Below, in pieces: positions 1 to 64,000 of a DNA stretch of 64,000 nt (position 1 is its first letter; each line of letters begins with the position of its first letter). A program made the position numbers and the translations under genes. The DNA lies in the NCBI RefSeq assembly GCF_000092225.1, contig NC_014158.1, forward strand, positions 1,736,001 through 1,800,000. The letters are read 5' to 3'. Origin of the DNA: Tsukamurella paurometabola DSM 20162. Lineage in GTDB: Bacteria; Actinomycetota; Actinomycetes; Mycobacteriales; Mycobacteriaceae. The notes under the pieces were generated by a model. The model did no database searches. It saw nothing but the letters and a program-made list of their open reading frames with translations, and was not told the DNA's origin.

Positions 1-92
1 CCTGGGGCGCGCCTGACGAACGTTTCGCCGATGCGGTGCGATTCCTGATCGACGGCCTCGCCGCGCGCCGGCGCGAGGGCGGGGCTACCTGA
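1..92 (+). CDS. C-terminal fragment of a possible TetR-type regulator
   Basis: The open frame enters from the left edge (first full codon at base 3) and stops with TGA at 90-92. The 29 visible residues begin WGAPDERFADAVRF and include FLIDGLAARR. An amphipathic helix of this kind is typical of the last helix of TetR-family ligand domains, where the final helix often reads FxxxLDxLLxG. That is weak evidence, because no DNA-binding domain is in the window. It points at the esterase gene, which ends 5 bp further on the opposite strand. Confidence 0.4.
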   Translation, partial: WGAPDERFADAVRFLIDGLAARRREGGAT

Positions 93-96
93 CCGG

Positions 97-1572
97 TCAG
101 GCCGGGGCGAAGGGTGTCGGCGGGCGGTCCTGCCAGATGCGGCGCGAACGCTCCTCGGGATACGGCGCCGTCGTCGACGGGTCGTCGACGAGCCGGGTGC
201 TCCGGCGCTCGGGGTCGTAGCGGGGCCAGCCCGGATCGCCCGTGGCGCAGAACCGCACCCAGGAGCGGAGCAACTCGTCCGACACCGCGCGCGCACCGTC
301 CGGCGCGTCCTCGCCGAAGAAGAGGACACCCGTGGGGCAGTCGAGAGTGCCGAAGGCGAGTGGGACGTCGATGCTGTGGCAGGCGCCGTAGACCTCGGAC
401 TCCCAACACATCTCGAACAGGAACGAGGTCCCTCCGGCCGCGGCGTTCGCCTCGGCGAGCAGCACGGATGGCATGCGAAAGGTGGCGTCGGAGTAGACGA
501 TCTCGACGGTCTCGTCGGCCGTTGCGCCCGGATACGCGGCGCGGTACTCGGCGGGGTCGCCGGGCGCGAATACCTCGAGGGCCGTGGCGGCGTCCTCCTC
601 GGTGAAGGTGCCGCGCACGCCCATCATGATGCTGAACAGTCGGAACTCGTCGCGCATGTGTCCGGCGAGCAGGTCGACGCCCGCGGCGTTTCCGTCGGCC
701 AGCGCCTCCCATGGGGTCTGCGGCAGCAGGTCCCCGTCGATGACCGGGCAGACGACGATCCCGAGGTGGGCGAGGCGTCCCCACCGGTTCTTGTACGCGG
801 GGGAATCGGCGCAGAGCGCGGTGACCTCCTCGGCCAGGCGTTGCGGCGGGACCTGTGCGAACCCCGCCGCCGTCGGCGCGACGCGCAGGCGCTCGGCGAG
901 CGCGGCCGTGACCTCCGTCGCCAGCGCAGGGGTGATGTTCAGGCCGGGGACGGAGTGGGTGATGGCTCGCCGGAACAGGGGGCGCGCACCGGGGATCGTG
1001 AGCAGTGCCGCTACGGATCCCGCTCCGCCGGAGGTCCCGGCGATGGTGACCGCATCGGGATCGCCGCCGAACGCGGCGATGTTCCGCTGGATCCATTCGA
1101 GCGCGGCGATCTGGTCGAGGAGACCGCGGTTCGACGGTGCGCCGTCGAGTAGCGCGAAGCCTTCGGCGCCCATCCGGCACTGGACGGTCACGACCACGAG
1201 GCCCGCGGTCGCGAGCGCGGTCGGATCGAACATGGGATCCGCCGCGGTGCCGGCCATGTAGCCGCCGCAGGAGATCCACACCAGGACCGGCAGCGCGGAC
1301 CGTCCTGGGTCCGGGGTGCACACCGCCACTGTGAGCCAGTTCGCATCGTCCGACACCTCCGCCTTCGGGCCGGGGCCGGATTGCGGAGGCGGGGGGCCGA
1401 ACTCGATCGCGGGGCGGACACCGTCCCAATGCGGGACCGGCTCGGGGGCGGCGAACCGCAGCGCGCCGACGGGCGGCTGTGCGTAGGGGATGCCACGGAA
1501 GGTCGCGGTGCCGTCGCGGTACTCGCCCTCGACGGTGCCTTCCGCGGTCGTGACCCTGGGTCGCTCGTGCAT
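97..1572 (-). CDS. carboxylesterase type B (carboxylesterase/lipase family)
   Basis: A 491-residue serine hydrolase of the carboxylesterase type B family, expected to cleave carboxylic esters. It opens with the family's FRGIPYAQPPVGALRF signature (about 25-40). The nucleophile elbow GTSGG puts Ser181 as nucleophile, with Glu309 (HMRDEF) and His399 (GACHSIDVPLAF) as probable acid and base. The oxyanion-hole loop reads SCGGYMAG where most members have HGGGF, so the usual His is Ser. No signal peptide is visible, so it is probably cytoplasmic. The start ATG is preceded by AAGGAGA. The gene diverges from a TetR regulator, a common arrangement for a locally repressed esterase; the regulation is inference. 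Confidence 0.88.
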   Translation of the reverse strand: MHERPRVTTAEGTVEGEYRDGTATFRGIPYAQPPVGALRFAAPEPVPHWDGVRPAIEFGPPPPQSGPGPKAEVSDDANWLTVAVCTPDPGRSALPVLVWISCGGYMAGTAADPMFDPTALATAGLVVVTVQCRMGAEGFALLDGAPSNRGLLDQIAALEWIQRNIAAFGGDPDAVTIAGTSGGAGSVAALLTIPGARPLFRRAITHSVPGLNITPALATEVTAALAERLRVAPTAAGFAQVPPQRLAEEVTALCADSPAYKNRWGRLAHLGIVVCPVIDGDLLPQTPWEALADGNAAGVDLLAGHMRDEFRLFSIMMGVRGTFTEEDAATALEVFAPGDPAEYRAAYPGATADETVEIVYSDATFRMPSVLLAEANAAAGGTSFLFEMCWESEVYGACHSIDVPLAFGTLDCPTGVLFFGEDAPDGARAVSDELLRSWVRFCATGDPGWPRYDPERRSTRLVDDPSTTAPYPEERSRRIWQDRPPTPFAPA

Positions 1573-1668
1573 GCCGCGGTCTCCTTCGGCTCGGCGTGTC
1601 CTCGCCTCCGACGTTATCAGCCATCTGTATTATTTCAAGTGTATTGGTGAGGATCGGAGGGTGGCCGG
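1573..1668. promoter_or_regulatory. divergent promoter region between esterase and TetR genes
   Basis: This 96-bp gap between divergent genes holds an AT-rich patch at about 1613-1648, the only such patch nearby. On the minus strand it contains TTGAAA as a possible -35 box. The hexamer TGTATT occurs twice in direct orientation on the plus strand. No convincing palindrome was found, so an operator for the neighbouring TetR protein is plausible but not demonstrated. Confidence 0.35.
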
Positions 1669-2262
1669 GTGCCGAAACAGGTGAACCATCAGGAGCGACG
1701 CGAAATGATCGCGCGGGCGCTGTGGCGCGTCGTGGACCGGCACGGGGTGCTGAAACTGAGCCTGCGCGAGGTCGCCAAGGAAGCGGGCATGTCGCACGGC
1801 CAGCTCCAGCACTACTTCGCGAGTCGTCGCGAGCTGCTCGCGTTCGCCATGGACTTCGCGTCCGAGCAGACCGCCGCCCGGGTGGCCCTCGGACTCGCCG
1901 AGCTCGGGCCGGACCCGCACCCCCGCGATGTGCTGCGCTTGACCCTCACCGAGATGCTGCCCCTGCATTCCGACGCCCGGGTGACCAGTCGTATGAGCGC
2001 CGCCTACATCCTGGAAGCGCTGCACGACACCGAGATCCGTGAACGCGCCCGCGACGGCATGCAGCAGGGGCGGTCGCAGGTCCAGTCGCTCATCGCGGGT
2101 GCGATCGCCGACGGCTCCATCGCGCCGGAACGGGACCCGGTCGTCGAGACCGATCGCGTCCTGGCGCTGACCGGTCTGACGCCCCTGCTGGACCTCGGCG
2201 TCCTCGGGCCGGCGGAGGCGCTCGCCGCGGTCGACCGGCACCTCGAGGAGCTGTTCGCGTAA
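1669..2262 (+). CDS. TetR/AcrR family transcriptional regulator
   Basis: A 197-residue TetR-type repressor. The N-terminal helix-turn-helix covers about residues 10-55, with LSLREVAKEAGMSHGQLQHY as the turn and recognition helices followed by FASRRELLAFAM. The rest is an alpha-helical ligand and dimerisation domain with no recognisable ligand signature. The start is GTG at 1669, chosen because GGAGG (1656-1660) sits 8 bases upstream. It diverges from the carboxylesterase and lies 87 bp before the symporter gene on the same strand, so either neighbour could be its target. Confidence 0.85.
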   Translation: MPKQVNHQERREMIARALWRVVDRHGVLKLSLREVAKEAGMSHGQLQHYFASRRELLAFAMDFASEQTAARVALGLAELGPDPHPRDVLRLTLTEMLPLHSDARVTSRMSAAYILEALHDTEIRERARDGMQQGRSQVQSLIAGAIADGSIAPERDPVVETDRVLALTGLTPLLDLGVLGPAEALAAVDRHLEELFA

Positions 2263-2337
2263 CGCAGCTTTATCGAGGCTTTGCAAAATGTTTGTTTCGG
2301 ATTGACGCATCACCGCCTCGCGTGCCGTCGTGCTGCG

Positions 2338-2343
2338 TACGGT
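2338..2343 (+). promoter_or_regulatory. -10 box of the symporter gene, leaderless layout
   Basis: TACGGT ends 6 bases before the ATG at 2350, so transcription would begin at or next to the start codon. No Shine-Dalgarno sequence precedes this ATG. Confidence 0.45.
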
Positions 2344-2657
2344 CGGACCATGTCAGAGCTGATCGCAACGCTGAACGAATACGTCTGGAGCCCGCCGCTG
2401 GTGTTCCTCTGCCTCGGTGCGGGGGTGTACTTCAGCATCCGTTCGCGATTCGTCCAGGTGCGGCAAATCCCGGCGATGATCAAGCAGCTCATCGGCGGAG
2501 AGAAGTCCGACAGCGGGGTGAGCTCCTTTCAGGCGCTGGCGATCTCACTGGCGGGACGGGTGGGCACCGGCAATATCGCGGGCGTCGCGACGGCCATCGC
2601 CTTCGGCGGCCCCGGCGCGCTGTTCTGGATGTGGGTGATGGCCTTCCTCGGCGCTTC

Positions 2658-2660
2658 CAC
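2658..2660. repeat. target site duplication, left copy (CAC)
   Basis: CAC directly left of the insertion sequence. It is repeated at 4002-4004, and keeping one copy restores the symporter frame. Confidence 0.85.
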
Positions 2661-2687
2661 GGGCCTTGCCCCTGGATCTTGGACACG
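2661..2687 (+). repeat. left terminal inverted repeat of the insertion sequence
   Basis: 27 bp beginning GGGCCTTGCCCC and ending TTGGACACG. It pairs with 3975-4001 with four mismatches. Confidence 0.85.
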
Positions 2688-2699
2688 ATGTCATTTCGG

Positions 2700-3608
2700 T
2701 TATGCCGCTTGCGTGAGCGTAGCGCGGTAGGCGGTTTCGTAGGTGTTTGGTGTGATGTTGCCGATCGCGGAGTGCCGGCGGCGGGTGTTGTAGCGGTTGG
2801 CCCACCGGAACACGGCCCGGTAGGCCGTGGCCTGGTCGCCGAACGCTGGTCGGCCTTGGAGGAGTTCGCGTTTGAGGGTCGCGTTGAAGCTCTCAGCGAG
2901 GGCGTTGTCCGCGGACGAGCCGATCGCTCCCATCGACTGGGTCACGCCGAAGTGCTCGCAGAGGGCGGTGTAGGCCTTCGAGGTGTAGACCGACCCGTGG
3001 TCGGAGTGAAAGATCGCCCCAGCCAGGGTGCCGCGTTCGCGCTGCGCGGCCCGTAGTGCGTTTTCGACGAGCTCGGTGCGCATGTGAGTGGCCATCGACC
3101 AGCCTGCCAGCTTGCGTGAGCCCAGGTCGATGACCGACGCGAGGTAGAGGTTGCTGCCGTCGGCGATGGGCAGGTAGGTGATGTCGCCGACGTAGCGGCG
3201 ACCAGGACCGCCGGTGCTGAAGTTCCTGCCGATCAGATCTGGGAAGCGTCGACCGGACTGATCCGGGACGGTTGTCTTCACACGCTTGCGGAGCCGGATT
3301 CCGGCCAGGCCGTGCTCACGCATCACGCGCGCCACGCGCTTGTGGTTGACCCGCTCACTCTCGGCTGCGCCGGCGTTGAGGTCAGCGGTGATCCGAGGCG
3401 CTCCGTAAGCACGATCCCCGCCCTGTTTCGGGTCTTGCAGCACCCGGATCCGGCCCGCCAGCACCGAGTCAGCCGCCGTCCGCGCGGCCCGCCCCTGCGC
3501 TGCAGCGAGCCACGCGTAGAACGACGACCGCGCGATCCCAATCACCTGGCACAACCGCTTCACGCCGTAGGCGTCCTTGTGGTCCTCAACGAACTGGAAG
3601 CGGTTCAC
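2700..3608 (-). CDS. IS3-family transposase OrfB (DDE integrase catalytic subunit)
   Basis: About 302 residues. It is the catalytic half of an IS3-type transposase, with an HTH_21-like N-terminus followed by an rve integrase core. The DDE triad is visible as Asp in VGDITYLP, Asp in FHSDHGSVY and Glu in NALAESFNATLKREL. The C-terminus has the family's YNTRRRHSAIGNITP motif. The GTG start at 3608 overlaps the orfA stop in a GTGA arrangement. OrfB may therefore be made by coupled initiation, by ribosomal frameshifting to an OrfAB fusion as in other IS3 elements, or by both. No classical A6G slippery run was seen. Confidence 0.92.
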   Translation of the reverse strand: MNRFQFVEDHKDAYGVKRLCQVIGIARSSFYAWLAAAQGRAARTAADSVLAGRIRVLQDPKQGGDRAYGAPRITADLNAGAAESERVNHKRVARVMREHGLAGIRLRKRVKTTVPDQSGRRFPDLIGRNFSTGGPGRRYVGDITYLPIADGSNLYLASVIDLGSRKLAGWSMATHMRTELVENALRAAQRERGTLAGAIFHSDHGSVYTSKAYTALCEHFGVTQSMGAIGSSADNALAESFNATLKRELLQGRPAFGDQATAYRAVFRWANRYNTRRRHSAIGNITPNTYETAYRATLTQAA

Positions 3609-3934
3609 CAACTCGTCTCCCCGGCGAAATACTTCGCCGCCTGACGGAGAATGTCGCGTTCCTCAGCAAGCTTTGCCTGCTCGACCCGCAACACCCCATT
3701 CTCGGCCTCCAGCCTCGTGATCCTCGCCGCCTGCGACTCCCGCCGCCCCACTGACACCCCCGCCGCAGCCGACGCGGTCCTCGTCCCGGAGCCGAGCTTG
3801 TCGACCCACCCCTTCAACGATCCCCGGGGCACACCCAAATCCGCCGCGATCCCCTGCAACGTCGCACCCGGCGTCGACTCATACAAGTCCACCGCCCGGC
3901 ACCGGAACTCATCGGTGTAACTCTTCCTGGCCAT
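3605..3934 (-). CDS. IS3-family transposase OrfA (DNA-binding subunit)
   Basis: About 109 residues. An N-terminal helix-turn-helix of the IS3/IS911 type (SYTDEFRCRAVDLYES, then IAADLGVPRGSLKGWV) binds the element ends. A C-terminal leucine-zipper-like segment (ARITRLEAENGVLRVEQAKL) probably mediates multimerisation with OrfB. The start at 3934 gives the usual MARKSYTDEF N-terminus. An in-frame ATG at 3961 would add 9 residues, and neither start has a good ribosome-binding site. Confidence 0.88.
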   Translation of the reverse strand: MARKSYTDEFRCRAVDLYESTPGATLQGIAADLGVPRGSLKGWVDKLGSGTRTASAAAGVSVGRRESQAARITRLEAENGVLRVEQAKLAEERDILRQAAKYFAGETSW

Positions 3935-3974
3935 CCTTGGATTCTCACTTCCCCCAGCCATGTGCTGGATTACA

Positions 3975-4001
3975 CGTGTCCAAGAACAGGGGGTAAGGCC
4001 C
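3975..4001 (-). repeat. right terminal inverted repeat of the insertion sequence
   Basis: 27 bp; read on the minus strand it begins GGGCCTTACCCC and ends TTGGACACG. It lies just upstream of orfA, so the orfA promoter must be in or next to it. Confidence 0.85.
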
Positions 4002-4004
4002 CAC
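4002..4004. repeat. target site duplication, right copy (CAC)
   Basis: CAC directly right of the insertion sequence, matching 2658-2660. Confidence 0.85.
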
Positions 4005-5249
4005 ATCCTTCGTCGAATGCACGCTCGGTCAGATCTACAAGGAACGCGACCGGCTGACGGGGGAGTACCGCGGCGGGCCCGCGTACTACTTCTCCCGTGC
4101 TTGGGCGCACACCCGATACGCTCTCGCCGGCCGGGTGTACGGCCTGATCTTCGCTGCGGTGACCGTGCTCGCCTGCGGACTATTGATGCCCATGGTCCAG
4201 GCCAACTCGATGGCGGTCGCGATGGACGGCGCGTGGGGTGTGCAGCCCTGGGTGGCCGCCGTCGGCATCGTGATCGTTCTGGCCTTCGTGATCATCGGCG
4301 GTGTCAAGCGGATCGCCACCTTCGCCACCGTCGTGGTGCCGTTCATGGCGATCGTCTACATCGCCGCAGCCCTGGTCGTGATGGTCGTCAACGCCTCCGT
4401 GGTTCCCGAGGTCTTCACGCTGGTGATCGCGTCCGCCTTCGGCCTGGAGGCGGGGATCGGTGGCGCCGTCGGTGCGGCGATCATGTGGGGCGTCAAACGT
4501 GGCATCTACTCCAATGAGGCCGGCCAGGGCACCGGGCCGCACGCCGCGGCCGCCGCCGAGGTCAGTCATCCCGCCAAGCAGGGCCTGGTGCAGGCCTTCG
4601 CGGTCTACGTCGACACCCTCTTCGTATGCTCCGCGACGGGGTTTCTCATCCTGAGCACCGGTGCCTACAAGGTCTTCGACGGCGATGCGCAGACCGCGCC
4701 CGTGATTGCGGACGGTGGCGCGCTCACCGGCGATCCGACCGTCGGGCCGGCCTATCCGCAGCAGGGCTTCGACACCGTCTTCCATGGCGCCGGAGCCAGC
4801 TTCATCGCGATCTCTCTGGCCTTCTTCTGCTTCACCACGATCGTCGCCTACTACTACATGGCCGAGACGAATCTGCGGTTCCTGATGGGCCGAGCGGCGA
4901 CCTACGTGATCCCGGGAATCAACTCGCCGCTCGGGCGCACGCTGACGCTCCTGCTTCAGGCGTTGATCCTGGTGTCGGTCGCCTTCGGCGCGGTTGCGAC
5001 GGCGAAGGACGCCTGGGCGATGGGTGATCTCGGTGTGGGCCTGATGGCCTGGCTGAACGTGTTGGGGATCCTGGTGTTGCAGAACGCGGCCTTCGCGGCA
5101 TTGCGCGACTTCGAGCGGCAGCAGAAAATGGGGATCGACCCGCAGTTCGACCCCGCCGGCCTCGGCATCGTCGGTGCGGACTTCTGGGACAAGCGCGCTG
5201 AGGAACGTCGCGCCGACCCCGTCGACGCCTAACGCGGTGTGTGCCGCCC

Positions 5250-5278
5250 ACCTGCGAGATCGCGACGATTTCGCAGGT
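5250..5278. other. inverted repeat downstream of the symporter gene, near the rpsB promoter
   Basis: Perfect 8-bp arms ACCTGCGA (5250-5257) and TCGCAGGT (5271-5278) with a 13-base loop. It starts 17 bp after the symporter stop and overlaps the expected -35 region of rpsB. It could be a weak terminator for the symporter gene or a binding site; no T-run follows. Confidence 0.4.
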
Positions 5279-5298
5279 CGACGACTGCGGCGTACACT
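5269..5298 (+). promoter_or_regulatory. rpsB promoter candidate
   Basis: TACACT at 5293-5298 matches the actinobacterial -10 box. The -35 position offers only TTTCGC (5269-5274) at 18-bp spacing, so the call rests mainly on the -10 box and the location. It would give a 5' leader of about 190 nt. Confidence 0.5.
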
Positions 5299-5375
5299 GG
5301 ATTCGCGCTCCGTCCCTATGGCGGAGTGACTTCGCGTGTTCCCCCGGCGCCCCAGGGCGTGCCGAGCAGCGCGGT

Positions 5376-5393
5376 CTCCCTTCCCCAAGGGAG
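5376..5393 (+). other. hairpin in the rpsB leader
   Basis: CTCCCTT and AAGGGAG form a perfect 7-bp stem with a CCCC loop in the untranslated leader of rpsB. S2 is known to autoregulate its own mRNA in other bacteria. A role for this stem is inference. Confidence 0.4.
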
Positions 5394-5497
5394 TGCAGCT
5401 CGACGGAACACCAGGACACCGCGCCCGATCTCGACCCGCTGACCAGTGGGAACGAGGTCGTCGCGGCGTGAGAAACTGCAACTACGAAAGAGGCATC

Positions 5498-6346
5498 ATG
5501 GCAGTCGTCACCATGAAGCAGCTGCTGGACAGCGGCGCGCACTTCGGTCATCAGACCCGCCGGTGGAACCCGAAGATGAAGCGTTTCATCTTCACCGACC
5601 GCAACGGCATCTACATCATCGATCTGCAGCAGACGCTGACCTACATCGATAAGGCCTACGAGTTCGTCAAGGAGGCCGTCGCCCACGGTGGCACCGTTCT
5701 CTTCGTCGGTACCAAGAAGCAGGCCCAGGAGAGCATCGCCGAGGAGGCCACTCGCGTCGGCATGCCCTACGTGAACCAGCGCTGGCTGGGCGGCATGCTC
5801 ACCAACTTCCAGACGGTCCACAAGCGTCTTCAGCGCATGAAGGAGCTGGAGACCATGGAGCAGACCGGTGGCTTCGAGGGTCGCACCAAGAAGGAAATCC
5901 TCATGCTCACGCGTGAGAAGAACAAGCTCGAGCGCACCCTCGGCGGTATCCGCGATATGGCCAAGGTCCCCTCGGCCATCTGGGTCGTGGACACCAACAA
6001 GGAGCACATCGCCGTGGGCGAGGCGCGCAAGCTGGGCATCCCGGTCATCGCGATCCTCGACACCAACTGCGATCCCGACCTCGTCGACTACCCGATCCCG
6101 GGCAACGACGACGCCATTCGGTCTGCTGCCCTGCTGACCAAGGTCGTGGCTTCGGCCGTGGCCGAGGGCGTGCAGGCCCGCGCCGGTGTCGCCGGTGGCG
6201 ACGCCAAGCCCGAGGCCGGTGCCGGTGAGCCCCTCGCCGAGTGGGAGCAGGAGCTGCTCGAGTCGGCCACCGTCGCCACCGCCGGTGACGAGGCCAAGGC
6301 CACCGAGGCTCCCGCCTCGGCGCCCACCGAGACCCCGGAAGCCTGA
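5498..6346 (+). CDS. rpsB: 30S ribosomal protein S2
   Basis: A 282-residue S2 that binds the 16S rRNA head/body junction of the small subunit. The N-terminus [20 protein letters not shown], the [16 protein letters not shown] block and [12 protein letters not shown] are diagnostic. The family signature near [25 protein letters not shown] follows. The last 50 residues are an Ala/Glu-rich extension typical of actinobacterial S2. The start is ATG at 5498 after AAAGAGG; in-frame upstream codons would add non-homologous sequence. It is followed 48 bp later by tsf, the usual pair. Confidence 0.97.
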
Positions 6347-6394
6347 TCGGGCGACCGGTCGCACGACCTTCCCTTCTACGAACAGGAGTCGCAC

Positions 6395-7219
6395 ATGGCG
6401 AACTACACCGCCGCTGATGTCAAGCGTCTCCGCGACCTCACCGGGTCGGGGATGATGGACTGCAAGAACGCGCTCACCGAGACCGACGGCGATTTCGACA
6501 AGGCCGTCGAGGTGCTGCGCATCAAGGGCGCCAAGGACGTCGGCAAGCGCGCCGGTCGTTCCACCGCCGAGGGCCTCGTGTCCGCCAAGGACGGCGTGCT
6601 CATCGAGCTCAACTCCGAGACCGACTTCGTCGCGAAGAACGAGGAGTTCCAGCAGCTCGCCGACGCGATCGTCGGCGCCGCTGCCGCATCGGACGCCGCG
6701 ACCGTCGAGGCCGTACTCGAGCTGCCGCTCGACGGCGAGACCGTCGCATCGCGCATCGAGGCCGCGTCGGCCAAGCTGGGCGAGAAGCTCGTCCTGCGTC
6801 GCGTCGCTCGGTACGACGGCCCCGTCGCCGTCTACCTGCACAAGCGCAGCTCGGACCTGCCGCCCGCCGTGGGCGTGCTCGTCTCGTACTCGGGTGACGG
6901 TGACACCGCCGCCGAGGCCGCCCGTGGCGCCGGTATGCAGGTGGCCGCGCTCAAGGCGCGCTACGCCAGCCGGGATGAGGTTCCGGCCGACGTCATCGAG
7001 AACGAGCGTCGCATCGCCGAGGAGACCGCGCGTGCCGAGGGCAAGCCGGAGCAGGCGCTGCCGAAGATCATCGAGGGCAAGACCGTGGCCTACTACAAGG
7101 ACACCGTTCTCCCCGATCAGGCTTCGGTGACCGACAGCAAGAAGTCGGTCCAGCAGGTCCTCGATGAGGCCGGCGTGAAGGTGCTCGCCTTCACCCGCTT
7201 CGAGGTCGGCCAGGAGTAA
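6395..7219 (+). CDS. tsf: elongation factor Ts
   Basis: A 274-residue EF-Ts, the guanine-nucleotide exchange factor for EF-Tu. The N-terminal UBA-like domain with [16 protein letters not shown] and the coiled, two-lobed core with [15 protein letters not shown] are clear family signatures. ATG 6395 follows ACAGGAG at a normal distance. It is cotranscribed with rpsB and ends just before a strong hairpin terminator. Confidence 0.97.
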
Positions 7220-7230
7220 TCCTTTCCGCC

Positions 7231-7282
7231 CTTCGGGCCGTCCGGGTGCTGTTCGCAGCGCCTGGACGGCCCGAAGTCGTTT
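7231..7282 (+). terminator. intrinsic terminator after rpsB-tsf
   Basis: A 16-bp stem formed by 7231-7246 (CTTCGGGCCGTCCGGG) and 7261-7276, with one G-T mismatch and a 14-base loop, followed by TCGTTT. It lies 11 bp after the tsf stop. Confidence 0.85.
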
Positions 7283-7339
7283 CGCGGGTGTGCGGAAATC
7301 TTCAAGCCCGACGGTGCCGCCGGGTGTCAGGGTGGAGTC

Positions 7340-7735
7340 ATGAACACCACACGCACCGATACCAACATCTGGCCCGGACTCACCTACACCGACCCGCTCG
7401 CCGCCCGGGACTGGCTGCGCCGCCTCGGATTCGAGGACGGCATCGTCGTCGAGGGCGACGGTGACGGCGAGGTGGTCCATTCCGAGATGCTGTGGCCCGA
7501 CGGCGGCCGCGTGATGATCCACTCCGCCTGCAAACAGGACAAGACCTTCTCCTCGGTGCCCGGCAGCGGCAACCTCTACGTGGTGGTCGCCGACCCCGAT
7601 GCCGTCTACGCCCGGGCCAAGGACATCAACGCCACCCTGGTGCGCGATATGGCCGAAGAGGACTATGGGTCCCGGGGATTCTCCGTCGCCGACCCGGAGG
7701 GCAACACATGGAGTTTCGGTACCTACGCGGGGTGA
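7340..7735 (+). CDS. VOC family protein (glyoxalase/bleomycin-resistance fold)
   Basis: 131 residues with the beta-alpha-beta-beta-beta modules of the vicinal-oxygen-chelate superfamily: WPGLTYTDPLAARDWLRRLGF at the start and the terminal GFSVADPEGNTWSFGTY strand that usually supplies a metal ligand. The substrate cannot be read from the sequence. Many relatives bind small molecules or metals without enzymatic activity. The ATG at 7340 follows GGTGGAG. It overlaps the start of an AraC-type regulator by 28 nt, which suggests a two-gene unit and possibly a ligand shared with that regulator (inference). Confidence 0.82.
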   Translation: MNTTRTDTNIWPGLTYTDPLAARDWLRRLGFEDGIVVEGDGDGEVVHSEMLWPDGGRVMIHSACKQDKTFSSVPGSGNLYVVVADPDAVYARAKDINATLVRDMAEEDYGSRGFSVADPEGNTWSFGTYAG

Positions 7736-8493
7736 CGCACCCCGCGATCGCCCGGGCCGTTGCCTACGACATCAGCGGAGTCGTCCCGGGCACCCACCTC
7801 GCCGTTCCCTCGCCGACGCTCACGATGATCATCGACCTCGGCCACGGCCTGGACCTGACGGGGCCGGGTCTAACCGGGCGCACCACCTTCCGGCGCTGCC
7901 TGTCCGGGATGCACCCGACGCCGTATTGGGTACATCACGACGGGCTGCAACGCGGTGTCCAGGTGGACGTCGCACCCAGCTTGGTGCGGGCCCTCACCGG
8001 CGCCCCCGCGGCCGAACTCGCAGGAGAGGCCGTCGAACTCGACGACCTCCACCCGCGGCTCGCCGCCGAGTTGCACGGGCGGGTCGCCGCGGCGTCCGTC
8101 GCCGACCGGGAGACCATCGCCGCCTCGGTGCTGGCGAGGTACGCCACGTCCGGCCGCGAGGTCCAGCCCGACGCCGCCGCGGCCTGGTCGCTCCTCGCCG
8201 CCCGCCGCGGGCGGGTCACCGTCGCCGAGCTCGTGGAGCGATCCGGCTGGTCGGCTCGGTACCTCGCGATGAAGTTCACCGCTGAGTTCGGCATGGGCAT
8301 CAAAGAGACCGCTCGCCTGATGCGCTTCGACGCCGCACGACGCGACCTCGAAGGCGGTCGCGCCGCCGCCGAGGTCGCCGCGCAGCGCGGCTATTCCGAC
8401 CAGGCGCACCTCAGCCGTGAGGTGCGCACCTTCCTGGGGCTCACCCCGTCGGCCTACCTCGCGCTCCGCGAGAGCGAGTTCGTCCCTGTGTAG
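7708..8493 (+). CDS. AraC family transcriptional regulator
   Basis: 261 residues. The C-terminal quarter is an AraC double helix-turn-helix: VTVAELVERSGWSARYL for the first HTH and AEVAAQRGYSDQAHLSREVR for the second, ending FLGLTPSAYL. The N-terminal part is the variable sensor region. The start is ATG 7708 because GGAGG at 7696-7700 lies 7 bases upstream, inside the end of the VOC gene. The two are therefore translationally coupled. The target is unknown; the VOC gene and the following SGNH hydrolase are candidates. Confidence 0.85.
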   Translation: MEFRYLRGVTHPAIARAVAYDISGVVPGTHLAVPSPTLTMIIDLGHGLDLTGPGLTGRTTFRRCLSGMHPTPYWVHHDGLQRGVQVDVAPSLVRALTGAPAAELAGEAVELDDLHPRLAAELHGRVAAASVADRETIAASVLARYATSGREVQPDAAAAWSLLAARRGRVTVAELVERSGWSARYLAMKFTAEFGMGIKETARLMRFDAARRDLEGGRAAAEVAAQRGYSDQAHLSREVRTFLGLTPSAYLALRESEFVPV

Positions 8494-8503
8494 TGTCGCC
8501 GGG

Positions 8504-9427
8504 GTGTCCGGGACCCGTCGTGCGATCGCAGTAGTGGTCGTGCTCTGCCTGGTCCTGGCGACCGGAGCCTCCACCCTGATCGGCGGCGGCAGCGGTTACG
8601 TCCACTATCAGACCAACGCCACCAGCTACATCCCCGACCTTCCCGGCGGCGCACAGTACGTGTCCATGGGCGACAGCTACGCCGCGTCCGGATCCCGCAA
8701 GAAGGTGCAGGCGATGGACCTGTGCGCCCGCAACGGCGACGACCTCGGGCACGTGCTGGCACAACGACTCCAGCGCTACTCGTTCACCGACCGCGCCTGT
8801 TCCGGCGCCACCCTCGACGACCTCACCCAGCCCTCGCCGAAACCCAACACGTCCCCGCAGCTGTACGGCGTCGGTCCGTACACCCGCCTCGTCACCATCC
8901 TCGCGGGCGCGAATTCGATGGGCTTCGGGGGAGTGGTCATGCACTGCTTCGCCGAGCCCGATGAGCAGTGCCGTGCCGTCGCGGAGCAGAACCTGCCCGG
9001 CACCCAGGGATGGGCCTTCGTCCGCGCCCAGTACGCCGCCACCGTCGACGCGATCCGCAGGGCCGCCGCTCCCGATGTGCGGATCGTGCTCGTCGGTTAC
9101 CTGCCGCTGTTCACCCTCTCCGGGCCCGAGAACGCCGCCTGTCTCGACAGCGCCGGGATCCCGCCGGAGAACGTCGACCACTGGCGCCGCTGGTACGCCG
9201 GGATGGAGAAACTCATCGCTGAGGTCGCAGCCGATCGCGGCGCCCTGTACATCGCGCCGCCCACGTCGCGGCCCGCGTGCGCGGCGGAACCCTATGTGGC
9301 ACTGGGAGGCGTGAAGCTCAAGGCGCAGGAGCCGGACGCCAACGGACTGCATCCGACGGAGATCGGACAGCGCGCCGTGGCCAACCTGATCGAGGACCGG
9401 CTCCGAGGAATTGATCGGCCCGCATAG
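8504..9427 (+). CDS. secreted SGNH/GDSL-family hydrolase
   Basis: 307 residues from a GTG start 10 bp after the AraC stop. An N-terminal signal segment ([20 protein letters not shown]) indicates export. The SGNH fold is shown by block [12 protein letters not shown] with Ser58, an Asn-containing LAGANSMGF loop, and [12 protein letters not shown] with His283 near the C-terminus. Several cysteines fit an extracytoplasmic, disulphide-stabilised enzyme. Esterase or lipase activity is expected from the family, with unknown substrate. No good ribosome-binding site precedes the start, so coupling to the upstream gene is likely. Confidence 0.85.
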
Positions 9428-9430
9428 GAT
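9425..9430 (+). promoter_or_regulatory. -10 box of pyrH, leaderless layout
   Basis: TAGGAT ends 7 bases before the GTG at 9438. It lies directly at the end of the preceding hydrolase gene. Confidence 0.5.
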
Positions 9431-9437
9431 AGGGGCC

Positions 9438-10196
9438 GTGACAGACGTGGCCCAAGGAACTCAGCAGGACTCTTCGCACGATCCGGCACGGCACGGCTAC
9501 AAGCGCGTGCTGCTCAAGCTGGGCGGTGAGATGTTCGGCGGCGGAGAGGTGGGGCTCGACCCCGACGTCGTGAGTGCGGTGGCGCACCAGATCGCCGAGG
9601 TGGCCCGCAGCGGCCACGAGGTGGCCGTGGTGATCGGCGGCGGCAACTTCTTCCGCGGCGCAGAGCTGCAGAACCGTGGCATGGACCGTGCTCGATCCGA
9701 TTACATGGGCATGCTCGGCACTGTGATGAACTGCCTCGCCCTGCAGGACTTCCTGCAGAAGGAGGGGGTCGACACCCGCGTGCAGACCGCGATCACGATG
9801 GGGCAGGTCGCCGAGCCCTACCTGCCGCTGCGCGCGCGCCGGCACCTGGAGAAGGGGCGCGTGGTGATCTTCGGCGCAGGCATGGGCATGCCCTACTTCT
9901 CCACCGACACCACCGCCGCGCAGCGCGCGTTGGAGATCGGTGCCGAGGTGGTCCTCATGGCGAAAGCCGTGGACGGGGTCTACGACAGCGACCCGCGCAC
10001 CAACCCGGACGCCGAGATGTTCACCGAGATCACCCACCGCGAGGCCCTGGAGAAGGGCCTCAAAGTGGCCGACGCGACGGCGTTCAGCCTCTGCATGGAC
10101 AACAAGATGCCGATGCTGGTGTTCAATCTCCTGGTGGAGGGGAACATCGCCCGCGCCGTCGCCGGCCAGAAGATCGGCACGCTGGTCCGTCCCTGA
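9438..10196 (+). CDS. pyrH: UMP kinase
   Basis: 252 residues. Bacterial UMP kinase of the amino-acid-kinase fold, phosphorylating UMP to UDP for pyrimidine nucleotide synthesis. Signatures are [35 protein letters not shown] and [11 protein letters not shown]. The first 20 residues are a variable polar leader. The GTG at 9438 fits the -10 box 7 bases upstream. The gene leads the pyrH-frr-cdsA group, a conserved arrangement downstream of rpsB-tsf. Confidence 0.96.
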
Positions 10197-10241
10197 CGGC
10201 CGCACACCCTCCCACCGACTGCCTACACGAAGGACGACACC

Positions 10242-10799
10242 GTGATCGACGAAGCACTCTTCGACGCCGAGGAGAAGATGGAGAAGGCCGTCTCGGTGGC
10301 CCGGGAGGACTTTCAGTCGATCCGCACCGGCCGCGCGAACCCCTCGATGTTCGCCAAGGTGATGGTGGACTACTACGGCTCACCCACCCCGATCACCCAG
10401 ATCAGCTCCATCACCACGCCCGAGGCGCGGCTCGTGGTGATCAAGCCCTACGAGGCTAATCAGCTGGGCAACATCGAGACCGCGATCCGCAACTCCGACC
10501 TGGGCGTGAACCCGACCAACGACGGGCAACTGATCCGCGTGGGCATCCCGCAGCTCACCGAGGAACGCCGCAAGGAGCTGGTCAAGCAGGTCAAGAGCAA
10601 GGGCGAGGATGCCAAGGTGTCCATCCGCAACGTGCGCCGCAAGGCCAACGAGCAGATCGCCAAGTTCGTCAAGGACGGTGACGCCGGCGAGGACGAGGGT
10701 TCGCGCGCGGAGAAGGACCTCGACAAGACGACCGCCAAGTACACCGCGCAGATCGATGACCTGGTCAAGCACAAGGAAGCCGATCTGATGGAGGTCTAG
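10242..10799 (+). CDS. frr: ribosome recycling factor
   Basis: 185 residues, the standard RRF length. It releases ribosomes from mRNA after termination together with EF-G. The three-helix bundle and hinge are recognisable from [33 protein letters not shown] and the closing [10 protein letters not shown]. The start is GTG 10242 after AAGGACGACACC. It lies 45 bp after pyrH and 2 bp before cdsA. Confidence 0.97.
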
Positions 10800-10801
10800 C
10801 C

Positions 10802-11692
10802 GTGGCTGATACCCCGGAATCGGCGACCGGCGAACCCGACGCCGAATCGCCGCCGGCCAAACGCCGGATCAGTGCCGGACGCAACCTGCCCGCCGCCATC
10901 GCGGTGGGCGTGAGCCTGGGCTTGATGATCGTCGCGATCCTGGTGTTCGCGCCGCATCTGTGGGTGCCCCTCGTGGCCGCCGCGGTGGCCGTGGCCACCT
11001 GGGAGGTGGTCAAGCGGTTCCGCGCCGCGGGCACCAACCTGGAGCTGTGGCCGATGCTGATCGGCGGGCAGGCCATCATCTGGCTGTGCTGGCCGCTCGG
11101 GCCGGAGGGGGTGCTCGCGGCGTTCACCGCCACGGTGTTGGTGTCGATGATCTGGCGGCTGCTGGGTCATCAGAGCACCGCCGCGCCGAACTCCTTCACC
11201 CGCGACATCTCCACCACCGTCTTCGTGCTGGCCTGGGTGCCGCTGTTCGCGGCCTTCGGAGCCATGCTGGTGCTGCCCGATAACCGCGGGCCGCAGCGGG
11301 TCGCGGCGCTGATCATCCTGGTGGTCTGCTCCGACGTCGGCGGGTACGCGGCGGGCGTGCTGTTCGGTAAGCATCCGATGGTCCCCGCGATCAGCCCGAA
11401 GAAGTCCTGGGAGGGTTTCGCCGGGTCGATGGTGGCCGGCGCGATCGGCGCCGTCCTCGTGCTCAAGTACCTGCTCGATGTGAACCCCCTGTGGGGGCTG
11501 ATCCTCGGTCCCGTCGTGGTGATCACGGCCACCCTGGGTGATCTGCTCGAATCTCAGGTCAAACGCGACCTGGGGATCAAGGACATGGGCACCCTGCTGC
11601 CCGGTCACGGCGGCATCATGGACCGCCTGGATTCGCTGCTGCCCAGCGCCGTGGTCGTCTGGGCGGCGCTCACGGCCCTCATGCCCGCCTAA
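10802..11692 (+). CDS. cdsA: phosphatidate cytidylyltransferase (CDP-diglyceride synthase)
   Basis: 296 residues with about eight membrane spans. It makes CDP-diacylglycerol from CTP and phosphatidate, the precursor of phosphatidylinositol and cardiolipin. The C-terminal family signature is present as SQVKRDLGIKDMGTLLPGHG followed by GIMDRLDSLL. An Arg/Pro-rich cytoplasmic head of about 30 residues precedes the first span. GTG 10802 begins 2 bp after the frr stop. Its stop overlaps the stop of the convergent MFS gene within the bases CTAA. Confidence 0.95.
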   Translation: MADTPESATGEPDAESPPAKRRISAGRNLPAAIAVGVSLGLMIVAILVFAPHLWVPLVAAAVAVATWEVVKRFRAAGTNLELWPMLIGGQAIIWLCWPLGPEGVLAAFTATVLVSMIWRLLGHQSTAAPNSFTRDISTTVFVLAWVPLFAAFGAMLVLPDNRGPQRVAALIILVVCSDVGGYAAGVLFGKHPMVPAISPKKSWEGFAGSMVAGAIGAVLVLKYLLDVNPLWGLILGPVVVITATLGDLLESQVKRDLGIKDMGTLLPGHGGIMDRLDSLLPSAVVVWAALTALMPA

Positions 11693-12960
11693 CGTTCCGG
11701 GGAGGGCGTTCGCCGCACCACTTCGCGGAGTGGGCGGGGCGTGATCCCATCGCGACGTCGTGCTTTCCTGCGGGTGATGATCACGCCGATCAGCGCGATC
11801 GCCCACAGCGGATACTGCGCCATCCATGCTGCCCGGAACCCGTCGAAACTCAGGCCCTCACCCGATCCCATGATCGAGCCCATCGCCTGGATCAAGACGA
11901 GGCTGGCGAGGAAACCACCGATGTTCACCATGCCCTGCGCGGTGCCCAGCACCCGGGTGGTGTTGAACGAGCGGGCGTAGTCGAAGCCGATCGCCGAACT
12001 CGGGCCGCCCACCGAGATCACCAGGACGAGCAGTGTGAGCAACCACGCCGGCGATGGCTCGTCGCGCACCAGGACCGCCGTCCACACCGTGGCGCTGGCG
12101 ACGATGATGCCGATCACCATCCACGACCGGCGCATCGGAAAACGACCGGTGAGGAAGCCGATCACCGGCCCAGCGGCCAGCGTCGCGGCCACACCGAAGC
12201 TCACGATCGCGCCCGCCGATGCCGACGAGAGTCCTTGTCCCAGGGTGAGATACGGGACACCCCACATCAGCATGAACGCGGTCACCGAGAACATCGCGCC
12301 CATATGCGTGAAGAAGCCGAGCCGGGTTCCGGGGTGCATCCAGGTCGACCGGAGGATCCCGGGTATGTCGCCGACGCGGACGGTGACCCGGGGCGCCACT
12401 CGATCGGGTGGGGCGTCGCGGACCACGGCGATCACCGACACCGCCGCGATCAGGCCCAGGCTTGCGGCCCCCAGGTAGGCGGGCGTCCAGCCGGACGCAT
12501 GCAGCAACGCGAGGAAGGGCACGGCCGAGAGGATCTGGCCGAGCTGGCCCGTCATGCCGGTGAGCTGTGTGACCAACGGGATGCGCCGCACCGGGAACCA
12601 TGCGGGCACCAGGCGCAGTACCGAGACGAACGTGAGGGCGTCACCGACTCCGACGGCCACGCGGCCGGCGATCGCGACCGGAAGCGATTCACTGAGCGCG
12701 AGTGTCATCTGCCCGAGCGCCATGATCACCGCACCGGTGAACACGAGGCGGCGCGAGCCGAAGCGGTCCAGGAGCAGACCCGCCGGGATCTGCATACCCG
12801 CGTAGACCACGAGCTGGAGCACGACGAACGCCGACAGGGTCGCGGGTGCGGCGCCGTACCGCTCGCCGGCCTCGGTGCCGGACACGCCGAACGAGGTGCG
12901 TTGCAGAACGCCGATCACATAGGCGAACGTCGCCACTGACCAGACGACCCACGCACGCAT
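11689..12960 (-). CDS. major facilitator superfamily transporter
   Basis: 423 residues with the hydrophobic pattern of about 12 membrane spans. The loop 2-3 motif is RFGSRRLVF and a second half-repeat begins near GFFTHMG. Both ends are cytoplasmic and the C-terminus is Arg-rich. The substrate is unknown; the general layout fits small-molecule export or sugar-phosphate/nitrate-type MFS clades. ATG 12958-12960 has only a weak purine stretch upstream. It converges on cdsA with overlapping stop codons, leaving no room for a separate terminator. Confidence 0.85.
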   Translation of the reverse strand: MRAWVVWSVATFAYVIGVLQRTSFGVSGTEAGERYGAAPATLSAFVVLQLVVYAGMQIPAGLLLDRFGSRRLVFTGAVIMALGQMTLALSESLPVAIAGRVAVGVGDALTFVSVLRLVPAWFPVRRIPLVTQLTGMTGQLGQILSAVPFLALLHASGWTPAYLGAASLGLIAAVSVIAVVRDAPPDRVAPRVTVRVGDIPGILRSTWMHPGTRLGFFTHMGAMFSVTAFMLMWGVPYLTLGQGLSSASAGAIVSFGVAATLAAGPVIGFLTGRFPMRRSWMVIGIIVASATVWTAVLVRDEPSPAWLLTLLVLVISVGGPSSAIGFDYARSFNTTRVLGTAQGMVNIGGFLASLVLIQAMGSIMGSGEGLSFDGFRAAWMAQYPLWAIALIGVIITRRKARRRDGITPRPLREVVRRTPSPER

Positions 12961-13009
12961 GGGTCCATCGTTTCACCGCGGCACTGTGGGGCTCGCGGCG
13001 GCCCGGACG

Positions 13010-13390
13010 TCAGTCGCGCATCTTCTTGGCGGCGCGGCGCAGCTGGAAGATGCGCAGTCCGCCCGCGGAGCCCACCACGAGCGCGCCCAGGATGGCCGCG
13101 ATCAGCAGGGATACTCCGAGCGGCAGGTTCGCCTCCCAGAAAAGAAGCTTGATCTGGGTGTTCTGCTGATTCTGCACGATGAACGCGAGCAGCACGAGCA
13201 GGATGATCGCGCCGCCGACCAGTCCGGACCACAGCGATGCCGACCGCGTGTGCTTGACCTGGTCGTAGGCGTCGAGGGTCACCCCGTCGCCCTTCGTGGC
13301 GGGCGCGGTCGACGGTGCCTCGGCGTCGGGGTATGCCGGAATCTCCACGGGCTCTTTGCTGTCCCGAACACGGTCTTCGTTCGCTGCCAT
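13010..13390 (-). CDS. LapA-family (DUF1049) membrane protein
   Basis: 126 residues. A charged cytoplasmic head is followed by two membrane spans (SLWSGLVGGAIILLVLLAFI and VSLLIAAILGALVVGSAGG) around QNQQNTQIKLLFWEANLPLG, the DUF1049/LapA signature. A basic tail LRRAAKKMRD ends the protein. Family members are small inner-membrane proteins, and in E. coli LapA takes part in control of envelope lipid synthesis. The role in actinobacteria is not established. The start MAANEDRV at 13390 is chosen over longer frames because homology begins there. It diverges from rlmN. Confidence 0.8.
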   Translation of the reverse strand: MAANEDRVRDSKEPVEIPAYPDAEAPSTAPATKGDGVTLDAYDQVKHTRSASLWSGLVGGAIILLVLLAFIVQNQQNTQIKLLFWEANLPLGVSLLIAAILGALVVGSAGGLRIFQLRRAAKKMRD

Positions 13391-13447
13391 GCGGCTTATC
13401 CTGCCACCTGATCGCCCACCGCGAAACCGTGGGACACTGGTGGAGAC

Positions 13448-14563
13448 ATGAGCACCTCCCTTCCCCTGGTATTCGACGCGCCCAAGCGCGGCAAGCCCCC
13501 GCGCCACCTGGCCGACCTCACCGACGACGAGCTGCAACAGGCCGTCGTCGACCTCGGTCTGCCCAAGTTCCGCGCGAACCAGCTCGCCCGCCACTACTAC
13601 GGCCGGCTCGAAGCCGATGCCGCCACCATGACCGATCTGCCCGCGTCCGCGCGCGGCACCGTCGGCGAGGCGCTCCTGCCCGAGTTGATGTCACCGATCC
13701 GGCACATCGCCACCGACAGCGGCACCACCCGCAAGACGTTGTGGCGCCTGCACGACGGGACGCTGCTCGAGTCCGTGCTCATGCGCTACACCGACCGCGC
13801 CACGCTGTGCATCTCCAGCCAAGCCGGCTGCGGTATGGCCTGCCCGTTCTGCGCCACCGGTCAGGGCGGCCTCGACCGGAACCTCTCGACCGCGGAGATC
13901 GTGGACCAGGTCCGTAGCGCCGCCAAGGCCATGCAGGACGGCGATGTCGCGGGCGGCCCCGGCCGGCTGTCGAACGTCGTCTTCATGGGCATGGGCGAGC
14001 CGCTCGCCAACTACAAGCGGGTAGTGCAGGCCGTGCGCCGGATCACCTCACCGGCGCCGGAGGGGCTCGGGATCTCGCAGCGGCACGTGACCGTGAGCAC
14101 CGTGGGCCTGGCGCCCGCCATCCGCAAGCTGGCCGACGAGGGTCTGTCGGTGACGCTCGCCGTCTCGCTGCACACGCCCGACGACGAGCTCCGCGACACG
14201 CTGGTACCCGTCAACAACCGCTGGAGCGTCGCCGAGGTGCTGGACGCAGCGCGGTACTACGCCGATCAGACCGGACGCCGCGTGTCCATCGAGTACGCAC
14301 TGATCCGCGATGTGAACGATCAGCCCTGGCGCGCCGACATGCTGGGGGAGAAGCTGCGCACGAAGCTGGGCCAGTTCGCGCACGTCAACCTGATCCCGCT
14401 CAACCCCACACCGGGTAGCGAGTGGGACGCGTCGCCGAAGGACCGGCAGGACGAATTCGTGCGCCGCGTGATCGCGCAGGGTGTGTCCTGCACCGTGCGT
14501 GACACCCGCGGACAGGAGATCGCCGCGGCGTGCGGGCAGCTCGCGGCAGAAGAAAACGCCTGA
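13448..14563 (+). CDS. rlmN: 23S rRNA (adenine-C2)-methyltransferase RlmN
   Basis: 371 residues. Radical-SAM dual-specificity RNA methyltransferase that methylates A2503 of 23S rRNA and, in some species, A37 of tRNA. The radical-SAM cluster ligands are Cys128, Cys132 and Cys135 in CGMACPFC. Other family segments are [13 protein letters not shown] and [13 protein letters not shown] Cys near the end ([14 protein letters not shown]) is the likely methyl-carrying residue. ATG 13448 follows GGTGGAGAC. Its stop codon lies inside a bidirectional terminator. Confidence 0.96.
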
Positions 14564-14585
14564 TCCGCGTTACGGATCAGGCGTT
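14555..14585. terminator. bidirectional terminator between rlmN and the DUF2631 gene
   Basis: Perfect 13-bp arms AACGCCTGATCCG (14555-14567) and 14573-14585 with loop CGTTA. It includes the rlmN stop codon and sits between two convergent genes. Confidence 0.8.
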
Positions 14586-14606
14586 CGTCGGGACGCTAGC
14601 GGTCCG

Positions 14607-14867
14607 TCAGTTCTTCCACTTGCCGCGGCTGGTGTACCAGTTCACCGCGATGGCGCCGAGGATGGCGACGGCGAAACCCACCAGCCAGATGTCCTCGGTT
14701 TTACCGGTGTGGTTGCCGATCGTCATGCCGAGCAGCAGCAGCGCGAACAGCACGCCGGCGATGCGGGCGGCGTTGGGCGCGGTGCCGCTCCAGCCCCAGT
14801 CCTTCGAGGGCACGTCGGCCTCGTCGACCGTCGAAGTGCTCTGACGCTCCAGGTCGGTGGTTGCCAC
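14607..14867 (-). CDS. DUF2631 small membrane protein
   Basis: 86 residues. A polar N-terminus with SKDWGWSG is followed by two membrane spans (IAGVLFALLLLGMTIG and IWLVGFAVAILGAIAVNWY) and a basic end. It matches the actinobacterial DUF2631 family (M. tuberculosis Rv2876 type), of unknown function. The start is GTG 14865-14867, after AAGGAGA. A TAGGAT -10 candidate at 14929-14934 would give a leader of about 55 nt. Confidence 0.8.
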   Translation of the reverse strand: MATTDLERQSTSTVDEADVPSKDWGWSGTAPNAARIAGVLFALLLLGMTIGNHTGKTEDIWLVGFAVAILGAIAVNWYTSRGKWKN

Positions 14868-14928
14868 TGAATCTCCTTCGTCGCTGCCTACCGCGGTTCC
14901 GGGAGGCGAAGTCCCGGGGTATGCACGA

Positions 14929-14934
14929 ATCCTA
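14929..14934 (-). promoter_or_regulatory. -10 box candidate for the DUF2631 gene
   Basis: TAGGAT on the minus strand, 62 bp upstream of the GTG start. The start itself has a good Shine-Dalgarno, so this would be a leadered transcript. Confidence 0.4.
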
Positions 14935-14940
14935 TCCCGC

Positions 14941-14957
14941 TACGACGGTTCGTCGTA
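14941..14957. promoter_or_regulatory. perfect palindrome between divergent promoters (possible operator)
   Basis: TACGACG-GTT-CGTCGTA, two 7-bp arms with a 3-bp centre. It lies between the -10 boxes of the DUF2631 gene (14929-14934) and the DUF952 gene (14981-14986), where a regulator could act on both. Confidence 0.45.
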
Positions 14958-14980
14958 TCAGGGGCGGCGCAAACGCGCGG

Positions 14981-14986
14981 TAGCGT
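14981..14986 (+). promoter_or_regulatory. -10 box of the DUF952 gene, leaderless layout
   Basis: TAGCGT ends 7 bases before the GTG at 14994; there is no Shine-Dalgarno. Confidence 0.5.
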
Positions 14987-14993
14987 CGTCCGG

Positions 14994-15305
14994 GTGATCT
15001 TCCACCTGGCCTTCGTCGCCGACTGGGACGCCGCGCAGGCGCCGGGCGAATACACCGTCTCGACCCGCGGCGCCTCGCTCGCCGACGTCGGATTCATCCA
15101 CTGCTCCACCGCCGAGCAGTGGCGCGGTGTGCGGGAACGCTTCTACGCCGACGTTCTCGCCGCCGATCTCGTGCTGCTGTCCATCGATCCGACGGGGCTG
15201 GACGTGCGCCACGAGCCGCCCGCGCCCGGTGCCGAGGAGCTCTTTCCGCACCTCTACGGTCCGTTGCCGGTATCCGCCGTGACCGGCACGGCGCCGGTCG
15301 AGTAG
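14994..15305 (+). CDS. DUF952 family protein
   Basis: 103 residues matching the DUF952 family in length and in its conserved blocks: HLAFVADWDAA near the start, GFIHCSTAEQW in the middle and the closing EELFPHLYGPLPV. The function is unknown; the fold is thought to resemble ADP-ribosyltransferase-like or small nucleotide-binding proteins, but no activity is established. It is probably soluble and cytoplasmic. The GTG start is fixed by the -10 box 7 bases upstream. Confidence 0.78.
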   Translation: MIFHLAFVADWDAAQAPGEYTVSTRGASLADVGFIHCSTAEQWRGVRERFYADVLAADLVLLSIDPTGLDVRHEPPAPGAEELFPHLYGPLPVSAVTGTAPVE

Positions 15306-15382
15306 TTCACGGAACGACGGTGCCGTCCGGCGCCAGGATCAGTCGGCTGGGTGAGCCGGGGAGACGTTACCGCGGCGTGATG

Positions 15383-15955
15383 TCAGCGGCGGTATCGGTA
15401 GCGGCGCAGAGGAACATCCCCGGGGCGTATCGCGTCCTCGATCCACCGACCCTCGAACAGGAATCCAAGGCGCAGGGCCATCGCTTCATTCACCATCCAT
15501 CCGAAGCTGTGGTCCTCGTCATAGTTCACACCGATCTCGAAGGGCATGCGCTCGCCGATGTCGTCATAGATGTCGCTGTCCGCCGCGGCGAACGCACGGA
15601 CCAGTCGCCCCTCGCTCCAGTGCCCGTAGCAGCCCAGACCGACCGTCGATTGCAGGACGAAGTGGTCGACACACGTGTACGGCTCCGTGGAGACGACCGC
15701 GAGCGGCAATGCCGTTGATTCTGTGGCCAGCTCGCGCGCCACGACGATCGCGAGCGGACCGAAGACCCCCGCGGCGACCATGTCCTCGAAGGGCGCCGTG
15801 CCGCGCCCGAGGTCGGTGGCACCGTCGAACACGAGATCGCCTGCGAATCTGCGTGCGAGGCGGTCGGTCGCCTCGGCGTCGAGGGGCGGAAGATCGTCGA
15901 ACCACCGCTTGGGGTCGCCGACCGACAGGACGATGAAACTGCAGCTTGCTCCCAT
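15383..15955 (-). CDS. hypothetical protein, possibly DUF6928-type
   Basis: 190 residues, no signal peptide or membrane span. The N-terminus [19 protein letters not shown] and the alternating hydrophobic strands suggest a globular cytoplasmic protein. Conserved-looking polar stretches include [14 protein letters not shown] and [14 protein letters not shown]. It resembles the actinobacterial DUF6928 group of unknown function, but that assignment is from memory and tentative. The ATG is fixed by the TAGCGT box 7 bases upstream. It diverges from dxr. Confidence 0.6.
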
Positions 15956-15962
15956 GGCCCGG

Positions 15963-15968
15963 ACGCTA
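15963..15968 (-). promoter_or_regulatory. -10 box of the 190-residue hypothetical gene, leaderless layout
   Basis: TAGCGT on the minus strand, 7 bases before the ATG at 15955. Confidence 0.5.
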
Positions 15969-16054
15969 TGGGCGGCCGCTTTCGGCGCGCTTGTCGCCGA
16001 CTAGTGGACGGCCCGCGGGGCGCGCCGGATGGTCGAGACCGGCCACCGCGCCGA

Positions 16055-16060
16055 TACGCT
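16055..16060 (+). promoter_or_regulatory. -10 box of dxr, leaderless layout
   Basis: TACGCT ends 6 bases before the GTG at 16067. Confidence 0.5.
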
Positions 16061-16066
16061 GAGCCG

Positions 16067-17209
16067 GTGACCACCCGCGTCCTCATCCTCGGCAGCACCG
16101 GTTCCATCGGCACCCAGGCCCTGGAGGTGATCGCCGCGAACCCCGATCGGTTCGAGGTGGTCGGCCTCGGGGCCGGCGGTGGCAACCCGGACCTGCTGGC
16201 CGAGCAGGCCCGCGCCACGGGCCTCGATGGCGCCCGCATCGGCATCGCCGACCCCTCGCGAGCGGCGGCCTTCGACGGTGCGCTCACCGGACCGGACGCC
16301 ATGACCCGGCTCGTGGAGACCATCGATGCCGACGTCGTGCTCAACGGCGTCGTCGGCAGCCTCGGCCTCGGTCCCACTCTCGCGGCTCTCGACAGCGGTG
16401 CACGGCTCGCCCTCGCCAACAAGGAGTCGCTGGTCGCGGGCGGCTCGCTGGTGCTGGGGCGCGCCGCGCCCGGCCAGATCGTGCCCGTCGATTCCGAACA
16501 CTCCGCCATCGCTCAGTGCCTGCGCGGCGGCTCGGCGGCCGAGGTCGACCGCCTCGTCCTCACCGCATCCGGTGGTCCCTTCTTCGGCCGCACCCGAGCC
16601 GAACTCGCTGATGTCACGCCCGAGCAGGCCGCCCAGCACCCCACCTGGTCGATGGGGCAGATGATCACGCTCAACTCGGCGACGCTGGTGAACAAGGCCC
16701 TCGAAGTCATCGAGGCGCACCTGCTGTTCGGTGTTCCCTACGACCGCATCGACGTCACCGTGCACCGTCAGTCGGTGGTGCACTCGATGGTCACCTTCGT
16801 CGACGGGGCGACCATCGCGAAGGCGTCGCCGCCGTCGATGAAGCTGCCGATCGCCCTCGCGCTCGGCTGGCCCGACCGAGTGCCGGGCGCCTCCGTGGCC
16901 TGCGACTTCAGCCAGGCGCACACCTGGACCTTCGCTCCGGTCGACGACCAGACCTTCCCCGCGATCGCGGTCGCGCGCGACGCCGGTACCCGCGGCGGCA
17001 GCCTGACCGCGGTGTTCAACGCCGCCAACGAGGTGGTCGCGCAGGCCTTTCTCGACGGCCGCACCTCCTTCCTCGCCATCGTCGACACGGTGGCTCAGGT
17101 GGTGTCCGACGGTGCCCAGTGGCAGGCCGAGCCGCGGGACGTGGCCGATGTGCTCGCCGCGGAGGACTGGGCCCGTGCCCGCGCCGCAGAACTCGTGGGG
17201 CTCGCCTGA
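16067..17209 (+). CDS. dxr: 1-deoxy-D-xylulose-5-phosphate reductoisomerase
   Basis: 380 residues. Second enzyme of the MEP isoprenoid pathway: NADPH-dependent conversion of DXP to 2-C-methyl-D-erythritol 4-phosphate. The NADPH loop is GSTGSIG (9-15). The metal and substrate site is PVDSEHSAI with Asp142 and Glu144. ASGGPFF and [18 protein letters not shown] follow as family blocks. GTG 16067 is selected by homology and by the -10 box 6 bases upstream. With ispG 1.3 kb downstream and rip1 between, it keeps the mycobacterial order dxr-rip1-ispG. Confidence 0.96.
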
Positions 17210-17284
17210 GCGAGGGCGCCGCCCGCGAATTCGGCCCTGAGCGGAAGCGCGGATCACGCGGTCCGTCTCAGTCGCGGACCCCGG

Positions 17285-17290
17285 TATCCT
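17285..17290 (+). promoter_or_regulatory. -10 box of the site-2 protease gene, leaderless layout
   Basis: TATCCT ends 7 bases before ATG 17298. An upstream in-frame GTG at 17292 would lie inside this spacer and is disfavoured. Confidence 0.5.
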
Positions 17291-17297
17291 GGTGTCC

Positions 17298-18536
17298 ATG
17301 ATGTATGGCCTGGGTATTGCGGCGTTCGCGCTGTGCATCCTCGCCTCGATCGCGTGGCACGAGTGCGGGCACATGTGGGCCGCACAGGCCACGGGAATGA
17401 AGGTGCGGCGCTACTTCGTGGGCTTCGGGCCCACGCTGTGGTCGACCAGGCGCCCTAAGGGCCCGGACGGGATCGAGTACGGGGTCAAGGCGCTGCCACT
17501 GGGCGGCTTCTGCGATATCGCCGGAATGACGCTGCTGGACGAGCTGAAAACGCCCGTTGAGCAGGAGAAGGCGATGTACAAGCAGGCCGCGTGGAAGCGG
17601 CTTTTCGTGCTCTTCGCCGGCCCTGCGATGAACTTCGTCCTCGGTATCGCGCTGATCTATGGCGTCGCCGTGGTGTCCGGGCTGCCCGCAATCAACACTC
17701 CGGCGCAGGCAGCCGTCGCCGGCACCGGCTGTGTGGCCGAAGCCACCACCAAGCCCACACCGGAGGGAAAGCCCGGCCAGCCGATCGGCGAGTGCAAGCC
17801 CAGCCCGGCGGCCCAGGCCGGCTTGCAGTTCGGCGACGTCATCGCCTCGGTCAACGGCACGCCGGTCAACGCCGACACCGTGATCGACGCGCTCCAGAAC
17901 GCGTCGGGACCGATCGCCCTCGGCATCGTCCGGGACGGCCAGGACCAGACGATCACCGTCGACCCGATCATCTCCAAGAAGTGGCGTAAGGCGCCGGAGG
18001 CCAAGGATTACACCGAGGTCACCGGTCCAACGATCGGCATCACCGTCGGCACGCTCGGCGGCACGAACCACTACAACCCGCTCACGGCGATCGGTGGCAC
18101 CGCGGCCTTCACCGCCGACCTCGGCAAGCGCACAGTGATCGCCATCGGCCAGCTGCCGCAGAAGGTGCCCGCCCTGATCAAGTCGATCCAGGGCGAGGAG
18201 CGCGGCCTCGACACTCCGCAATCCATGGTGGGCGCCGCGATGATCGGGGGCGAGGTGGCTGAGCGCGACATGTGGCAGGTGTTCTTCCTCCTGCTCGCCG
18301 GGCTCAACCTGATGCTGGGCCTGATCAACCTGCTGCCGGTCCCGCCCTTCGACGGTGGCCACATGGCGGTCGTGATCTACGAGAAGCTGCGCGACCTGGT
18401 CACCCGGCGCAAGGGCGGCCCCGTCGACTACATGAAGCTCGCGCCCCTCACCTATGTGGTGCTCGCCCTCGCCGGCGGGTACATGTTGTTGGTGCTCACG
18501 GCCGATATCGTCAATCCCATCAAGCTCTTCAACTGA
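17298..18536 (+). CDS. rip1: site-2 protease Rip1 (M50 family, RseP-like)
   Basis: 412 residues. Intramembrane zinc metalloprotease that cleaves anti-sigma factors and other membrane proteins. The first membrane helix holds the zinc motif HECGH (21-25). A PDZ domain follows, including AAQAGLQFGDVIASVNG. The third metal ligand motif NLLPVPPFDGG has Asp352, and a last span ends the protein. The M. tuberculosis orthologue Rv2869c controls several sigma-factor pathways and envelope lipid composition. It sits between dxr and ispG. Confidence 0.94.
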   Translation: MMYGLGIAAFALCILASIAWHECGHMWAAQATGMKVRRYFVGFGPTLWSTRRPKGPDGIEYGVKALPLGGFCDIAGMTLLDELKTPVEQEKAMYKQAAWKRLFVLFAGPAMNFVLGIALIYGVAVVSGLPAINTPAQAAVAGTGCVAEATTKPTPEGKPGQPIGECKPSPAAQAGLQFGDVIASVNGTPVNADTVIDALQNASGPIALGIVRDGQDQTITVDPIISKKWRKAPEAKDYTEVTGPTIGITVGTLGGTNHYNPLTAIGGTAAFTADLGKRTVIAIGQLPQKVPALIKSIQGEERGLDTPQSMVGAAMIGGEVAERDMWQVFFLLLAGLNLMLGLINLLPVPPFDGGHMAVVIYEKLRDLVTRRKGGPVDYMKLAPLTYVVLALAGGYMLLVLTADIVNPIKLFN

Positions 18537-18552
18537 ATTGGAGTAGCAGCAC

Positions 18553-19704
18553 ATGTCCGTAGGTTTGGGAATGCCGGCAGCCCCGGCCCCGACGCTCGCC
18601 CCTCGTCGCACGACCCGCCAGCTCAACGTGGGTGGCGTCGGTGTCGGCAGCGACAGCCCGATCTCGGTGCAGTCGATGTGCACCACCAAGACTCACGACG
18701 TGAACGCCACGCTGCAGCAGATCGCGGAGCTCACCGCATCGGGCTGCGATATCGTGCGCGTCGCCTGCCCGCGGCAGGAGGACGCCGACGCGTTGCCGAT
18801 CATCGCGAAGAAGGCGAACATCCCGGTGATCGCCGATATCCACTTCCAGCCCAAGTACATCTTCGCCGCGATCGACGCCGGCTGTGCCGCTGTGCGGGTG
18901 AACCCGGGCAACATCAAGGAGTTCGACGGCCGCGTCAAGGAGGTCGCGAAGGCCGCCGGTGACGCGGGCATCCCGATTCGCATCGGCGTCAACGCCGGCT
19001 CGCTCGACAAGCGGATGATGGAGAAGTACGGCAAGGCCACCCCGGAGGCGCTCGTGGAGTCCGCTCTCTGGGAAGCGAGCCTGTTCGAGGAGCACGGTTT
19101 CGGCGATATCAAGATCTCCGTCAAGCACAACGATCCGGTGATCATGGTGGAGGCATACCGGCAGCTCGCCGCGCAGTGCGATTACCCGCTGCACCTCGGC
19201 GTCACCGAGGCCGGCCCCGCCTTCCAGGGCACCATCAAGAGCTCCGTCGCCTTCGGCGCCCTGCTCGCCGAGGGTATCGGCGACACCATCCGGGTCTCGC
19301 TGTCCGCGCCGCCGGCCGAGGAGATCAAGGTGGGGGATGCGATTCTGCAGTCGCTGAACCTGCGGCCCCGCAAGCTGGAGATCGTCTCCTGTCCGTCGTG
19401 CGGCCGGGCGCAGGTCGATGTCTACAAGCTGGCCAACGAGGTGACCGCCGGCCTCGAGGGCATGGAGGTGCCGCTGCGCGTGGCCGTCATGGGTTGCGTG
19501 GTCAACGGTCCCGGCGAGGCCCGTGAGGCCGACCTCGGCGTGGCCTCCGGCAACGGCAAGGGCCAGATCTTCGTCAAGGGTGAGGTGATCAAGACCGTCC
19601 CCGAGGCGCAGATCGTGGAGACCCTGATCGAGGAAGCGCTGCGGATCGCCGAGGAATCGGGGGATAGTGAGGGGACCGGTGCCCCTGTGGTCACCGTGTC
19701 GTAG
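18553..19704 (+). CDS. ispG: 4-hydroxy-3-methylbut-2-en-1-yl diphosphate synthase (GcpE/IspG)
   Basis: 383 residues. The penultimate MEP-pathway enzyme, reducing MEcPP to HMBPP with a [4Fe-4S] cluster. The N-terminal TIM-barrel half includes [13 protein letters not shown] and [10 protein letters not shown]. The C-terminal cluster domain has [12 protein letters not shown] and [12 protein letters not shown], supplying the three cysteines. ATG 18553 follows TTGGAGTAGCAGC, a proper Shine-Dalgarno. It starts 16 bp after rip1 and is probably cotranscribed. Confidence 0.96.
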
Positions 19705-19735
19705 GTAGGCCGTCGCCAAGCGTGAGGAGTCGCCC

Positions 19736-20569
19736 GTGTTGAGGATGCTGCACGAGAGGCCGGTCCCGCCACGGGACCTGCCCAAGGTGCTGTCCGTCCT
19801 CGACGCCGACCCCATCGCCGCCTGCATGGTGGCGGGCCGCGTGCAGGAGTACGGCACCGATCCCGGATCACTCGGCGGTGAGCTGTGGTCGCATCGCGAT
19901 TCCGCGTCCGCGCTGTGCTTCGCCGGGGCGAACCTGATGCCGCTGCGCGGCGATCTCGACGATATGCGGTACTTCGCCGGCCGCGCGGGCCGGGGCGCCC
20001 GCACCGCCGCGTCGGTGGTGGGCCGCGCTGAACTGGTGCTGCCGCTGTGGTCCGACCTCGAAACCGCCTGGGGCCCCGCCCGGGAAGTGCGGGACGAGCA
20101 GCCGCTGATGGTGATGGCCGGGGCGGCGACCGCACCCCACCGCGGTGTACGGCCGGCCCGGATGGCCGAACTCGACCGCTACCTCGACGCCTCGATCGCC
20201 ATGTTCACCGCGGAGGTGGGCATCGATCCCCGCGTCGGCGATGGCGGCCGCGCCTACCGCCGCCGGGTCGCCAACACCATCCTCGGCGGCCGTGCCTACG
20301 TCTACTTCGACGGGCCCGATGTCGCCTTCAAGGCCGAGGTCGGGGCCGTCTCGCGCACCGTCGGCCAGATACAGGGTGTCTGGGTGCGGCCCGATCTGCG
20401 CGGACAGGGGCTCGGCGGCGCCGGCACCGCCGCGGTCGCCGATGCGGTGCGTCGCACCGGTCGGGTGCCCAGCCTGTACGTCAACAGTTTCAACACGCCC
20501 GCCCGCCGCGCCTATGAGCGCGTCGGATTCGAGCAGGTGGCCACCTTCGCGACGGTACTGCTGACCTGA
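19736..20569 (+). CDS. GNAT acetyltransferase with N-terminal DUF4081 domain
   Basis: 277 residues. The N-terminal half (LRMLHERPVPPRDLPKVL onward) matches DUF4081. The C-terminal half is a GNAT fold with acetyl-CoA loop VRPDLRGQGLGGAGT and the final SLYVNSFNTPARRAYERVGF. It corresponds to M. tuberculosis Rv2867c, which also follows ispG. The substrate is unknown. The start is GTG 19736 after GTGAGGAG. Confidence 0.88.
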   Translation: MLRMLHERPVPPRDLPKVLSVLDADPIAACMVAGRVQEYGTDPGSLGGELWSHRDSASALCFAGANLMPLRGDLDDMRYFAGRAGRGARTAASVVGRAELVLPLWSDLETAWGPAREVRDEQPLMVMAGAATAPHRGVRPARMAELDRYLDASIAMFTAEVGIDPRVGDGGRAYRRRVANTILGGRAYVYFDGPDVAFKAEVGAVSRTVGQIQGVWVRPDLRGQGLGGAGTAAVADAVRRTGRVPSLYVNSFNTPARRAYERVGFEQVATFATVLLT

Positions 20570-20649
20570 GCACGATTCGCGATCCTTGGTGGTGGCCGGT
20601 GCGGCCGGCCGAACGCGGTGGACTTACATCCAGCAGCGAGATTTGCCGC

Positions 20650-20655
20650 TAACAT
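20650..20655 (+). promoter_or_regulatory. -10 box of the DUF456 gene, leaderless layout
   Basis: TAACAT ends 6 bases before the GTG at 20662. Confidence 0.5.
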
Positions 20656-20661
20656 TCGTGC

Positions 20662-21138
20662 GTGAACTCGTGGGGCTACGTCGCGGTCGTCGCGCTGATG
20701 GTGTTGGGGCTGCTCGGCATCGTGATTCCCGTGCTGCCGGGATCGACACTCGTGGCACTCGGCATCCTGATCTGGGCGATCTTCACCGGCGGTTCGGCCT
20801 GGGGTGTGTTCGCCGCAGCGCTTGCCGTCATGGTGCTGGCCTGGGCGATCAAGTACTTCGTCGGCCACCGCACCATGGCCAAGGCCGGGGTGGGCAAGTG
20901 GTCGCTCGTCGCAGGCGGTGTCACCGGCATAGTGCTGTTCTTCGTGATCCCGGTGATCGGGTTGCTGATCGGCTTCATCCTCGGCACCTTCGTCGCCGAA
21001 GCGGTGCGGCTCAAGGACGTCCGGGCGGGCTGGACCGGCGCGATCGCCGCCACCAAGGCGGCGGGCCTGCTCATCCTCATCGAGCTCGCCGGGGCTCTGT
21101 GTGCCGTGTCCATCTGGCTCTACGCCGTTCTGGCGTGA
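20662..21138 (+). CDS. DUF456 membrane protein
   Basis: 158 residues with four or five membrane spans. The duplicated glycine-rich pattern of DUF456 is present: LGLLGIVIPVLPGSTLVALG in the first half and VIPVIGLLIGFILGTFVAE in the second, separated by a short soluble loop with KAGVGKWS. The function is unknown. It converges on the channel-like gene with 3 bp between stop codons and no recognisable terminator. Confidence 0.82.
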   Translation: MNSWGYVAVVALMVLGLLGIVIPVLPGSTLVALGILIWAIFTGGSAWGVFAAALAVMVLAWAIKYFVGHRTMAKAGVGKWSLVAGGVTGIVLFFVIPVIGLLIGFILGTFVAEAVRLKDVRAGWTGAIAATKAAGLLILIELAGALCAVSIWLYAVLA

Positions 21139-21141
21139 GTG

Positions 21142-21513
21142 TCAGTCCTCCGCCTCGGCCGAACCCTTGCGGTTGAGTCGCTTGAACTTCTCGGTGTTGT
21201 TCTGCACGATCGCGCTGGCCAGTGATCCGCCGACGGTGACGAACAGGCCGACCACGAGGATCGCGTACACGAGGGTGAAGATCTTCGACAGCGTCAGCGT
21301 GGGGCTGAGCGGGCCGTTGCCCATGGGCAATCCCACCGAGACGGCGTAAAACAGCGAGTCGATCACCGACCACTTCTCAGCGAGCGTGTAGAAGATCGTC
21401 GCCGCGGTCACGATGATCGCCAGGCTGAGTACCGCCCCGCGCGTCGACGGGTCCCGCCAGCTCGTGCGCACGGCGCCGAAGAATCTCTTGAACATCAATG
21501 TGAGACCCAACAT
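21142..21513 (-). CDS. two-span ion-channel-like protein with atypical pore loop
   Basis: 123 residues: a span (GAVLSLAIIVTAATIFYTLA), a pore-helix-like segment DSLFYAVSVG, and a second span (IFTLVYAILVVGLFVTVGG). This matches the two-helix potassium-channel module. The selectivity filter TVGYGD is replaced by SVGLPMGNG, so potassium selectivity is doubtful. The last 20 residues are a charged cytoplasmic tail. ATG 21511-21513 is fixed by a -10 box 6 bases upstream. Confidence 0.72.
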   Translation of the reverse strand: MLGLTLMFKRFFGAVRTSWRDPSTRGAVLSLAIIVTAATIFYTLAEKWSVIDSLFYAVSVGLPMGNGPLSPTLTLSKIFTLVYAILVVGLFVTVGGSLASAIVQNNTEKFKRLNRKGSAEAED

Positions 21514-21519
21514 CGCTCC

Positions 21520-21525
21520 AGCCTA
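21520..21525 (-). promoter_or_regulatory. -10 box of the channel-like gene, leaderless layout
   Basis: TAGGCT on the minus strand, 6 bases before the ATG at 21513. Only 14 bp separate it from the opposing -10 box of the SDR gene. Confidence 0.5.
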
Positions 21526-21539
21526 ACGGCGTTGGCACG

Positions 21540-21545
21540 TAGGGT
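21540..21545 (+). promoter_or_regulatory. -10 box of the SDR gene, leaderless layout
   Basis: TAGGGT ends 6 bases before the ATG at 21552. Confidence 0.5.
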
Positions 21546-21551
21546 GTCCGC

Positions 21552-22283
21552 ATGCGATCCGAGGTGGCGGCACTGTTCGACCTGACCGGACGCACCGCAT
21601 TGGTGACCGGCGCCAGCTCCGGGATCGGAGCGGCCGTCGCCGCCGCGCTCGACGGTGCCGGTGCCCGGGTGTTGCGTGCGGGCCGCGATCGCGGTCGGCT
21701 CGGACCCGATGGCATCAGCGTCGACCTCGCCGGTGGTGTCGAGGACCTGATCGCCGCGGTCGACGCCCGCGCCGACGCCGTCGATATCCTGATCAACTGC
21801 GCTGGAACGAATCCGCGTCCGCCGCTCGGCGAGATCAGCGATGCGCTCTATCGGGAGATCCTTGCGGTGAACCTCGATGCTCCGTTCGTGCTCGGACAGC
21901 ACTACGGCCCACGGATGGCCGAGCGCGGCTGGGGTCGCATCGTCAACGTCGCGTCGACGCAGGCGCACCGCGCCTTCGGCAACAGCGGGGCCTACGGCGT
22001 GGCGAAGGCGGGTATCACCGGGCTCACCCGTTCGCAGTCCGAGGCCTGGGCGCCGCGCGGGGTCACCGCGAATTCGCTCACTCCGGGGTTGGTCGCGACG
22101 CCGATGACCACCGCCGTGCTCGCCGATCCCGCACGCGCCGACTACTTCCGGCGCCGCGCCCACACCGGCACGCTCGGCGCACCGTCGGACTTCGCGGCCG
22201 CGGCGGTGTTCCTGTCGGGGGAAGGCGCACGGTTCGTGACGGGCCAGAACCTGTGCGTCGACGGTGGCCTCTCGGTCACCTGA
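21552..22283 (+). CDS. short-chain dehydrogenase/reductase
   Basis: 243 residues, a classical SDR. The cofactor loop is TGASSGIG (19-26), the structural motif is NCAG, the catalytic Tyr148 and Lys152 are in YGVAK, and the end has the usual VTGQNLCVDGG. An acidic residue after beta-2 is not obvious and Arg residues occur there (RAGRDRGR), which leans to NADP(H) use (inference). The substrate is unknown. It abuts the stop of the frameshifted thiolase on the opposite strand without a gap. Confidence 0.88.
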   Translation: MRSEVAALFDLTGRTALVTGASSGIGAAVAAALDGAGARVLRAGRDRGRLGPDGISVDLAGGVEDLIAAVDARADAVDILINCAGTNPRPPLGEISDALYREILAVNLDAPFVLGQHYGPRMAERGWGRIVNVASTQAHRAFGNSGAYGVAKAGITGLTRSQSEAWAPRGVTANSLTPGLVATPMTTAVLADPARADYFRRRAHTGTLGAPSDFAAAAVFLSGEGARFVTGQNLCVDGGLSVT

Positions 22284-23578
22284 TCAGTCGACGCGCTCCA
22301 GCACCACGCTGGCGCCGTGCCCACCGGCCGCGCAGATCCCGAGTAGCGCGGTCTTCTTGCCCGTGCGGGCCAGTTCGTTGGCCATCGTGGTGGCCATCCG
22401 CGCTCCGGTGGCGCCGAACGGGTGACCGATCGAAACGGAGCCGCCGTGCACGTTGAGCTTGTCGGCGTCGATCTCACCGACCGGGGTCTCGCGGCCGAGC
22501 CGTTCCCTCGCCCAGGTGGGGCTGGCGAGCGCGTCCAGCACCGAGAGGGTCTGCGCGGCGAAGGCCTCGTGGATGTCCACGAGGTCGACATCCTCGAGCT
22601 TCAGGCCCGCTTTCTCCAGCGCGCGGGGCATGGAGATGGCGGGCCCGATCAAGACCTCGTCGGCCGGGTCCACGCTCACATAGCTCCACGACCGGATGGC
22701 GGCGAGGGGAGTGAGCCCCAGTTCGCGGGCCTTCTCCTCGCTCATCACGAGGACGGCGGCGGCGCCGTCGGTGAGCGGGCTGGCGTTCCCCGCGGTCACG
22801 GTGCCGTCGCGGTTGAACACCGGCTTGAGGCCGGCGAGCTTCTCGGGGCTGGTGTTATCGCGCACGAGACCGTCGCGGGTCACGGTCTTCCCCTCGGGCG
22901 TGGTCACCGGCACTACCTCGTCGTCGAAGCGGCCCGAGGCGATGGCTGCTGCGGCGCGCGCATGGGACCGGGCGGCGAACTCGTCCTGCGCCTCGCGGCT
23001 GATGTGGTGGATCGTGCCATCTTGTCGGCCGATTCGCCCATCACCTCGCCGGTGGTGCGTTCGGAAATCGTCGGACGGCTGGGGAGCAGCCCGGTGAACG
23101 GGGCCAGGCGCAGCACGGCGCCCAGGTAGTCACGGGGCGAGGGTGTGCCGAGCGCCAGGGGAGCGGCGGTCTGTACCAGCTTGGCGGGCAGGTTGACCGG
23201 CGCATTGGAGACCGAATCCGAGCCGCCCGCGATCATGATGTCGTACTCACCGCGCTCGATCGCCGACGCGGCGGTGGTGATGGCCTGGAGTCCGGAAGCG
23301 CAGGCGCGGGTCACCGTGTGCCCCTCGACGCCGTGGCCGAGTCCCAGGTCCAGGGCGATTTCGCGGGCGATGTTCGGGGCGCCGGAGGGGAGGATCACAC
23401 CGCCCCACACGATGGCTTCGATGGCATCGGCGACGGCCGGGACGCGGTCGAGTAGTCCGCGCACGGCCTGATCGGCGAGCGCGATGGAGTCGAGATGGAC
23501 GTAGTCGCCGAAGGCGCGGACGAAGGGCGTGCGGGCACCGGAAACGATCACGGCGCGGCGACGCGATGGAGTGGCCAT
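22284..23578 (-). pseudogene. acetyl-CoA acyltransferase (thiolase, FadI-like), frameshifted
   Basis: Two frames together make one thiolase. The N-terminal part starts at 23578 and includes the acyl-carrying Cys93 in TRACASG. The C-terminal part carries NVHGGSVSIGHPFGATGAR and CAAGGHGAS. The reading frame is lost near 23011-23017, after GESADKMAR. Adding one base (ATGCG instead of ATCG on the plus strand) restores IHHISREAQDEFAARSHAR and joins the halves into about 431 residues, a normal size. No homopolymer marks the site. It is either a recent pseudogene or a sequencing error. The family cleaves beta-ketoacyl-CoA in fatty-acid oxidation. Confidence 0.85.
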
Positions 23579-23584
23579 GGCGCT

Positions 23585-23590
23585 ATCTTA
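23585..23590 (-). promoter_or_regulatory. -10 box of the thiolase gene, leaderless layout
   Basis: TAAGAT on the minus strand, 6 bases before the ATG at 23578. Confidence 0.5.
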
Positions 23591-23599
23591 CTCATGAGT
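23590..23599. promoter_or_regulatory. palindrome ACTCATGAGT over the thiolase promoter
   Basis: A perfect 10-bp palindrome touching the upstream edge of the thiolase -10 box, placed where a repressor would block RNA polymerase. The regulator is unknown. Confidence 0.4.
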
Positions 23600-23688
23600 C
23601 AGTTCTGTGGCAGGTGAGCGGCACCGATCACTTCCGCCTCAGTCTTCACACCCCCGCGCGGCAACCGGAACCGGTCCGCGCAGCGTCA

Positions 23689-23694
23689 TACCCT
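23689..23694 (+). promoter_or_regulatory. -10 box of the penicillin-binding protein gene, leaderless layout
   Basis: TACCCT ends 6 bases before the GTG at 23701. Confidence 0.5.
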
Positions 23695-23700
23695 GGCCCG

Positions 23701-25539
23701 GTGAACAAGCTGGGTACCCGCGTGGTCGTGATCCTCGCTCTGGTGGCGATGGTCGTGACCGGCGGCTGCGCGCCCGCGAACAGCAACGGTCCGGGGCCGG
23801 TCGCGGTGCGCTTCGGTGCGGCGCTGGCCGAGAAGAACCTCGACGGTGCCGCCGCACTCACCAGCTCACCCGCCGCGGCCAAGGCCATGTTGCAGGGCAC
23901 CTTCGACGGGCTCCAGGCCCGCGGCGTCACACTCAAAGTGGGCCAGGTGCGCACGCAGGGCTCCACGAGCGCCGTGGACTACGAGTACGTGTGGGACCTG
24001 CCCGCCGACCGCGGCAGGTCGAACCGCACGTGGACCTATCAGGGCACTCTCACCGCGGTCCAGGAGAACGGGCAGTGGAAGGTCCGCTGGGATCCGACGG
24101 TGCTCCATCCCCGGCTCGGTGCGAACCAGACGATGGTGCTCAAGGCGTTGCCCGCGCCCAAGGCGCCGGTGAATTCCGCGTCCGGCGGTTCGGTGCTGGT
24201 GCCCGGTGTGGTGACCCGGATCCGGCTGGAGGCCGCGAAGGTCACCGCGCCCACCACGGTGTTGGATGTGGCCGGGCAGCTCACGCGCGCACTGCAACCC
24301 ATCGTCCCCGGCCTCGACCCGGTGCAGCTCACCGAACAGGCCACCTCGTTCCAGGGCCCGTACGTGGTGGCCACGGTCAACCAGGACGACCTCCGCAAGC
24401 TGGCCGGCGACGTCACGGCGCTACCCGGAGTGAGTCTCGTCGAGCAGGCCGACCTGGTGCCCACCGACCGGACCTTCGCGCCGGCTCTGATGTCCTCGAT
24501 CAAGAAGAACGTCGAGGGCGACCTGGGCGGCAAGGACGGCTGGGAGGTGGTGGTCCAGGCCGACACCGGCGCGCAGGTGGTCACGCTGACCAGCACTCCT
24601 GCGCAGACCGCTGCGGCCGCTACCGTGAGCATCTCCCCGATCGCGCAGGCTGCGGCGCAGGCCGCCGTGGATACCCGGCGCGACCGACAGGCGATGATGG
24701 TGGTGATCCAGCCGTCCACCGGTGATGTGCTCGCGGTCGCTCAGAATCCCGAGGCCGACAAACAGGGTTCACTGGCCACCTCCGGCCTGTATCCGCCCGG
24801 TTCGACCGGGAAGATCGTCACCGCCACCGCGGCCATCTCCACCGGCACCGCGACACCCGACACCATCGTCCCGTGTCCCGGCACCCTGACCATCGGCGAG
24901 CGCGAGATGCCGAACTACAACCGGTTCGCGCTCGGCGACGTCACCATGCAGCGCGCCTTCGCCCGGTCGTGCAACACCAGCTTCGCCTACCTCGGATCGA
25001 AGATGGCTTTCGACGCCCTGCCCACGGCCGCATCCGAACTCGGCGTGGGGCCGGACTACGACATCCCCGGCCTACCGGTGGCCTCGGGTGGATACCCGAC
25101 GCCCAAGGCGATGGTGAATCAGGTCGAGGACAGCTTCGGGCAGGGCGAGGTCCTGGTGAGCCCGTTCTCCATGGCGCTCGTCGCGGCAGCGGTCGCGAAG
25201 GGTGGCGCGGTCACGCCCCGGTTGCTGGGCGGCAAGGCCACCAAGGTCGACGGTGACCGGCCCCCGCTGGACCCGCGCGCCGTCGACGGGGTGCGGGCGA
25301 TGATGCGCGAGGTGGTCGCCTCCGGAACGGCTGAGTTGATCCGCGGGTCCGGTGACATCCTCGGCAAGACCGGTGAGGCCGAGGTCGAAGGCGGCTCGCA
25401 CGCCTGGTTCGTCGGCTATCGCGGCGACCTGGCGTTCGCCACGATGGTGGTGCTGGGCGGCAGCTCCGACAACGCCGTCGGCGTCACCAAGGAGTTCTTC
25501 GACCGATTCGACGCCCCCGTCGGCGCTGTGCCCAACTGA
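23701..25539 (+). CDS. penicillin-binding lipoprotein (class B, MecA_N-type transpeptidase)
   Basis: 612 residues. A signal peptide ends in VVTGGC, a probable lipobox, so the protein is likely an exported lipoprotein. An NTF2-like MecA_N domain spans about 35-140. The transpeptidase domain has the three active-site motifs: S368TGK (in YPPGSTGK), S423CN and K556TG. It cross-links peptidoglycan outside the membrane. It corresponds to M. tuberculosis Rv2864c, also located between the ispG and map regions. The start is GTG 23701, supported by the -10 box. Confidence 0.93.
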   Translation: MNKLGTRVVVILALVAMVVTGGCAPANSNGPGPVAVRFGAALAEKNLDGAAALTSSPAAAKAMLQGTFDGLQARGVTLKVGQVRTQGSTSAVDYEYVWDLPADRGRSNRTWTYQGTLTAVQENGQWKVRWDPTVLHPRLGANQTMVLKALPAPKAPVNSASGGSVLVPGVVTRIRLEAAKVTAPTTVLDVAGQLTRALQPIVPGLDPVQLTEQATSFQGPYVVATVNQDDLRKLAGDVTALPGVSLVEQADLVPTDRTFAPALMSSIKKNVEGDLGGKDGWEVVVQADTGAQVVTLTSTPAQTAAAATVSISPIAQAAAQAAVDTRRDRQAMMVVIQPSTGDVLAVAQNPEADKQGSLATSGLYPPGSTGKIVTATAAISTGTATPDTIVPCPGTLTIGEREMPNYNRFALGDVTMQRAFARSCNTSFAYLGSKMAFDALPTAASELGVGPDYDIPGLPVASGGYPTPKAMVNQVEDSFGQGEVLVSPFSMALVAAAVAKGGAVTPRLLGGKATKVDGDRPPLDPRAVDGVRAMMREVVASGTAELIRGSGDILGKTGEAEVEGGSHAWFVGYRGDLAFATMVVLGGSSDNAVGVTKEFFDRFDAPVGAVPN

Positions 25540-25587
25540 GCCGGAATTCGGTTGCCGCGCCGCGCCCGATCGCGAGACGGTGACCCG

Positions 25588-26184
25588 ATGGACATCGAGC
25601 TGATCGCGCCGCGAGCGGACCTGCACGGGGAGTGGCTGGGCAACGCCGCCGAGTGGGGCGGCGTGACGCACCATCCCGGCTCGGGGAACGCCCTCGCCCG
25701 TGACCTGAACCTGCACGAGGCCATCGATTTCGCGGTCTGGGTCGACCGGCTCACTGCGAACACCACGGTCGTCCGCTCCGGCGACCTGGTACCGGCGACC
25801 AACCGGTGGATCGTGCGCGGGGACCGTTACCTCGGTGCGATCCAACTCCGGCACGAGCTCACCGAGGTGCTCGCCGAACTCGGCGGGCACATCGGCTACC
25901 ACGTGCGGCCCTCGGAGCGGCGCAAGGGCGTCGCGTCCACGGCACTGGCCCTGATGATCGCCGAGGCCGCCCGCGTCGGCCTGCCCGAGGTCCTCGTCAC
26001 CTGCGACGAGAACAACCTCGCCTCCCGTCGTACCGCGGAGTCGGCCGGCGGCGTGCTCACCCGGATTCGTCCCGTCGACGACTACGCCGTCGGCCACGGC
26101 TTCCCCGAACCCACCTGCCACTACTGGATTCCCACCGCCGCCACCAGGTCCGCCACCCCCGCCCGCAGCAAGGGGGGTGGGTAG
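25588..26184 (+). CDS. GNAT family N-acetyltransferase
   Basis: 198 residues with a GNAT fold. The acetyl-CoA loop region reads GYHVRPSERRKGVASTALAL and the next helix/strand VLVTCDENNLASRRTAESAGG fits the family. The front part (HHPGSGNALARDLN) is typical of the YedL/RimJ-like group acting on small molecules or protein ends, but the acceptor is unknown. The start at ATG 25588 matches the natural N-terminus MDIELIAPRADLHGEW. It follows the PBP gene by 48 bp. Confidence 0.8.
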   Translation: MDIELIAPRADLHGEWLGNAAEWGGVTHHPGSGNALARDLNLHEAIDFAVWVDRLTANTTVVRSGDLVPATNRWIVRGDRYLGAIQLRHELTEVLAELGGHIGYHVRPSERRKGVASTALALMIAEAARVGLPEVLVTCDENNLASRRTAESAGGVLTRIRPVDDYAVGHGFPEPTCHYWIPTAATRSATPARSKGGG

Positions 26185-26228
26185 CGGAGCGCGATAGGTG
26201 GGAGAGGGGGCAGACGTGGCGGGGTGAT

Positions 26229-26234
26229 TAGGCT
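26229..26234 (+). promoter_or_regulatory. -10 box of map, leaderless layout
   Basis: TAGGCT followed by six G and the ATG at 26241. The G-run could also act as a weak Shine-Dalgarno. Confidence 0.45.
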
Positions 26235-26240
26235 GGGGGG

Positions 26241-27101
26241 ATGACCCGCTCTGCACTCGTCCCCGGCACCGTCTCACCCCGCCTGGCCGTCCCGGCGACG
26301 ATCGAGCGTCCCGAATACGTCGACAAGCCGTCGGCGAACGAGGGTAACGAGCCGTGGGTGCAGACTCCCGAGACCATCGAGAAGATGCGCCTCGCTTCCC
26401 GGATCGCCGCCGACGCGCTCCAGGCAGCGGGGGCCGAAGTGGCGCCCGGAGTCACCACCGATCACCTCGATCGGGTGGCGCACCAGTACATGATCGACCA
26501 CGGCGCCTACCCGTCGACACTGGGTTACCGCGGTTTCCCCAAGAGCTGCTGCACCAGCCTCAACGAGGTGATCTGCCACGGCATCCCGGACTCGACGGTG
26601 ATCGAGGACGGCGACATCGTCAACATCGACGTGACCGCCTACATCGACGGCGTGCACGGCGATACCAACGCCACCTTCCTGGCCGGGGATGTCTCCGAGG
26701 AGCACCGCCTCCTGGTCGAGCGCACCCGCATCGCCACCGAGCGCGCGATCAAGGCGGTCAAGCCCGGCCGTGAGCTCAACGTGGTGGGCCGCGTGATCGA
26801 GGCGTACGCGAATCGGTTCGGCTACACCGTGGTCCGCGACTTCACCGGCCACGGCATCGGCGAGACCTTCCACAACGGCCTCGTCGTGCTGCACTACGAC
26901 GAGCCGAACGTCGACACCGTCCTCGAACCCGGCATGGTCTTCACCATCGAGCCGATGATCAATCTCGGCGGTCTGGACTACGAGATCTGGTCCGACGGCT
27001 GGACCGTGGCCACCACCGACAAGAAGTGGACCGCGCAGTTCGAGCACACCCTCGTCGTGACCGACGACGGTGCCGAGATCCTCACGCTGCCCAGCGAATA
27101 G
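26241..27101 (+). CDS. map: methionine aminopeptidase, type I (MapB-like)
   Basis: 286 residues. It removes the initiator methionine from nascent proteins with two divalent metals. Metal ligands are in [19 protein letters not shown] (two Asp), [10 protein letters not shown] (His), EPMINLG (Glu) and QFEHTLVV (Glu). The first 40 residues carry the proline-rich extension ([18 protein letters not shown]) seen in mycobacterial MapB/MtMetAP1c. cobQ starts 6 bp after its stop, so they may share a transcript. Confidence 0.95.
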
Positions 27102-27107
27102 CGCGAC

Positions 27108-28631
27108 GTGCACGGCGCCCTCCTGATCGCCGGCGCCACCAGCGACGCCGGGAAATCGACCATCACCGCCGGCCTGTGCCGGCTGCTCGCCCGACGGGGT
27201 GTGCGCGTCGCGCCGTTCAAGGCGCAGAACATGTCCAACAACTCCGTGGCAACCGTCGAAACCGATGGCACCAGCGGGGAGATCGGCCGTGCCCAGGCGA
27301 CCCAGGCGCTCGCGTGCGGGCTGGCACCGTCGACCCGATTCAACCCCGTGCTCCTCAAGCCCGGTAGCGACCGGCGCAGTCAATTGATCCTGCACGGCCG
27401 GCCCGTCGGCGACGTGGGCGCCCGCGACTACATCACCCGCCGGCAGTGGCTCCTCGACGAGGTCACGACCACGCTGCAGCGCCTGCGTGACGAGTTCGAC
27501 GTGGTGCTCTGCGAGGGCGCCGGCAGCCCCGCCGAGATCAACCTGCGCGCCACCGACATCGCCAACATGGGCCTCGCGCGCGCCGCGGGCCTCCCTACCG
27601 TCGTGGTCGGCGATATCGACCGTGGGGGAGTACTCGCGCATCTCGCCGGTACCGTCGCCGTGCTCGACCCCGACGACCAGCGCCACATCTACGCCTTCCT
27701 GATCAATCGGTTCCGCGGCGACGTCTCCCTCCTGACACCGGGGCTGGAGCAACTCGAGGACATCACGAGGCGCCCTACCGTGGGCGTACTGCCGTACCTG
27801 ACCGACCTGTGGCTCGACGCCGAAGACTCCCTCGCCGCCCTCGGCTCCGACCTGGTGGGGCCCGGATCGCGTCGCCCCGACCCACTCCGGGTGGCCGCGA
27901 TCGCCCTGCCGCGGGTGTCCAACACCACCGATGTCGAGGCGCTCGCCTGCGAGCCCGGCCTCACCGTCCGCTGGACCACGCGTCCCGCTGATGTGGCCGC
28001 TGCCGACCTCGTCGTCCTGCCGGGCACCAAGGCCACCGTCGCCGACCTGGCGTGGCTGCGCGAGCGCGGCCTCGCCGATGCACTCGTCGCGCGGGCGGCG
28101 GGGGGCCGGCCGATCATCGGTGTGTGCGGCGGCTATCAGATGCTCGGCCGTTCGATCGGCGACCCGCACGGCATCGAGGCTCCCGTGGGGAGCCGGGTCG
28201 ACGGCCTCGGGCTGCTCGACCTCGATATCGAGTTCGCTGCGGACAAATGCGTCCGGAACGTCGCGGGCACGGGACTCGGCGTCCGGGCCACCGGCTACGA
28301 GATCCACCACGGCACCGTCGTGCGGAGCACCGAGTCGCATCTGCTCGACGGTCCCGACGGTGCGGAGGGTGCGCTCGCCGGACCTGTCCTGGGTACGCAT
28401 TGGCATGGCCTGCTCGGTTCCGACGAGTTCCGGCGCGCCTACCTGCACCGCGCCTTCCCGGGATTCGATCCCGGACCGGTCACGAGCTACGACGGTGCGC
28501 GGATCGCCCAGCTGGACAGGATCGCCGATGCGATCGAGGAACACTGCGATGTGGACGCGATCGTCGCACCTTTGCAACTGTCTGGCGTGTTTTCGCCCAT
28601 CCTGCCGCGCCTTCGCATCGTCAGTGACTAG
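27108..28631 (+). CDS. cobQ: cobyric acid synthase
   Basis: 507 residues. Amidates adenosyl-cobyrinic a,c-diamide at four side chains with ATP and glutamine. The N-terminal dethiobiotin-synthetase-like ATPase has [10 protein letters not shown] and the family block [11 protein letters not shown]. The C-terminal class-I glutamine amidotransferase domain has the nucleophile Cys340 in [10 protein letters not shown] and YEIHHGTV. The start is GTG 27108. It is separated by about 8 kb from cobO-cobB-cysG, so the B12 genes are split over two loci. No cobalamin riboswitch lies in the 6-bp gap upstream. Confidence 0.95.
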
Positions 28632-28634
28632 CGT
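28629..28634 (+). promoter_or_regulatory. -10 box of the alpha/beta hydrolase gene, leaderless layout
   Basis: TAGCGT overlaps the cobQ stop codon and ends 8 bases before the ATG at 28643. Confidence 0.45.
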
Positions 28635-28642
28635 TATCCACC

Positions 28643-29476
28643 ATGCCGATCGATACTCCGAGCACGGTGCAGGTTCCCGTGGGGTCGTGGACCTTCGACG
28701 TCTCGGTCGGGGGACCTGAGCACGGGGTTCCCGTGCTACTGCTGCACGGGTTTCCGCAGACCGAAGCGTCCTTCGACCAGGTGCGCGAGCGCCTGCACGA
28801 GGCGGGTCTGCGCACTGTCGCGCCGCGCCAGCGCGGCTACAGCGCGGGGGCGCGCCCCGAGGGCGTGGACGCGTACACGATGAAGCAATTGGCGGAGGAT
28901 GCCGCCGGCGTCCTGGACGCGCTCGAGATCCCTTACGCGCACCTCGTGGGTCACGGCCTCGGCGCCACGGTCGCGTGGCACTTCGCCGCGGCGTACCCGT
29001 TGCGCGCGATGAGCCTGACCGCCGTCTCCTTCGGCCATCCGTCGGCGTTCGGCGAGGCGATGGCCTCGGATCCGGATCAGCGGCAGCGCTCGCGCTACCT
29101 CGAACTGTTCCTCACGGCGGGAGAGGCGGAGAAGCAACTCCTCGACAACGGTGCGCGCACGCTGCTCGCCACGGCGCCGGGCGGCGGTATCGAGGCGGTC
29201 GCGAACGACGCCACGCTCACCGCGGGACTGAATTGGTACCGGGCCAACATGGTTCCCGGTGGGGAGGGACTGGACTGCCCGCTGATCGAGGTGCCGACCA
29301 CGCTGGTGTGGGGCGCGCGCGATGCGATCGCGGGGCAGGCGCAGGCCAGAGGTACCGCCCGGTACCTCCGCGCCGATTACCGGCTCAGCGAGGTCCCGGA
29401 CGGTGACCATTGGCTTCCGCTGCGCAATCCCTCGGCCCTGGCCTCGGAGATCGCGCTGCGGACGCTACGGAACTGA
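28643..29476 (+). CDS. alpha/beta hydrolase-fold protein lacking the nucleophile
   Basis: 277 residues with a complete alpha/beta hydrolase layout: oxyanion loop LLLHGFPQTEASF, strand-loop APRQRGYSAGARP, nucleophile elbow LVGHGLGATVAWHFA, acid region VWGARDAIAG and GDHWLPL with the histidine. At the elbow, residue 105 is Gly where Ser or Asp is required (VGH-G-LG). The codon is GGC, one base from AGC Ser. The protein may be a non-enzymatic or decayed hydrolase, or use another mechanism. It converges on the metallothionein-like gene with one base between stops. Confidence 0.83.
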   Translation: MPIDTPSTVQVPVGSWTFDVSVGGPEHGVPVLLLHGFPQTEASFDQVRERLHEAGLRTVAPRQRGYSAGARPEGVDAYTMKQLAEDAAGVLDALEIPYAHLVGHGLGATVAWHFAAAYPLRAMSLTAVSFGHPSAFGEAMASDPDQRQRSRYLELFLTAGEAEKQLLDNGARTLLATAPGGGIEAVANDATLTAGLNWYRANMVPGGEGLDCPLIEVPTTLVWGARDAIAGQAQARGTARYLRADYRLSEVPDGDHWLPLRNPSALASEIALRTLRN

Positions 29477-29477
29477 A

Positions 29478-29579
29478 CTACGTGTCGGAGCCGCAGCTGC
29501 AGCTGTCGCCGCAGGTGCAGTTCTCACACGTGCAGTTGGGGTTGGAGCAGCCGGGCGCATTCAAATCATTGTGATTCAT
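29478..29579 (-). CDS. metallothionein-like Cys-rich peptide, 33 residues
   Basis: An ATG-to-TAG frame of 33 residues with seven cysteines (11, 16, 18, 21, 23, 27, 29) arranged as three CxC motifs in CTCENCTCGDSCSC, plus His3. Such density and CxC spacing is characteristic of metallothioneins, which bind Zn(II), Cu(I) or Cd(II) through thiolate clusters. It differs from the longer mycobacterial MymT. The gene lies 10 bp after the mycothione reductase stop on the same strand, so it could be made from the mtr transcript. A TAGAGT box 7 bases upstream could also give its own leaderless mRNA. Metal binding is inferred from composition only. Confidence 0.72.
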   Translation of the reverse strand: MNHNDLNAPGCSNPNCTCENCTCGDSCSCGSDT

Positions 29580-29586
29580 GCATATG

Positions 29587-29592
29587 ACTCTA
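29587..29592 (-). promoter_or_regulatory. -10 box of the metallothionein-like gene, leaderless layout
   Basis: TAGAGT on the minus strand, 7 bases before ATG 29579. It overlaps the stop codon of mtr. Confidence 0.4.
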
Positions 29593-30999
29593 TCGCTCGG
29601 TGTGCAGGCCGAGCAAGGCGTTCTCGACCAGTTCGGGTAGCGCCGGATGGATCCAGTACTGCCCCCGTGCGAACTCCTTCGCCGGGATCGAGAACGACAT
29701 GGCCGTGATCGCCGACTGGATCAGCGCGGAAGCCTGGTGACCCACGATGTGCGCGCCCACCAACAGCCCGGTCTCCCGATCCGCGATCAGCTTGCACACG
29801 CCCTCGGCGTCCCCCATCGCCCAGCCGTAGGCGATGTCCGCGTACCGCTGCTCCACCACCGCCACATCGATACCGCGGTCCCGGGCCACCGCCTCGGTGA
29901 GCCCCACCGAGGCGACCTGTGGCCGGCTGAACACCGCACCCGGCACGAAGCGATGATCAGTGGTGGCGGCGGGCGCGTCCCAGCCCGACAGCAGATTCTC
30001 GGCCACCACCCGCGCCTCGTGGTTGGCCACGTGCCGCAGGGGGAACGGGGTGCTCACATCGCCGAGCGCCCACACGCCGCGCACGGGGGTGCGTTGGTGC
30101 TCGTCGACGGGGACGCGACCGGCGCCGTCGAGCTCGATGCCGATCGCCGAGGTGGCGAGGGTGTCGCCGTTCGGAGTGCGCCCGGTCGCCACCAGCAGCA
30201 CGTCCCCGGCCACGGTGGACCCGTCGGTGAGATCGACTTCCACTCCATCGCCGGCGGCGCGGGTCGCCGTGACCTCGGTGCTCAGGCGCACGTCCCAGCG
30301 CTGCGAGACGGCCTGGGTGAACGCCTCCGCGATGGTCTGATCCTGGGAGCGCAGCAGGCGCGGGCCGCGGGCCACCACCGTGACCTCGGCGCCGAGACCG
30401 GCGAAGACGTGGGCGAACTCGGCGGCGATGTACCCCCCGCCCACGATGATCACGCGGCCCGGCAGCGACTCCAACCGCATGATCGAGTCGTTGGTGTGCA
30501 CCGGTGCCGACCCTTGGGCGAACACCGGCGGGATCACCGGTCGCGACCCCGCGGCCAGCACCACGTCCCGTCCGGCCACCACGGTGCCGTCCGCCAGTTC
30601 GAGTCGGTGCAGGCCGTCTCCCGAGGCAGGCAGGAACCATGCCTGCTGCTGGAAAACCGTCACGTTGGGACACGTGTCCACGCGATACCGCAACCCGCCG
30701 GCCGCATAGCGGTCGATCCGGCCGAAGACGCGGTCGCGGATCTGCGCCCAGTGCGTGGCGGTGACCTCGGCGTCCACGCCGATCGGACCGGCTTCGCGCG
30801 CCTCGTCGGCCACGTCGGCGGGATAGACGAACATCTTGGTGGGAATGCACCCCACGTTGAGGCAGGTACCGCCGAAGGCCCCGTTGTAATCCTGGCCCTT
30901 ATCGACGATCGCGATCGACCGATCGTCGAACCGCTCGTCGGGGATGGTGTTCCCGGCGCCCGAGCCGACGATCACCAGATCGAAGACCTGTTCACTCAT
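29590..30999 (-). CDS. mtr: mycothione reductase
   Basis: 469 residues. NADPH- and FAD-dependent reductase that returns oxidised mycothiol to the thiol form, the actinobacterial counterpart of glutathione reductase. The FAD motif is [16 protein letters not shown]. The redox-active pair Cys46/Cys51 is in [13 protein letters not shown]. The NADPH fold is [16 protein letters not shown], and the C-terminal [12 protein letters not shown] carries the catalytic His-Glu of the partner subunit. ATG 30999 overlaps the stop of the upstream alpha/beta hydrolase (ATGA), so the two are coupled. The metallothionein-like gene follows. Confidence 0.95.
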
Positions 31000-31994
31000 G
31001 CGCGCGCCTCGATCTCGCGCGCGAGCCACGCCCCGAGCTCGGCGTAGGCGGTCTCCCGCGCCGGCTGCTCGGAGAGGAAGACGTCGTGCTTGGCGTCCGG
31101 CACCGGCACCACGGTGAGCCGATTGCCCAGCGCGCCGGACCACTTGGCGATCTGCCGGGTGTCGAGCACCACATCGGCGCGGGCCGCCTCAGGGCTGTAC
31201 TCCTTCGGAGCGAAGCTCTTGGTGGATCGCAGCACCAGCGACGGCACGCCGATGTCGAGGCCGCGGTGCAACAGGCTGTGCGCCACGCGTACCGCCCGCA
31301 GCCAACCGAACCGCACGGGGAAGCCCTCGATCGGCTTGATCGCGGTGTCGAAGTCGAACTCTCCGTGCTCGCTGGCGTGGATGGTCTGCCCGTACACGCC
31401 GACCGCCTCGACCGGTACCGGCCGGGTACCGACCGCCTTGCCGATGAGTTTGACCACCGGGGTGGCGACCTCACGGAGCACGGCGGAGCCCTGCAGGTCG
31501 AACCACGGGCTGTCCAGCACCAGGCCCACGATCGGCGCGGTGCGGCCGGCCTGACGCCGCCGGTCCAACCACAGCGGGGTGATCAGGCCACCGGTCGAAT
31601 GTGCGGCCACCACGACGCCCAGTCCGGGGTGCTCGGCCGCGATGGCCTCGACCGCGAGATCGAGCTCGGTGTCGTAGACGGTGAAGTCGGTGGCGTAATG
31701 CGCCGACTGACCTTCGCGCAGCGACCGCCCGCATTTGCGGAGATCCAGTGCATAGAAGGCGTAACCGCGGTCGGCGAAGAACTCCGCGACCGCGGTCTGG
31801 AAGAAGTAGTCCGAGAAACCGTGCACCCACAGCACAGCGCGTTGTGGAGCGTCCGGGCCGGCCACATGCTTGACCAGGGTCGCCGCGATATCGCCTCCGG
31901 GCTCGCCGTCGGGATCGGGCCCCAGGTCGAAGGTGTGCGCAACGTAATCGTCGCCGAGGATGTCGGGGGAGTAGGTCAGCTCAGTGGTCGCCAC
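30996..31994 (-). CDS. alpha/beta hydrolase, serine aminopeptidase/monoacylglycerol-lipase type
   Basis: 332 residues. It has oxyanion loop [12 protein letters not shown], nucleophile Ser133 in AAHSTGGL, and late Asp/His in VPDAKHDVF. It matches the S33/monoacylglycerol-lipase-like group, and its position next to mtr and mqo corresponds to M. tuberculosis Rv2854. The substrate is unknown; lysophospholipids or monoglycerides are typical for the group. The start is GTG 31992-31994, set by a TACAGT box 6 bases upstream. It is the first gene of an operon with mtr. Confidence 0.86.
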
Positions 31995-32000
31995 GTCATC

Positions 32001-32006
32001 ACTGTA
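32001..32006 (-). promoter_or_regulatory. -10 box of the hydrolase-mtr operon, leaderless layout
   Basis: TACAGT on the minus strand, 6 bases before the GTG at 31994. Confidence 0.5.
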
Positions 32007-32054
32007 GTGAGGGCGGCCACCTGACGTGCCGCGCGAGGGCTCGGTACCGCAGAG

Positions 32055-32060
32055 TAAGGT
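32055..32060 (+). promoter_or_regulatory. -10 candidate of mqo
   Basis: TAAGGT, 68 bases before the mqo start. mqo has a good Shine-Dalgarno (GAGGAG, 32112-32117), so a leadered transcript is expected. No clear -35 box was found. Confidence 0.35.
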
Positions 32061-32128
32061 TCTGGCGCAGACGCGAGGTCAGGCAACCCGGCCTCGAATG
32101 CGAAACACCTCGAGGAGTGAATAGCCTG

Positions 32129-33625
32129 ATGGCCCGTAACGTGATCACCACGGACGTCGCGCTCGTGGGAGCCGGGATCATGAGCGCCACGCTCGGCACC
32201 CTGATCCGCAAGCTGGAGCCCAGCTGGTCGGTGTCGGTCTTCGAGGCGCTGGACGCCGCGGCCGCGGAGTCGTCCGATCCGTGGAACAACGCGGGTACCG
32301 GCCACTCGGCCCTGTGTGAACTGAACTACACGCCGCAGGCCGCCGACGGCTCCGTGGACATCACCAAGGCCATCGCCATCAATGAGCAGTTCCAGGTCTC
32401 GCGTCAGTTCTGGGCCTACTCCGTCGACGCCGGCATCCTCGACCGGCCGTCCGAGTTCATCAACCCCATTCCGCACGCCAGCTTCGTGCACGGCGCCGAC
32501 AACGTCGAATACCTGCGCAAGCGGTACGACGCCTTGGCGAACCAGACCCTGTTCGAGGGGATGGAGTTCTTCACCGATCCCGCCACCTTCAGCGAGCGCC
32601 TGCCGATCATGGCCGCAGGCCGCAATTTCGGCGATCCGGTCGCCGTGAACTGGTACGAGGGCGGTACCGACGTGGACTTCGGCTCGCTCACCAAGAAGCT
32701 GGTGAACTTCATCGGCAAGGGCGGTTCGGTGCACTTCGGCACCAAGGTCACCGACCTCAAGCGCAAGGGCGATGTCTGGCGCCTCACGGTCAAGAACCAG
32801 CGCACCCTCGAGACCACCTATGTCGACGCGCGGTTCGTCTTCGTCGGTGCCGGCGGCGGGGCGCTTCCGCTGCTGCAGAAGTCGGGGATCAAGGAGGCCA
32901 AGGGCTTCGGCGGTTTCCCCGTCTCGGGACAGTTCTTCCGTTGCCACAACCCCGAGCTCATCGACAACCACGCCGCCAAGGTGTACGGCAAGGCCGCCGT
33001 TGGTGCCCCGCCGATGTCCGTGCCGCACTTGGATACCCGTGTGATCGATGGCAACAAGGGCCTGCTGTTCGGTCCCTACGCCGGGTTCTCGCCCAAGTTC
33101 CTCAAGGCCGGTAAGTACACCGACCTCCCGTTGTCGGTGAAGCCGAACAACCTCATCCCGATGATGGCCGTGGGCCTCAAGGAGATGGGCCTGACCAAGT
33201 ACCTCATCGGCGAGCTCACCCAGTCGCCCGCCGACCGGGTCAAGACCCTGTCGGAGTTCGTGCCCCGCGCCGAGGGCGGCGACTGGGACCTGATCACCGC
33301 CGGCCAGCGCGTCCAGGTGATCCGTAAGGGTTCCGGTGGCGGCAACCTCGAGTTCGGCACCGCCGTCATCGCCGCGAAGGACGAGTCCATTGCCGGCCTG
33401 CTCGGTGCCTCGCCCGGCGCATCGACCGCGGTGCCCGCGATGCTGGACGTGCTCGGCAAGTGCTTCCCGAAGCACATGCAGGCGTGGAAGCCGCTGCTGC
33501 AGGAGATGATCCCCTCCTACGGCACCACTCTCAACGACAACAAGCCGCTGTTCCAGCAGGTCTGGGACTGGACCGACCGCACCCTTCAGCTGGCCCCCGG
33601 AGTCGGGGCGGACGCCCAGGGCTGA
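32129..33625 (+). CDS. mqo: malate:quinone oxidoreductase
   Basis: 498 residues. Peripheral membrane FAD enzyme that oxidises malate to oxaloacetate and passes electrons to menaquinone, linking the citrate cycle to respiration. The FAD-binding N-terminus is [14 protein letters not shown]. Family blocks [20 protein letters not shown] and [17 protein letters not shown] follow. ATG 32129 follows GAGGAG by 11 bases; an alternative GTG at 32117 would overlap that Shine-Dalgarno. The gene diverges from the hydrolase-mtr operon and is followed after 3 bp by a GNAT gene. Confidence 0.96.
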
Positions 33626-33628
33626 GCG

Positions 33629-34063
33629 GTGCGCCGCGCCACCGGCGATGAGCTCGATGCGCGCTCGCTCTACGCGCTGTTGAAGCTGCGCGCCGAGGTG
33701 TTCATCGCCGAACAGCAGAGCCCCTGGCTCGACGTGGACGGCCGCGACCTCGATCCGTCCACTGTGCACCTGTGGTTCATCGGCGAGAACGGGTCCGCGA
33801 TCGCCACGGTGCGAGTCACCGACGAGGGCGCCGACGGGGTGCGGATCGGTCGGGTCTGTGCGGCACCGTCGCACCGTGGTCGCGGCTTGATCGGCACGCT
33901 GATGAACGACGCACTCGCCGAGGCCGGCGGACGCCCCGCCCTGCTCGACGCGCAGACCCACCTGGCGCCGATGTATGCGAAGTACGGCTTCGCGATCACC
34001 GGCGACGAATTCGTCGAGGACGGCGTTGCGCACGTCCCCATGAGGAGAGCAGCCGATGTCTGA
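33629..34063 (+). CDS. GNAT family N-acetyltransferase, ElaA-like
   Basis: 144 residues of the ElaA subgroup: [20 protein letters not shown] and [14 protein letters not shown] at the front, acetyl-CoA loop [17 protein letters not shown], and [20 protein letters not shown] at the end. It corresponds to M. tuberculosis Rv2851c, which likewise lies between mqo and the chelatase-like gene. The acceptor is unknown. GTG 33629 starts 3 bp after mqo, and its end overlaps the next gene by 8 nt, so the genes form one operon. Confidence 0.88.
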
Positions 34064-35912
34064 CCGGTACCCGTTCAGCGCCGTCGTCGGCCACGACGAA
34101 CTGCGTCTGGCCCTCACGCTCTGTGCGATCGCCCCCGCGGTCGGCGGCGTCCTCGTGCGTGGTGAGAAGGGCACGGCGAAATCGACTGCGGCACGGGCCT
34201 TGGCACCATTGCTGCCGCCGCGGCCCGATGGTGCCGACGCCCGGCTCGTCGAGTTGCCCATCGGTGCCACCGAGGACCGCGTGGTCGGTTCGCTCGACCT
34301 GCACCGAGCCCTTGGTGAGGGCGCGGTCGACTTCACCCCGGGACTGTTGGCCGACGCCGACGGCGGCATTCTCTACGTGGACGAGGTGAACCTGCTCTCG
34401 GACCACCTCGTGGACGTGCTGCTCGATGCCGCCGCGATGGGCCGGGTCACCGTGGAACGCGATGCCGTGTCCCGTTCCTATCCGGCCCGATTCGTGTTGG
34501 TGGGCACCATGAACCCCGAGGAGGGAGAGCTGCGGCCGCAGCTGCTCGACCGATTCGGTCTCGCAGTCGACGTGCGTGCCAGCCGCGAGGTGGACGTCCG
34601 GGTCGAGGTGATGCGCCGACGTCTCGCCTTCGAGTCCGATCCCGCCGGATTCGCCGCCGAGTACGCCGCCGCGGACACCGCTCTCGCGGACCGGATCGCC
34701 ACGGCCCGCGAGCGGCTCCCGCGGGTGACGCTGCCCGATGCCGAACTGCGCCGCATCGCCGCCGTGTGCGCCGCGTTCGACGTGGACGGAATGCGCGCCG
34801 ATCTGGTGATCGCCCGGGCGGCGCTGGCACACGCCGCCTGGCGCGGCGTCGACGAGGTGACCGAGGACGATGTCCGGGTGGCGGCCGCGCTCGCTCTGCC
34901 GCACCGTAAGCGCCGCGATCCCTTCGACGAGCCCGGCCTCGACGATCAGGAACTGGACCGCGCCTTCGACGACGCCCGCCAGAACGAGGACCCCGACCCG
35001 GACACCGACCCCGATGGCCCGGACGACCCCGAAGGCGGCGGCGAACCGTCGGATCCGACCCCGCCGCAACCGGACTCGGCTGGGGACGATCGGCCCGGCA
35101 CTCCGGAGGGCGGCACGCTGCCCACCGCACGACACCGCACCGTCGCCAAACTGAGCGTGCCCGGGCTCGGCACCGGCGGCGCCGCAGGGCGCCGCTCCAA
35201 GGCCCGGTCCGACCGCGGCAGCGTGGTCCGGGCGGCGCCCGCGGGCACGGGCTCGGGCCTGCACCTCGTGGCGACGCTCCGCGCCGCGGCGCTGAACCAG
35301 GGGAGCCGCGGTCGCAGCAGCGGGCCGCTGCGCCTGGCGCGAGAAGACTTGCGCGCACCGATCCGGGAGGCCACCGAGGGGAATCTGGTGGTCTTCGTCG
35401 TCGATCTCTCCGGGTCCATGGCCGCTCGCGACCGGCTCGCCCTGGTCGGCGAGGCGGCGGTCTCCTTGCTGCGCGACGCCTACCAGCGGCGCGACAAGGT
35501 GGCCGTGATCGGGTTCCGCGGCACCGAGGCAACCCTGCTGGTGCCCCCCACCCGCTCCGTCGACGTGGCCGTCGCCAGGCTCGCCCGCGCCCGCACCGGC
35601 GGCCGCACCCCACTCGCCGAGGGCATCACCGAGGCCCGCCGACTGTTGCGCCGGGAGTCGCTGCGGCCCGATGCTCGGCGCCCGCTCGTGGTGCTGCTCA
35701 CCGACGGACGTGCCACCGCGGGGCGCGATCCGTTGCCCCGCGCCGTGGCCGCCGCCGCGGGACTGCGCGCTGACGGTCATGCGAGCGTCGTGGTGGACTG
35801 CGAGACCTCGATGGTGCGACTCGGGCTCGCCGCCCGGGTGGCGAACGCGCTGGGGGCCGAACTGATCCCGCTGGGTGGGCTGAGTCCCGCCGATCTGGCC
35901 CGCGTCGCCTGA
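34056..35912 (+). CDS. magnesium/cobalt chelatase-like fused ChlI-ChlD protein
   Basis: 618 residues. An N-terminal AAA+ ATPase of the ChlI type has Walker [10 protein letters not shown] (36-44) and Walker [10 protein letters not shown]. An acidic and proline-rich linker (about 300-360) follows, then a C-terminal von Willebrand A domain with [15 protein letters not shown] (Asp450). This is the M. tuberculosis Rv2850c type. Beside cobO and cobB it could assist cobalt insertion together with a CobN subunit encoded elsewhere. That role is inference; related AAA-VWA pairs also act as chaperones. Confidence 0.88.
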
Positions 35913-35928
35913 GCAGAAGGAGCACGAA

Positions 35929-36546
35929 ATGCCCCAGGGCAAGGTCGAATCGGTGCCGCAGGACGGTCTCACCACGCGGCAGCGCCGCAACCAGCCGGTG
36001 CTCGCCGTGCACACCGGCGCCGGGAAGGGGAAGTCGACCGCCGCGTTCGGCATGGCCATGCGCGCCTGGAACCAGGGCTTCAACATCGGCGTGTTCCAGT
36101 TCGTCAAGAGCGCGAAGTGGAAGGTCGGCGAGGAGGCGACGATGGTGGCGCTGAACGAGGTGCACGAGCGCACCGGCGCCGGCGGACCGGTCGAATGGCA
36201 CAAGATGGGACAGGGCTGGTCGTGGCTGCGCCGCACCGACGATGCCGAACAGGACCACGCCGAGGCGGCTCGCGCGGGGTGGTCCGAGATCGCCCGCCGG
36301 CTCGCCGCTGAACAACACCGCTTCTACGTGCTCGATGAGTTCACCTACCCGCTCAAGTGGGGCTGGATCGACGTCGACGAGGTGGTCTCGGTGCTCCGTG
36401 ACCGTCCCGGCAACCAGCACGTGGTGATCACCGGGCGCGACGCGCCGCCAGCGCTCATCGAGGCCGCCGATCTGGTTACCGAGATGACCAAGATCAAGCA
36501 CCCGATGGACGAAGGACGCAAGGGGCAGCGCGGCATTGAGTGGTGA
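35929..36546 (+). CDS. cobO: cob(I)yrinic acid a,c-diamide adenosyltransferase
   Basis: 205 residues. Transfers the 5'-deoxyadenosyl group of ATP to cobalt of corrinoids (CobO/BtuR family). The P-loop is GAGKGKST (30-37), followed by FNIGVFQFVKSAKWKVGEE, WHKMGQGWSW and LDEFTYPLKWGW. ATG 35929 follows AGAAGGAG, 16 bp after the chelatase-like gene. cobB overlaps its 3' end by 11 nt. Confidence 0.95.
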   Translation: MPQGKVESVPQDGLTTRQRRNQPVLAVHTGAGKGKSTAAFGMAMRAWNQGFNIGVFQFVKSAKWKVGEEATMVALNEVHERTGAGGPVEWHKMGQGWSWLRRTDDAEQDHAEAARAGWSEIARRLAAEQHRFYVLDEFTYPLKWGWIDVDEVVSVLRDRPGNQHVVITGRDAPPALIEAADLVTEMTKIKHPMDEGRKGQRGIEW

Positions 36547-37882
36547 CACGCCCGCGGTGGTGATCGCCGCACCGTCGTCGGGCAGCGGCAAGACCACCAT
36601 CGCCACGGGCCTGATGGGCGCGCTCGCGCGGACCGGCACCGTCGCCCCGTTCAAGGTGGGGCCCGATTACATCGATCCCGGCTACCACGCCCTCGCGACC
36701 GGCCGGTCGGGCCGCAACCTCGACCCGGTGCTGTGCGGCGACCACCGGATCGCGCCGCTCTACCGCCACGGGGCCGCGGAGGCCGACGTCGCCGTCGTCG
36801 AGGGTGTGATGGGCCTGTACGACGGCAGGATCACCGCCGACGGCCGCACCCAGGGCATCGGCTCCACCGCCGATGTCGCCGAATCCCTCGGCGCGCCCGT
36901 CATTCTCGTCGTGGACGTGCGCGGCCATTCCCAGTCGCTCGCCGCGCTGCTCGCGGGTTTCGCCACCTACCGCCCGGGAATCGCCGTCGCCGGCGTGATC
37001 CTCAACCGGGTCTCCAGTCCGAGGCACGAGCGCGTGCTCCGGGACGCATGCGCCCAGGTCGGGCTCGAGGCCCTCGGTGCCGTCCCCGGTGCGGCCGAGC
37101 TCGAGGTGCCCGCCCGGCATCTCGGCCTGATCCCCGCCGCCGAGCGCGGCGCCGCCGCCGTCGACGCGGTCGCGGCGATGACCGATCTGGTCGCGCGGCA
37201 CGTGGACGTCGATCGGATCCGGGATCTCGCGCGGCCGGTGCCCGCCGGTCCCGCGTGGGACCCCTCCGCGGAGGTCGCCCGGGTGGGCGGCCCGACGGTG
37301 GCGCTCGCCGGGGGACCGGCATTCAGTTTCGGGTACGCCGAACACGAGGACCTGCTCACCGCCGCGGGCGCCCGGGTGCAACGATTCGACCCGCTCACCG
37401 ACGAATTGCCCGGCGGGGCCGCCGCCGTCGTCCTTCCCGGCGGGTTCCCCGAGGTCTACGCCGAGAAGCTCGCAGCCAATACCGCTCTACGGGAGCAGAT
37501 CCGACGTCTGGTGGCCGATGGTGGCCTGGTGCACGCCGAATGCGCCGGCCTGCTCTACCTCGCCGAATCCCTCGACGGCGTACCGATGTGCGGCGTGGTG
37601 CCCGGTGCCGCGAGCTTCACTCCGCGGCTGCGGCTGGGCTACCGCGACGCCGTTGCACTCACCGCGGGATCGCTGTTCGCGGTGGGGGAGCGCGTGACCG
37701 GACACGAATTCCACCGCACCGCGCTCGCCCCGTCCGGCACCCCGGCGTGGGGCTGGCGTGACGGCGACGGTGCCCCGGTCACCGACGGCCACGTCGCCCC
37801 CGGGGTGCACTCCTCGTATCTCCACGTGCATCCCGCCGGATACCCCGAGGTGGCCGAACGCCTCGTTCGAGCGGCGCGCTGA
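36536..37882 (+). CDS. cobB: cobyrinic acid a,c-diamide synthase
   Basis: 448 residues. Glutamine-dependent amidation of cobyrinic (or hydrogenobyrinic) acid at side chains a and c. The ATPase half has APSSGSGKTT and FKVGPDYIDPGYH; the glutamine amidotransferase half has Cys336 in HAECAGLLYLAES and GHEFHRT. The start appears to be TTG 36536, after AAGGGGCAGCG and inside the cobO end. Later in-frame GTG codons would cut the first strand. This implies tight coupling to cobO. Confidence 0.93.
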   Translation: MSGDTPAVVIAAPSSGSGKTTIATGLMGALARTGTVAPFKVGPDYIDPGYHALATGRSGRNLDPVLCGDHRIAPLYRHGAAEADVAVVEGVMGLYDGRITADGRTQGIGSTADVAESLGAPVILVVDVRGHSQSLAALLAGFATYRPGIAVAGVILNRVSSPRHERVLRDACAQVGLEALGAVPGAAELEVPARHLGLIPAAERGAAAVDAVAAMTDLVARHVDVDRIRDLARPVPAGPAWDPSAEVARVGGPTVALAGGPAFSFGYAEHEDLLTAAGARVQRFDPLTDELPGGAAAVVLPGGFPEVYAEKLAANTALREQIRRLVADGGLVHAECAGLLYLAESLDGVPMCGVVPGAASFTPRLRLGYRDAVALTAGSLFAVGERVTGHEFHRTALAPSGTPAWGWRDGDGAPVTDGHVAPGVHSSYLHVHPAGYPEVAERLVRAAR

Positions 37883-37986
37883 GGCGCCCGCCCGATCGCG
37901 TTCCGCACCGCATCCGCACCACCGGCGCCGCGCGCACCCCCCGGCGAGCGAGGCCAGCCCCGCGTATCGCTCCGGCCTGCGCTCAC

Positions 37987-37992
37987 TAAACT
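37987..37992 (+). promoter_or_regulatory. -10 box of cysG, leaderless layout
   Basis: TAAACT ends 7 bases before ATG 38000. The 117-bp gap from cobB holds nothing else recognisable. Confidence 0.5.
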
Positions 37993-37999
37993 GCTGGGA

Positions 38000-39235
38000 A
38001 TGACGGATCCCGGCGTTGCGCGCGACCCCTACCTCGTCGGATTGGATCTGCGCGGCCGGCGGGTCGTGCTGGTCGGCGCCGGCACCGTGGTCCAGCGTCG
38101 TCTGCCTCCACTCCTCGCAGCGGGGGCAGACGTGCACGTGATCGCGCCCGAGGCCACCCCGGCAGTGGAATCCACTGTCGGGATCACCTGGCACCGGCGC
38201 GAGTACGCCGACGGCGATCTCGCCGGTGCCTGGTACGCGCTCGCCGCCACCGACGACCCCGCCGTGAACGCACGCGTCGTCGCCGAGGCGCAGGCGCAGC
38301 GCACTTTCTGCGTGCGCGCCGACCTCGCCCGCGAGGGCACCGCGGTGACGCCGGCGACCGTCGCCACGGACGGACTCCAGGTGGGGGTGCTGGCTGCCGG
38401 GGACCATCGCCGCTCGGCAGCCGTTCGCAACGCCCTCGGCGCCGTCCTGACCGGCGACGAGGCCGCGCGCCCGACCCGCAAACCCGAGGGTGTCGCTCTC
38501 GTCGGCGGTGGCCCCGGCGACCCCGATCTCATCACCGTGCGTGGTCGGGCGCTGCTCGCGGTCGCCGACGTGGTGGTCGCCGACCGGCTCGCGCCGCCCC
38601 GGCTGCTGGCCGAGCTGGCCCCCCACGTCGAGGTGATCGATGCGGCGAAAGTGCCCTACGGCCGCGCCATGGCCCAACAGGCCATCAACCAGGTGCTCAT
38701 CGACCGGGCCCGCGAGGGTAAGTTCGTCGTGCGCCTCAAGGGTGGCGACCCTTATGTCTTCGGCCGCGGTTACGAGGAACTCGAAGCGCTCGCCGCCGAG
38801 GGCATCCCGGTCACCGTGGTTCCCGGCATCACCAGTTCGATCGCCGCACCGTCAGCGGCCGGCATCCCGGTGACCCATCGCGGCGTGACCCACGAGTTCG
38901 TGGTGGTCTCCGGGCACGTCGCGCCCGGCCACCCCGACAGCCTCGTCGACTGGGATGCGCTCGGGCGGCTCCGCGGCACCGTGGTCGTCCTCATGGCGGT
39001 CGAGCGACTCGGCGTGATCGCCGAGGCCCTGATCGCGGGCGGTCGCCCGTCGGACACCCCCGCCGCTGTCGTCGAGAGCGCCACCACGGGCGGCCAGCGC
39101 ACCGTCCGGGGCACGCTCACCACCATCGCCGCCGACTCCGCAGCGGCCGAGGTGGCGCCGCCGGCGGTGCTCGTCGTGGGCCCCGTCGCGGGTTTCACAC
39201 AGTCGGATGAGTCCGAAAAGCCATCCGCCGGGTAG
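38000..39235 (+). CDS. cysG: siroheme synthase CysG (precorrin-2 dehydrogenase and uroporphyrinogen-III C-methyltransferase)
   Basis: 411 residues, a fusion. The N-terminal part (about 1-150) is a CysG_N/Met8-like NAD domain with RVVLVGAGTVVQRRL, oxidising precorrin-2 and possibly chelating iron. The C-terminal part (from about 160) is the SAM-dependent methyltransferase with VALVGGGPGDPDLITVRG, VVRLKGGDPYVFGRG and VVPGITSSIAAPSAAGIPVT. The product feeds siroheme for sulphite/nitrite reductases and, at precorrin-2, the B12 branch. M. tuberculosis Rv2847c has the same fusion and position before efpA. Confidence 0.94.
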   Translation: MTDPGVARDPYLVGLDLRGRRVVLVGAGTVVQRRLPPLLAAGADVHVIAPEATPAVESTVGITWHRREYADGDLAGAWYALAATDDPAVNARVVAEAQAQRTFCVRADLAREGTAVTPATVATDGLQVGVLAAGDHRRSAAVRNALGAVLTGDEAARPTRKPEGVALVGGGPGDPDLITVRGRALLAVADVVVADRLAPPRLLAELAPHVEVIDAAKVPYGRAMAQQAINQVLIDRAREGKFVVRLKGGDPYVFGRGYEELEALAAEGIPVTVVPGITSSIAAPSAAGIPVTHRGVTHEFVVVSGHVAPGHPDSLVDWDALGRLRGTVVVLMAVERLGVIAEALIAGGRPSDTPAAVVESATTGGQRTVRGTLTTIAADSAAAEVAPPAVLVVGPVAGFTQSDESEKPSAG

Positions 39236-39412
39236 GTTTCGGGCGTGTCGCCGCAATTGTGACCGGCCGCGATGAGACGCGGTCCGCGGGCCTGCGATCG
39301 GACCCCTGGACTGCGGAAACAGGCTCGTTTGATGGGTGCGGGCCGCACGCAAATTTCGCCACATCCGCATCTTCCGCCCCAAAAGACGCCGTGATTGATT
39401 TCCGGCGAGGTT

Positions 39413-39426
39413 CTACCGCCCGGTAG
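39413..39426. promoter_or_regulatory. inverted repeat over the -10 box of the first EfpA-like gene
   Basis: CTACCG-CC-CGGTAG. The right arm overlaps TAGCCT (39424-39429). The second copy keeps only the right arm. Possible operator. Confidence 0.35.
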
Positions 39427-39429
39427 CCT
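39424..39429 (+). promoter_or_regulatory. -10 box of the first EfpA-like gene, leaderless layout
   Basis: TAGCCT ends 8 bases before ATG 39438. The surrounding GGTAGCCTCGGA and CCCATGACC bases recur at the second copy. Confidence 0.5.
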
Positions 39430-39437
39430 CGGACCCC

Positions 39438-41723
39438 ATGACCTCAACGATGGCACCCGGAGCCCCGGCGCAGACGTACCGCGTCAAGGGCAGCGCTCTC
39501 GGAGTCGCCATCGTGGTCCTGTCCGGCATGATGTTCCTCGCTGTCCTGGACGGCACCGTGGTCTTCATCGCGATGCCGAGCATCCAGGATGCGATGCATC
39601 TGTCCGACGCCGCGAAGATCTGGGTGTTCGGCGCCTACGTCCTCACCTTCGGCGGATTCATGCTGTTGGGCGGGCGGCTCGGCGACACGTTCGGCCGAAA
39701 ACGGATGTTCATCGTCGGCGTGGCCGGGTTCACCCTCGCCTCGCTGCTGACCGGCTTCGCCAGCAACGAGGTGTGGCTGCTGGCCGCGCGCGCGGGCCAG
39801 GGCCTGTTCGCCGCCATCGCGTGCCCCACTGCGCTGGCCCTCATCGCGACCACCTTCGCGCCCGGCAAGGCACGCAACCAGGCGTTCGCGATCTTCGGTG
39901 CGATGGCGGGGCTCGGATCGGTCGCGGGCCTGGTGGCGGGTGGCCTGCTGGCCACGATCGACTGGCGACTGGTGTTCTGGATCAACATCCCGGTCGGCGT
40001 CGTCTGCGTGATCGGCGCGATCGTCGCGCTCGAGGAGTCCACCGCCGAGCGTCGTCACTCGCTCGACGTCAAGGGGGCGTTCCTCGCGGTCACCGGCTGC
40101 GTCGCCGGCGTCTACGCCCTGACCATGGGGCCCGAGGTGCACTGGCAGAGCCCGTCGGTCTACATCGCCGCCGTCGTGTGCGTCGTCTCCCTCGCTGTGT
40201 TCTTGCAGGTCGAGCGCACTGCGAAGAACCCGATCCTGCCGTTCTCGCTGTTCCGCAACAAGAACCGAGTCGCCGCGATGATCGCCATCCTGGTGTGCGG
40301 CGCACTGATCCCCACGCTGGGCTTCTACGTGGCGCTCACCTTCCAGCAGGTGCTCGGCTACACCCCGCTCGAATCCGGTCTCGCGCTCGTGCCCTTCGCG
40401 GTGGGTATGGGTATCTCGGCCCCGATCTCCAGCCAGCTGGCGCTGAAATTCCAGGCCCGCTGGCTCGTGGCGATCGGCGGCCTCATCGTCTTCCTTCCCT
40501 GCCTCTACGTGCCGACCCTCATGACGAGGGACCCGTCGACGGTCAGCTACTTCCCGTACATCGGGATTCCGGTGTTCATCATCGGCCTCGGCGTCGGGCT
40601 CGCGATCGTGCCGCTGCCCATCTGTGCGCTCGCGGGCGTGCGTCCCTCCGAGACCGGTCCGATGTCGGCGCTGGTCGAGGTGTGCCAGAACCTGGGCGGC
40701 ATCATCGGCCTCGCGTCCGTCCAGGTGCTCGTGACCTCGCGCATCATGAAGGAGGGCGGCCCGACCACCGGCGAGATCAGCCACGACGCATTGTCCGAGG
40801 CGCAGCGGCACGCGCTCGCCTCCGGTTACGGCCTCGCCTTCATCGCGTGCGCCGCGATCCTGATCCTGGCCGGCCTGGTCGTGGTGCCGTTCATGCGGTT
40901 CACCCCCGACGAAGTCGCCGAGGGGCAGGCGGCTCAGGAGTCCAACAAGTCCGGTGGTTCCATCCCGTCGACCTCGTTCCCGGCGCAGGCCTTCGAGGAC
41001 GACGATGTGGACGACGACTGGGAGCCGCTGGAGGGCGATGTCACCTCCGGTTCGTTCGCGGCGATCCGGCGCGAAGACTTCGATCGCGCCTACAACGAGC
41101 AGCCCGGCGACCCCGAGCCGGTGTACTTCACCGACCGGTTCCGTGCGATCAAACGCCCGCATGAGCCGCAGCCGCCCACCCGGAACGTGCCCGTCGCGCC
41201 CCCGCAGCGCCCCGTCGCTCCGACCGGGCCGCAGCAGGCGTACTCGCACCCCAGCGATCCGCTGCCGCGCCGCACCTCGCAGCCCGGCGACGATCTCGCC
41301 GGCGTCGCGCGACCGTCCGGCCCGATCCGCCGGGAGAGTGCAGACCTGCAGCGGCCCGCCGTGCCCCCGCAGCCCGCACGGCCACCGGCAGCGCGGCCCG
41401 CCCCGAGCGCGCAGTACCCCGTGCAACCGTCGCAGCGCCCCGTCGGTCCGCGCGCGAGCCAGCCGATCCGCCGGCCCGGACCGCCGCCCCAGCATCCGAG
41501 CGCACCGATGCAGCGCCCCAGCGGCGAGCTCCGCCCGAGTGGCCCGATGCAGCGGCCCAGCGCGCCGATCCCGCGTCCGCACGAGTCGCAGTTCGTTCCC
41601 CCGGCCCCGCCGCGCACCGGCGGACGGCACGCGATGCCCGACGACGATATGCATCATCCGGCACCATCGGCCCAGGCCGAGCGTGTCAGCCGCGGTCGCC
41701 GGCACCGCCGCGATGAGGGTTGA
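39438..41723 (+). CDS. efpA: EfpA-like MFS efflux transporter (DHA2 family), copy 1, with long proline-rich tail
   Basis: 761 residues. The first 485 form a 14-span DHA2-type drug:proton antiporter, with LDGTVVFIAMPSIQDA in span 1, motif A GGRLGDTFGRKRMF and motif C-like GLGSVAGLVAGGLL. It matches M. tuberculosis EfpA (Rv2846c, about 530 residues) in sequence and position before proS. Unusual is the cytoplasmic tail of about 270 residues: an acidic block DDDVDDDWEPLEGDVTSG, a conserved segment ending GDPEPVYFTDRF, then Pro/Arg/Gln-rich repeats of the type RPSGPMQRPS and a His/Arg-rich end. A close paralogue follows directly. Confidence 0.92.
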   Translation: MTSTMAPGAPAQTYRVKGSALGVAIVVLSGMMFLAVLDGTVVFIAMPSIQDAMHLSDAAKIWVFGAYVLTFGGFMLLGGRLGDTFGRKRMFIVGVAGFTLASLLTGFASNEVWLLAARAGQGLFAAIACPTALALIATTFAPGKARNQAFAIFGAMAGLGSVAGLVAGGLLATIDWRLVFWINIPVGVVCVIGAIVALEESTAERRHSLDVKGAFLAVTGCVAGVYALTMGPEVHWQSPSVYIAAVVCVVSLAVFLQVERTAKNPILPFSLFRNKNRVAAMIAILVCGALIPTLGFYVALTFQQVLGYTPLESGLALVPFAVGMGISAPISSQLALKFQARWLVAIGGLIVFLPCLYVPTLMTRDPSTVSYFPYIGIPVFIIGLGVGLAIVPLPICALAGVRPSETGPMSALVEVCQNLGGIIGLASVQVLVTSRIMKEGGPTTGEISHDALSEAQRHALASGYGLAFIACAAILILAGLVVVPFMRFTPDEVAEGQAAQESNKSGGSIPSTSFPAQAFEDDDVDDDWEPLEGDVTSGSFAAIRREDFDRAYNEQPGDPEPVYFTDRFRAIKRPHEPQPPTRNVPVAPPQRPVAPTGPQQAYSHPSDPLPRRTSQPGDDLAGVARPSGPIRRESADLQRPAVPPQPARPPAARPAPSAQYPVQPSQRPVGPRASQPIRRPGPPPQHPSAPMQRPSGELRPSGPMQRPSAPIPRPHESQFVPPAPPRTGGRHAMPDDDMHHPAPSAQAERVSRGRRHRRDEG

Positions 41724-41738
41724 CCTCGCCACGAGACT

Positions 41739-41761
41739 GGTCACATCAGTCACTTGTGACC
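41739..41761. promoter_or_regulatory. inverted repeat upstream of the second EfpA-like gene
   Basis: Perfect arms GGTCACA and TGTGACC with a 9-base loop that contains another GTCAC; a further TCACC follows at about 41768. It lies 15 bp after copy 1 and 45 bp before the -10 box of copy 2. It could be an operator or a weak terminator. Confidence 0.4.
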
Positions 41762-41805
41762 CGATTGTCACCCTGATCCCATTACGGATACCGCCCCTGA
41801 GCCGG

Positions 41806-41811
41806 TAGCCT
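41806..41811 (+). promoter_or_regulatory. -10 box of the second EfpA-like gene, leaderless layout
   Basis: TAGCCT ends 8 bases before ATG 41820. It is nearly identical to the element before copy 1. Confidence 0.5.
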
Positions 41812-41819
41812 CGGAGCCC

Positions 41820-44033
41820 ATGACCGTAACGATGGCCCCCGGAGCCCAGGCTCCGTCGTACCGCGTCAAGGGCAACGCCCTCGGCCTGGCCATCTTCGTG
41901 CTCTCGGGCATGTACTTCTTGGCGGTGTTGGACGGCACCGTCGTGTTCGTGGCCATGCCGGCGATCCAGGAGGCGCTCAACCTCACGGATGCCATGAAGG
42001 TGTGGGTGTTCGGCGCCTATGCGCTCACCTTCGGCGGGTTCATGCTGCTCGGTGGTCGCCTGGGAGACACCTTCGGCCGTAAGAAGATGTTCATCCTGGG
42101 CGTCTTCGGGTTCACCGTGGCCTCCGCGCTAGCGGGCTTCGCGACCAGCGAGGCCTGGATGCTGGCCGCTCGTGCCAGCCAGGGCTTCTTCGCCGCGATC
42201 GCCAGCCCGACCGCGCTCGCACTCATCGCGACCACGTTCGCACCCGGTAAGGCGCGCAATCAGGCCTTCGGCATCTTCGGCGGCATGGCCGGCCTCGGCT
42301 CGGTCGCGGGCCTCGTGGCCGGAGGTCTCCTCGCCACCTGGGACTGGCGCCTGGTGTTCTGGATCAACGTGCCCGTGGGCCTCGCCTGCGCGATCGGCGG
42401 CTACTTCGCGCTCGACGAGGCCACCTCGGAACGAAGACACGCACTCGACGTCAAGGGCGCCGTGCTCGCCGTCGCGGGCTGTGTCGCGGGTGTCTACGCG
42501 CTCACCTCCGGGCCGGAGCTGCACTGGCGCAGTCCACTGGTCTACGCGGCGCTCGGCGTGAGCGTCGTGTGCCTGACCGCGTTCCTGGTCGTCGAGCGCA
42601 CCGCCAAGAATCCGATCCTGCCCTTCTCACTGTTCAACAACCGCAACCGGGTCGCGGCGATGATCGGCATCCTGGTCTGCGGTGCACTGATCCCGACGCT
42701 CGGCTTCTACGTCGCGCTCACCTTCCAATTGGTGCTCGGCTACTCGCCGCTGCAGTCGGGACTCGCGTTGTTGCCCTTCGCCGTGGGCATGGGCATCTCG
42801 ATCACCGCCAGCACCAAGCTGGTCCAGTACATCCAGGCCCGCTGGCTGGTCGCCATCGGCGGCCTCATCGTCTTCTTCCCCTGCCTCTACGTGCCGTCGC
42901 TGATGAGCAAGGCACCCGAGACCGTCGCCTACTTCCCGCAGATCGGTGTTCCGGTGTTCCTCATCGGCCTCGGTGTGGGATTCGCCATCGTGCCGTTGCC
43001 GCTGTGCGCCCTGGCCGGCGTGCGGCCCACCGAGATCGGCCCGATGTCGGCGCTCATCGAAGTGGGGCAGAACCTCGGCGGCATCATCGGCCTGGCCTCG
43101 GTGCAGGTGGTGGTCACTTCGCGGATCATGGCCGAGGGCGGCCCGACCACGGGACACCTCAAGCACAGCACCCTGTCGCCCGACCAGATCAGTGCCCTGG
43201 CCTCCGGATACGGTCTCGCGTTCATCTCGTGTGCGGTGATCCTCATCATCGCGGGACTGGTGGTGGTGCCGTTCATGCGATTCACGCCGGCCGAGATCGC
43301 CGAAGGGCAGATGGCCGAGGCGTCCAGCAAGTCCGGCGGCGTGGTGCACTCGACATCGTTCCCCGCGCAGGCCTTCACCGAGGGGGAGGACGACGTCGAC
43401 GACGATTGGGAGCCGCTGGAGGGCGATGTCACCTCCGGTTCGTTCGCGGCGATCCGGCGCGAGGACTTCGATCGGGCGTACAACGAGAAGCCGGGCGATC
43501 CGGAACCGGTGTACTTCACCGACCGGTTCCTCGCGATCAAGCGCCCACCCCCGCAGAACGTCCGGGTCGCCCCGCCGCGACCCGGCCCCCCGCACGGCCA
43601 GCAGCCCGGCCCGCAGCCGCCTCGACCGAGCGGCCCCGTGCCCCGGCCCGCGCAGCCGGGTGACGGCCTCGCCGGTGTGGCGCGACCGTCCGGCCCGATC
43701 CACCGCGACAGCACCGACGTGCCCCAGGGCCAGCGTCCGCCCGTCCCACCGCAGCGACCCTCCGGACCCCGCTCCGGCCCACCGATGAACCGGCCGAGCC
43801 AGCCCATCAACCGGCCCAGCCAGCCGCTGCATCGCCCCAGCCAACCGATGCAGCGACCGAGCGGTCCGGTCCAGCGCCCCAGTCGGCCGATGCCGCGCCC
43901 GCCGCAGCCACCCGTACCGCCGCAGGACGGGGGCCGGCACGCGCTGCCCGAGGATGGGATGCACCGTCCGACCCCGTCGCCCCAGGCCGACCGCGTGCGT
44001 CGCGCCCGTCGTCACCGCCGGGACGAGGATTAG
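41820..44033 (+). CDS. EfpA-like MFS efflux transporter (DHA2 family), copy 2, with long proline-rich tail
   Basis: 737 residues, closely similar to the preceding gene along the whole transporter part (LDGTVVFVAMPAIQEA, GGRLGDTFGRKKMF, GGLLATWDWRLVFWINVPVG). The tail of about 250 residues begins with the same DWEPLEGDVTSGSFAAIRRE block and ends in repeats such as RPSQPINRPSQPLHRPSQP and RRARRHRRDED. The tail differs from copy 1 in repeat number and wording, as expected for low-complexity sequence evolving by slippage. It has its own promoter-like element, so the copies may be regulated separately. The likely role is drug or lipid export; the substrate is unknown. Confidence 0.92.
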   Translation: MTVTMAPGAQAPSYRVKGNALGLAIFVLSGMYFLAVLDGTVVFVAMPAIQEALNLTDAMKVWVFGAYALTFGGFMLLGGRLGDTFGRKKMFILGVFGFTVASALAGFATSEAWMLAARASQGFFAAIASPTALALIATTFAPGKARNQAFGIFGGMAGLGSVAGLVAGGLLATWDWRLVFWINVPVGLACAIGGYFALDEATSERRHALDVKGAVLAVAGCVAGVYALTSGPELHWRSPLVYAALGVSVVCLTAFLVVERTAKNPILPFSLFNNRNRVAAMIGILVCGALIPTLGFYVALTFQLVLGYSPLQSGLALLPFAVGMGISITASTKLVQYIQARWLVAIGGLIVFFPCLYVPSLMSKAPETVAYFPQIGVPVFLIGLGVGFAIVPLPLCALAGVRPTEIGPMSALIEVGQNLGGIIGLASVQVVVTSRIMAEGGPTTGHLKHSTLSPDQISALASGYGLAFISCAVILIIAGLVVVPFMRFTPAEIAEGQMAEASSKSGGVVHSTSFPAQAFTEGEDDVDDDWEPLEGDVTSGSFAAIRREDFDRAYNEKPGDPEPVYFTDRFLAIKRPPPQNVRVAPPRPGPPHGQQPGPQPPRPSGPVPRPAQPGDGLAGVARPSGPIHRDSTDVPQGQRPPVPPQRPSGPRSGPPMNRPSQPINRPSQPLHRPSQPMQRPSGPVQRPSRPMPRPPQPPVPPQDGGRHALPEDGMHRPTPSPQADRVRRARRHRRDED

Positions 44034-44065
44034 CGGCGACACCTCGGGCACGAACCGCGCCGCGA

Positions 44066-44812
44066 CTAGCCGGTGGTGACGACCGTGACCTCGGTGGGGG
44101 ACGAGAGCTCCGCGCGCAATCCGGCCTTCTGGGCCACCTTCACCACGCCCTTGGCGTCGTCGGGCTCGGCGCGGCTGATGACCAGCGCCCGGGCCAGCAG
44201 TCCCTTGTGATGCTTGTTGAAGTGCGAGACCACCGCCCGCGACCCGTCGGGCCTCTCCGTCACCACGGTGGCGGTGACAGCGCCGGGCACCTTTCCCAGC
44301 GCCGCGTAGCCCCCGGACCGCAGGTCCACCACGAGCCCGCGATCGGCCTCGGCCAGAGCGTCCGCGAGTGCGGGCTTCCACTGGGCGGCCAGCGTCCCCA
44401 GACCCGGCAGCTTCGATCCCGACGAGAGCCGGTACGCGGGAATGGGATCGACCGCGCCGACCACCCCGAACAGGGCCGAGCCCACGGCCAGCCGGACATC
44501 CGCCTTCGCGCGCTGCGCCCTGGTCAGGCCGCGCACGTCGAGCGCGTCGTAGAGCACGCCGGTGTACTGCTCGATCGCGGGCCGGGTGGGTGCGGAGCGC
44601 AGCACCCGATTGCGTTCGAGCTCATCGGTCTGTCCGTCCGACAGCCCGAGTGCGGCGCGGGCGGCGCCGTCGTCCTGCGAGACGTCGACGAGCGCGTCGA
44701 CGAGACGCTCGCGGATGGCCGTCAGCGACGGAAAGGTCAGCCGGCTCAGGTCCAGGGGGGCACCGCGACCGCCACCGGCCTTGGTTTCGGACGGGGGAAG
44801 CAGGATCAGCAC
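44066..44812 (-). CDS. yaaA: peroxide stress protein YaaA (UPF0246)
   Basis: 248 residues from GTG 44812, giving the family's natural N-terminus (M)[10 protein letters not shown]. An upstream in-frame GTG at 44821 would add only three residues and is not preceded by a promoter at the right distance. Family blocks include [35 protein letters not shown] and [16 protein letters not shown]. In E. coli YaaA lowers intracellular iron and DNA damage during hydrogen-peroxide stress. It diverges from proS with a gap of only 25 bp. Confidence 0.9.
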
Positions 44813-44819
44813 AGTGGGC

Positions 44820-44825
44820 ACACTA
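44820..44825 (-). promoter_or_regulatory. -10 box of yaaA, leaderless layout, overlapping that of proS
   Basis: TAGTGT on the minus strand, 7 bases before GTG 44812. Its TA shares bases 44824-44825 with the proS box. Confidence 0.5.
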
Positions 44826-44829
44826 AGCT
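44824..44829 (+). promoter_or_regulatory. -10 box of proS, leaderless layout, overlapping that of yaaA
   Basis: TAAGCT ends 8 bases before GTG 44838. Confidence 0.5.
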
Positions 44830-44837
44830 ATGGCCTC

Positions 44838-46595
44838 GTGATCACCCGATTCTCCCAGCTCTTCCTGCGCACGCTCCGCGACGACCCGGCCGACGCCGAG
44901 GTTCCCAGCCACAAGCTGCTCGTCCGCGCGGGCTACGTCCGCCGCATCGCTCCCGGCGTCTACTCCTGGCTGCCGCTGGGCCTGCGGGTGCTGCGCAACG
45001 TCGAGCACGTCGTCCGCGAGGAGATGAACGCGATCGGCGGTCAGGAGATCCTGCTGCCCGCGCTGCTGCCGCGCGAGCCCTACGAGACCACGAACCGGTG
45101 GACGGAGTACGGCGACAGCCTGTTCCGCCTGCAGGACCGCAAGGGCGCCGACATGATGCTCGGACCCACTCACGAGGAGATCTTCGCCCTCACCGTGAAG
45201 GGTGAGTACAACTCGTACAAGGACCTGCCGGTCATCCTGTACCAGATCCAGAACAAGTACCGCGACGAGGAGCGGCCCCGCGCGGGCATCCTGCGCGGTC
45301 GCGAGTTCGTGATGAAGGACAGCTACAGCTTCGACACCTCCGACGAGGGGCTCTCCGAGGCGTACGCCAAGCACCGCGCCGCCTATCAGCGGATCTTCGC
45401 GCGCCTCGCGATCGAGCATGTGATCGTGTCGGCGACCTCGGGCGCCATGGGCGGTAGCGCCTCGGAGGAGTTCCTCGCCGTGAGCCCGGTGGGCGAGGAC
45501 ACCTACGTGCACTCCACCGAATCGGACTACGCGGCCAACGTCGAGGCCGTGGTCACGCCCGCGCCGCCGGCCATCCCGCTCGACGGGCTGCCCGCCGCGC
45601 AGGTCTACGACACTCCGGACACCCCGACCATCGACACACTCGTCGCCTGGGCCAACCAGGGCGCCGACGGTGCCTCCATCCTCGGTCGCGAGGTGACGGC
45701 GGGCGACACCCTCAAGAACGTGATGGTCAAGACCCGCGAGCCGGGCGGCGAATGGGAACTGCTCGGCGTGGGGATACCCGGCGACCGCGAGGTGGACTTC
45801 AAGCGCCTCGAAGCGTCGCTGGAGCCCACCGAGGTGGCGCTGATCGAGGCGGAGGACTTCGAGAAGTACCCGTTCCTGGTGAAGGGGTACATCGGCCCGA
45901 AGGCACTGCAGCAGAACGAGGTCCGCTATCTCGTCGACCCGCGCGTGGTCGACGGCACCGCCTGGATCACCGGAGCCGACGCCCAGGGACAGCACGTGGC
46001 GAACCTGACCGCGGGCCGCGACTTCACCCCGGACGGCACGATCGAGGCCGCCGAGGTGCGCGACGGGGATGCCTCGCCCGACGGGCGCGGCACGCTGGTC
46101 TCCGCACGCGGTATCGAGATCGGTCACATCTTCCAGCTGGGGCGCAAGTACACCGATGCCTTCGAGGTCGATGTGCTCGGCGAGAACGGCAAGCCGGTGC
46201 GGCTCACCCAGGGCAGCTACGGCATCGGCGTGTCACGGCTGGTCGCCGTGATCGCCGAGCAGCAGCACGACGACAAGGGGCTGCGTTGGCCGAAGGGTGT
46301 CGCTCCGTTCGACGTGCACGTGGTCATCGCGAACAAGGACGAGGGTGCCTGGACCGGCGCCGAGTCGCTGGCCGCTGAGCTGGATGCCGCCGGCCTACAG
46401 GTGTTGCTCGACGACCGGAAGGCCTCGCCCGGTATCAAGTTCAAGGACTCCGAGCTGCTGGGCGTCCCGACCGTGGTCGTGGTCGGGCGGGGCTGGGCCG
46501 ACGGTGTCGTCGAGCTCCGGGACCGTCTCACGGGGGAGTCCCGCGAGATCCCGGTTGCCGAGGCAGCCGCGCAGATCGCCGATGCCGCACGCTGA
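44838..46595 (+). CDS. proS: prolyl-tRNA synthetase (bacterial type 1, with editing domain)
   Basis: 585 residues. Charges tRNA-Pro. Class II catalytic motifs are visible: [17 protein letters not shown] (motif 1 region), [20 protein letters not shown] (motif 2), and the late [16 protein letters not shown] (motif 3). The insertion between motifs 2 and 3 (about 225-405), with [16 protein letters not shown], is the Ala-Pro editing domain of type 1 enzymes. The C-terminal anticodon-binding domain includes [18 protein letters not shown]. The start is GTG 44838 by homology and the -10 box. Confidence 0.96.
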
Positions 46596-46712
46596 TCGGT
46601 CGGCGCCGCGGGCGGTCGACTGTAGCGGCGCGCGAGTTCTCAGAATTCATTAAGGATAGGCGTCCGGGGGCGGGGTGGAATCGAACATGAGAGCTAGGTC
46701 GGGGGATCTGGG

Positions 46713-48272
46713 ATGCATGGTTCGAATATCGCCGAGGCGGAACAGGCCTCCGACTATGAGCCGTTCTGGCGCGATTTCTCCGCCTTCGATCGCACCTCCG
46801 TCGTCGAGCTGATCGACGAGTCAACGCGGATCATCAACCACGAGGTAGCGCGGCGGTGCGCCTGGATCGCGACGCGACACGACCAGATTTACGCCGAATG
46901 GGCTGATTCATCGGCTGTTCTGGGGCCGGAAGGTGACTGTCGGGCCGGGTTCACCGATGAGTTCGATCAGCTGGTCGGAGAGGTCGGCGCGGTGATCGGT
47001 CGCGGCGCCGGCGCAGCCCGTGCCTTGATCGAGCTGAGTCTCGCGCTGCGCGACCGCACCCCACTGGTGTTCGACATGCTCTACGAGGGCAGGATCGGCG
47101 AGACCATCGCCCGCGCCGTCGTCACCCGCGCCGCGGCGATCACGGATCCGGCCGTGATGCATAGCTACGACCAGGCCGTCTCCGGGCTCCTCGGCTGCAA
47201 GCTGGCCCGCGGGCGGGCCGTGGTCTCGGAGAGCGCCGCTCGCCGACTTGCCGACGGCGTGCTCGCCACGATCGATCCCGATGCTGTGCCGGTTCCGGCG
47301 AGTGCTCGGCGGCGCGGGGTGTGGTTCGACGTTCGCCGTGACGGGCTGACCGAGATGGCCGCAGTCTTGTTCTGTGAGGACGGGGCCTACCTGGATCGCG
47401 AGGTCGAGCGCATCGCCACCACGGTGTGCGGCAAGGATCCGCGGAGTCTGGGCGAACGGCGGGCCGATGGTCTGGTTGCCTTGGTGCAGGGCTACGAGAC
47501 ACTGGGGTGCCGCTGCGAATCGGACGGTTGCGAGGTGCAGGCGCAGGTGCTGAAACATGCTGCTGTCGAGGCGAAGACGGTGGCCGATGTGACTGTGGTG
47601 CTCAACGAATCCACCGTGGCCGGCGCAGATGATGCGCCCGCGCTGATCGGTGGGCAGCCGGTTCCCGCCGCCCTGGCGCGCGAGGTGATCGCTCGCGTCG
47701 GCGAGGCCCGATTCCGCTCGCTCGGGAAGCCTACGGGTGCGCGGGTGTGCGCCCACGACGTTGCAGGCTACCGCCCCTCGGCATTGCAGGCTGACTTCCT
47801 CAAGATCCGCTACCCGGAGTGCGTGTTTCCCGGCTGCGCCGTGCGATTCGACGCGTGCCAGCTCGATCACGTCACCGAATGGAACCATCGCGACCACGCC
47901 GTGGGCGGGAAGACGCGGATCGGGAACCTCGTTCCGCTGTGTCCGCGACATCATCGGCTCAAGACCGAGCAGAACTGGCTTTCCGATGTGCTCCCCGGTG
48001 GAGAAGTGGAGTGGCACACGCCCACCGGACACGTCTACCGCACGGCTGTGGTCACCGGCGACGATCTGTTCCCCGACCTGGACCTGATCGAATGGCTCGC
48101 ACCAGTACGACGCCTGAAACCCGCGGTGCCCCGCTCGAATGGTCCCACTCGGGTGGAGCTGCGTAACGCTGGGCGTGAGGCTCGGCGCGAGAAGTACCGC
48201 CGTGCACGGGAGACGCTGCGCGACGAACATCCCGGCGATCCGCGCTGGAACGATGAGCCGCCGCCCTACTGA
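46713..48272 (+). CDS. DUF222 / HNH endonuclease domain protein (13E12 repeat family type)
   Basis: 519 residues. A long helical DUF222 N-terminal part (about 30-330) is followed by an HNH nuclease motif with CVFPGCAVRFDACQLDHVTE and NLVPLCPRHHRLKTEQNW. These proteins are multicopy in mycobacteria, partly in the REP13E12 elements, and are thought to be linked to mobile DNA; their targets are unknown. The gene interrupts the otherwise conserved proS-Rv2844 order and has an AT-rich upstream region with GAATTC and ATTAAGGATAGG (46643-46660). This suggests acquisition. No flanking repeats were found. The start is ATG 46713 after GGGGGATCTGGG. Confidence 0.88.
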   Translation: MHGSNIAEAEQASDYEPFWRDFSAFDRTSVVELIDESTRIINHEVARRCAWIATRHDQIYAEWADSSAVLGPEGDCRAGFTDEFDQLVGEVGAVIGRGAGAARALIELSLALRDRTPLVFDMLYEGRIGETIARAVVTRAAAITDPAVMHSYDQAVSGLLGCKLARGRAVVSESAARRLADGVLATIDPDAVPVPASARRRGVWFDVRRDGLTEMAAVLFCEDGAYLDREVERIATTVCGKDPRSLGERRADGLVALVQGYETLGCRCESDGCEVQAQVLKHAAVEAKTVADVTVVLNESTVAGADDAPALIGGQPVPAALAREVIARVGEARFRSLGKPTGARVCAHDVAGYRPSALQADFLKIRYPECVFPGCAVRFDACQLDHVTEWNHRDHAVGGKTRIGNLVPLCPRHHRLKTEQNWLSDVLPGGEVEWHTPTGHVYRTAVVTGDDLFPDLDLIEWLAPVRRLKPAVPRSNGPTRVELRNAGREARREKYRRARETLRDEHPGDPRWNDEPPPY

Positions 48273-48313
48273 CCCGGCTCGCACGCATGGGAGTCGATTC
48301 CTCAAGCGGCGGT

Positions 48314-48342
48314 GGGCCCGCACCGGCAGTCGATGCGGGCCC
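48314..48342. terminator. bidirectional terminator
   Basis: Perfect 9-bp arms GGGCCCGCA (48314-48322) and TGCGGGCCC (48334-48342), 11-base loop. It lies between the convergent DUF222-HNH and DUF4190 genes. Confidence 0.75.
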
Positions 48343-48357
48343 TCATCTGGACATATG

Positions 48358-49107
48358 TCAGCGCAGCACGCCGAGTAGGTAGTCGGTCGACGACGGGTCC
48401 GAGGCGAGCACGGCGATGAAGAAGATGATCGCGGCGATCGCGAGCAGGATCGAGACGGCGCCGGTGATGACGCCGGTCAGGCCCATGCCATAGCCGTCCT
48501 GGCCGGTCTTCTTGGTCTGGTTCATCGAGATGAAGCCCATGATCACCGCGGGAATCGCGAACAGGAGGCCGGAGCCCCAGAAGCAGGACGCGGGCAGCGA
48601 GACGATGCCGAGGATCATCGAAGCGATCGCCAGGCCATTCGTGCCCGATTGCGCGGGCTGACCGTAGGTCGGGTAGCCGAGGCCGTTCGGATTCGGGTAG
48701 GCCGGGTACTGCGGCAGTGCACCGCCCTGCGGCGCCTGCGCGTACGGATCGGCCTGCGCATAGGGATCCGCCTGGCCCGCCTGGGCGTACGGGTTCTGCT
48801 GGGCCGCGTACGGGTCGGAGGGGGCGTACGGGTTCGGCTGGGCCGCATACGGGTCGGACGGGGCGTACGGGTTCTGCTGGGCGGCGTACGGATCCGCGGG
48901 AGCGTACGGATTCGGCGGGGCGGTGTACGGGTTCGATACGGCGTAGGGATCGGCCGGAGCGGCGTACGGATCCGGTGTCGTGGAGTGGACCGTGGTCGGC
49001 GCCTCGGCATCCCCCGTCGAGGGCTGCGCGGTTCCGTCTGCCTGCGGCGCGATCACCGTCGGATCGTTCTCCCCGGTGCCGGGCTGTTGCGGATCGCTAG
49101 AAGTCAT
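48358..49107 (-). CDS. DUF4190 membrane protein with Tyr/Pro repeat head
   Basis: 249 residues. After a short acidic start, about residues 45-135 are near-perfect repeats of the unit NPYAPSDPYAAQ and variants (PYAQADPYAQ). The C-terminal third is a DUF4190 module of two membrane spans (GLAIASMILGIVSLPASCF and LTGVITGAVSILLAIAAIIFF) around GFISMNQTKKTGQDGYGMG. Such repeat heads in actinobacteria are cytoplasmic and flexible, possibly scaffolding. The function is unknown. ATG 49107 is fixed by a TACACT box 7 bases upstream. Confidence 0.82.
   Translation of the reverse strand: MTSSDPQQPGTGENDPTVIAPQADGTAQPSTGDAEAPTTVHSTTPDPYAAPADPYAVSNPYTAPPNPYAPADPYAAQQNPYAPSDPYAAQPNPYAPSDPYAAQQNPYAQAGQADPYAQADPYAQAPQGGALPQYPAYPNPNGLGYPTYGQPAQSGTNGLAIASMILGIVSLPASCFWGSGLLFAIPAVIMGFISMNQTKKTGQDGYGMGLTGVITGAVSILLAIAAIIFFIAVLASDPSSTDYLLGVLR
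48735..48975. repeat. in-gene tandem repeats coding PYAxxDPYA units
   Basis: Imperfect direct repeats of about 18-36 bp, with core GCGTACGG or GCATACGG on the plus strand. They code the Tyr/Pro repeats of the DUF4190 protein, and the copy number probably varies between strains. Confidence 0.7.
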
Positions 49108-49114
49108 GTCCGCA

Positions 49115-49120
49115 AGTGTA
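49115..49120 (-). promoter_or_regulatory. -10 box of the DUF4190 gene, leaderless layout
   Basis: TACACT on the minus strand, 7 bases before ATG 49107. Confidence 0.5.
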
Positions 49121-49134
49121 AAGGTACCGACGGA

Positions 49135-49569
49135 TCAGCTGCGGATACCTGGAAACGGCCCGGTCACCGGCGTCACACCGAGTGCCACTCGCCACCGAGC
49201 GCCCCGTACCGCGGCGGCACTGAGCCCCGTCACGCCCAGGTGGCGCAGCCCGTCGCTGTCTCCGCGCGAGAGCACGCCGCGGTACGCCGCGGCGCTGTCA
49301 TCCTCGATCGCAGCGGCCACCTTCGCGGCGCTCACCGGATCGGTCACCGGCTCCGGCGGCGCGTACGCGGCAGCGGCGACCGGCACCGGCACACCGGCAG
49401 CGCCGAGGGCCGTCTGCAGTGCATCGCGCTGCGCCCGATGTTCTGCCGCGAACTTCGCGATATCGGCCCGCCGGGTGGGGGAGGCGTAGGCGTCCACCAC
49501 GCCGTACAGGTAGATCGCGGCGTACTCGGCGTGAAGCGCTGCGACCACGGCCTCCTGCGCGGGGGTCAT
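49135..49569 (-). CDS. ferritin-like DUF4439 protein
   Basis: 144 residues, all-helical. MTPAQEAVVAALHAEYAAIYLYGVVDAY and FAAEHRAQRDALQTAL show the paired Glu/His-containing helices of the DUF4439 ferritin-like family, although full di-iron ligands are not certain. It corresponds to M. tuberculosis Rv2844, which also lies between proS and rimP. Its ATG overlaps the stop of the upstream lipoprotein gene (ATGA), so the two are coupled. The function is unknown. Confidence 0.8.
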   Translation of the reverse strand: MTPAQEAVVAALHAEYAAIYLYGVVDAYASPTRRADIAKFAAEHRAQRDALQTALGAAGVPVPVAAAAYAPPEPVTDPVSAAKVAAAIEDDSAAAYRGVLSRGDSDGLRHLGVTGLSAAAVRGARWRVALGVTPVTGPFPGIRS

Positions 49570-50075
49570 CCGAGCACCACCTCGGCATGCACGCGGGTGG
49601 CCGCCGCCACCGAACCCAGAAGCGCCGCCTGATAACCCGATGCTGCGACCGCCGCATCGCCGGCGTCCTTGGCCGAACGCGCCAGTTGTGCCGCGAAATT
49701 CTGCCGATTCACCGAACCCGCTGGTGCCGGGGAGGACGTCGGCGCCGGTGTCACCGACGTCGGCGTGCGCAGGTACCGGGACAACTCGTCGGAGAGCGCG
49801 CTCGCGTGCTGGCCGCGTTGGTCTGCGATCAAGCGCATCTGCGGCCCGACCGCGCCGTCGAGAACCGCGAGCCCGCGCGCGGCATCGGCATCGGCCTGCG
49901 CCGCTCGGGCCGCCGCTTCGAGCCGGACCGCCTGCGGATCGTCGGCCTTCTCCTCGGGCGCGCAGCCCGCGAGGGCGGACGCGCCCAGCAGGGCACCGCC
50001 TGCGACGAGCGCGGACGTGAGCGCGGTTCGCCGGTCGACGGTGCCGCGACGGGATTGCTCGGGTTCGGGGCGCAC
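49566..50075 (-). CDS. exported alanine-rich lipoprotein (Rv2843-type)
   Basis: 169 residues from GTG 50075. The signal peptide carries a twin-arginine pair (DRRTALTSALVAGG) and ends in lipobox ASALAGC, so the mature protein should be lipid-anchored outside the membrane, possibly exported by Tat. The rest is Ala-rich and helical, ending QLARSAKDAGDAAVAASGYQ. An upstream in-frame ATG at 50156 is possible, but the TAGACT box 8 bases before GTG 50075 supports the shorter form. It is the first gene of a pair with the DUF4439 protein and diverges from rimP. Confidence 0.72.
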   Translation of the reverse strand: MRPEPEQSRRGTVDRRTALTSALVAGGALLGASALAGCAPEEKADDPQAVRLEAAARAAQADADAARGLAVLDGAVGPQMRLIADQRGQHASALSDELSRYLRTPTSVTPAPTSSPAPAGSVNRQNFAAQLARSAKDAGDAAVAASGYQAALLGSVAAATRVHAEVVLG

Positions 50076-50083
50076 GGTTGACG

Positions 50084-50089
50084 AGTCTA
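50084..50089 (-). promoter_or_regulatory. -10 box of the lipoprotein-DUF4439 pair, leaderless layout
   Basis: TAGACT on the minus strand, 8 bases before GTG 50075. Confidence 0.45.
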
Positions 50090-50132
50090 GGGGGACCGCG
50101 CGGACCGTGGTCGCGGCGAGTCGCTTCGCGGG

Positions 50133-50138
50133 TACACT
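50133..50138 (+). promoter_or_regulatory. -10 candidate of the rimP-nusA-ylxR operon
   Basis: TACACT, identical to the rpsB -10 box. It gives a leader of about 50 nt before rimP, which has a GGGAGG Shine-Dalgarno. Confidence 0.45.
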
Positions 50139-50196
50139 GATCGGAGCGTTCGGCACGGGGCGATGTGTCCGGTGACAATTTCACAGGGAGGCGCGT

Positions 50197-50769
50197 ATGG
50201 CATACGACGAAGCGGCGGTCAGCACCGTCATCGCACCTCACCTGGCAGATGCCGGACTGGATCTGGAGCAGATCCGGATCACGAACGCAGGCCCGAAATC
50301 GGTCATCGCCGTCGTGGTCGATTCCGACGCCGGTCCCACGCTCGATGTGCTCGCCGATCTCGCCCGCACCCTCTCCGACGCCGTGGACGGCGCCGATGAC
50401 GTCTTCGGCGGCCAGGCCTTCACTCTCGAGGTCACCACCCCGGGGGCCGAGCGACCCCTGCGCGAAGCCCGGCATTGGCGACGCGCCCGGGGACGGCAGG
50501 CCGCGATCGAACTGGCCGGCGGCGATACCCTGCTCGCGCGGATCGGCCCACTGTCCGACGATGAGACTTCGGTCACCGTCGTGCTTCCCGGCGTCAAGGG
50601 CGCCGCACCGAGCACCCGGGACCTCGCACTCGCCGATGTGGCTGCGGCCGCCGTGCGAGTCGAGTTCCGCAAGCCGAACCCCAAAGAACTGGAACTCTCG
50701 GGCATCACGCCCGGGCGTGTGCTGTCGGGCGCCGAACCGGTGGACCCGACGACTGGAGAAGAGGACTAG
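50197..50769 (+). CDS. rimP: ribosome maturation factor RimP
   Basis: 190 residues. Needed for 30S subunit maturation. The N-terminal alpha/beta domain is recognisable from HLADAGLDLEQIRI and VIAVVVDSDAGPTLDVLADL. FTLEVTTPGAERPL is the family signature, and a C-terminal SH3-like barrel follows. ATG 50197 after GGGAGG. The nusA start abuts its stop codon directly. Confidence 0.95.
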   Translation: MAYDEAAVSTVIAPHLADAGLDLEQIRITNAGPKSVIAVVVDSDAGPTLDVLADLARTLSDAVDGADDVFGGQAFTLEVTTPGAERPLREARHWRRARGRQAAIELAGGDTLLARIGPLSDDETSVTVVLPGVKGAAPSTRDLALADVAAAAVRVEFRKPNPKELELSGITPGRVLSGAEPVDPTTGEED

Positions 50770-51771
50770 ATGAACATCGACATGGCGACCCTGCGGGCGA
50801 TCGAAGCGGAGAAGGACATCTCCGTCGAGACCGTGATCGAGGCCATCCAGGTCGCGCTTCTCACCGCCTACAAGCACACCGAGGGACACGAGCCGCACGC
50901 TCGGATCGACGTGAACCGGCGCACCGGCGAGGTGAAGGTGCTCGCCCAGGAGCTCGACGCCGACGGCAACATCATCACCGAATGGGACGACACCCCTGAG
51001 GGATTCGGCCGCATCGCCGCCGATTCGGCCCGCCAGTTGATCACCCAGCGCCTGCGCGACGCCGAAAACGACCGCACCTTCGGCGAATTCGCCGTCTACG
51101 AGGGCGAGGTCGTCTCCGGTGTGGTGCAGGCCGATGCCCGCGCCGCGGCCCGCGGCTTCGTGGTGGTCCGCATCGGCAGCGAGCGCGAGGGGCACGAGGG
51201 ATTGCTCCCGCCCGCCGAGCAAGTGCCCGGGGAGAACTACGAGCACGGCGACCGGATGAAGTTCTACGTGGTGGGGGTGAGCCGCGGCCAGCGCGGCACC
51301 CAGATCACCCTCTCGCGCACCCACCCGAATCTGGTCAAGAAGCTGTTCGCGCTCGAGGTCCCGGAGATCGCCGACGGCAGCGTCGAGATCACTTCGGTGG
51401 CCCGCGAGGCCGGCCATCGCTCCAAGATCGCCGTGCGCACCTCCGTTCCGGGCCTCAACGCCAAGGGCGCGTGCATCGGCCCGATGGGGCAGCGTGTGCG
51501 CAACGTGATGAGCGATCTCGACGGCGAGAAGATCGACATCATCGCCTACGACGACGATCCCGCGGTGTTCGTGGGCAATGCGCTCTCCCCGTCGTCGGTG
51601 GTGTCGGTCACTATCGTCGACCCGAAGGAGAAGGCGGCCCGCGTGGTCGTCCCCGACTTCAAGCTGAGCCTCGCGATCGGCAAGGAAGGGCAGAACGCCC
51701 GCCTCGCCGCCCGGCTCACCGGCTGGCGGATCGACATCCGGTCCGATGCCGATCCTGCCGCCGCCGAGTGA
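50770..51771 (+). CDS. nusA: transcription termination/antitermination factor NusA
   Basis: 333 residues. It binds RNA polymerase and nascent RNA. The N-terminal polymerase-binding domain (about 1-105), the S1 domain (about 110-175), and two KH domains with [19 protein letters not shown] and [19 protein letters not shown] are in order. It lacks the extra C-terminal acidic repeats of E. coli NusA, as is normal in actinobacteria. It overlaps ylxR by GTGA. Confidence 0.96.
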
Positions 51772-52013
51772 GCGAACCGGTCCGCACCTGCATCGGATGC
51801 CGGCGCAGGGCCCCGGCGACGGAGCTGATCCGCCTGGTCGCGTCGGCCCCGCTCGACGGTGCGCGGACCGTCGTCGTGGACGCGCGGCACCGGCTGCCGG
51901 GCCGCGGGGCGTGGTTGCACGACCATCCGGAATGCATCGCGCTGGCACGCCGCCGGAACGCGTTCCGGCGGGCGTTGCGGGTATCCGGTCCGCTGGACGA
52001 CTCCCTGGCGTGA
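51768..52013 (+). CDS. ylxR: YlxR family RNA-binding protein (DUF448)
   Basis: 81 residues. The start [19 protein letters not shown] and the middle [19 protein letters not shown] with FRRALRV are diagnostic of YlxR/DUF448. The family is a nucleoid- or RNA-binding protein encoded between nusA and infB; in Clostridioides it has been linked to RNase P interaction. GTG 51768 lies in the nusA stop (GTGA), so translation is coupled. Confidence 0.9.
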
Positions 52014-52033
52014 ATCGACTTGCCAGGACGCGC

Positions 52034-52039
52034 TACTAT
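52034..52039 (+). promoter_or_regulatory. -10 candidate of infB
   Basis: TACTAT, 175 bases before the infB start. TTGACA overlaps it at 52039-52044 but has no fitting -10 box of its own. It would give a leader of about 165 nt. Confidence 0.4.
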
Positions 52040-52111
52040 TGACAACGGTCTGAAGACGGTCGGTCTGCAGTGACCACCGGACGGAAGAATCGAAGGAATC
52101 GAGCTGAAGAC

Positions 52112-52126
52112 ATGAGCAAACCGTGA
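52112..52126 (+). CDS. four-residue mini-ORF in the infB leader
   Basis: ATG AGC AAA CCG TGA, preceded by purine-rich AAGGAATCGAGCTGAAGAC. It is a possible leader peptide; translation is unproven. Confidence 0.25.
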
Positions 52127-52136
52127 AGCACCAGCG

Positions 52137-52160
52137 ATGAACGGCAATCGGTGTAACTAA
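52137..52160 (+). CDS. seven-residue mini-ORF in the infB leader
   Basis: Codes MNGNRCN and stops 1 bp before the hairpin arm at 52162. It is a possible regulatory upstream ORF; translation is unproven. Confidence 0.25.
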
Positions 52161-52161
52161 C

Positions 52162-52198
52162 CGAGGTCGGCGGGACCTTTCCAGTGCCCTCGACCTCG
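52162..52198 (+). other. hairpin just upstream of the infB Shine-Dalgarno
   Basis: Arms CGAGGTCG (52162-52169) and CGACCTCG (52191-52198), with an inner GGG/CCC pairing. It ends 6 bases before GAGGAGA (52204-52210) and could influence infB initiation. Confidence 0.45.
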
Positions 52199-52213
52199 CA
52201 GATGAGGAGAGTA

Positions 52214-55018
52214 GTGGCAGGCAAGGCCCGTGTGCACGAGTTGGCTAAAGAGCTCGGTGTCACCAGTAAGGAAGTTCTCGCACGGCTCAGTGAGCAGGGC
52301 GAGTTCGTGAAGTCCGCGTCGTCGACGGTGGAAGCACCCGTCGCGCGACGCCTGCGCGAGTCGTACGGATCCAAGTCCGACGCAAGCGCGAAGCCGGGGC
52401 CCGCCCCGGCCAAGAAGCCCGGCCCCAAGGCCGCGAGCACCCCCGCCCCGTCGTCCGATGCGGCTCCCAAGCCCGCCGCCGCGCGCCCGGGACCCCGTCC
52501 GTCCGCACCCGCGGCGGAGCCAGCCCCCGCGCCCGAGGCGCCGGCCGCACCCGCGGCTCCCGCCGCGAGCGCCCCGGCACCCTCGACCGAGGATCGCCCG
52601 GCAGCGCCGTCGCGGCCCGGTCCGCGTCCGGCGGGCCCCAAGCCCGGCCCGCGCACCCCGAAGGTCGGCAACAACCCGTTCTCCTCGCAGGCTCCCGTCG
52701 AGCGTGCACCCCGTCCGCAGCCGGGCCCCGGAGGTCCGCGCCCGCAGGGCGGTGCGCGTCCCGCACCCGGTCAGGGCGGTCCCCGTCCGCAGGGTGGCGC
52801 CCGTCCCGCACCCGGTCAGGGTGGACCCCGTCCCCAGGGCGGTCGCCCCGCGGCCGGTCCCGGTGGACCCCGTCCGACGCCCGGCAGCATGCCTCCCCGC
52901 CCGAACCCCGGCGCCATGCCCTCGCGGGCTGCGCGTCCGGCCGCCCAGGGCCGCCCCGGCCCCGGTGGTCGCGGTGGGCCCGGCGGTCGTCCCGGCGGCG
53001 GTGGCGGTGGCTACCGCGGTGGGCCCGGCGGCGGCACCGGAGCACCCGCGGGTGGTTTCCGCGGTCGTCCCGGTGGCGGCGGTCGTGGACGTCCCGGTGG
53101 TACCGCGGGTGCGTTCGGTCGTCCCGGCGGCGCGCCGCGTCGCGGCCGCAAGTCGAAGCGGGCGAAACGCGCCGAGTACGAGAACATGCAGGCGCCGATC
53201 GCCGGTGGCGTTCGGCTCCCGCGCGGCCAGGGTGAGACCATCCGTCTCGCTCGTGGTGCCTCGCTGAGCGACTTCGCCGAGAAGATCGACGCGAACCCCG
53301 CATCGTTGGTCCAGGCGCTGTTCAACCTGGGCGAGATGGTCACCGCGACCCAGTCGGTGAACGAGGAGACCCTCGTGCTGCTGGGCGAGGAGATGAACTA
53401 CGTCGTCCAGGTCGTCAGCCCCGAGGACGAGGACCGTGAGCTGCTCGACAGCTTCGATCTCACCTACGGCGAGGACGAGGGCGGCGAGGAAGACCTCGAG
53501 TACCGTCCGCCGGTGGTCACCGTCATGGGCCACGTCGATCACGGTAAGACCCGACTGCTCGACACGATCCGCAAGGCCAACGTCCGCGAGGGCGAGGCCG
53601 GCGGCATCACGCAGCACATCGGTGCCTACCAGGTGCTCACTGAGCTGAACGGCGACGAGCGCCTGATCACCTTCATCGACACCCCGGGTCACGAGGCGTT
53701 CACCGCCATGCGTGCCCGTGGTGCGAAGGCCACCGACCTCGCGATCCTCGTGGTCGCGGCCGACGACGGCGTCATGCCGCAGACGGTGGAGGCGATCAAC
53801 CACGCGCAGGCCGCAGACGTCCCGATCGTGGTGGCGGTCAACAAGATCGACAAGGAGGGCGCGCAGCCGGAGAAGATCCGCGGCCAGCTCACCGAGTACG
53901 GCCTGGTTCCCGAGGAGTACGGCGGCGACACCATGTTCGTCGACATCTCCGCGAAGCAGGGCACGAACGTCGAGGCACTGCTTGAAGCGGTGCTGCTGAC
54001 CGCCGACGCCTCGCTGGACCTGCGGGCCAACCCCGACATGGACGCGCAGGGCGTCGCGATCGAGGCCCACCTCGACCGCGGCCGCGGTCCCGTGGCCACC
54101 GTGCTCATCCAGCGCGGCACCCTGCGGGTCGGCGATTCGATCGTGGCGGGCGACGCCTACGGTCGCGTCCGGCGCATGGTCGACGAGAACGGTGACGACA
54201 TCACCGAGGCGACTCCGTCGCGTCCGGCGCAGGTCATCGGCTTCACGTCGGTCCCCGGTGCAGGCGATAACCTGCTCGTGGTCGACGAGGACCGCATCGC
54301 CCGGCAGATCGCCGACCGGCGCGCGGCGCGTAAGCGCAACGCCCTGGCGGCCCGCTCGCGCAAGCGTGTCTCGCTTGAGGACCTCGATGCCGCGCTCAAG
54401 GAGACGAGCCAGCTCAACCTCATCCTCAAGGGCGATAACTCCGGCACCGTGGAGGCTCTGGAAGAGGCTCTGCTCGGAATCGAGATCGACGACGAGGTGC
54501 AGCTGCGCGTCATCGATCGCGGTGTCGGTGGTGTCACCGAGACCAACGTCAACCTGGCGTCCGCGTCGAACGCGATCATCATCGCGTTCAACGTGCGTGC
54601 CGAGGGCAAGGCCACCGAGCTCGCCAACCGCGAGGGCGTGGAGATCCGGTACTACTCGGTGATCTACCAGGCGATCGACGAGGTCGAGGCCGCGCTCAAG
54701 GGCATGCTCAAGCCGGTCTACGAGGAGAAGGAGCTCGGCCAGGCCGAGATCCGCGCGATCTTCAAGTCGTCCAAGGTGGGCAACATCGCCGGTTGCATGG
54801 TCCAGTCGGGCATCATGCGGCGCAATGCGAAGGCGCGCCTGCTGCGCGACTCGACCGTGGTGGCGGAGAACCTCACCGTCACCTCGCTCAAGCGCGAGAA
54901 GGACGATGCGACCGAGGTCCGCGAGGGCTACGAATGCGGTCTGACGCTGTCGTACTCCGACATCAAGGTCGGCGACGTCATCGAGACCTACGAGCTGGTC
55001 GAGAAGCCGCGCACCTGA
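52214..55018 (+). CDS. infB: translation initiation factor IF-2
   Basis: 934 residues. GTPase that places fMet-tRNA on the 30S subunit. The N-terminal IF2_N module [19 protein letters not shown] is followed by about 300 residues of Pro/Gly/Arg/Ala-rich low complexity, a second IF2_N-like segment, then the G domain with G439HVDHGKT446, DTPGHEAF and NKIDKEGAQ. The C-terminal beta-barrel domains follow. GTG 52214 gives the standard (M)AGKARVHEL start. Upstream ATG 52202 is possible but would overlap the Shine-Dalgarno. Confidence 0.96.
52730..52881 (+). repeat. 45-bp tandem repeats in infB
   Basis: Two full copies (52730-52774, 52775-52819) coding [15 protein letters not shown] and a decayed third copy, in the flexible linker of IF-2. 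Confidence 0.75.
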
Positions 55019-55029
55019 CGGCCTCGCCC

Positions 55030-55320
55030 ATGTTCATCGGCGCCCTCGAGATCGATCTGCTGCTCGGGGATGTGCATTCGCTCAAGCAGAAGCGGTCGGT
55101 GGTCAAGCCCATCCTCGCCGAGCTGCGGAGGTTCTCCGTCAGCGCGGCCGAGGTGGGCGGCCACGACCTGCACCGTCGTGCGGTGATCGGGGTCGGCGTG
55201 GTCGGCCCCGATCAGCCGCACGTCTCCGAGATCCTCGATCGGTGCGAGCGCGCCGCAGCGGGACACCCCGAGGTGGAGCTGCTCTCGGTGCGCCGGCGGT
55301 GGTTCGGTCCCGAGGACTGA
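55030..55320 (+). CDS. DUF503 family protein
   Basis: 96 residues. The start MFIGALEIDLLLGDVHSLKQKRS is the DUF503 (YlxP-like) signature, followed by VVKPILAELRRFSVSAAEVG and VGPDQPHVSEIL. YlxP-type proteins are regularly encoded between infB and rbfA and are presumed to act in ribosome maturation; direct evidence is thin. The start is 11 bp after infB, with no clear Shine-Dalgarno. Confidence 0.88.
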   Translation: MFIGALEIDLLLGDVHSLKQKRSVVKPILAELRRFSVSAAEVGGHDLHRRAVIGVGVVGPDQPHVSEILDRCERAAAGHPEVELLSVRRRWFGPED

Positions 55321-55356
55321 CGCGGTGCTGCGTCCCGATCGTGTAAACAAGGTCGA

Positions 55357-55364
55357 TATATGCT
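55357..55364 (+). promoter_or_regulatory. possible promoter before rbfA
   Basis: TATATGCT in a short AT-rich patch that begins GTAAACAAGG (55343-55352). It is the only AT-rich spot between the DUF503 gene and rbfA. Confidence 0.35.
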
Positions 55365-55409
55365 CGCTCACATCGAGTTGATGCGGGCGCGAGAATGAGG
55401 GGTTCACCG

Positions 55410-55883
55410 ATGGCTGATCCGGCACGGGCCGCCAAGCTCGCCAAGCGGATCGCGACGATCGTCGCGACCGCGATCGAGCACGACATCAAGGACCCGCGGC
55501 TCGATTTCGTGACCGTGACCGACGCGCGGGTCACCAACGATCTCCATGACGCCACGGTGTACTACACCGTGATGGGGCCCACGCTCGATGTGGAACCGGA
55601 CTACGAGTCGGCCGCGGCGGGACTGGAGAAGGCCCGGGGCCAACTGCGCAGCAAGGTGGGTGCAGGCACCGGGGTCCGATTCACACCGACCCTGCGGTTC
55701 GAACCGGACACCGTTCCGGAGGCGGTCGCCACCATGGAGGCGCTGCTGGCCAAGGCGCGAGAGCAGGACGAGCGCGTCGCCGCTGCCGCCGCGAACGCGA
55801 AGCCGGCAGGGGAGGCCGATCCGTACAAGCACGAGGACGAGGACGCCGCCGCGCCGTCGGACGAGGACGAGGCGGAACGGTGA
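55410..55883 (+). CDS. rbfA: ribosome-binding factor A
   Basis: 157 residues. Binds the 30S subunit during 16S rRNA 5'-end maturation. The KH-like fold shows in [42 protein letters not shown] and [16 protein letters not shown] charged, disordered tail of about 35 residues ([17 protein letters not shown]) is typical of actinobacteria. ATG 55410 (MADPARA) is chosen because GAGGGG lies 8 bases upstream; ATG 55395 is in frame but poorly placed. It overlaps nrnA by GTGA. Confidence 0.94.
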
Positions 55884-56824
55884 CGTCCGGCCTCACCGCC
55901 GTCGCTGACGCGCTCGACGGTGCCCGTCGCGTAGCGGTGTACTGCCACATCCGGCCCGACGCCGACACCATCGGCTCCGGTCTGGCACTGGCCCGGGTTC
56001 TGCGTACGCGTGGAGCCGAGGTCTCCATCAGCCATCCCGGTCCGGCGTTGCCCTCCGGAATCGGCCGGCTCGCGGACGCGGCCGCCTTCCGCGAGCCGAT
56101 CGACGTGGCGGATGTCGCCGTCGCGGTCGACTGCGCCAGTTCCGAGCGCCTGGGGTCGCTGGAGGAGTCATTTCTGTCCAGCCCTGTCCGCGTGGTGATC
56201 GACCACCACGCGACCAACACCGGCTTCGGTACGGTCAACCTCATCGATCCGGCGGCGAACAGCACCACCGAGTTGGTATTGGCCGTCGCGGATGCGCTGC
56301 AGGTCCCGCTCGATGCCGAGACCGCCGACTGCCTGTACGCCGGGCTGGTCACCGACACCGGATCCTTCCGGTGGACCTCGCCGACCGGCCACATCATGGC
56401 GGCCCGGCTGCTCGGCGCCGGAGCGCAGGGACGGGAGTTGGCCCAGGACCTGCTCGACACCCACCCACGGGGCTGGTTCACCATGGCCGCCGGTGTACTG
56501 GGGTCCGCGCGCGCCGCGCTGGACGCCTTCGGCGGACTCGGTGTGGTGTACGCCGTGTGCTCGGCGGCCGACCGGGGCACGCTCGGTTGGGATGCCGCCG
56601 AGTCCCTCATCGACCTGCTGCGCACCGCCGACGACTGCGAAGTGGCCGCGCTCTTCAAAGAGGGGGAGCCGGGCACCTGGTCGGCCTCCTTGCGGGCCCG
56701 TAGCGCCGTGGACGTCGCCGCGTTCGCGCGTGAGGTCGGCGGCGGTGGGCACCGCCTCGCCGCCGGATACACCACCCGCGGCACGGCCGACGAGGTGGTG
56801 CAGGCCTTCCTCGAGCGCGTGTGA
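55880..56824 (+). CDS. nrnA: DHH/DHHA1 phosphoesterase, NrnA-like
   Basis: 314 residues. Degrades short oligoribonucleotides and/or dephosphorylates pAp; the M. tuberculosis homologue Rv2837c also hydrolyses cyclic di-nucleotides. Metal-binding DHH motifs are [27 protein letters not shown] and [12 protein letters not shown]. The DHHA1 end has [18 protein letters not shown]. It starts with GTG 55880 inside the rbfA stop, and the MATE gene starts inside its own stop. Confidence 0.93.
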
Positions 56825-58146
56825 CCGAGGTCGTCTCGGGTCGCCGCCTCGGCCGGAGGATCCTCGGGCAGGCACTGCCCGCCCTCGGCGTCCTCGCGGC
56901 CGAACCGCTCTATCTGCTGTGGGACACGGCGATCATCGGTCGCCTCGGTGCGCTGCCGCTCGCCGGACTCGCGGTCGGTGGGCTCATCCTCGCCACCGTC
57001 TCTACCCAGCTCACCTTCCTGTCGTACGGCACCACGTCACGGTCCGCGCGACGGTACGGCGCCGGTGACACCGACGGGGCCGTGATCGAAGGTGTCCAAG
57101 CCACGTGGCTCGCGCTCGCCGTCGGGGCGGTCCTGCTGGCTCTGGTGCAGGTTCTCGCGGGTCCGGTGACGCGGGCGATCGCGGGCCGCGACGAGATCGC
57201 GACCGCCGCCGAATCATGGCTCCGGGTGGCATCCTTCGGTATCCCGATGATCCTGCTGACGATGTCGGGGAACGGTTGGTTGCGGGGCGTGCAGCGGCCA
57301 CGACCACCCCTGGCCTTCGTGCTCATCGGGTTGGGACTGTCGACGGTGCTGTGCCCGATGCTCGTGCACGGTGCCCTCGGGCTGCCCGAGCTGGGGCTGG
57401 TCGGGTCGGCATGGGCGAATCTCGCCGGTCAGGCGGTCAGCGGAACGCTGTTCCTGGGCGCCCTGATCCGGGCTGCGACCTCTCTGCGCCCTCGACCGTC
57501 GATCGTGCGGGCGCAGGTGGTGCTGGGACGCGATCTGATCGTGCGGAGCCTGTCGTTCCAGATCTGCTTCATCTCGGCGGGGGCGGTCGCTGCGCGCGCG
57601 GGCGCCCAGTACGTCGGCGCGCACCAGATCGCCCTGCAGTTGTGGAACTTCGTCGCCCTCGTTCTCGATTCATTGGCGATCGCCGCCCAAACGCTCGTCG
57701 GCGCCGCACTCGGCGCGAAGGACCGGATCGGCGCGCGGCGCCTAGGATGGCGGGTCACCGTCTGGTCGACGGGTTTCGCGGTCGTGATCGCCGCGGGACT
57801 CGCCGCCGCGAGCGGGAGTCTGCCGCACGTCTTCACCACCGACCCCGCGGTGCTCGAGGCACTGCGGGTGCCGTGGTGGTTCCTCGTGGCCATGATCCCG
57901 GTCGCCGGTGTGGTCTTCGCGCTCGACGGCGTGCTCCTCGGTGCCTCCGATGCCGCGTTCCTGCGCACGGCGACGATGGCATCCGCGCTGGTGGGCTTCC
58001 TGCCGCTGATCTGGTTGTCATACGCGTTCGGGTGGGGGCTCGCGGGTATCTGGTCGGGGCTGGCCGCGTTCATGGCGTTGCGCTGCCTCACCGTCGTGCT
58101 CCGGTTCTCCGGTACCACCTGGGAGCGGGTCGGCGCTCCGGGCTGA
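56821..58146 (+). CDS. dinF: MATE family efflux transporter (DinF-like)
   Basis: 441 residues with 12 membrane spans in two homologous halves. The first begins LGQALPALGVLAAEPLYLLWDTAIIG and the second near FQICFISAGAVAARAGAQYVG, both typical of MATE/DinF cation-coupled exporters. M. tuberculosis has dinF (Rv2836c) in the same place. The substrate is unknown. It is coupled to nrnA by overlapping start and stop. Confidence 0.92.
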   Translation: MTEVVSGRRLGRRILGQALPALGVLAAEPLYLLWDTAIIGRLGALPLAGLAVGGLILATVSTQLTFLSYGTTSRSARRYGAGDTDGAVIEGVQATWLALAVGAVLLALVQVLAGPVTRAIAGRDEIATAAESWLRVASFGIPMILLTMSGNGWLRGVQRPRPPLAFVLIGLGLSTVLCPMLVHGALGLPELGLVGSAWANLAGQAVSGTLFLGALIRAATSLRPRPSIVRAQVVLGRDLIVRSLSFQICFISAGAVAARAGAQYVGAHQIALQLWNFVALVLDSLAIAAQTLVGAALGAKDRIGARRLGWRVTVWSTGFAVVIAAGLAAASGSLPHVFTTDPAVLEALRVPWWFLVAMIPVAGVVFALDGVLLGASDAAFLRTATMASALVGFLPLIWLSYAFGWGLAGIWSGLAAFMALRCLTVVLRFSGTTWERVGAPG

Positions 58147-58191
58147 GGTTGCGGCTTGCAATGCCGCCGGAAATGCGTTCGTATGTCACAC

Positions 58192-58614
58192 ATGATGAAC
58201 ACTGTGAACTTCGGCACGCCGGCGGTGCGGCGCGCGCTGGCCGGTGGCGCCCTCCTCGCCGGACTGGGCGCCGTGGTCGCCTGCTCCCCGTCGAACGGCG
58301 GGTCGATGCCCTCGTTCACCGTCAATCCGTCGGCACCGGCGACGGTGTCGGCGACGCCGAGCACGACCGCGTCGTCGGCGCCCGCGACGACCACGGCGCC
58401 CGCACCACCGCAGACCACCTACCCGCCGGTCCCGGAGCAGACCACCCAGCAGACGCAGGTCCCGACGCAGCAGGAACCGACGCAGCAGTACCCCACGCGG
58501 GTACCTACGACGATCCCGCGAACCATCGTTCTGCCGTCCGGGATTCAGCTGCCCCCGGGAGTGCCGCCCACGATCACGCTGCCGCCGGGGATCCCCACCG
58601 AACTGCCGCGCTGA
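58192..58614 (+). CDS. small Pro/Thr/Gln-rich lipoprotein
   Basis: 140 residues. The signal peptide (RRALAGGALLAGLGAVVAC) ends in a lipobox-like VVAC, so the mature part should be lipid-anchored on the cell surface. The mature region is low-complexity: Ser/Thr/Ala-rich, then QTTQQTQVPTQQEPTQQYPT, then two PPG motifs in LPPGVPPTITLPPGIPTELP. The function is unknown; it may be a wall-spanning or glycosylated stalk. Start choices are ATG 58183, 58192 or 58195. Confidence 0.65.
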   Translation: MMNTVNFGTPAVRRALAGGALLAGLGAVVACSPSNGGSMPSFTVNPSAPATVSATPSTTASSAPATTTAPAPPQTTYPPVPEQTTQQTQVPTQQEPTQQYPTRVPTTIPRTIVLPSGIQLPPGVPPTITLPPGIPTELPR

Positions 58615-58629
58615 TCCGCCCCGTCAGCG
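58609..58629. terminator. short hairpin between convergent genes
   Basis: CGCTGA and TCAGCG arms. The stop codons of the lipoprotein gene and of fmdA form part of the two arms. The stem is only 6 bp, so a weak bidirectional terminator at best. Confidence 0.4.
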
Positions 58630-59880
58630 GGATGCGTGCGGCGCGCCCTGGCCCGGGTCGATGCGCGTCGGTCCGTTCTTGCCCGGGGTCACGTCGAAGT
58701 CGAAGATCGACGTCGGGATGTACACGGTGGCACAGGAGTTCGGAATGTCGACGACGCCCGACAATCGTCCCTCGATCGGTGCGGCGCCGAGCAGCAGGTA
58801 GGCCTGCTCCGGGCTGTAGCCGAATGTGGTGAGGTAGTCGATCGCGTGCAGGCAGGCCCGCTGGTACGCCAGATGGCTGTCGAGGTAGCGCTGTTCGTCG
58901 TCGAGGGTCACCGAGGTGCCCGAGAACGCGAGGAATTGCTCGTACCGCGGGCCCACATCGCCGCCGGGCAGGAAGATCGCGTTCTCGCTGACGCCGTAGG
59001 TCTGCATGCCGCCGGAGATGATGTCGACGTGCAGGTCGATGAAGCCGCCCATCTCGATGGCGCCGCAGAAGGTGATCTCGCCGTCGCCCTGGCTGAAGTG
59101 CAGATCGCCCACCGAGAGGTTCGCGCCGTCCACGAACACCGGGTAGAAGACGCGGGTGCCGCGGGTGAGGTTCTTGATGTCCTGGTTGCCGCCGTTCTCG
59201 CGCGGCGGAGCGGTGCGGGCGGCCTCGGCGGCGGCCGCGGTGAAGGCGTCGCCCGTCAGGCTGCCCAGGACCGCGTCGTTCGGCTCGGGCGGCAGCGCCA
59301 GCGGCGGAACGCGATCGGGATCGGTCGCGATGAGTGCCGCCTCGCGGGCGTTCCATCGGGCCAGCAGATCCTTCGACGGCGCCGTGCCCATGAGGCCCGG
59401 GTGAATGATCCCGGTGAAGCTCACGTGCGGGACGTGCCGCGACGTGGCGGTGTGGCCGGTGAAGTCCCAGATCGCCTTGTATGCGTCGGGGAACTGGTCG
59501 GTGAGGAAGCCGCCGCCGTTCTCCTTGGCGAAGATTCCGGTGTAGCCCCAGCCCTGTCCTGCCAGCGGCCCGCTGTCCTCCTGGGGGATCGGGCCCACGT
59601 CCACGATGTCGACGATGAGTAGGTCGCCCGGCTTCGCGCCCTCCACGGCGATCGGCCCGGACAGCGTGTGCACCGTGGTCAGGGGAGCGTTGAGGATGTC
59701 CTCGGCCGAATCGTCGTTGTGGATGGCACCGTCGAACCACTCGCGGCAGTGCACTCGGAAGGTATCGCCCGGCTTGACGGTGACGGCCGGTGGGATGGCG
59801 TAGTGCCACCGGTTGTGTCCCACCTTTTCCTGATCGGTGAACTTCTTGCTGGAATCGAGTGGGAAGACGACCTCTGGCAT
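58624..59880 (-). CDS. fmdA: formamidase/acetamidase
   Basis: 418 residues. Hydrolyses short aliphatic amides such as formamide or acetamide to ammonia and the acid. Family blocks are HNRWHYAIPPAVTVKPGDTF, PLTTVHTLSGPIAVEGAKPG, HPGLMGTAPS, VGDLHFSQGDGEITFCGAIE and GYSPEQAYLLLGAAPIEGR. ATG 59880 (MPEVVFPLDSSKKF) follows GAGAGG. It is 29 bp downstream of fmdB on the same strand, a typical fmdB-fmdA arrangement that provides nitrogen from amides. Confidence 0.94.
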   Translation of the reverse strand: MPEVVFPLDSSKKFTDQEKVGHNRWHYAIPPAVTVKPGDTFRVHCREWFDGAIHNDDSAEDILNAPLTTVHTLSGPIAVEGAKPGDLLIVDIVDVGPIPQEDSGPLAGQGWGYTGIFAKENGGGFLTDQFPDAYKAIWDFTGHTATSRHVPHVSFTGIIHPGLMGTAPSKDLLARWNAREAALIATDPDRVPPLALPPEPNDAVLGSLTGDAFTAAAAEAARTAPPRENGGNQDIKNLTRGTRVFYPVFVDGANLSVGDLHFSQGDGEITFCGAIEMGGFIDLHVDIISGGMQTYGVSENAIFLPGGDVGPRYEQFLAFSGTSVTLDDEQRYLDSHLAYQRACLHAIDYLTTFGYSPEQAYLLLGAAPIEGRLSGVVDIPNSCATVYIPTSIFDFDVTPGKNGPTRIDPGQGAPHASR

Positions 59881-59909
59881 GAGCGGACCTCTCTTCTTCG
59901 GTGGGGTGT

Positions 59910-60185
59910 TCAGGGGCGTGGGAGCGCGGCGTGGCGAGGATTCGACGGTGCGCCGCCACCGGCCCGGCGCGGGGGAGCCGAGACCACGGCGGGGCGTTCG
60001 GCGGTGGCCCGTGTGGCGTCGATCAGGCGTATCGCGCTCGTCGCGCCGCTGCCCAGCCGCGGCGCGGTGATTCCGCGGGGCGCCGCCGCGCCGCAGGTGC
60101 ATGCGGCGCTATCGGGGACCTCCCGCATCGAATAGACCGCGTCGAACGGTCCGCAACTGCGGCAGCGGAATTCATAGGTAGGCAT
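59910..60185 (-). CDS. fmdB: FmdB-type zinc-ribbon protein
   Basis: 91 residues. The start MPTYEFRCRSCGPFDAVYSM is the FmdB/CxxC_CxxC_SSSS signature. Cys8 and Cys11 form the first pair. The second pair is Cys29 and Cys31, a CxC in place of the normal CxxC, so the ribbon is slightly irregular. The tail after residue 50 is Pro/Arg-rich and probably disordered. FmdB was proposed as a regulator of formamidase expression in Methylophilus, but the mechanism is not established. ATG 60185 has a TACCGT box 6 bases upstream. Confidence 0.85.
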   Translation of the reverse strand: MPTYEFRCRSCGPFDAVYSMREVPDSAACTCGAAAPRGITAPRLGSGATSAIRLIDATRATAERPAVVSAPPRRAGGGAPSNPRHAALPRP

Positions 60186-60191
60186 GAATGG

Positions 60192-60197
60192 ACGGTA
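60192..60197 (-). promoter_or_regulatory. -10 box of fmdB-fmdA, leaderless layout
   Basis: TACCGT on the minus strand, 6 bases before ATG 60185. Confidence 0.5.
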
Positions 60198-60237
60198 TCC
60201 CGTTCGCCCGATTTCCGCGCGGTATTCGAGGCCGGGG

Positions 60238-60243
60238 TAGCGT
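60238..60243 (+). promoter_or_regulatory. -10 box of the small HNH gene, leaderless layout
   Basis: TAGCGT ends 8 bases before ATG 60252. Confidence 0.45.
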
Positions 60244-60251
60244 TACCCGCG

Positions 60252-60593
60252 ATGCCACCGAAGAGCCGCAGCCGCAAGGCCGTGATCGCGCGGCGCCGAG
60301 CGCGCCGCGTGGCCGCCGCCGACAACGATCTGACCCCCGAGGACTGGGGTCTGCTGGTGCAGCTGTGGGGTGCCTGTGCGTACTGCGGCGGCGAGGGACC
60401 GTTCCAGAAGGACTGTGTGCTACCGATCTCTCGCGGTGGCCGCTACACCCGGGAGAACGTGGTGCCGGCGTGCCGCTCGTGCAATGCCAGCAAGTGCAAC
60501 TCCGAGGTCACCGGGTGGATGCGTCGGAAGCGCTTGGACGAGAAGGCGTTCCTCCAGGGACACGCGGAGATCCTGTACCGCCTGCGCCAGTGA
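60252..60593 (+). CDS. small HNH-type zinc nuclease-like protein
   Basis: 113 residues. A basic N-terminus (PKSRSRKAVIARRRARR) precedes an HNH fold with two Cys pairs, CAYC (42-45) and CRSC (74-77), around DCVLPISRGGRYTRENVV. The position that holds the catalytic His in most HNH enzymes (DHxxP) is Cys55 here (DCVLP). NASKCNSEV closes the motif. It may bind or cut nucleic acid, but catalysis is uncertain. Its 3' end overlaps the opposing membrane-protein gene by 86 bp. Confidence 0.8.
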   Translation: MPPKSRSRKAVIARRRARRVAAADNDLTPEDWGLLVQLWGACAYCGGEGPFQKDCVLPISRGGRYTRENVVPACRSCNASKCNSEVTGWMRRKRLDEKAFLQGHAEILYRLRQ

Positions 60594-61380
60594 CGTCTGG
60601 CTGCGCGGATGCCCGCTTGTCCTGATCATCCTTGCGTTGCACCGAGTCCCGCATCTGGTCGATGTTCTCGCGCAGCACATCGGAGACCAATTCGTCGGTG
60701 CGCGGGTCCTTGAGCACCTGGAAGACCATCCGGAACACGGTATCGGCGATCAGCCGGATGATGTCGTCGTGGAACGGGATGTACTTGACCCGCTTGGTCT
60801 GCGGGTCGTTCTTCACCATATCCAGGATCATCGCGTCCATCTCGTCGCGGTTCTCCTCGAGTGCTGCGGCGATGTTGGCGGTGTAGTTGCCGGTGCGGAG
60901 CACTTCGGCGACCTCGTCGAGCACGGCCACCGTGATCGGCCGCTTCACCGCCTCGACCACGGTGCCGGTGGCCCGGGTGACCACGGCCGCGGTGATGCGG
61001 TCGCCGTACACCCGGTCGATCGCGCGAGCCAGCCTCGCCAGTGCGACGACGATGCGCAGCAGCCGGAAGGCGCGGAACCACGGCGCGGTCAGGATGAAGG
61101 CGGGCACCATGCCCAGCACCTCGTACCAGTTGTAGAGCAGGAACTTGGGGTGCCAGCCCACCCGCCGCCAGCGCCACAGGAACTCCGCGGCGAAGATGGC
61201 GCAGATCACGCCGTCGATGATGAAGATGGTGCGTTCGGTCGAAGCGGCGACGTCGAAGAAGCTGATCCATGCGATGAGGGCGACCGAGACCACGGCGAGT
61301 GCCACCATGGCCCAGTCGGTCCACAGGACGGGCGGTTTGCGCGGGTAGGCGCCCAGGGCTTCGGTTTCGGTGGTGCTCAT
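60508..61380 (-). CDS. voltage-sensor-like membrane protein without pore domain
   Basis: 290 residues. Four hydrophobic segments in the first 130 residues resemble S1-S4 of voltage-gated channels: WAMVALAVVSVALIAWISFF, IIDGVICAIFAAEFLWRW, the NWYEVLGMVPAFIL segment, and an S4-like helix with spaced arginines (RAFRLLRIVVALARLARAI). No S5-pore-S6 follows. Instead about 150 residues of soluble helical sequence (MDAMILDMVKNDPQTKRVKY and so on) and a disordered Pro/Ser tail end the protein. It is likely annotated elsewhere as an ion transporter. ATG 61380 has a TAGTCT box 8 bases upstream. Confidence 0.75.
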   Translation of the reverse strand: MSTTETEALGAYPRKPPVLWTDWAMVALAVVSVALIAWISFFDVAASTERTIFIIDGVICAIFAAEFLWRWRRVGWHPKFLLYNWYEVLGMVPAFILTAPWFRAFRLLRIVVALARLARAIDRVYGDRITAAVVTRATGTVVEAVKRPITVAVLDEVAEVLRTGNYTANIAAALEENRDEMDAMILDMVKNDPQTKRVKYIPFHDDIIRLIADTVFRMVFQVLKDPRTDELVSDVLRENIDQMRDSVQRKDDQDKRASAQPDVTGAGGTGSPRVPGGTPSRPSASDASTR

Positions 61381-61388
61381 CGCCCCCG

Positions 61389-61394
61389 AGACTA
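61389..61394 (-). promoter_or_regulatory. -10 box of the voltage-sensor-like gene, leaderless layout
   Basis: TAGTCT on the minus strand, 8 bases before ATG 61380. 15 bp separate it from the opposing box. Confidence 0.45.
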
Positions 61395-61409
61395 CTGAGC
61401 CGAGTCCGG

Positions 61410-61415
61410 TAGCGT
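61410..61415 (+). promoter_or_regulatory. -10 box of the metallophosphatase-pptT-truB operon, leaderless layout
   Basis: TAGCGT ends 6 bases before GTG 61422. The spacer GGAGGG could also act as a Shine-Dalgarno, though it is too close for good spacing. Confidence 0.45.
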
Positions 61416-61421
61416 GGAGGG

Positions 61422-62408
61422 GTGGCGAAGCTCTTTGCGATCAGTGACCTGCATGTCGGGCACCGCGGAAATGAAGAGATCGTCGACCGGATCCGTCCCG
61501 AGACGCCGGACGACTGGTTGATCTTGGCCGGCGACATCTGCGAGCGCACCGATGCGCTCGACGAGGTGCTGGCGGCCGTCGCTCCCCGATTCGCCACGGT
61601 GATCTGGGTGCCCGGCAATCACGAGTTGTACACCACCGCGAAAGACCCGATGCAGGTCTTCGGGGCTGCGCGGTACGACCATCTCGTCGATCTCTGCCGA
61701 AGCCACGGCGTGCTGACGCCCGAGGATCCGTATCCGGTGTTCGACGACCCCGCCTCGGGACCGGTCACGATCGCCGCGATGTTCCTGCTCTACGACTACA
61801 CCTTCCGCGACCCGGACAAGACCAAGACGCAGGCGCTCGCCGCGGCGCGGGAGAACAATGTGGTCGCCACCGATGAGTTCCTGCTCTCGCCCGAGCCCTA
61901 TGCCACCCGCGACGCGTGGTGCGCCGCTCGATTGGAGTACACCCGGAGGCGGCTCGCGGCACTGCCCGCCGGCTCGCGGACCGTGCTGATCAATCACTGG
62001 CCTCTTCGCCGCGAGCCCACCGAGGTGCTGTTCTACCCTGACTTCGCGCTGTGGTGCGGCACCGTCGAGTCCGCCGACTGGCATCTGCGCTACCGGGCGG
62101 AAGCGGTGGTGTACGGGCACCTGCACATCCCGCGGACCATCTGGTACGACGGCGTCCGGTTCGAGGAGGTGTCGGTGGGCTACCCGCGCGAGTGGAAGCA
62201 GCGAGGACTGCCCGAGCCGCTGCTGCGGCAGATCCTGCCGGCTCCCGAGTACACCGAGGAGTCGTTGGGGGAGTACGGGGTTCATTTCACGGTCGATCCC
62301 GCGGAAGCCGCGAAAGCGCGGCAGCGAGCGGTGAACATGCGTGATGCGGCGCGGGCGCGGGTTGCGCAACGCCGCGCCGCACGCGAGGCTCGGAAGGTGG
62401 AGGAATGA
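61422..62408 (+). CDS. calcineurin-like metallophosphoesterase (Rv2795c-type)
   Basis: 328 residues. All five metal-binding motifs are present: DLH (Asp9, His11), GDICE (Asp38), GNHE (Asn66, His67), the later NHW in LINHWPLRR, and GHLH. The two-metal phosphoesterase core is followed by a basic helical tail (MRDAARARVAQRRAAREARK). It corresponds to M. tuberculosis Rv2795c (PptH), reported to hydrolyse the phosphopantetheine arm from carrier proteins and so oppose PptT. The next gene is pptT, overlapping by ATGA, which fits that pairing. Confidence 0.9.
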   Translation: MAKLFAISDLHVGHRGNEEIVDRIRPETPDDWLILAGDICERTDALDEVLAAVAPRFATVIWVPGNHELYTTAKDPMQVFGAARYDHLVDLCRSHGVLTPEDPYPVFDDPASGPVTIAAMFLLYDYTFRDPDKTKTQALAAARENNVVATDEFLLSPEPYATRDAWCAARLEYTRRRLAALPAGSRTVLINHWPLRREPTEVLFYPDFALWCGTVESADWHLRYRAEAVVYGHLHIPRTIWYDGVRFEEVSVGYPREWKQRGLPEPLLRQILPAPEYTEESLGEYGVHFTVDPAEAAKARQRAVNMRDAARARVAQRRAAREARKVEE

Positions 62409-63076
62409 TTCTGCAGTCGATGCTGCCCCGCGGCGTGGTGGCCCGGGAGGCACAGTCCGACGTGGATGCGCCCCTGCACCCTCGTGAGGCGGCCCAGATC
62501 GCGAAGGCGGTGCCCAAGCGGCAGGCTGAATATACGACGGTCCGCTACCTCGCGCGGGAGGCGTTGGGAGAGCTGGGGATCGGTGACGCGGTGCTGGTGA
62601 AGGGGGAGGGCGGCGGCGTGGACTGGCCACGCAACGTGGTCGGCGCGCTCACGCATTGCGATGGTTACCGCGGTGCGGTGGTCGGTTACCGGATGGGCGT
62701 GCGCACCGTCGGCATCGATGCGGAGCCGCACCTGCCCCTGCCCGATAAGGTGCTTCCCACGGTCTCCGTCGAGTCCGAACGCGAGGTGCTCGCCGGACGC
62801 CCCGATGACGGCCTGCACTGGGATCGACTCCTGTTCTGCGCCAAGGAGGCCACCTACAAGGCGTGGAACCCGATCACGGGCCGGTGGCTCGGCTTCGAGG
62901 ACGCCGAGATCTCCTTCGCACTCGATGACCGCACCGACGACTCCGCCGAGGGCAGGTTCTCCTCCCGCATCCTGATCGATGGGAAGGCCACGGACGGCGG
63001 TCCGCCGGTCGCCTCGTTCGACGGGCGCTGGCGCATCGTCGACGGCCTCATCGTCACCTCGATCGCGGTGGTGTGA
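62405..63076 (+). CDS. pptT: 4'-phosphopantetheinyl transferase PptT
   Basis: 223 residues, Sfp-type. It moves phosphopantetheine from CoA to carrier domains of polyketide synthases, non-ribosomal peptide synthetases and fatty-acid synthase. Metal and CoA motifs are GIDAEP (Asp105) and FCAKEATYK (Glu148, Lys152), with VGALTHCDGYRGAVVG upstream. In mycobacteria it is essential for mycolate and siderophore synthesis. ATG 62405 overlaps the phosphatase stop. Confidence 0.95.
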   Translation: MILQSMLPRGVVAREAQSDVDAPLHPREAAQIAKAVPKRQAEYTTVRYLAREALGELGIGDAVLVKGEGGGVDWPRNVVGALTHCDGYRGAVVGYRMGVRTVGIDAEPHLPLPDKVLPTVSVESEREVLAGRPDDGLHWDRLLFCAKEATYKAWNPITGRWLGFEDAEISFALDDRTDDSAEGRFSSRILIDGKATDGGPPVASFDGRWRIVDGLIVTSIAVV

Positions 63077-63077
63077 G

Positions 63078-63971
63078 GTGGCGTACCTGGAACCGGACGG
63101 CGCCGGACTGATCATCGTCGACAAGCCCGCCGGCCTCACGAGCCATGATGTGGTGGCGCGGTGCCGCCGTGCGATGGGCACCCGCAAGGTGGGCCACGCG
63201 GGCACGCTCGATCCCATGGCCACCGGCGTACTCGTGATCGGAATCGAGCGCGCCACCAAGTTGCTCGGTCATCTGGCGCTCACTACCAAGGCGTATTCGG
63301 CGACCGTCCGGTTGGGCGCCTCGACCTCGACCGACGACGCCGAAGGGGAGATCACCGGCGGCGCAGCGGCCGCGGGACTCTCCGATGCCGACGTGATCGC
63401 GGCGATGGCACCGCTCACCGGTGACATCGAGCAGGTTCCGAGCACCGTCAGCGCCATCAAGGTCGACGGTAAGCGGGCCCATCAGTTGGTGCGCGAGGGC
63501 GCCGATGTGCAGCTCACGGCGCGGCCCGTCCGGGTGGACGAGTTCGCCGCGCATGCATTCCGGCGTGACGGTGACTTCCTCGACGTCGATGTGCACGTGG
63601 AGTGTTCGTCGGGCACCTATGTCAGGGCCCTGGCTCGTGATCTGGGCGCCGCCCTCGGCGTCGGTGGACACCTGACCGCGCTGCGGCGCACCCGCGTCGG
63701 GCCGTACGGTCTCGATCTCGCTGTCACTCTGGACGAGCTGTTCGAAACACCGCGGCTGTCCTATGACATCGATGCCGCGATCGCGACGGGGTTCGCCGTC
63801 CGGGAGATCACCGATGAGCAGGCCGTCGACCTCTCGCTGGGCCGGTGGCTGGACCCGATCGGTATGCCCGGTGTGTACGCGGCCGTGGCTCCCGGTGGGC
63901 GAGCGATCGCGCTGCTCGAGGAATCAGGCAACCGGGCGAGCTCGGTCTTCGTGGTGCGCCCCTCCGCTTGA
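63078..63971 (+). CDS. truB: tRNA pseudouridine-55 synthase
   Basis: 297 residues. Isomerises U55 in the T-loop of tRNAs. The N-terminal KPAGLTSHDVV and HAGTLDPMATGVL, with catalytic Asp45, are diagnostic. VPSTVSAIKVDGKRAHQLVR, CSSGTYVRALARDLG and HLTALRRTRVGPY follow. A C-terminal PUA-like part ends the protein. GTG 63078 starts 1 bp after the pptT stop, so the phosphatase, pptT and truB form one operon. The last 29 bases of the window hold nothing recognisable. Confidence 0.96.
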   Translation: MAYLEPDGAGLIIVDKPAGLTSHDVVARCRRAMGTRKVGHAGTLDPMATGVLVIGIERATKLLGHLALTTKAYSATVRLGASTSTDDAEGEITGGAAAAGLSDADVIAAMAPLTGDIEQVPSTVSAIKVDGKRAHQLVREGADVQLTARPVRVDEFAAHAFRRDGDFLDVDVHVECSSGTYVRALARDLGAALGVGGHLTALRRTRVGPYGLDLAVTLDELFETPRLSYDIDAAIATGFAVREITDEQAVDLSLGRWLDPIGMPGVYAAVAPGGRAIALLEESGNRASSVFVVRPSA

Positions 63972-64000
63972 CGCGCCGACGGACTGTTCCTGGTAACGGG

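Follow-up and report, generated by a model that had tools for sequence, protein, structure and literature searches.

A conserved cysteine-rich short gene behind mycothione reductase in Tsukamurella probably encodes a small metallothionein

Directly behind the mycothione reductase gene (mtr) of Tsukamurella paurometabola DSM 20162 lies an open reading frame (ORF) of only 33 codons, unusually rich in Cys. Is it a gene, does its product bind metal and does it belong functionally with mtr? The original prediction, made from the letters of a 64,000-nucleotide stretch (the window; NC_014158.1, positions 1,736,001 to 1,800,000), held all three to be so. The window belongs to a genome of 4,479,724 bases, including a contig of 4,379,918 bases.

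A cysteine-rich frame between mtr and a convergent hydrolase

The features at the locus are as follows (window positions):

29478..29579, minus strand: metallothionein-like ORF of 33 residues with seven Cys (stop codon 29478-29480 included in the coordinates)
29577..29592, minus strand: putative leaderless promoter/start, with TAGAGT, CATATGC and ATG (29579-29577)
29590..30999, minus strand: mtr, mycothione reductase, the co-directional upstream neighbour (NF005884, 695.5 bits, cut-off 501)
30996..31994, minus strand: alpha/beta hydrolase (Hydrolase_4), overlapping the mtr start by 4 nt
28643..29476, plus strand: convergent alpha/beta hydrolase (Abhydrolase_1), ending 1 nt from the peptide stop

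The frame was found as predicted, on a strand that the prediction had left unstated, the minus strand: its translation, MNHNDLNAPGCSNPNCTCENCTCGDSCSCGSDT, comprises 33 residues with seven Cys (21% Cys) and three CxC motifs, and its ATG lies 10 nt beyond the mtr stop codon TAG (29592-29590), co-directional with mtr. The core of the peptide contains no His. The "hydrolase" of the original prediction is ambiguous, one being located upstream of mtr and another convergently downstream of the peptide gene. The former (30996-31994) likely forms an operon with mtr, whose product scored 631.1 bits against TIGR03452, slightly below the cut-off of 635.65. As the latter is convergent, there is no co-directional gene directly 3' of the peptide gene. 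Family-profile matches revealed no copper gene among the immediate neighbours, and a sigma-70 promoter scan at the peptide locus found nothing. No terminator-like site was found at 29300-29800, so that read-through from mtr is possible.

No other ORF among the 298 of 20-60 residues in the window has three CxC motifs. Across 100 windows simulated with a Markov-1 model, one of 47,815 ORFs of 20-60 residues combined at least seven Cys with at least three CxC motifs, and none reached at least seven Cys at 21% Cys or more. A second Cys-rich short ORF in the window (58419-58526, minus strand) also contains seven Cys, in 35 residues, but does not reach three CxC motifs.

Homologues of the peptide are present in 14 of 16 Tsukamurella genomes and absent from G001 and G008. 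The gene is placed between mtr and the convergent hydrolase in 13 of the 16; in the draft genome G007 it lies on a short contig without mtr. In G001, the hydrolase ends almost directly after mtr and the peptide is cleanly missing, a loss inspected directly against G000; for G007 and G008, the end of mtr went unrecognised in that comparison, and their mtr downstream stretches were covered by an ORF scan and a looser Cys scan. All seven Cys are invariant across the 13 mtr-linked copies. Comparison of these copies, with one codon of L007 omitted for register, gave a pN of 0.041 and a pS of 0.153 for core codons 10-31 (dN/dS ratio 0.25), and ratios of 1.05 for the N-terminal codons 2-9 and 0.58 for the whole ORF. 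The peptide core is thus under purifying selection, which is how the synonymous/non-synonymous check proposed with the original prediction turned out.

Two deviating records were noted in the genus. In the G007 peptide (L137/L194), GENC is inserted and the tail is longer. A T. tyrosinosolvens record labelled "plasmid 19" (L064, NZ_LR134461.1) carries the mqo-mtr-map region and has an incomplete gene table; the label looks doubtful, because this region is chromosomal in other Tsukamurella genomes.

The TAGAGT hexamer (29592-29587), a -10 box, overlaps the mtr stop codon. In all 13 mtr-linked copies, TAnAGT is followed by 7 nt ending in ATGC and then by the ATG, an arrangement that suggests a leaderless gene and from which we infer a leaderless mRNA. 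The TAnnnT box claimed for the gene is therefore seen at the window copy and throughout the linked copies. In the whole T. paurometabola genome, TANNNTNNNATGCATG has three matches. Mycobacterium, Mycobacteroides and Gordonia show the same start arrangement in different chromosomal surroundings; among 111 non-identical places bearing the core, 62 looked leaderless by our own regular expression, 53 of them with TGC directly before the start. A stricter pattern, TANNNTNNTATGCATG, had a single match in a 6.1 Mb Mycobacterium genome and a single match in a 6.0 Mb Gordonia genome, each at the peptide gene, two matches in a Tsukamurella genome, and none in one Williamsia and one Segniliparus genome.

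Apart from one 7-codon frame, the only other gene found to share the promoter pattern was that of an ABC transporter, seen in two Tsukamurella genomes. This ABC half-transporter also has a leaderless TAGCCTTGTATGC-ATG start (L176:2209-4090, G000:C1 about 3885208; L223, G004), making its co-regulation with the peptide gene possible.

Linkage to mtr and the wider peptide family

The original prediction had further proposed a thiol/metal module with mtr. In all eight genomes of other genera that were compared, the homologue is unlinked to mtr. Conversely, from 37 mtr loci we set aside four of Tsukamurella and L168 (72 nt downstream), and in the 1.5 kb downstream of mtr at the remaining 32 loci, from 31 genomes, no complete ORF (start to stop, 20-80 residues) carried three CxC motifs; one of the 32 sits beside a 35%-identical paralogue. 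An mtr search of 30 genomes left six without a match. A looser scan, free of start and length limits, detected Cys-rich stretches at three of the 32 loci (L175, L212 and L219), which lack the family spacing and in some cases are 0.8-1.1 kb away from mtr. Open frames of 513-514 residues that resembled an mtr-peptide fusion were dropped, their translations being another phase of the same stretch and not mtr.

Conservation of the Cys pattern next to mtr thus holds within the genus, in 13 of 16 genomes, and fails outside it. Because homologues in other genera are unlinked and none of the 32 mtr loci has the peptide, we regard the adjacency as a genus-level position. These two observations, together with the loss in G001, do not support the proposed module, and a functional module of the peptide with mtr is unlikely.

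The window peptide fits a broader pattern, C-x-NP(N/D)C-x-C-x2/3-C-x-C-G-x2-C-x-C. A profile built from 17 members matched 33 of 401 genomes of the family at E<=0.01, 14 of them in the own genus; the 19 matches in other genera were inspected without the two weakest. At class level, ten of 394 genomes were matched, four in the own family; of the remaining six, four resemble chance frames, and only G485 and G520 are left. A search pattern at the DNA level, built on the cysteine spacing, retrieved 99 stretches from GTDB species genomes, with fewer than 0.1 chance matches expected by our own estimate under uniform base composition. Its actinobacterial matches lie in Tsukamurella, Mycobacterium and relatives, Gordonia, Williamsia, Segniliparus and other actinobacteria; beyond these, it matched in Bacteroidota, Alphaproteobacteria, Clostridia and Fimbriimonadaceae. 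Because both NP(N/D)C and the spacing were prescribed in this search, the likeness across phyla arises partly by construction, and convergence rather than homology may account for distant members. The first Cys, which the pattern left free, is still present in 25 of 27 representatives. Gordonia members have one additional residue between the first and second CxC motifs. Tandem two- or three-domain versions occur in actinobacterial and mycobacterial MAGs (L068, L090, L096, L103, L126 and L160), several of them near a heavy-metal ATPase.

None of the family libraries searched contains a model for these peptides. NCBIfam gave no match of any kind for 27 members; in Pfam, the window peptide had no match either, and three of the 27 showed weak metallothionein echoes (Metallothio_5, best E 0.0034). 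A PDB search returned weak echoes and nothing stronger. Searches of phages and viral contigs were without a match for the peptide; among plasmids, a single record, bearing chromosomal genes, was matched, and a further plasmid search found none. No description of an NP(N/D)C-CxC family was found in the open-licence PMC literature, which does not prove the family undescribed.

Metal context and the function of the peptide

Of the 50 loci outside Tsukamurella that have 3.2 kb or more of upstream sequence, 12 have a P-type ATPase within 4.6 kb and 38 have none; the P-type ATPase, HMA-like and CsoR-like flags at loci derive from our own motifs. As background, TIGR01511 matches 4-5 times per genome in four whole genomes. 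The ATPase cases come from few lineages and cannot be counted as phylogenetically independent. In Mycolicibacterium senegalense, M. setense and relatives, the peptide gene shares its strand with a heavy-metal P-type ATPase gene and lies roughly 450-700 nt downstream of it; in several actinobacterial MAGs, such an ATPase lies on the opposite strand. All four neighbouring ATPases tested exceed the TIGR01511 copper cut-off. They also exceed the TIGR01512 cadmium-family cut-off, all four with lower scores than against the copper model, which makes the copper assignment tentative. Three of three alphaproteobacterial neighbours tested belong to the CsoR family (Pfam), their best NCBIfam match being RicR, below its cut-off. 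A CsoR-like operator, defined by our own regular expression, lies upstream in nine of 97 loci versus 12 of 4,235 control windows (0.3%), and also at a second Segniliparus genome (L184); none was seen upstream of the Tsukamurella copies. The T. paurometabola genome encodes two CsoR-family proteins and has four TIGR01511 matches, three over the cut-off. Gordonia loci were free of metal-gene flags except for one motif error, and no Mycobacteroides locus was flagged.

Some flags were rejected on closer analysis: the CsoR-like flag at L108/L181 was an error caused by an Arg-rich frame, and for the HMA-like flag in Bacteroidota, Pfam confirmed just an AraC-type HTH in two of two proteins tested. Next to the peptide at ten Bacteroidota loci (L074, L075, L080, L089, L100, L102, L115, L118, L127 and L129) lies a protein about 185-210 residues long that has a CxxC motif in its N-terminal part, and the two tested carry the AraC-type HTH; this neighbour is perhaps a metal-sensing regulator. 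In Mycobacteroides, putative DsbE/CcdA-like genes were recognised by eye upstream.

Based on these results, we suggest that the peptide is a small metallothionein, most probably for Cu(I), a reading that we hold with fair assurance. A leaderless promoter of its own (TAGAGT, 7 nt, ATG) would drive the gene, possibly with additional transcription by mtr read-through. The core of the peptide, C-x4-C-x-C-x2-C-x-C-x3-C-x-C, would enclose a small cluster of thiolate-bound metal, in all likelihood Cu(I). In this way the peptide, probably cytosolic, would serve in copper buffering or detoxification, together with exporting ATPases and CsoR/RicR-type control. Translation, metal binding, a preference for Cu over Zn and copper control in Tsukamurella are inferred steps of this proposal; copper rather than zinc is likely, a judgement drawn wholly from the associations seen in relatives.

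How do other readings fare? That the frame is spurious and yields no product would suit its length of just 33 codons and the T. tyrosinosolvens copy, for which the incomplete gene table lists no gene. Conservation, dN/dS, promoter-like sequence and the chance controls all oppose this reading, which we rejected and to which we assign virtually no probability; the ORF is near certainly a real gene. Being probably leaderless, short and Cys-rich, the ORF also resembles the mycobacterial upstream ORFs described in PMC4633059, and could by analogy act as a cysteine-responsive attenuator. With the next gene convergent and 1 nt away, there is no downstream operon for such an attenuator to regulate, and the Cys occur in CxC spacing rather than in runs, within a protein core under purifying selection. 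We therefore rejected this very improbable alternative. A somewhat larger, still small probability remains for the thiol/metal module, in which mtr would keep mycothiol, and thereby the peptide, reduced. It would fit the adjacent, co-directional arrangement in most Tsukamurella genomes and the possible read-through. Against it stand the 32 mtr loci of other genera, none with such a peptide, the unlinked homologues, the clean loss of the peptide beside an intact mtr in G001 and the gene's own start element, which accompanies it, in the same type, in other contexts.

The most serious competitor, less probable than a copper protein and with a minor share of the probability, is a zinc or general-purpose (Zn/Cd) metallothionein. 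SmtA-type bacterial metallothioneins are described as binding Zn tightly (PMC10612145), the ATPases next to relatives pass the cadmium-family model as well and the Tsukamurella copies have no CsoR-like operator. This reading is opposed by the better scores of all four ATPases against the copper model, by the CsoR-family genes or CsoR-like operators of relatives and by the core without His. In either case, small size, a high Cys content in CxC-type motifs and conservation are metallothionein features, and the peptide is very likely, by its sequence, a metallothionein-like protein. The original claim of a metallothionein-like small gene has thus stood up, with a Cys pattern conserved next to mtr within the genus and a selected core.

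Comparison with known metallothioneins

Reviews of copper handling, as far as consulted, treat SmtA-type proteins and MymT as the bacterial metallothioneins. The peptides described here could, with an evenly balanced chance, form a third family besides these, spread over several phyla and specialised for Cu(I), which in Mycobacteriales has a near gene-specific TAnnnTnnnATGC-ATG start. As part of that same reading, the gene in Mycobacteriales keeps TAnnnTnnnATGC-ATG in different chromosomal places; this element may also be a regulator site. The small size of most of its genes, only about 26-60 codons, would explain why such a family escaped notice. If a widespread, short and unmodelled family is real, cytosolic metal buffering is under-counted in Mycobacterium, Gordonia and Tsukamurella, and, if the homology holds, in Bacteroidota and Alphaproteobacteria too.

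The likeness to SmtA/BmtA (PF02069, Metallothio_Pro) lies in being a bacterial metallothionein. SmtA, as its available descriptions have it, is a Zn-binding protein with a zinc-finger fold. Neither the window peptide nor any of 26 relatives had PF02069 among its Pfam matches, and this profile was found in none of 31 genomes searched, with a control search detecting it in Synechococcus. The copper metallothionein of the fungus Neurospora crassa is likewise tiny and CxC-based, with seven Cys, in an order unlike that of the window peptide.

Cys-rich short ORFs of mycobacteria are described as leaderless (PMC4633059). They precede operons, whereas behind the window peptide gene there is no co-directional gene that it could attenuate, and the peptide is conserved in its protein sequence. 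Another parallel is MymT, the copper metallothionein of M. tuberculosis, which is portrayed as a small, cytoplasmic, Cys-rich protein with a CxC motif that had been non-annotated before its discovery (PMC6337107, PMC9470648, PMC7558416). MymT is reported to be part of the RicR regulon, whereas no CsoR/RicR-like site was seen at the window gene. Compared by description, a MymT of 4.9 kDa stands beside a window peptide of 33 residues, and both are small Cys-rich proteins with CxC from the same taxonomic order of bacteria.
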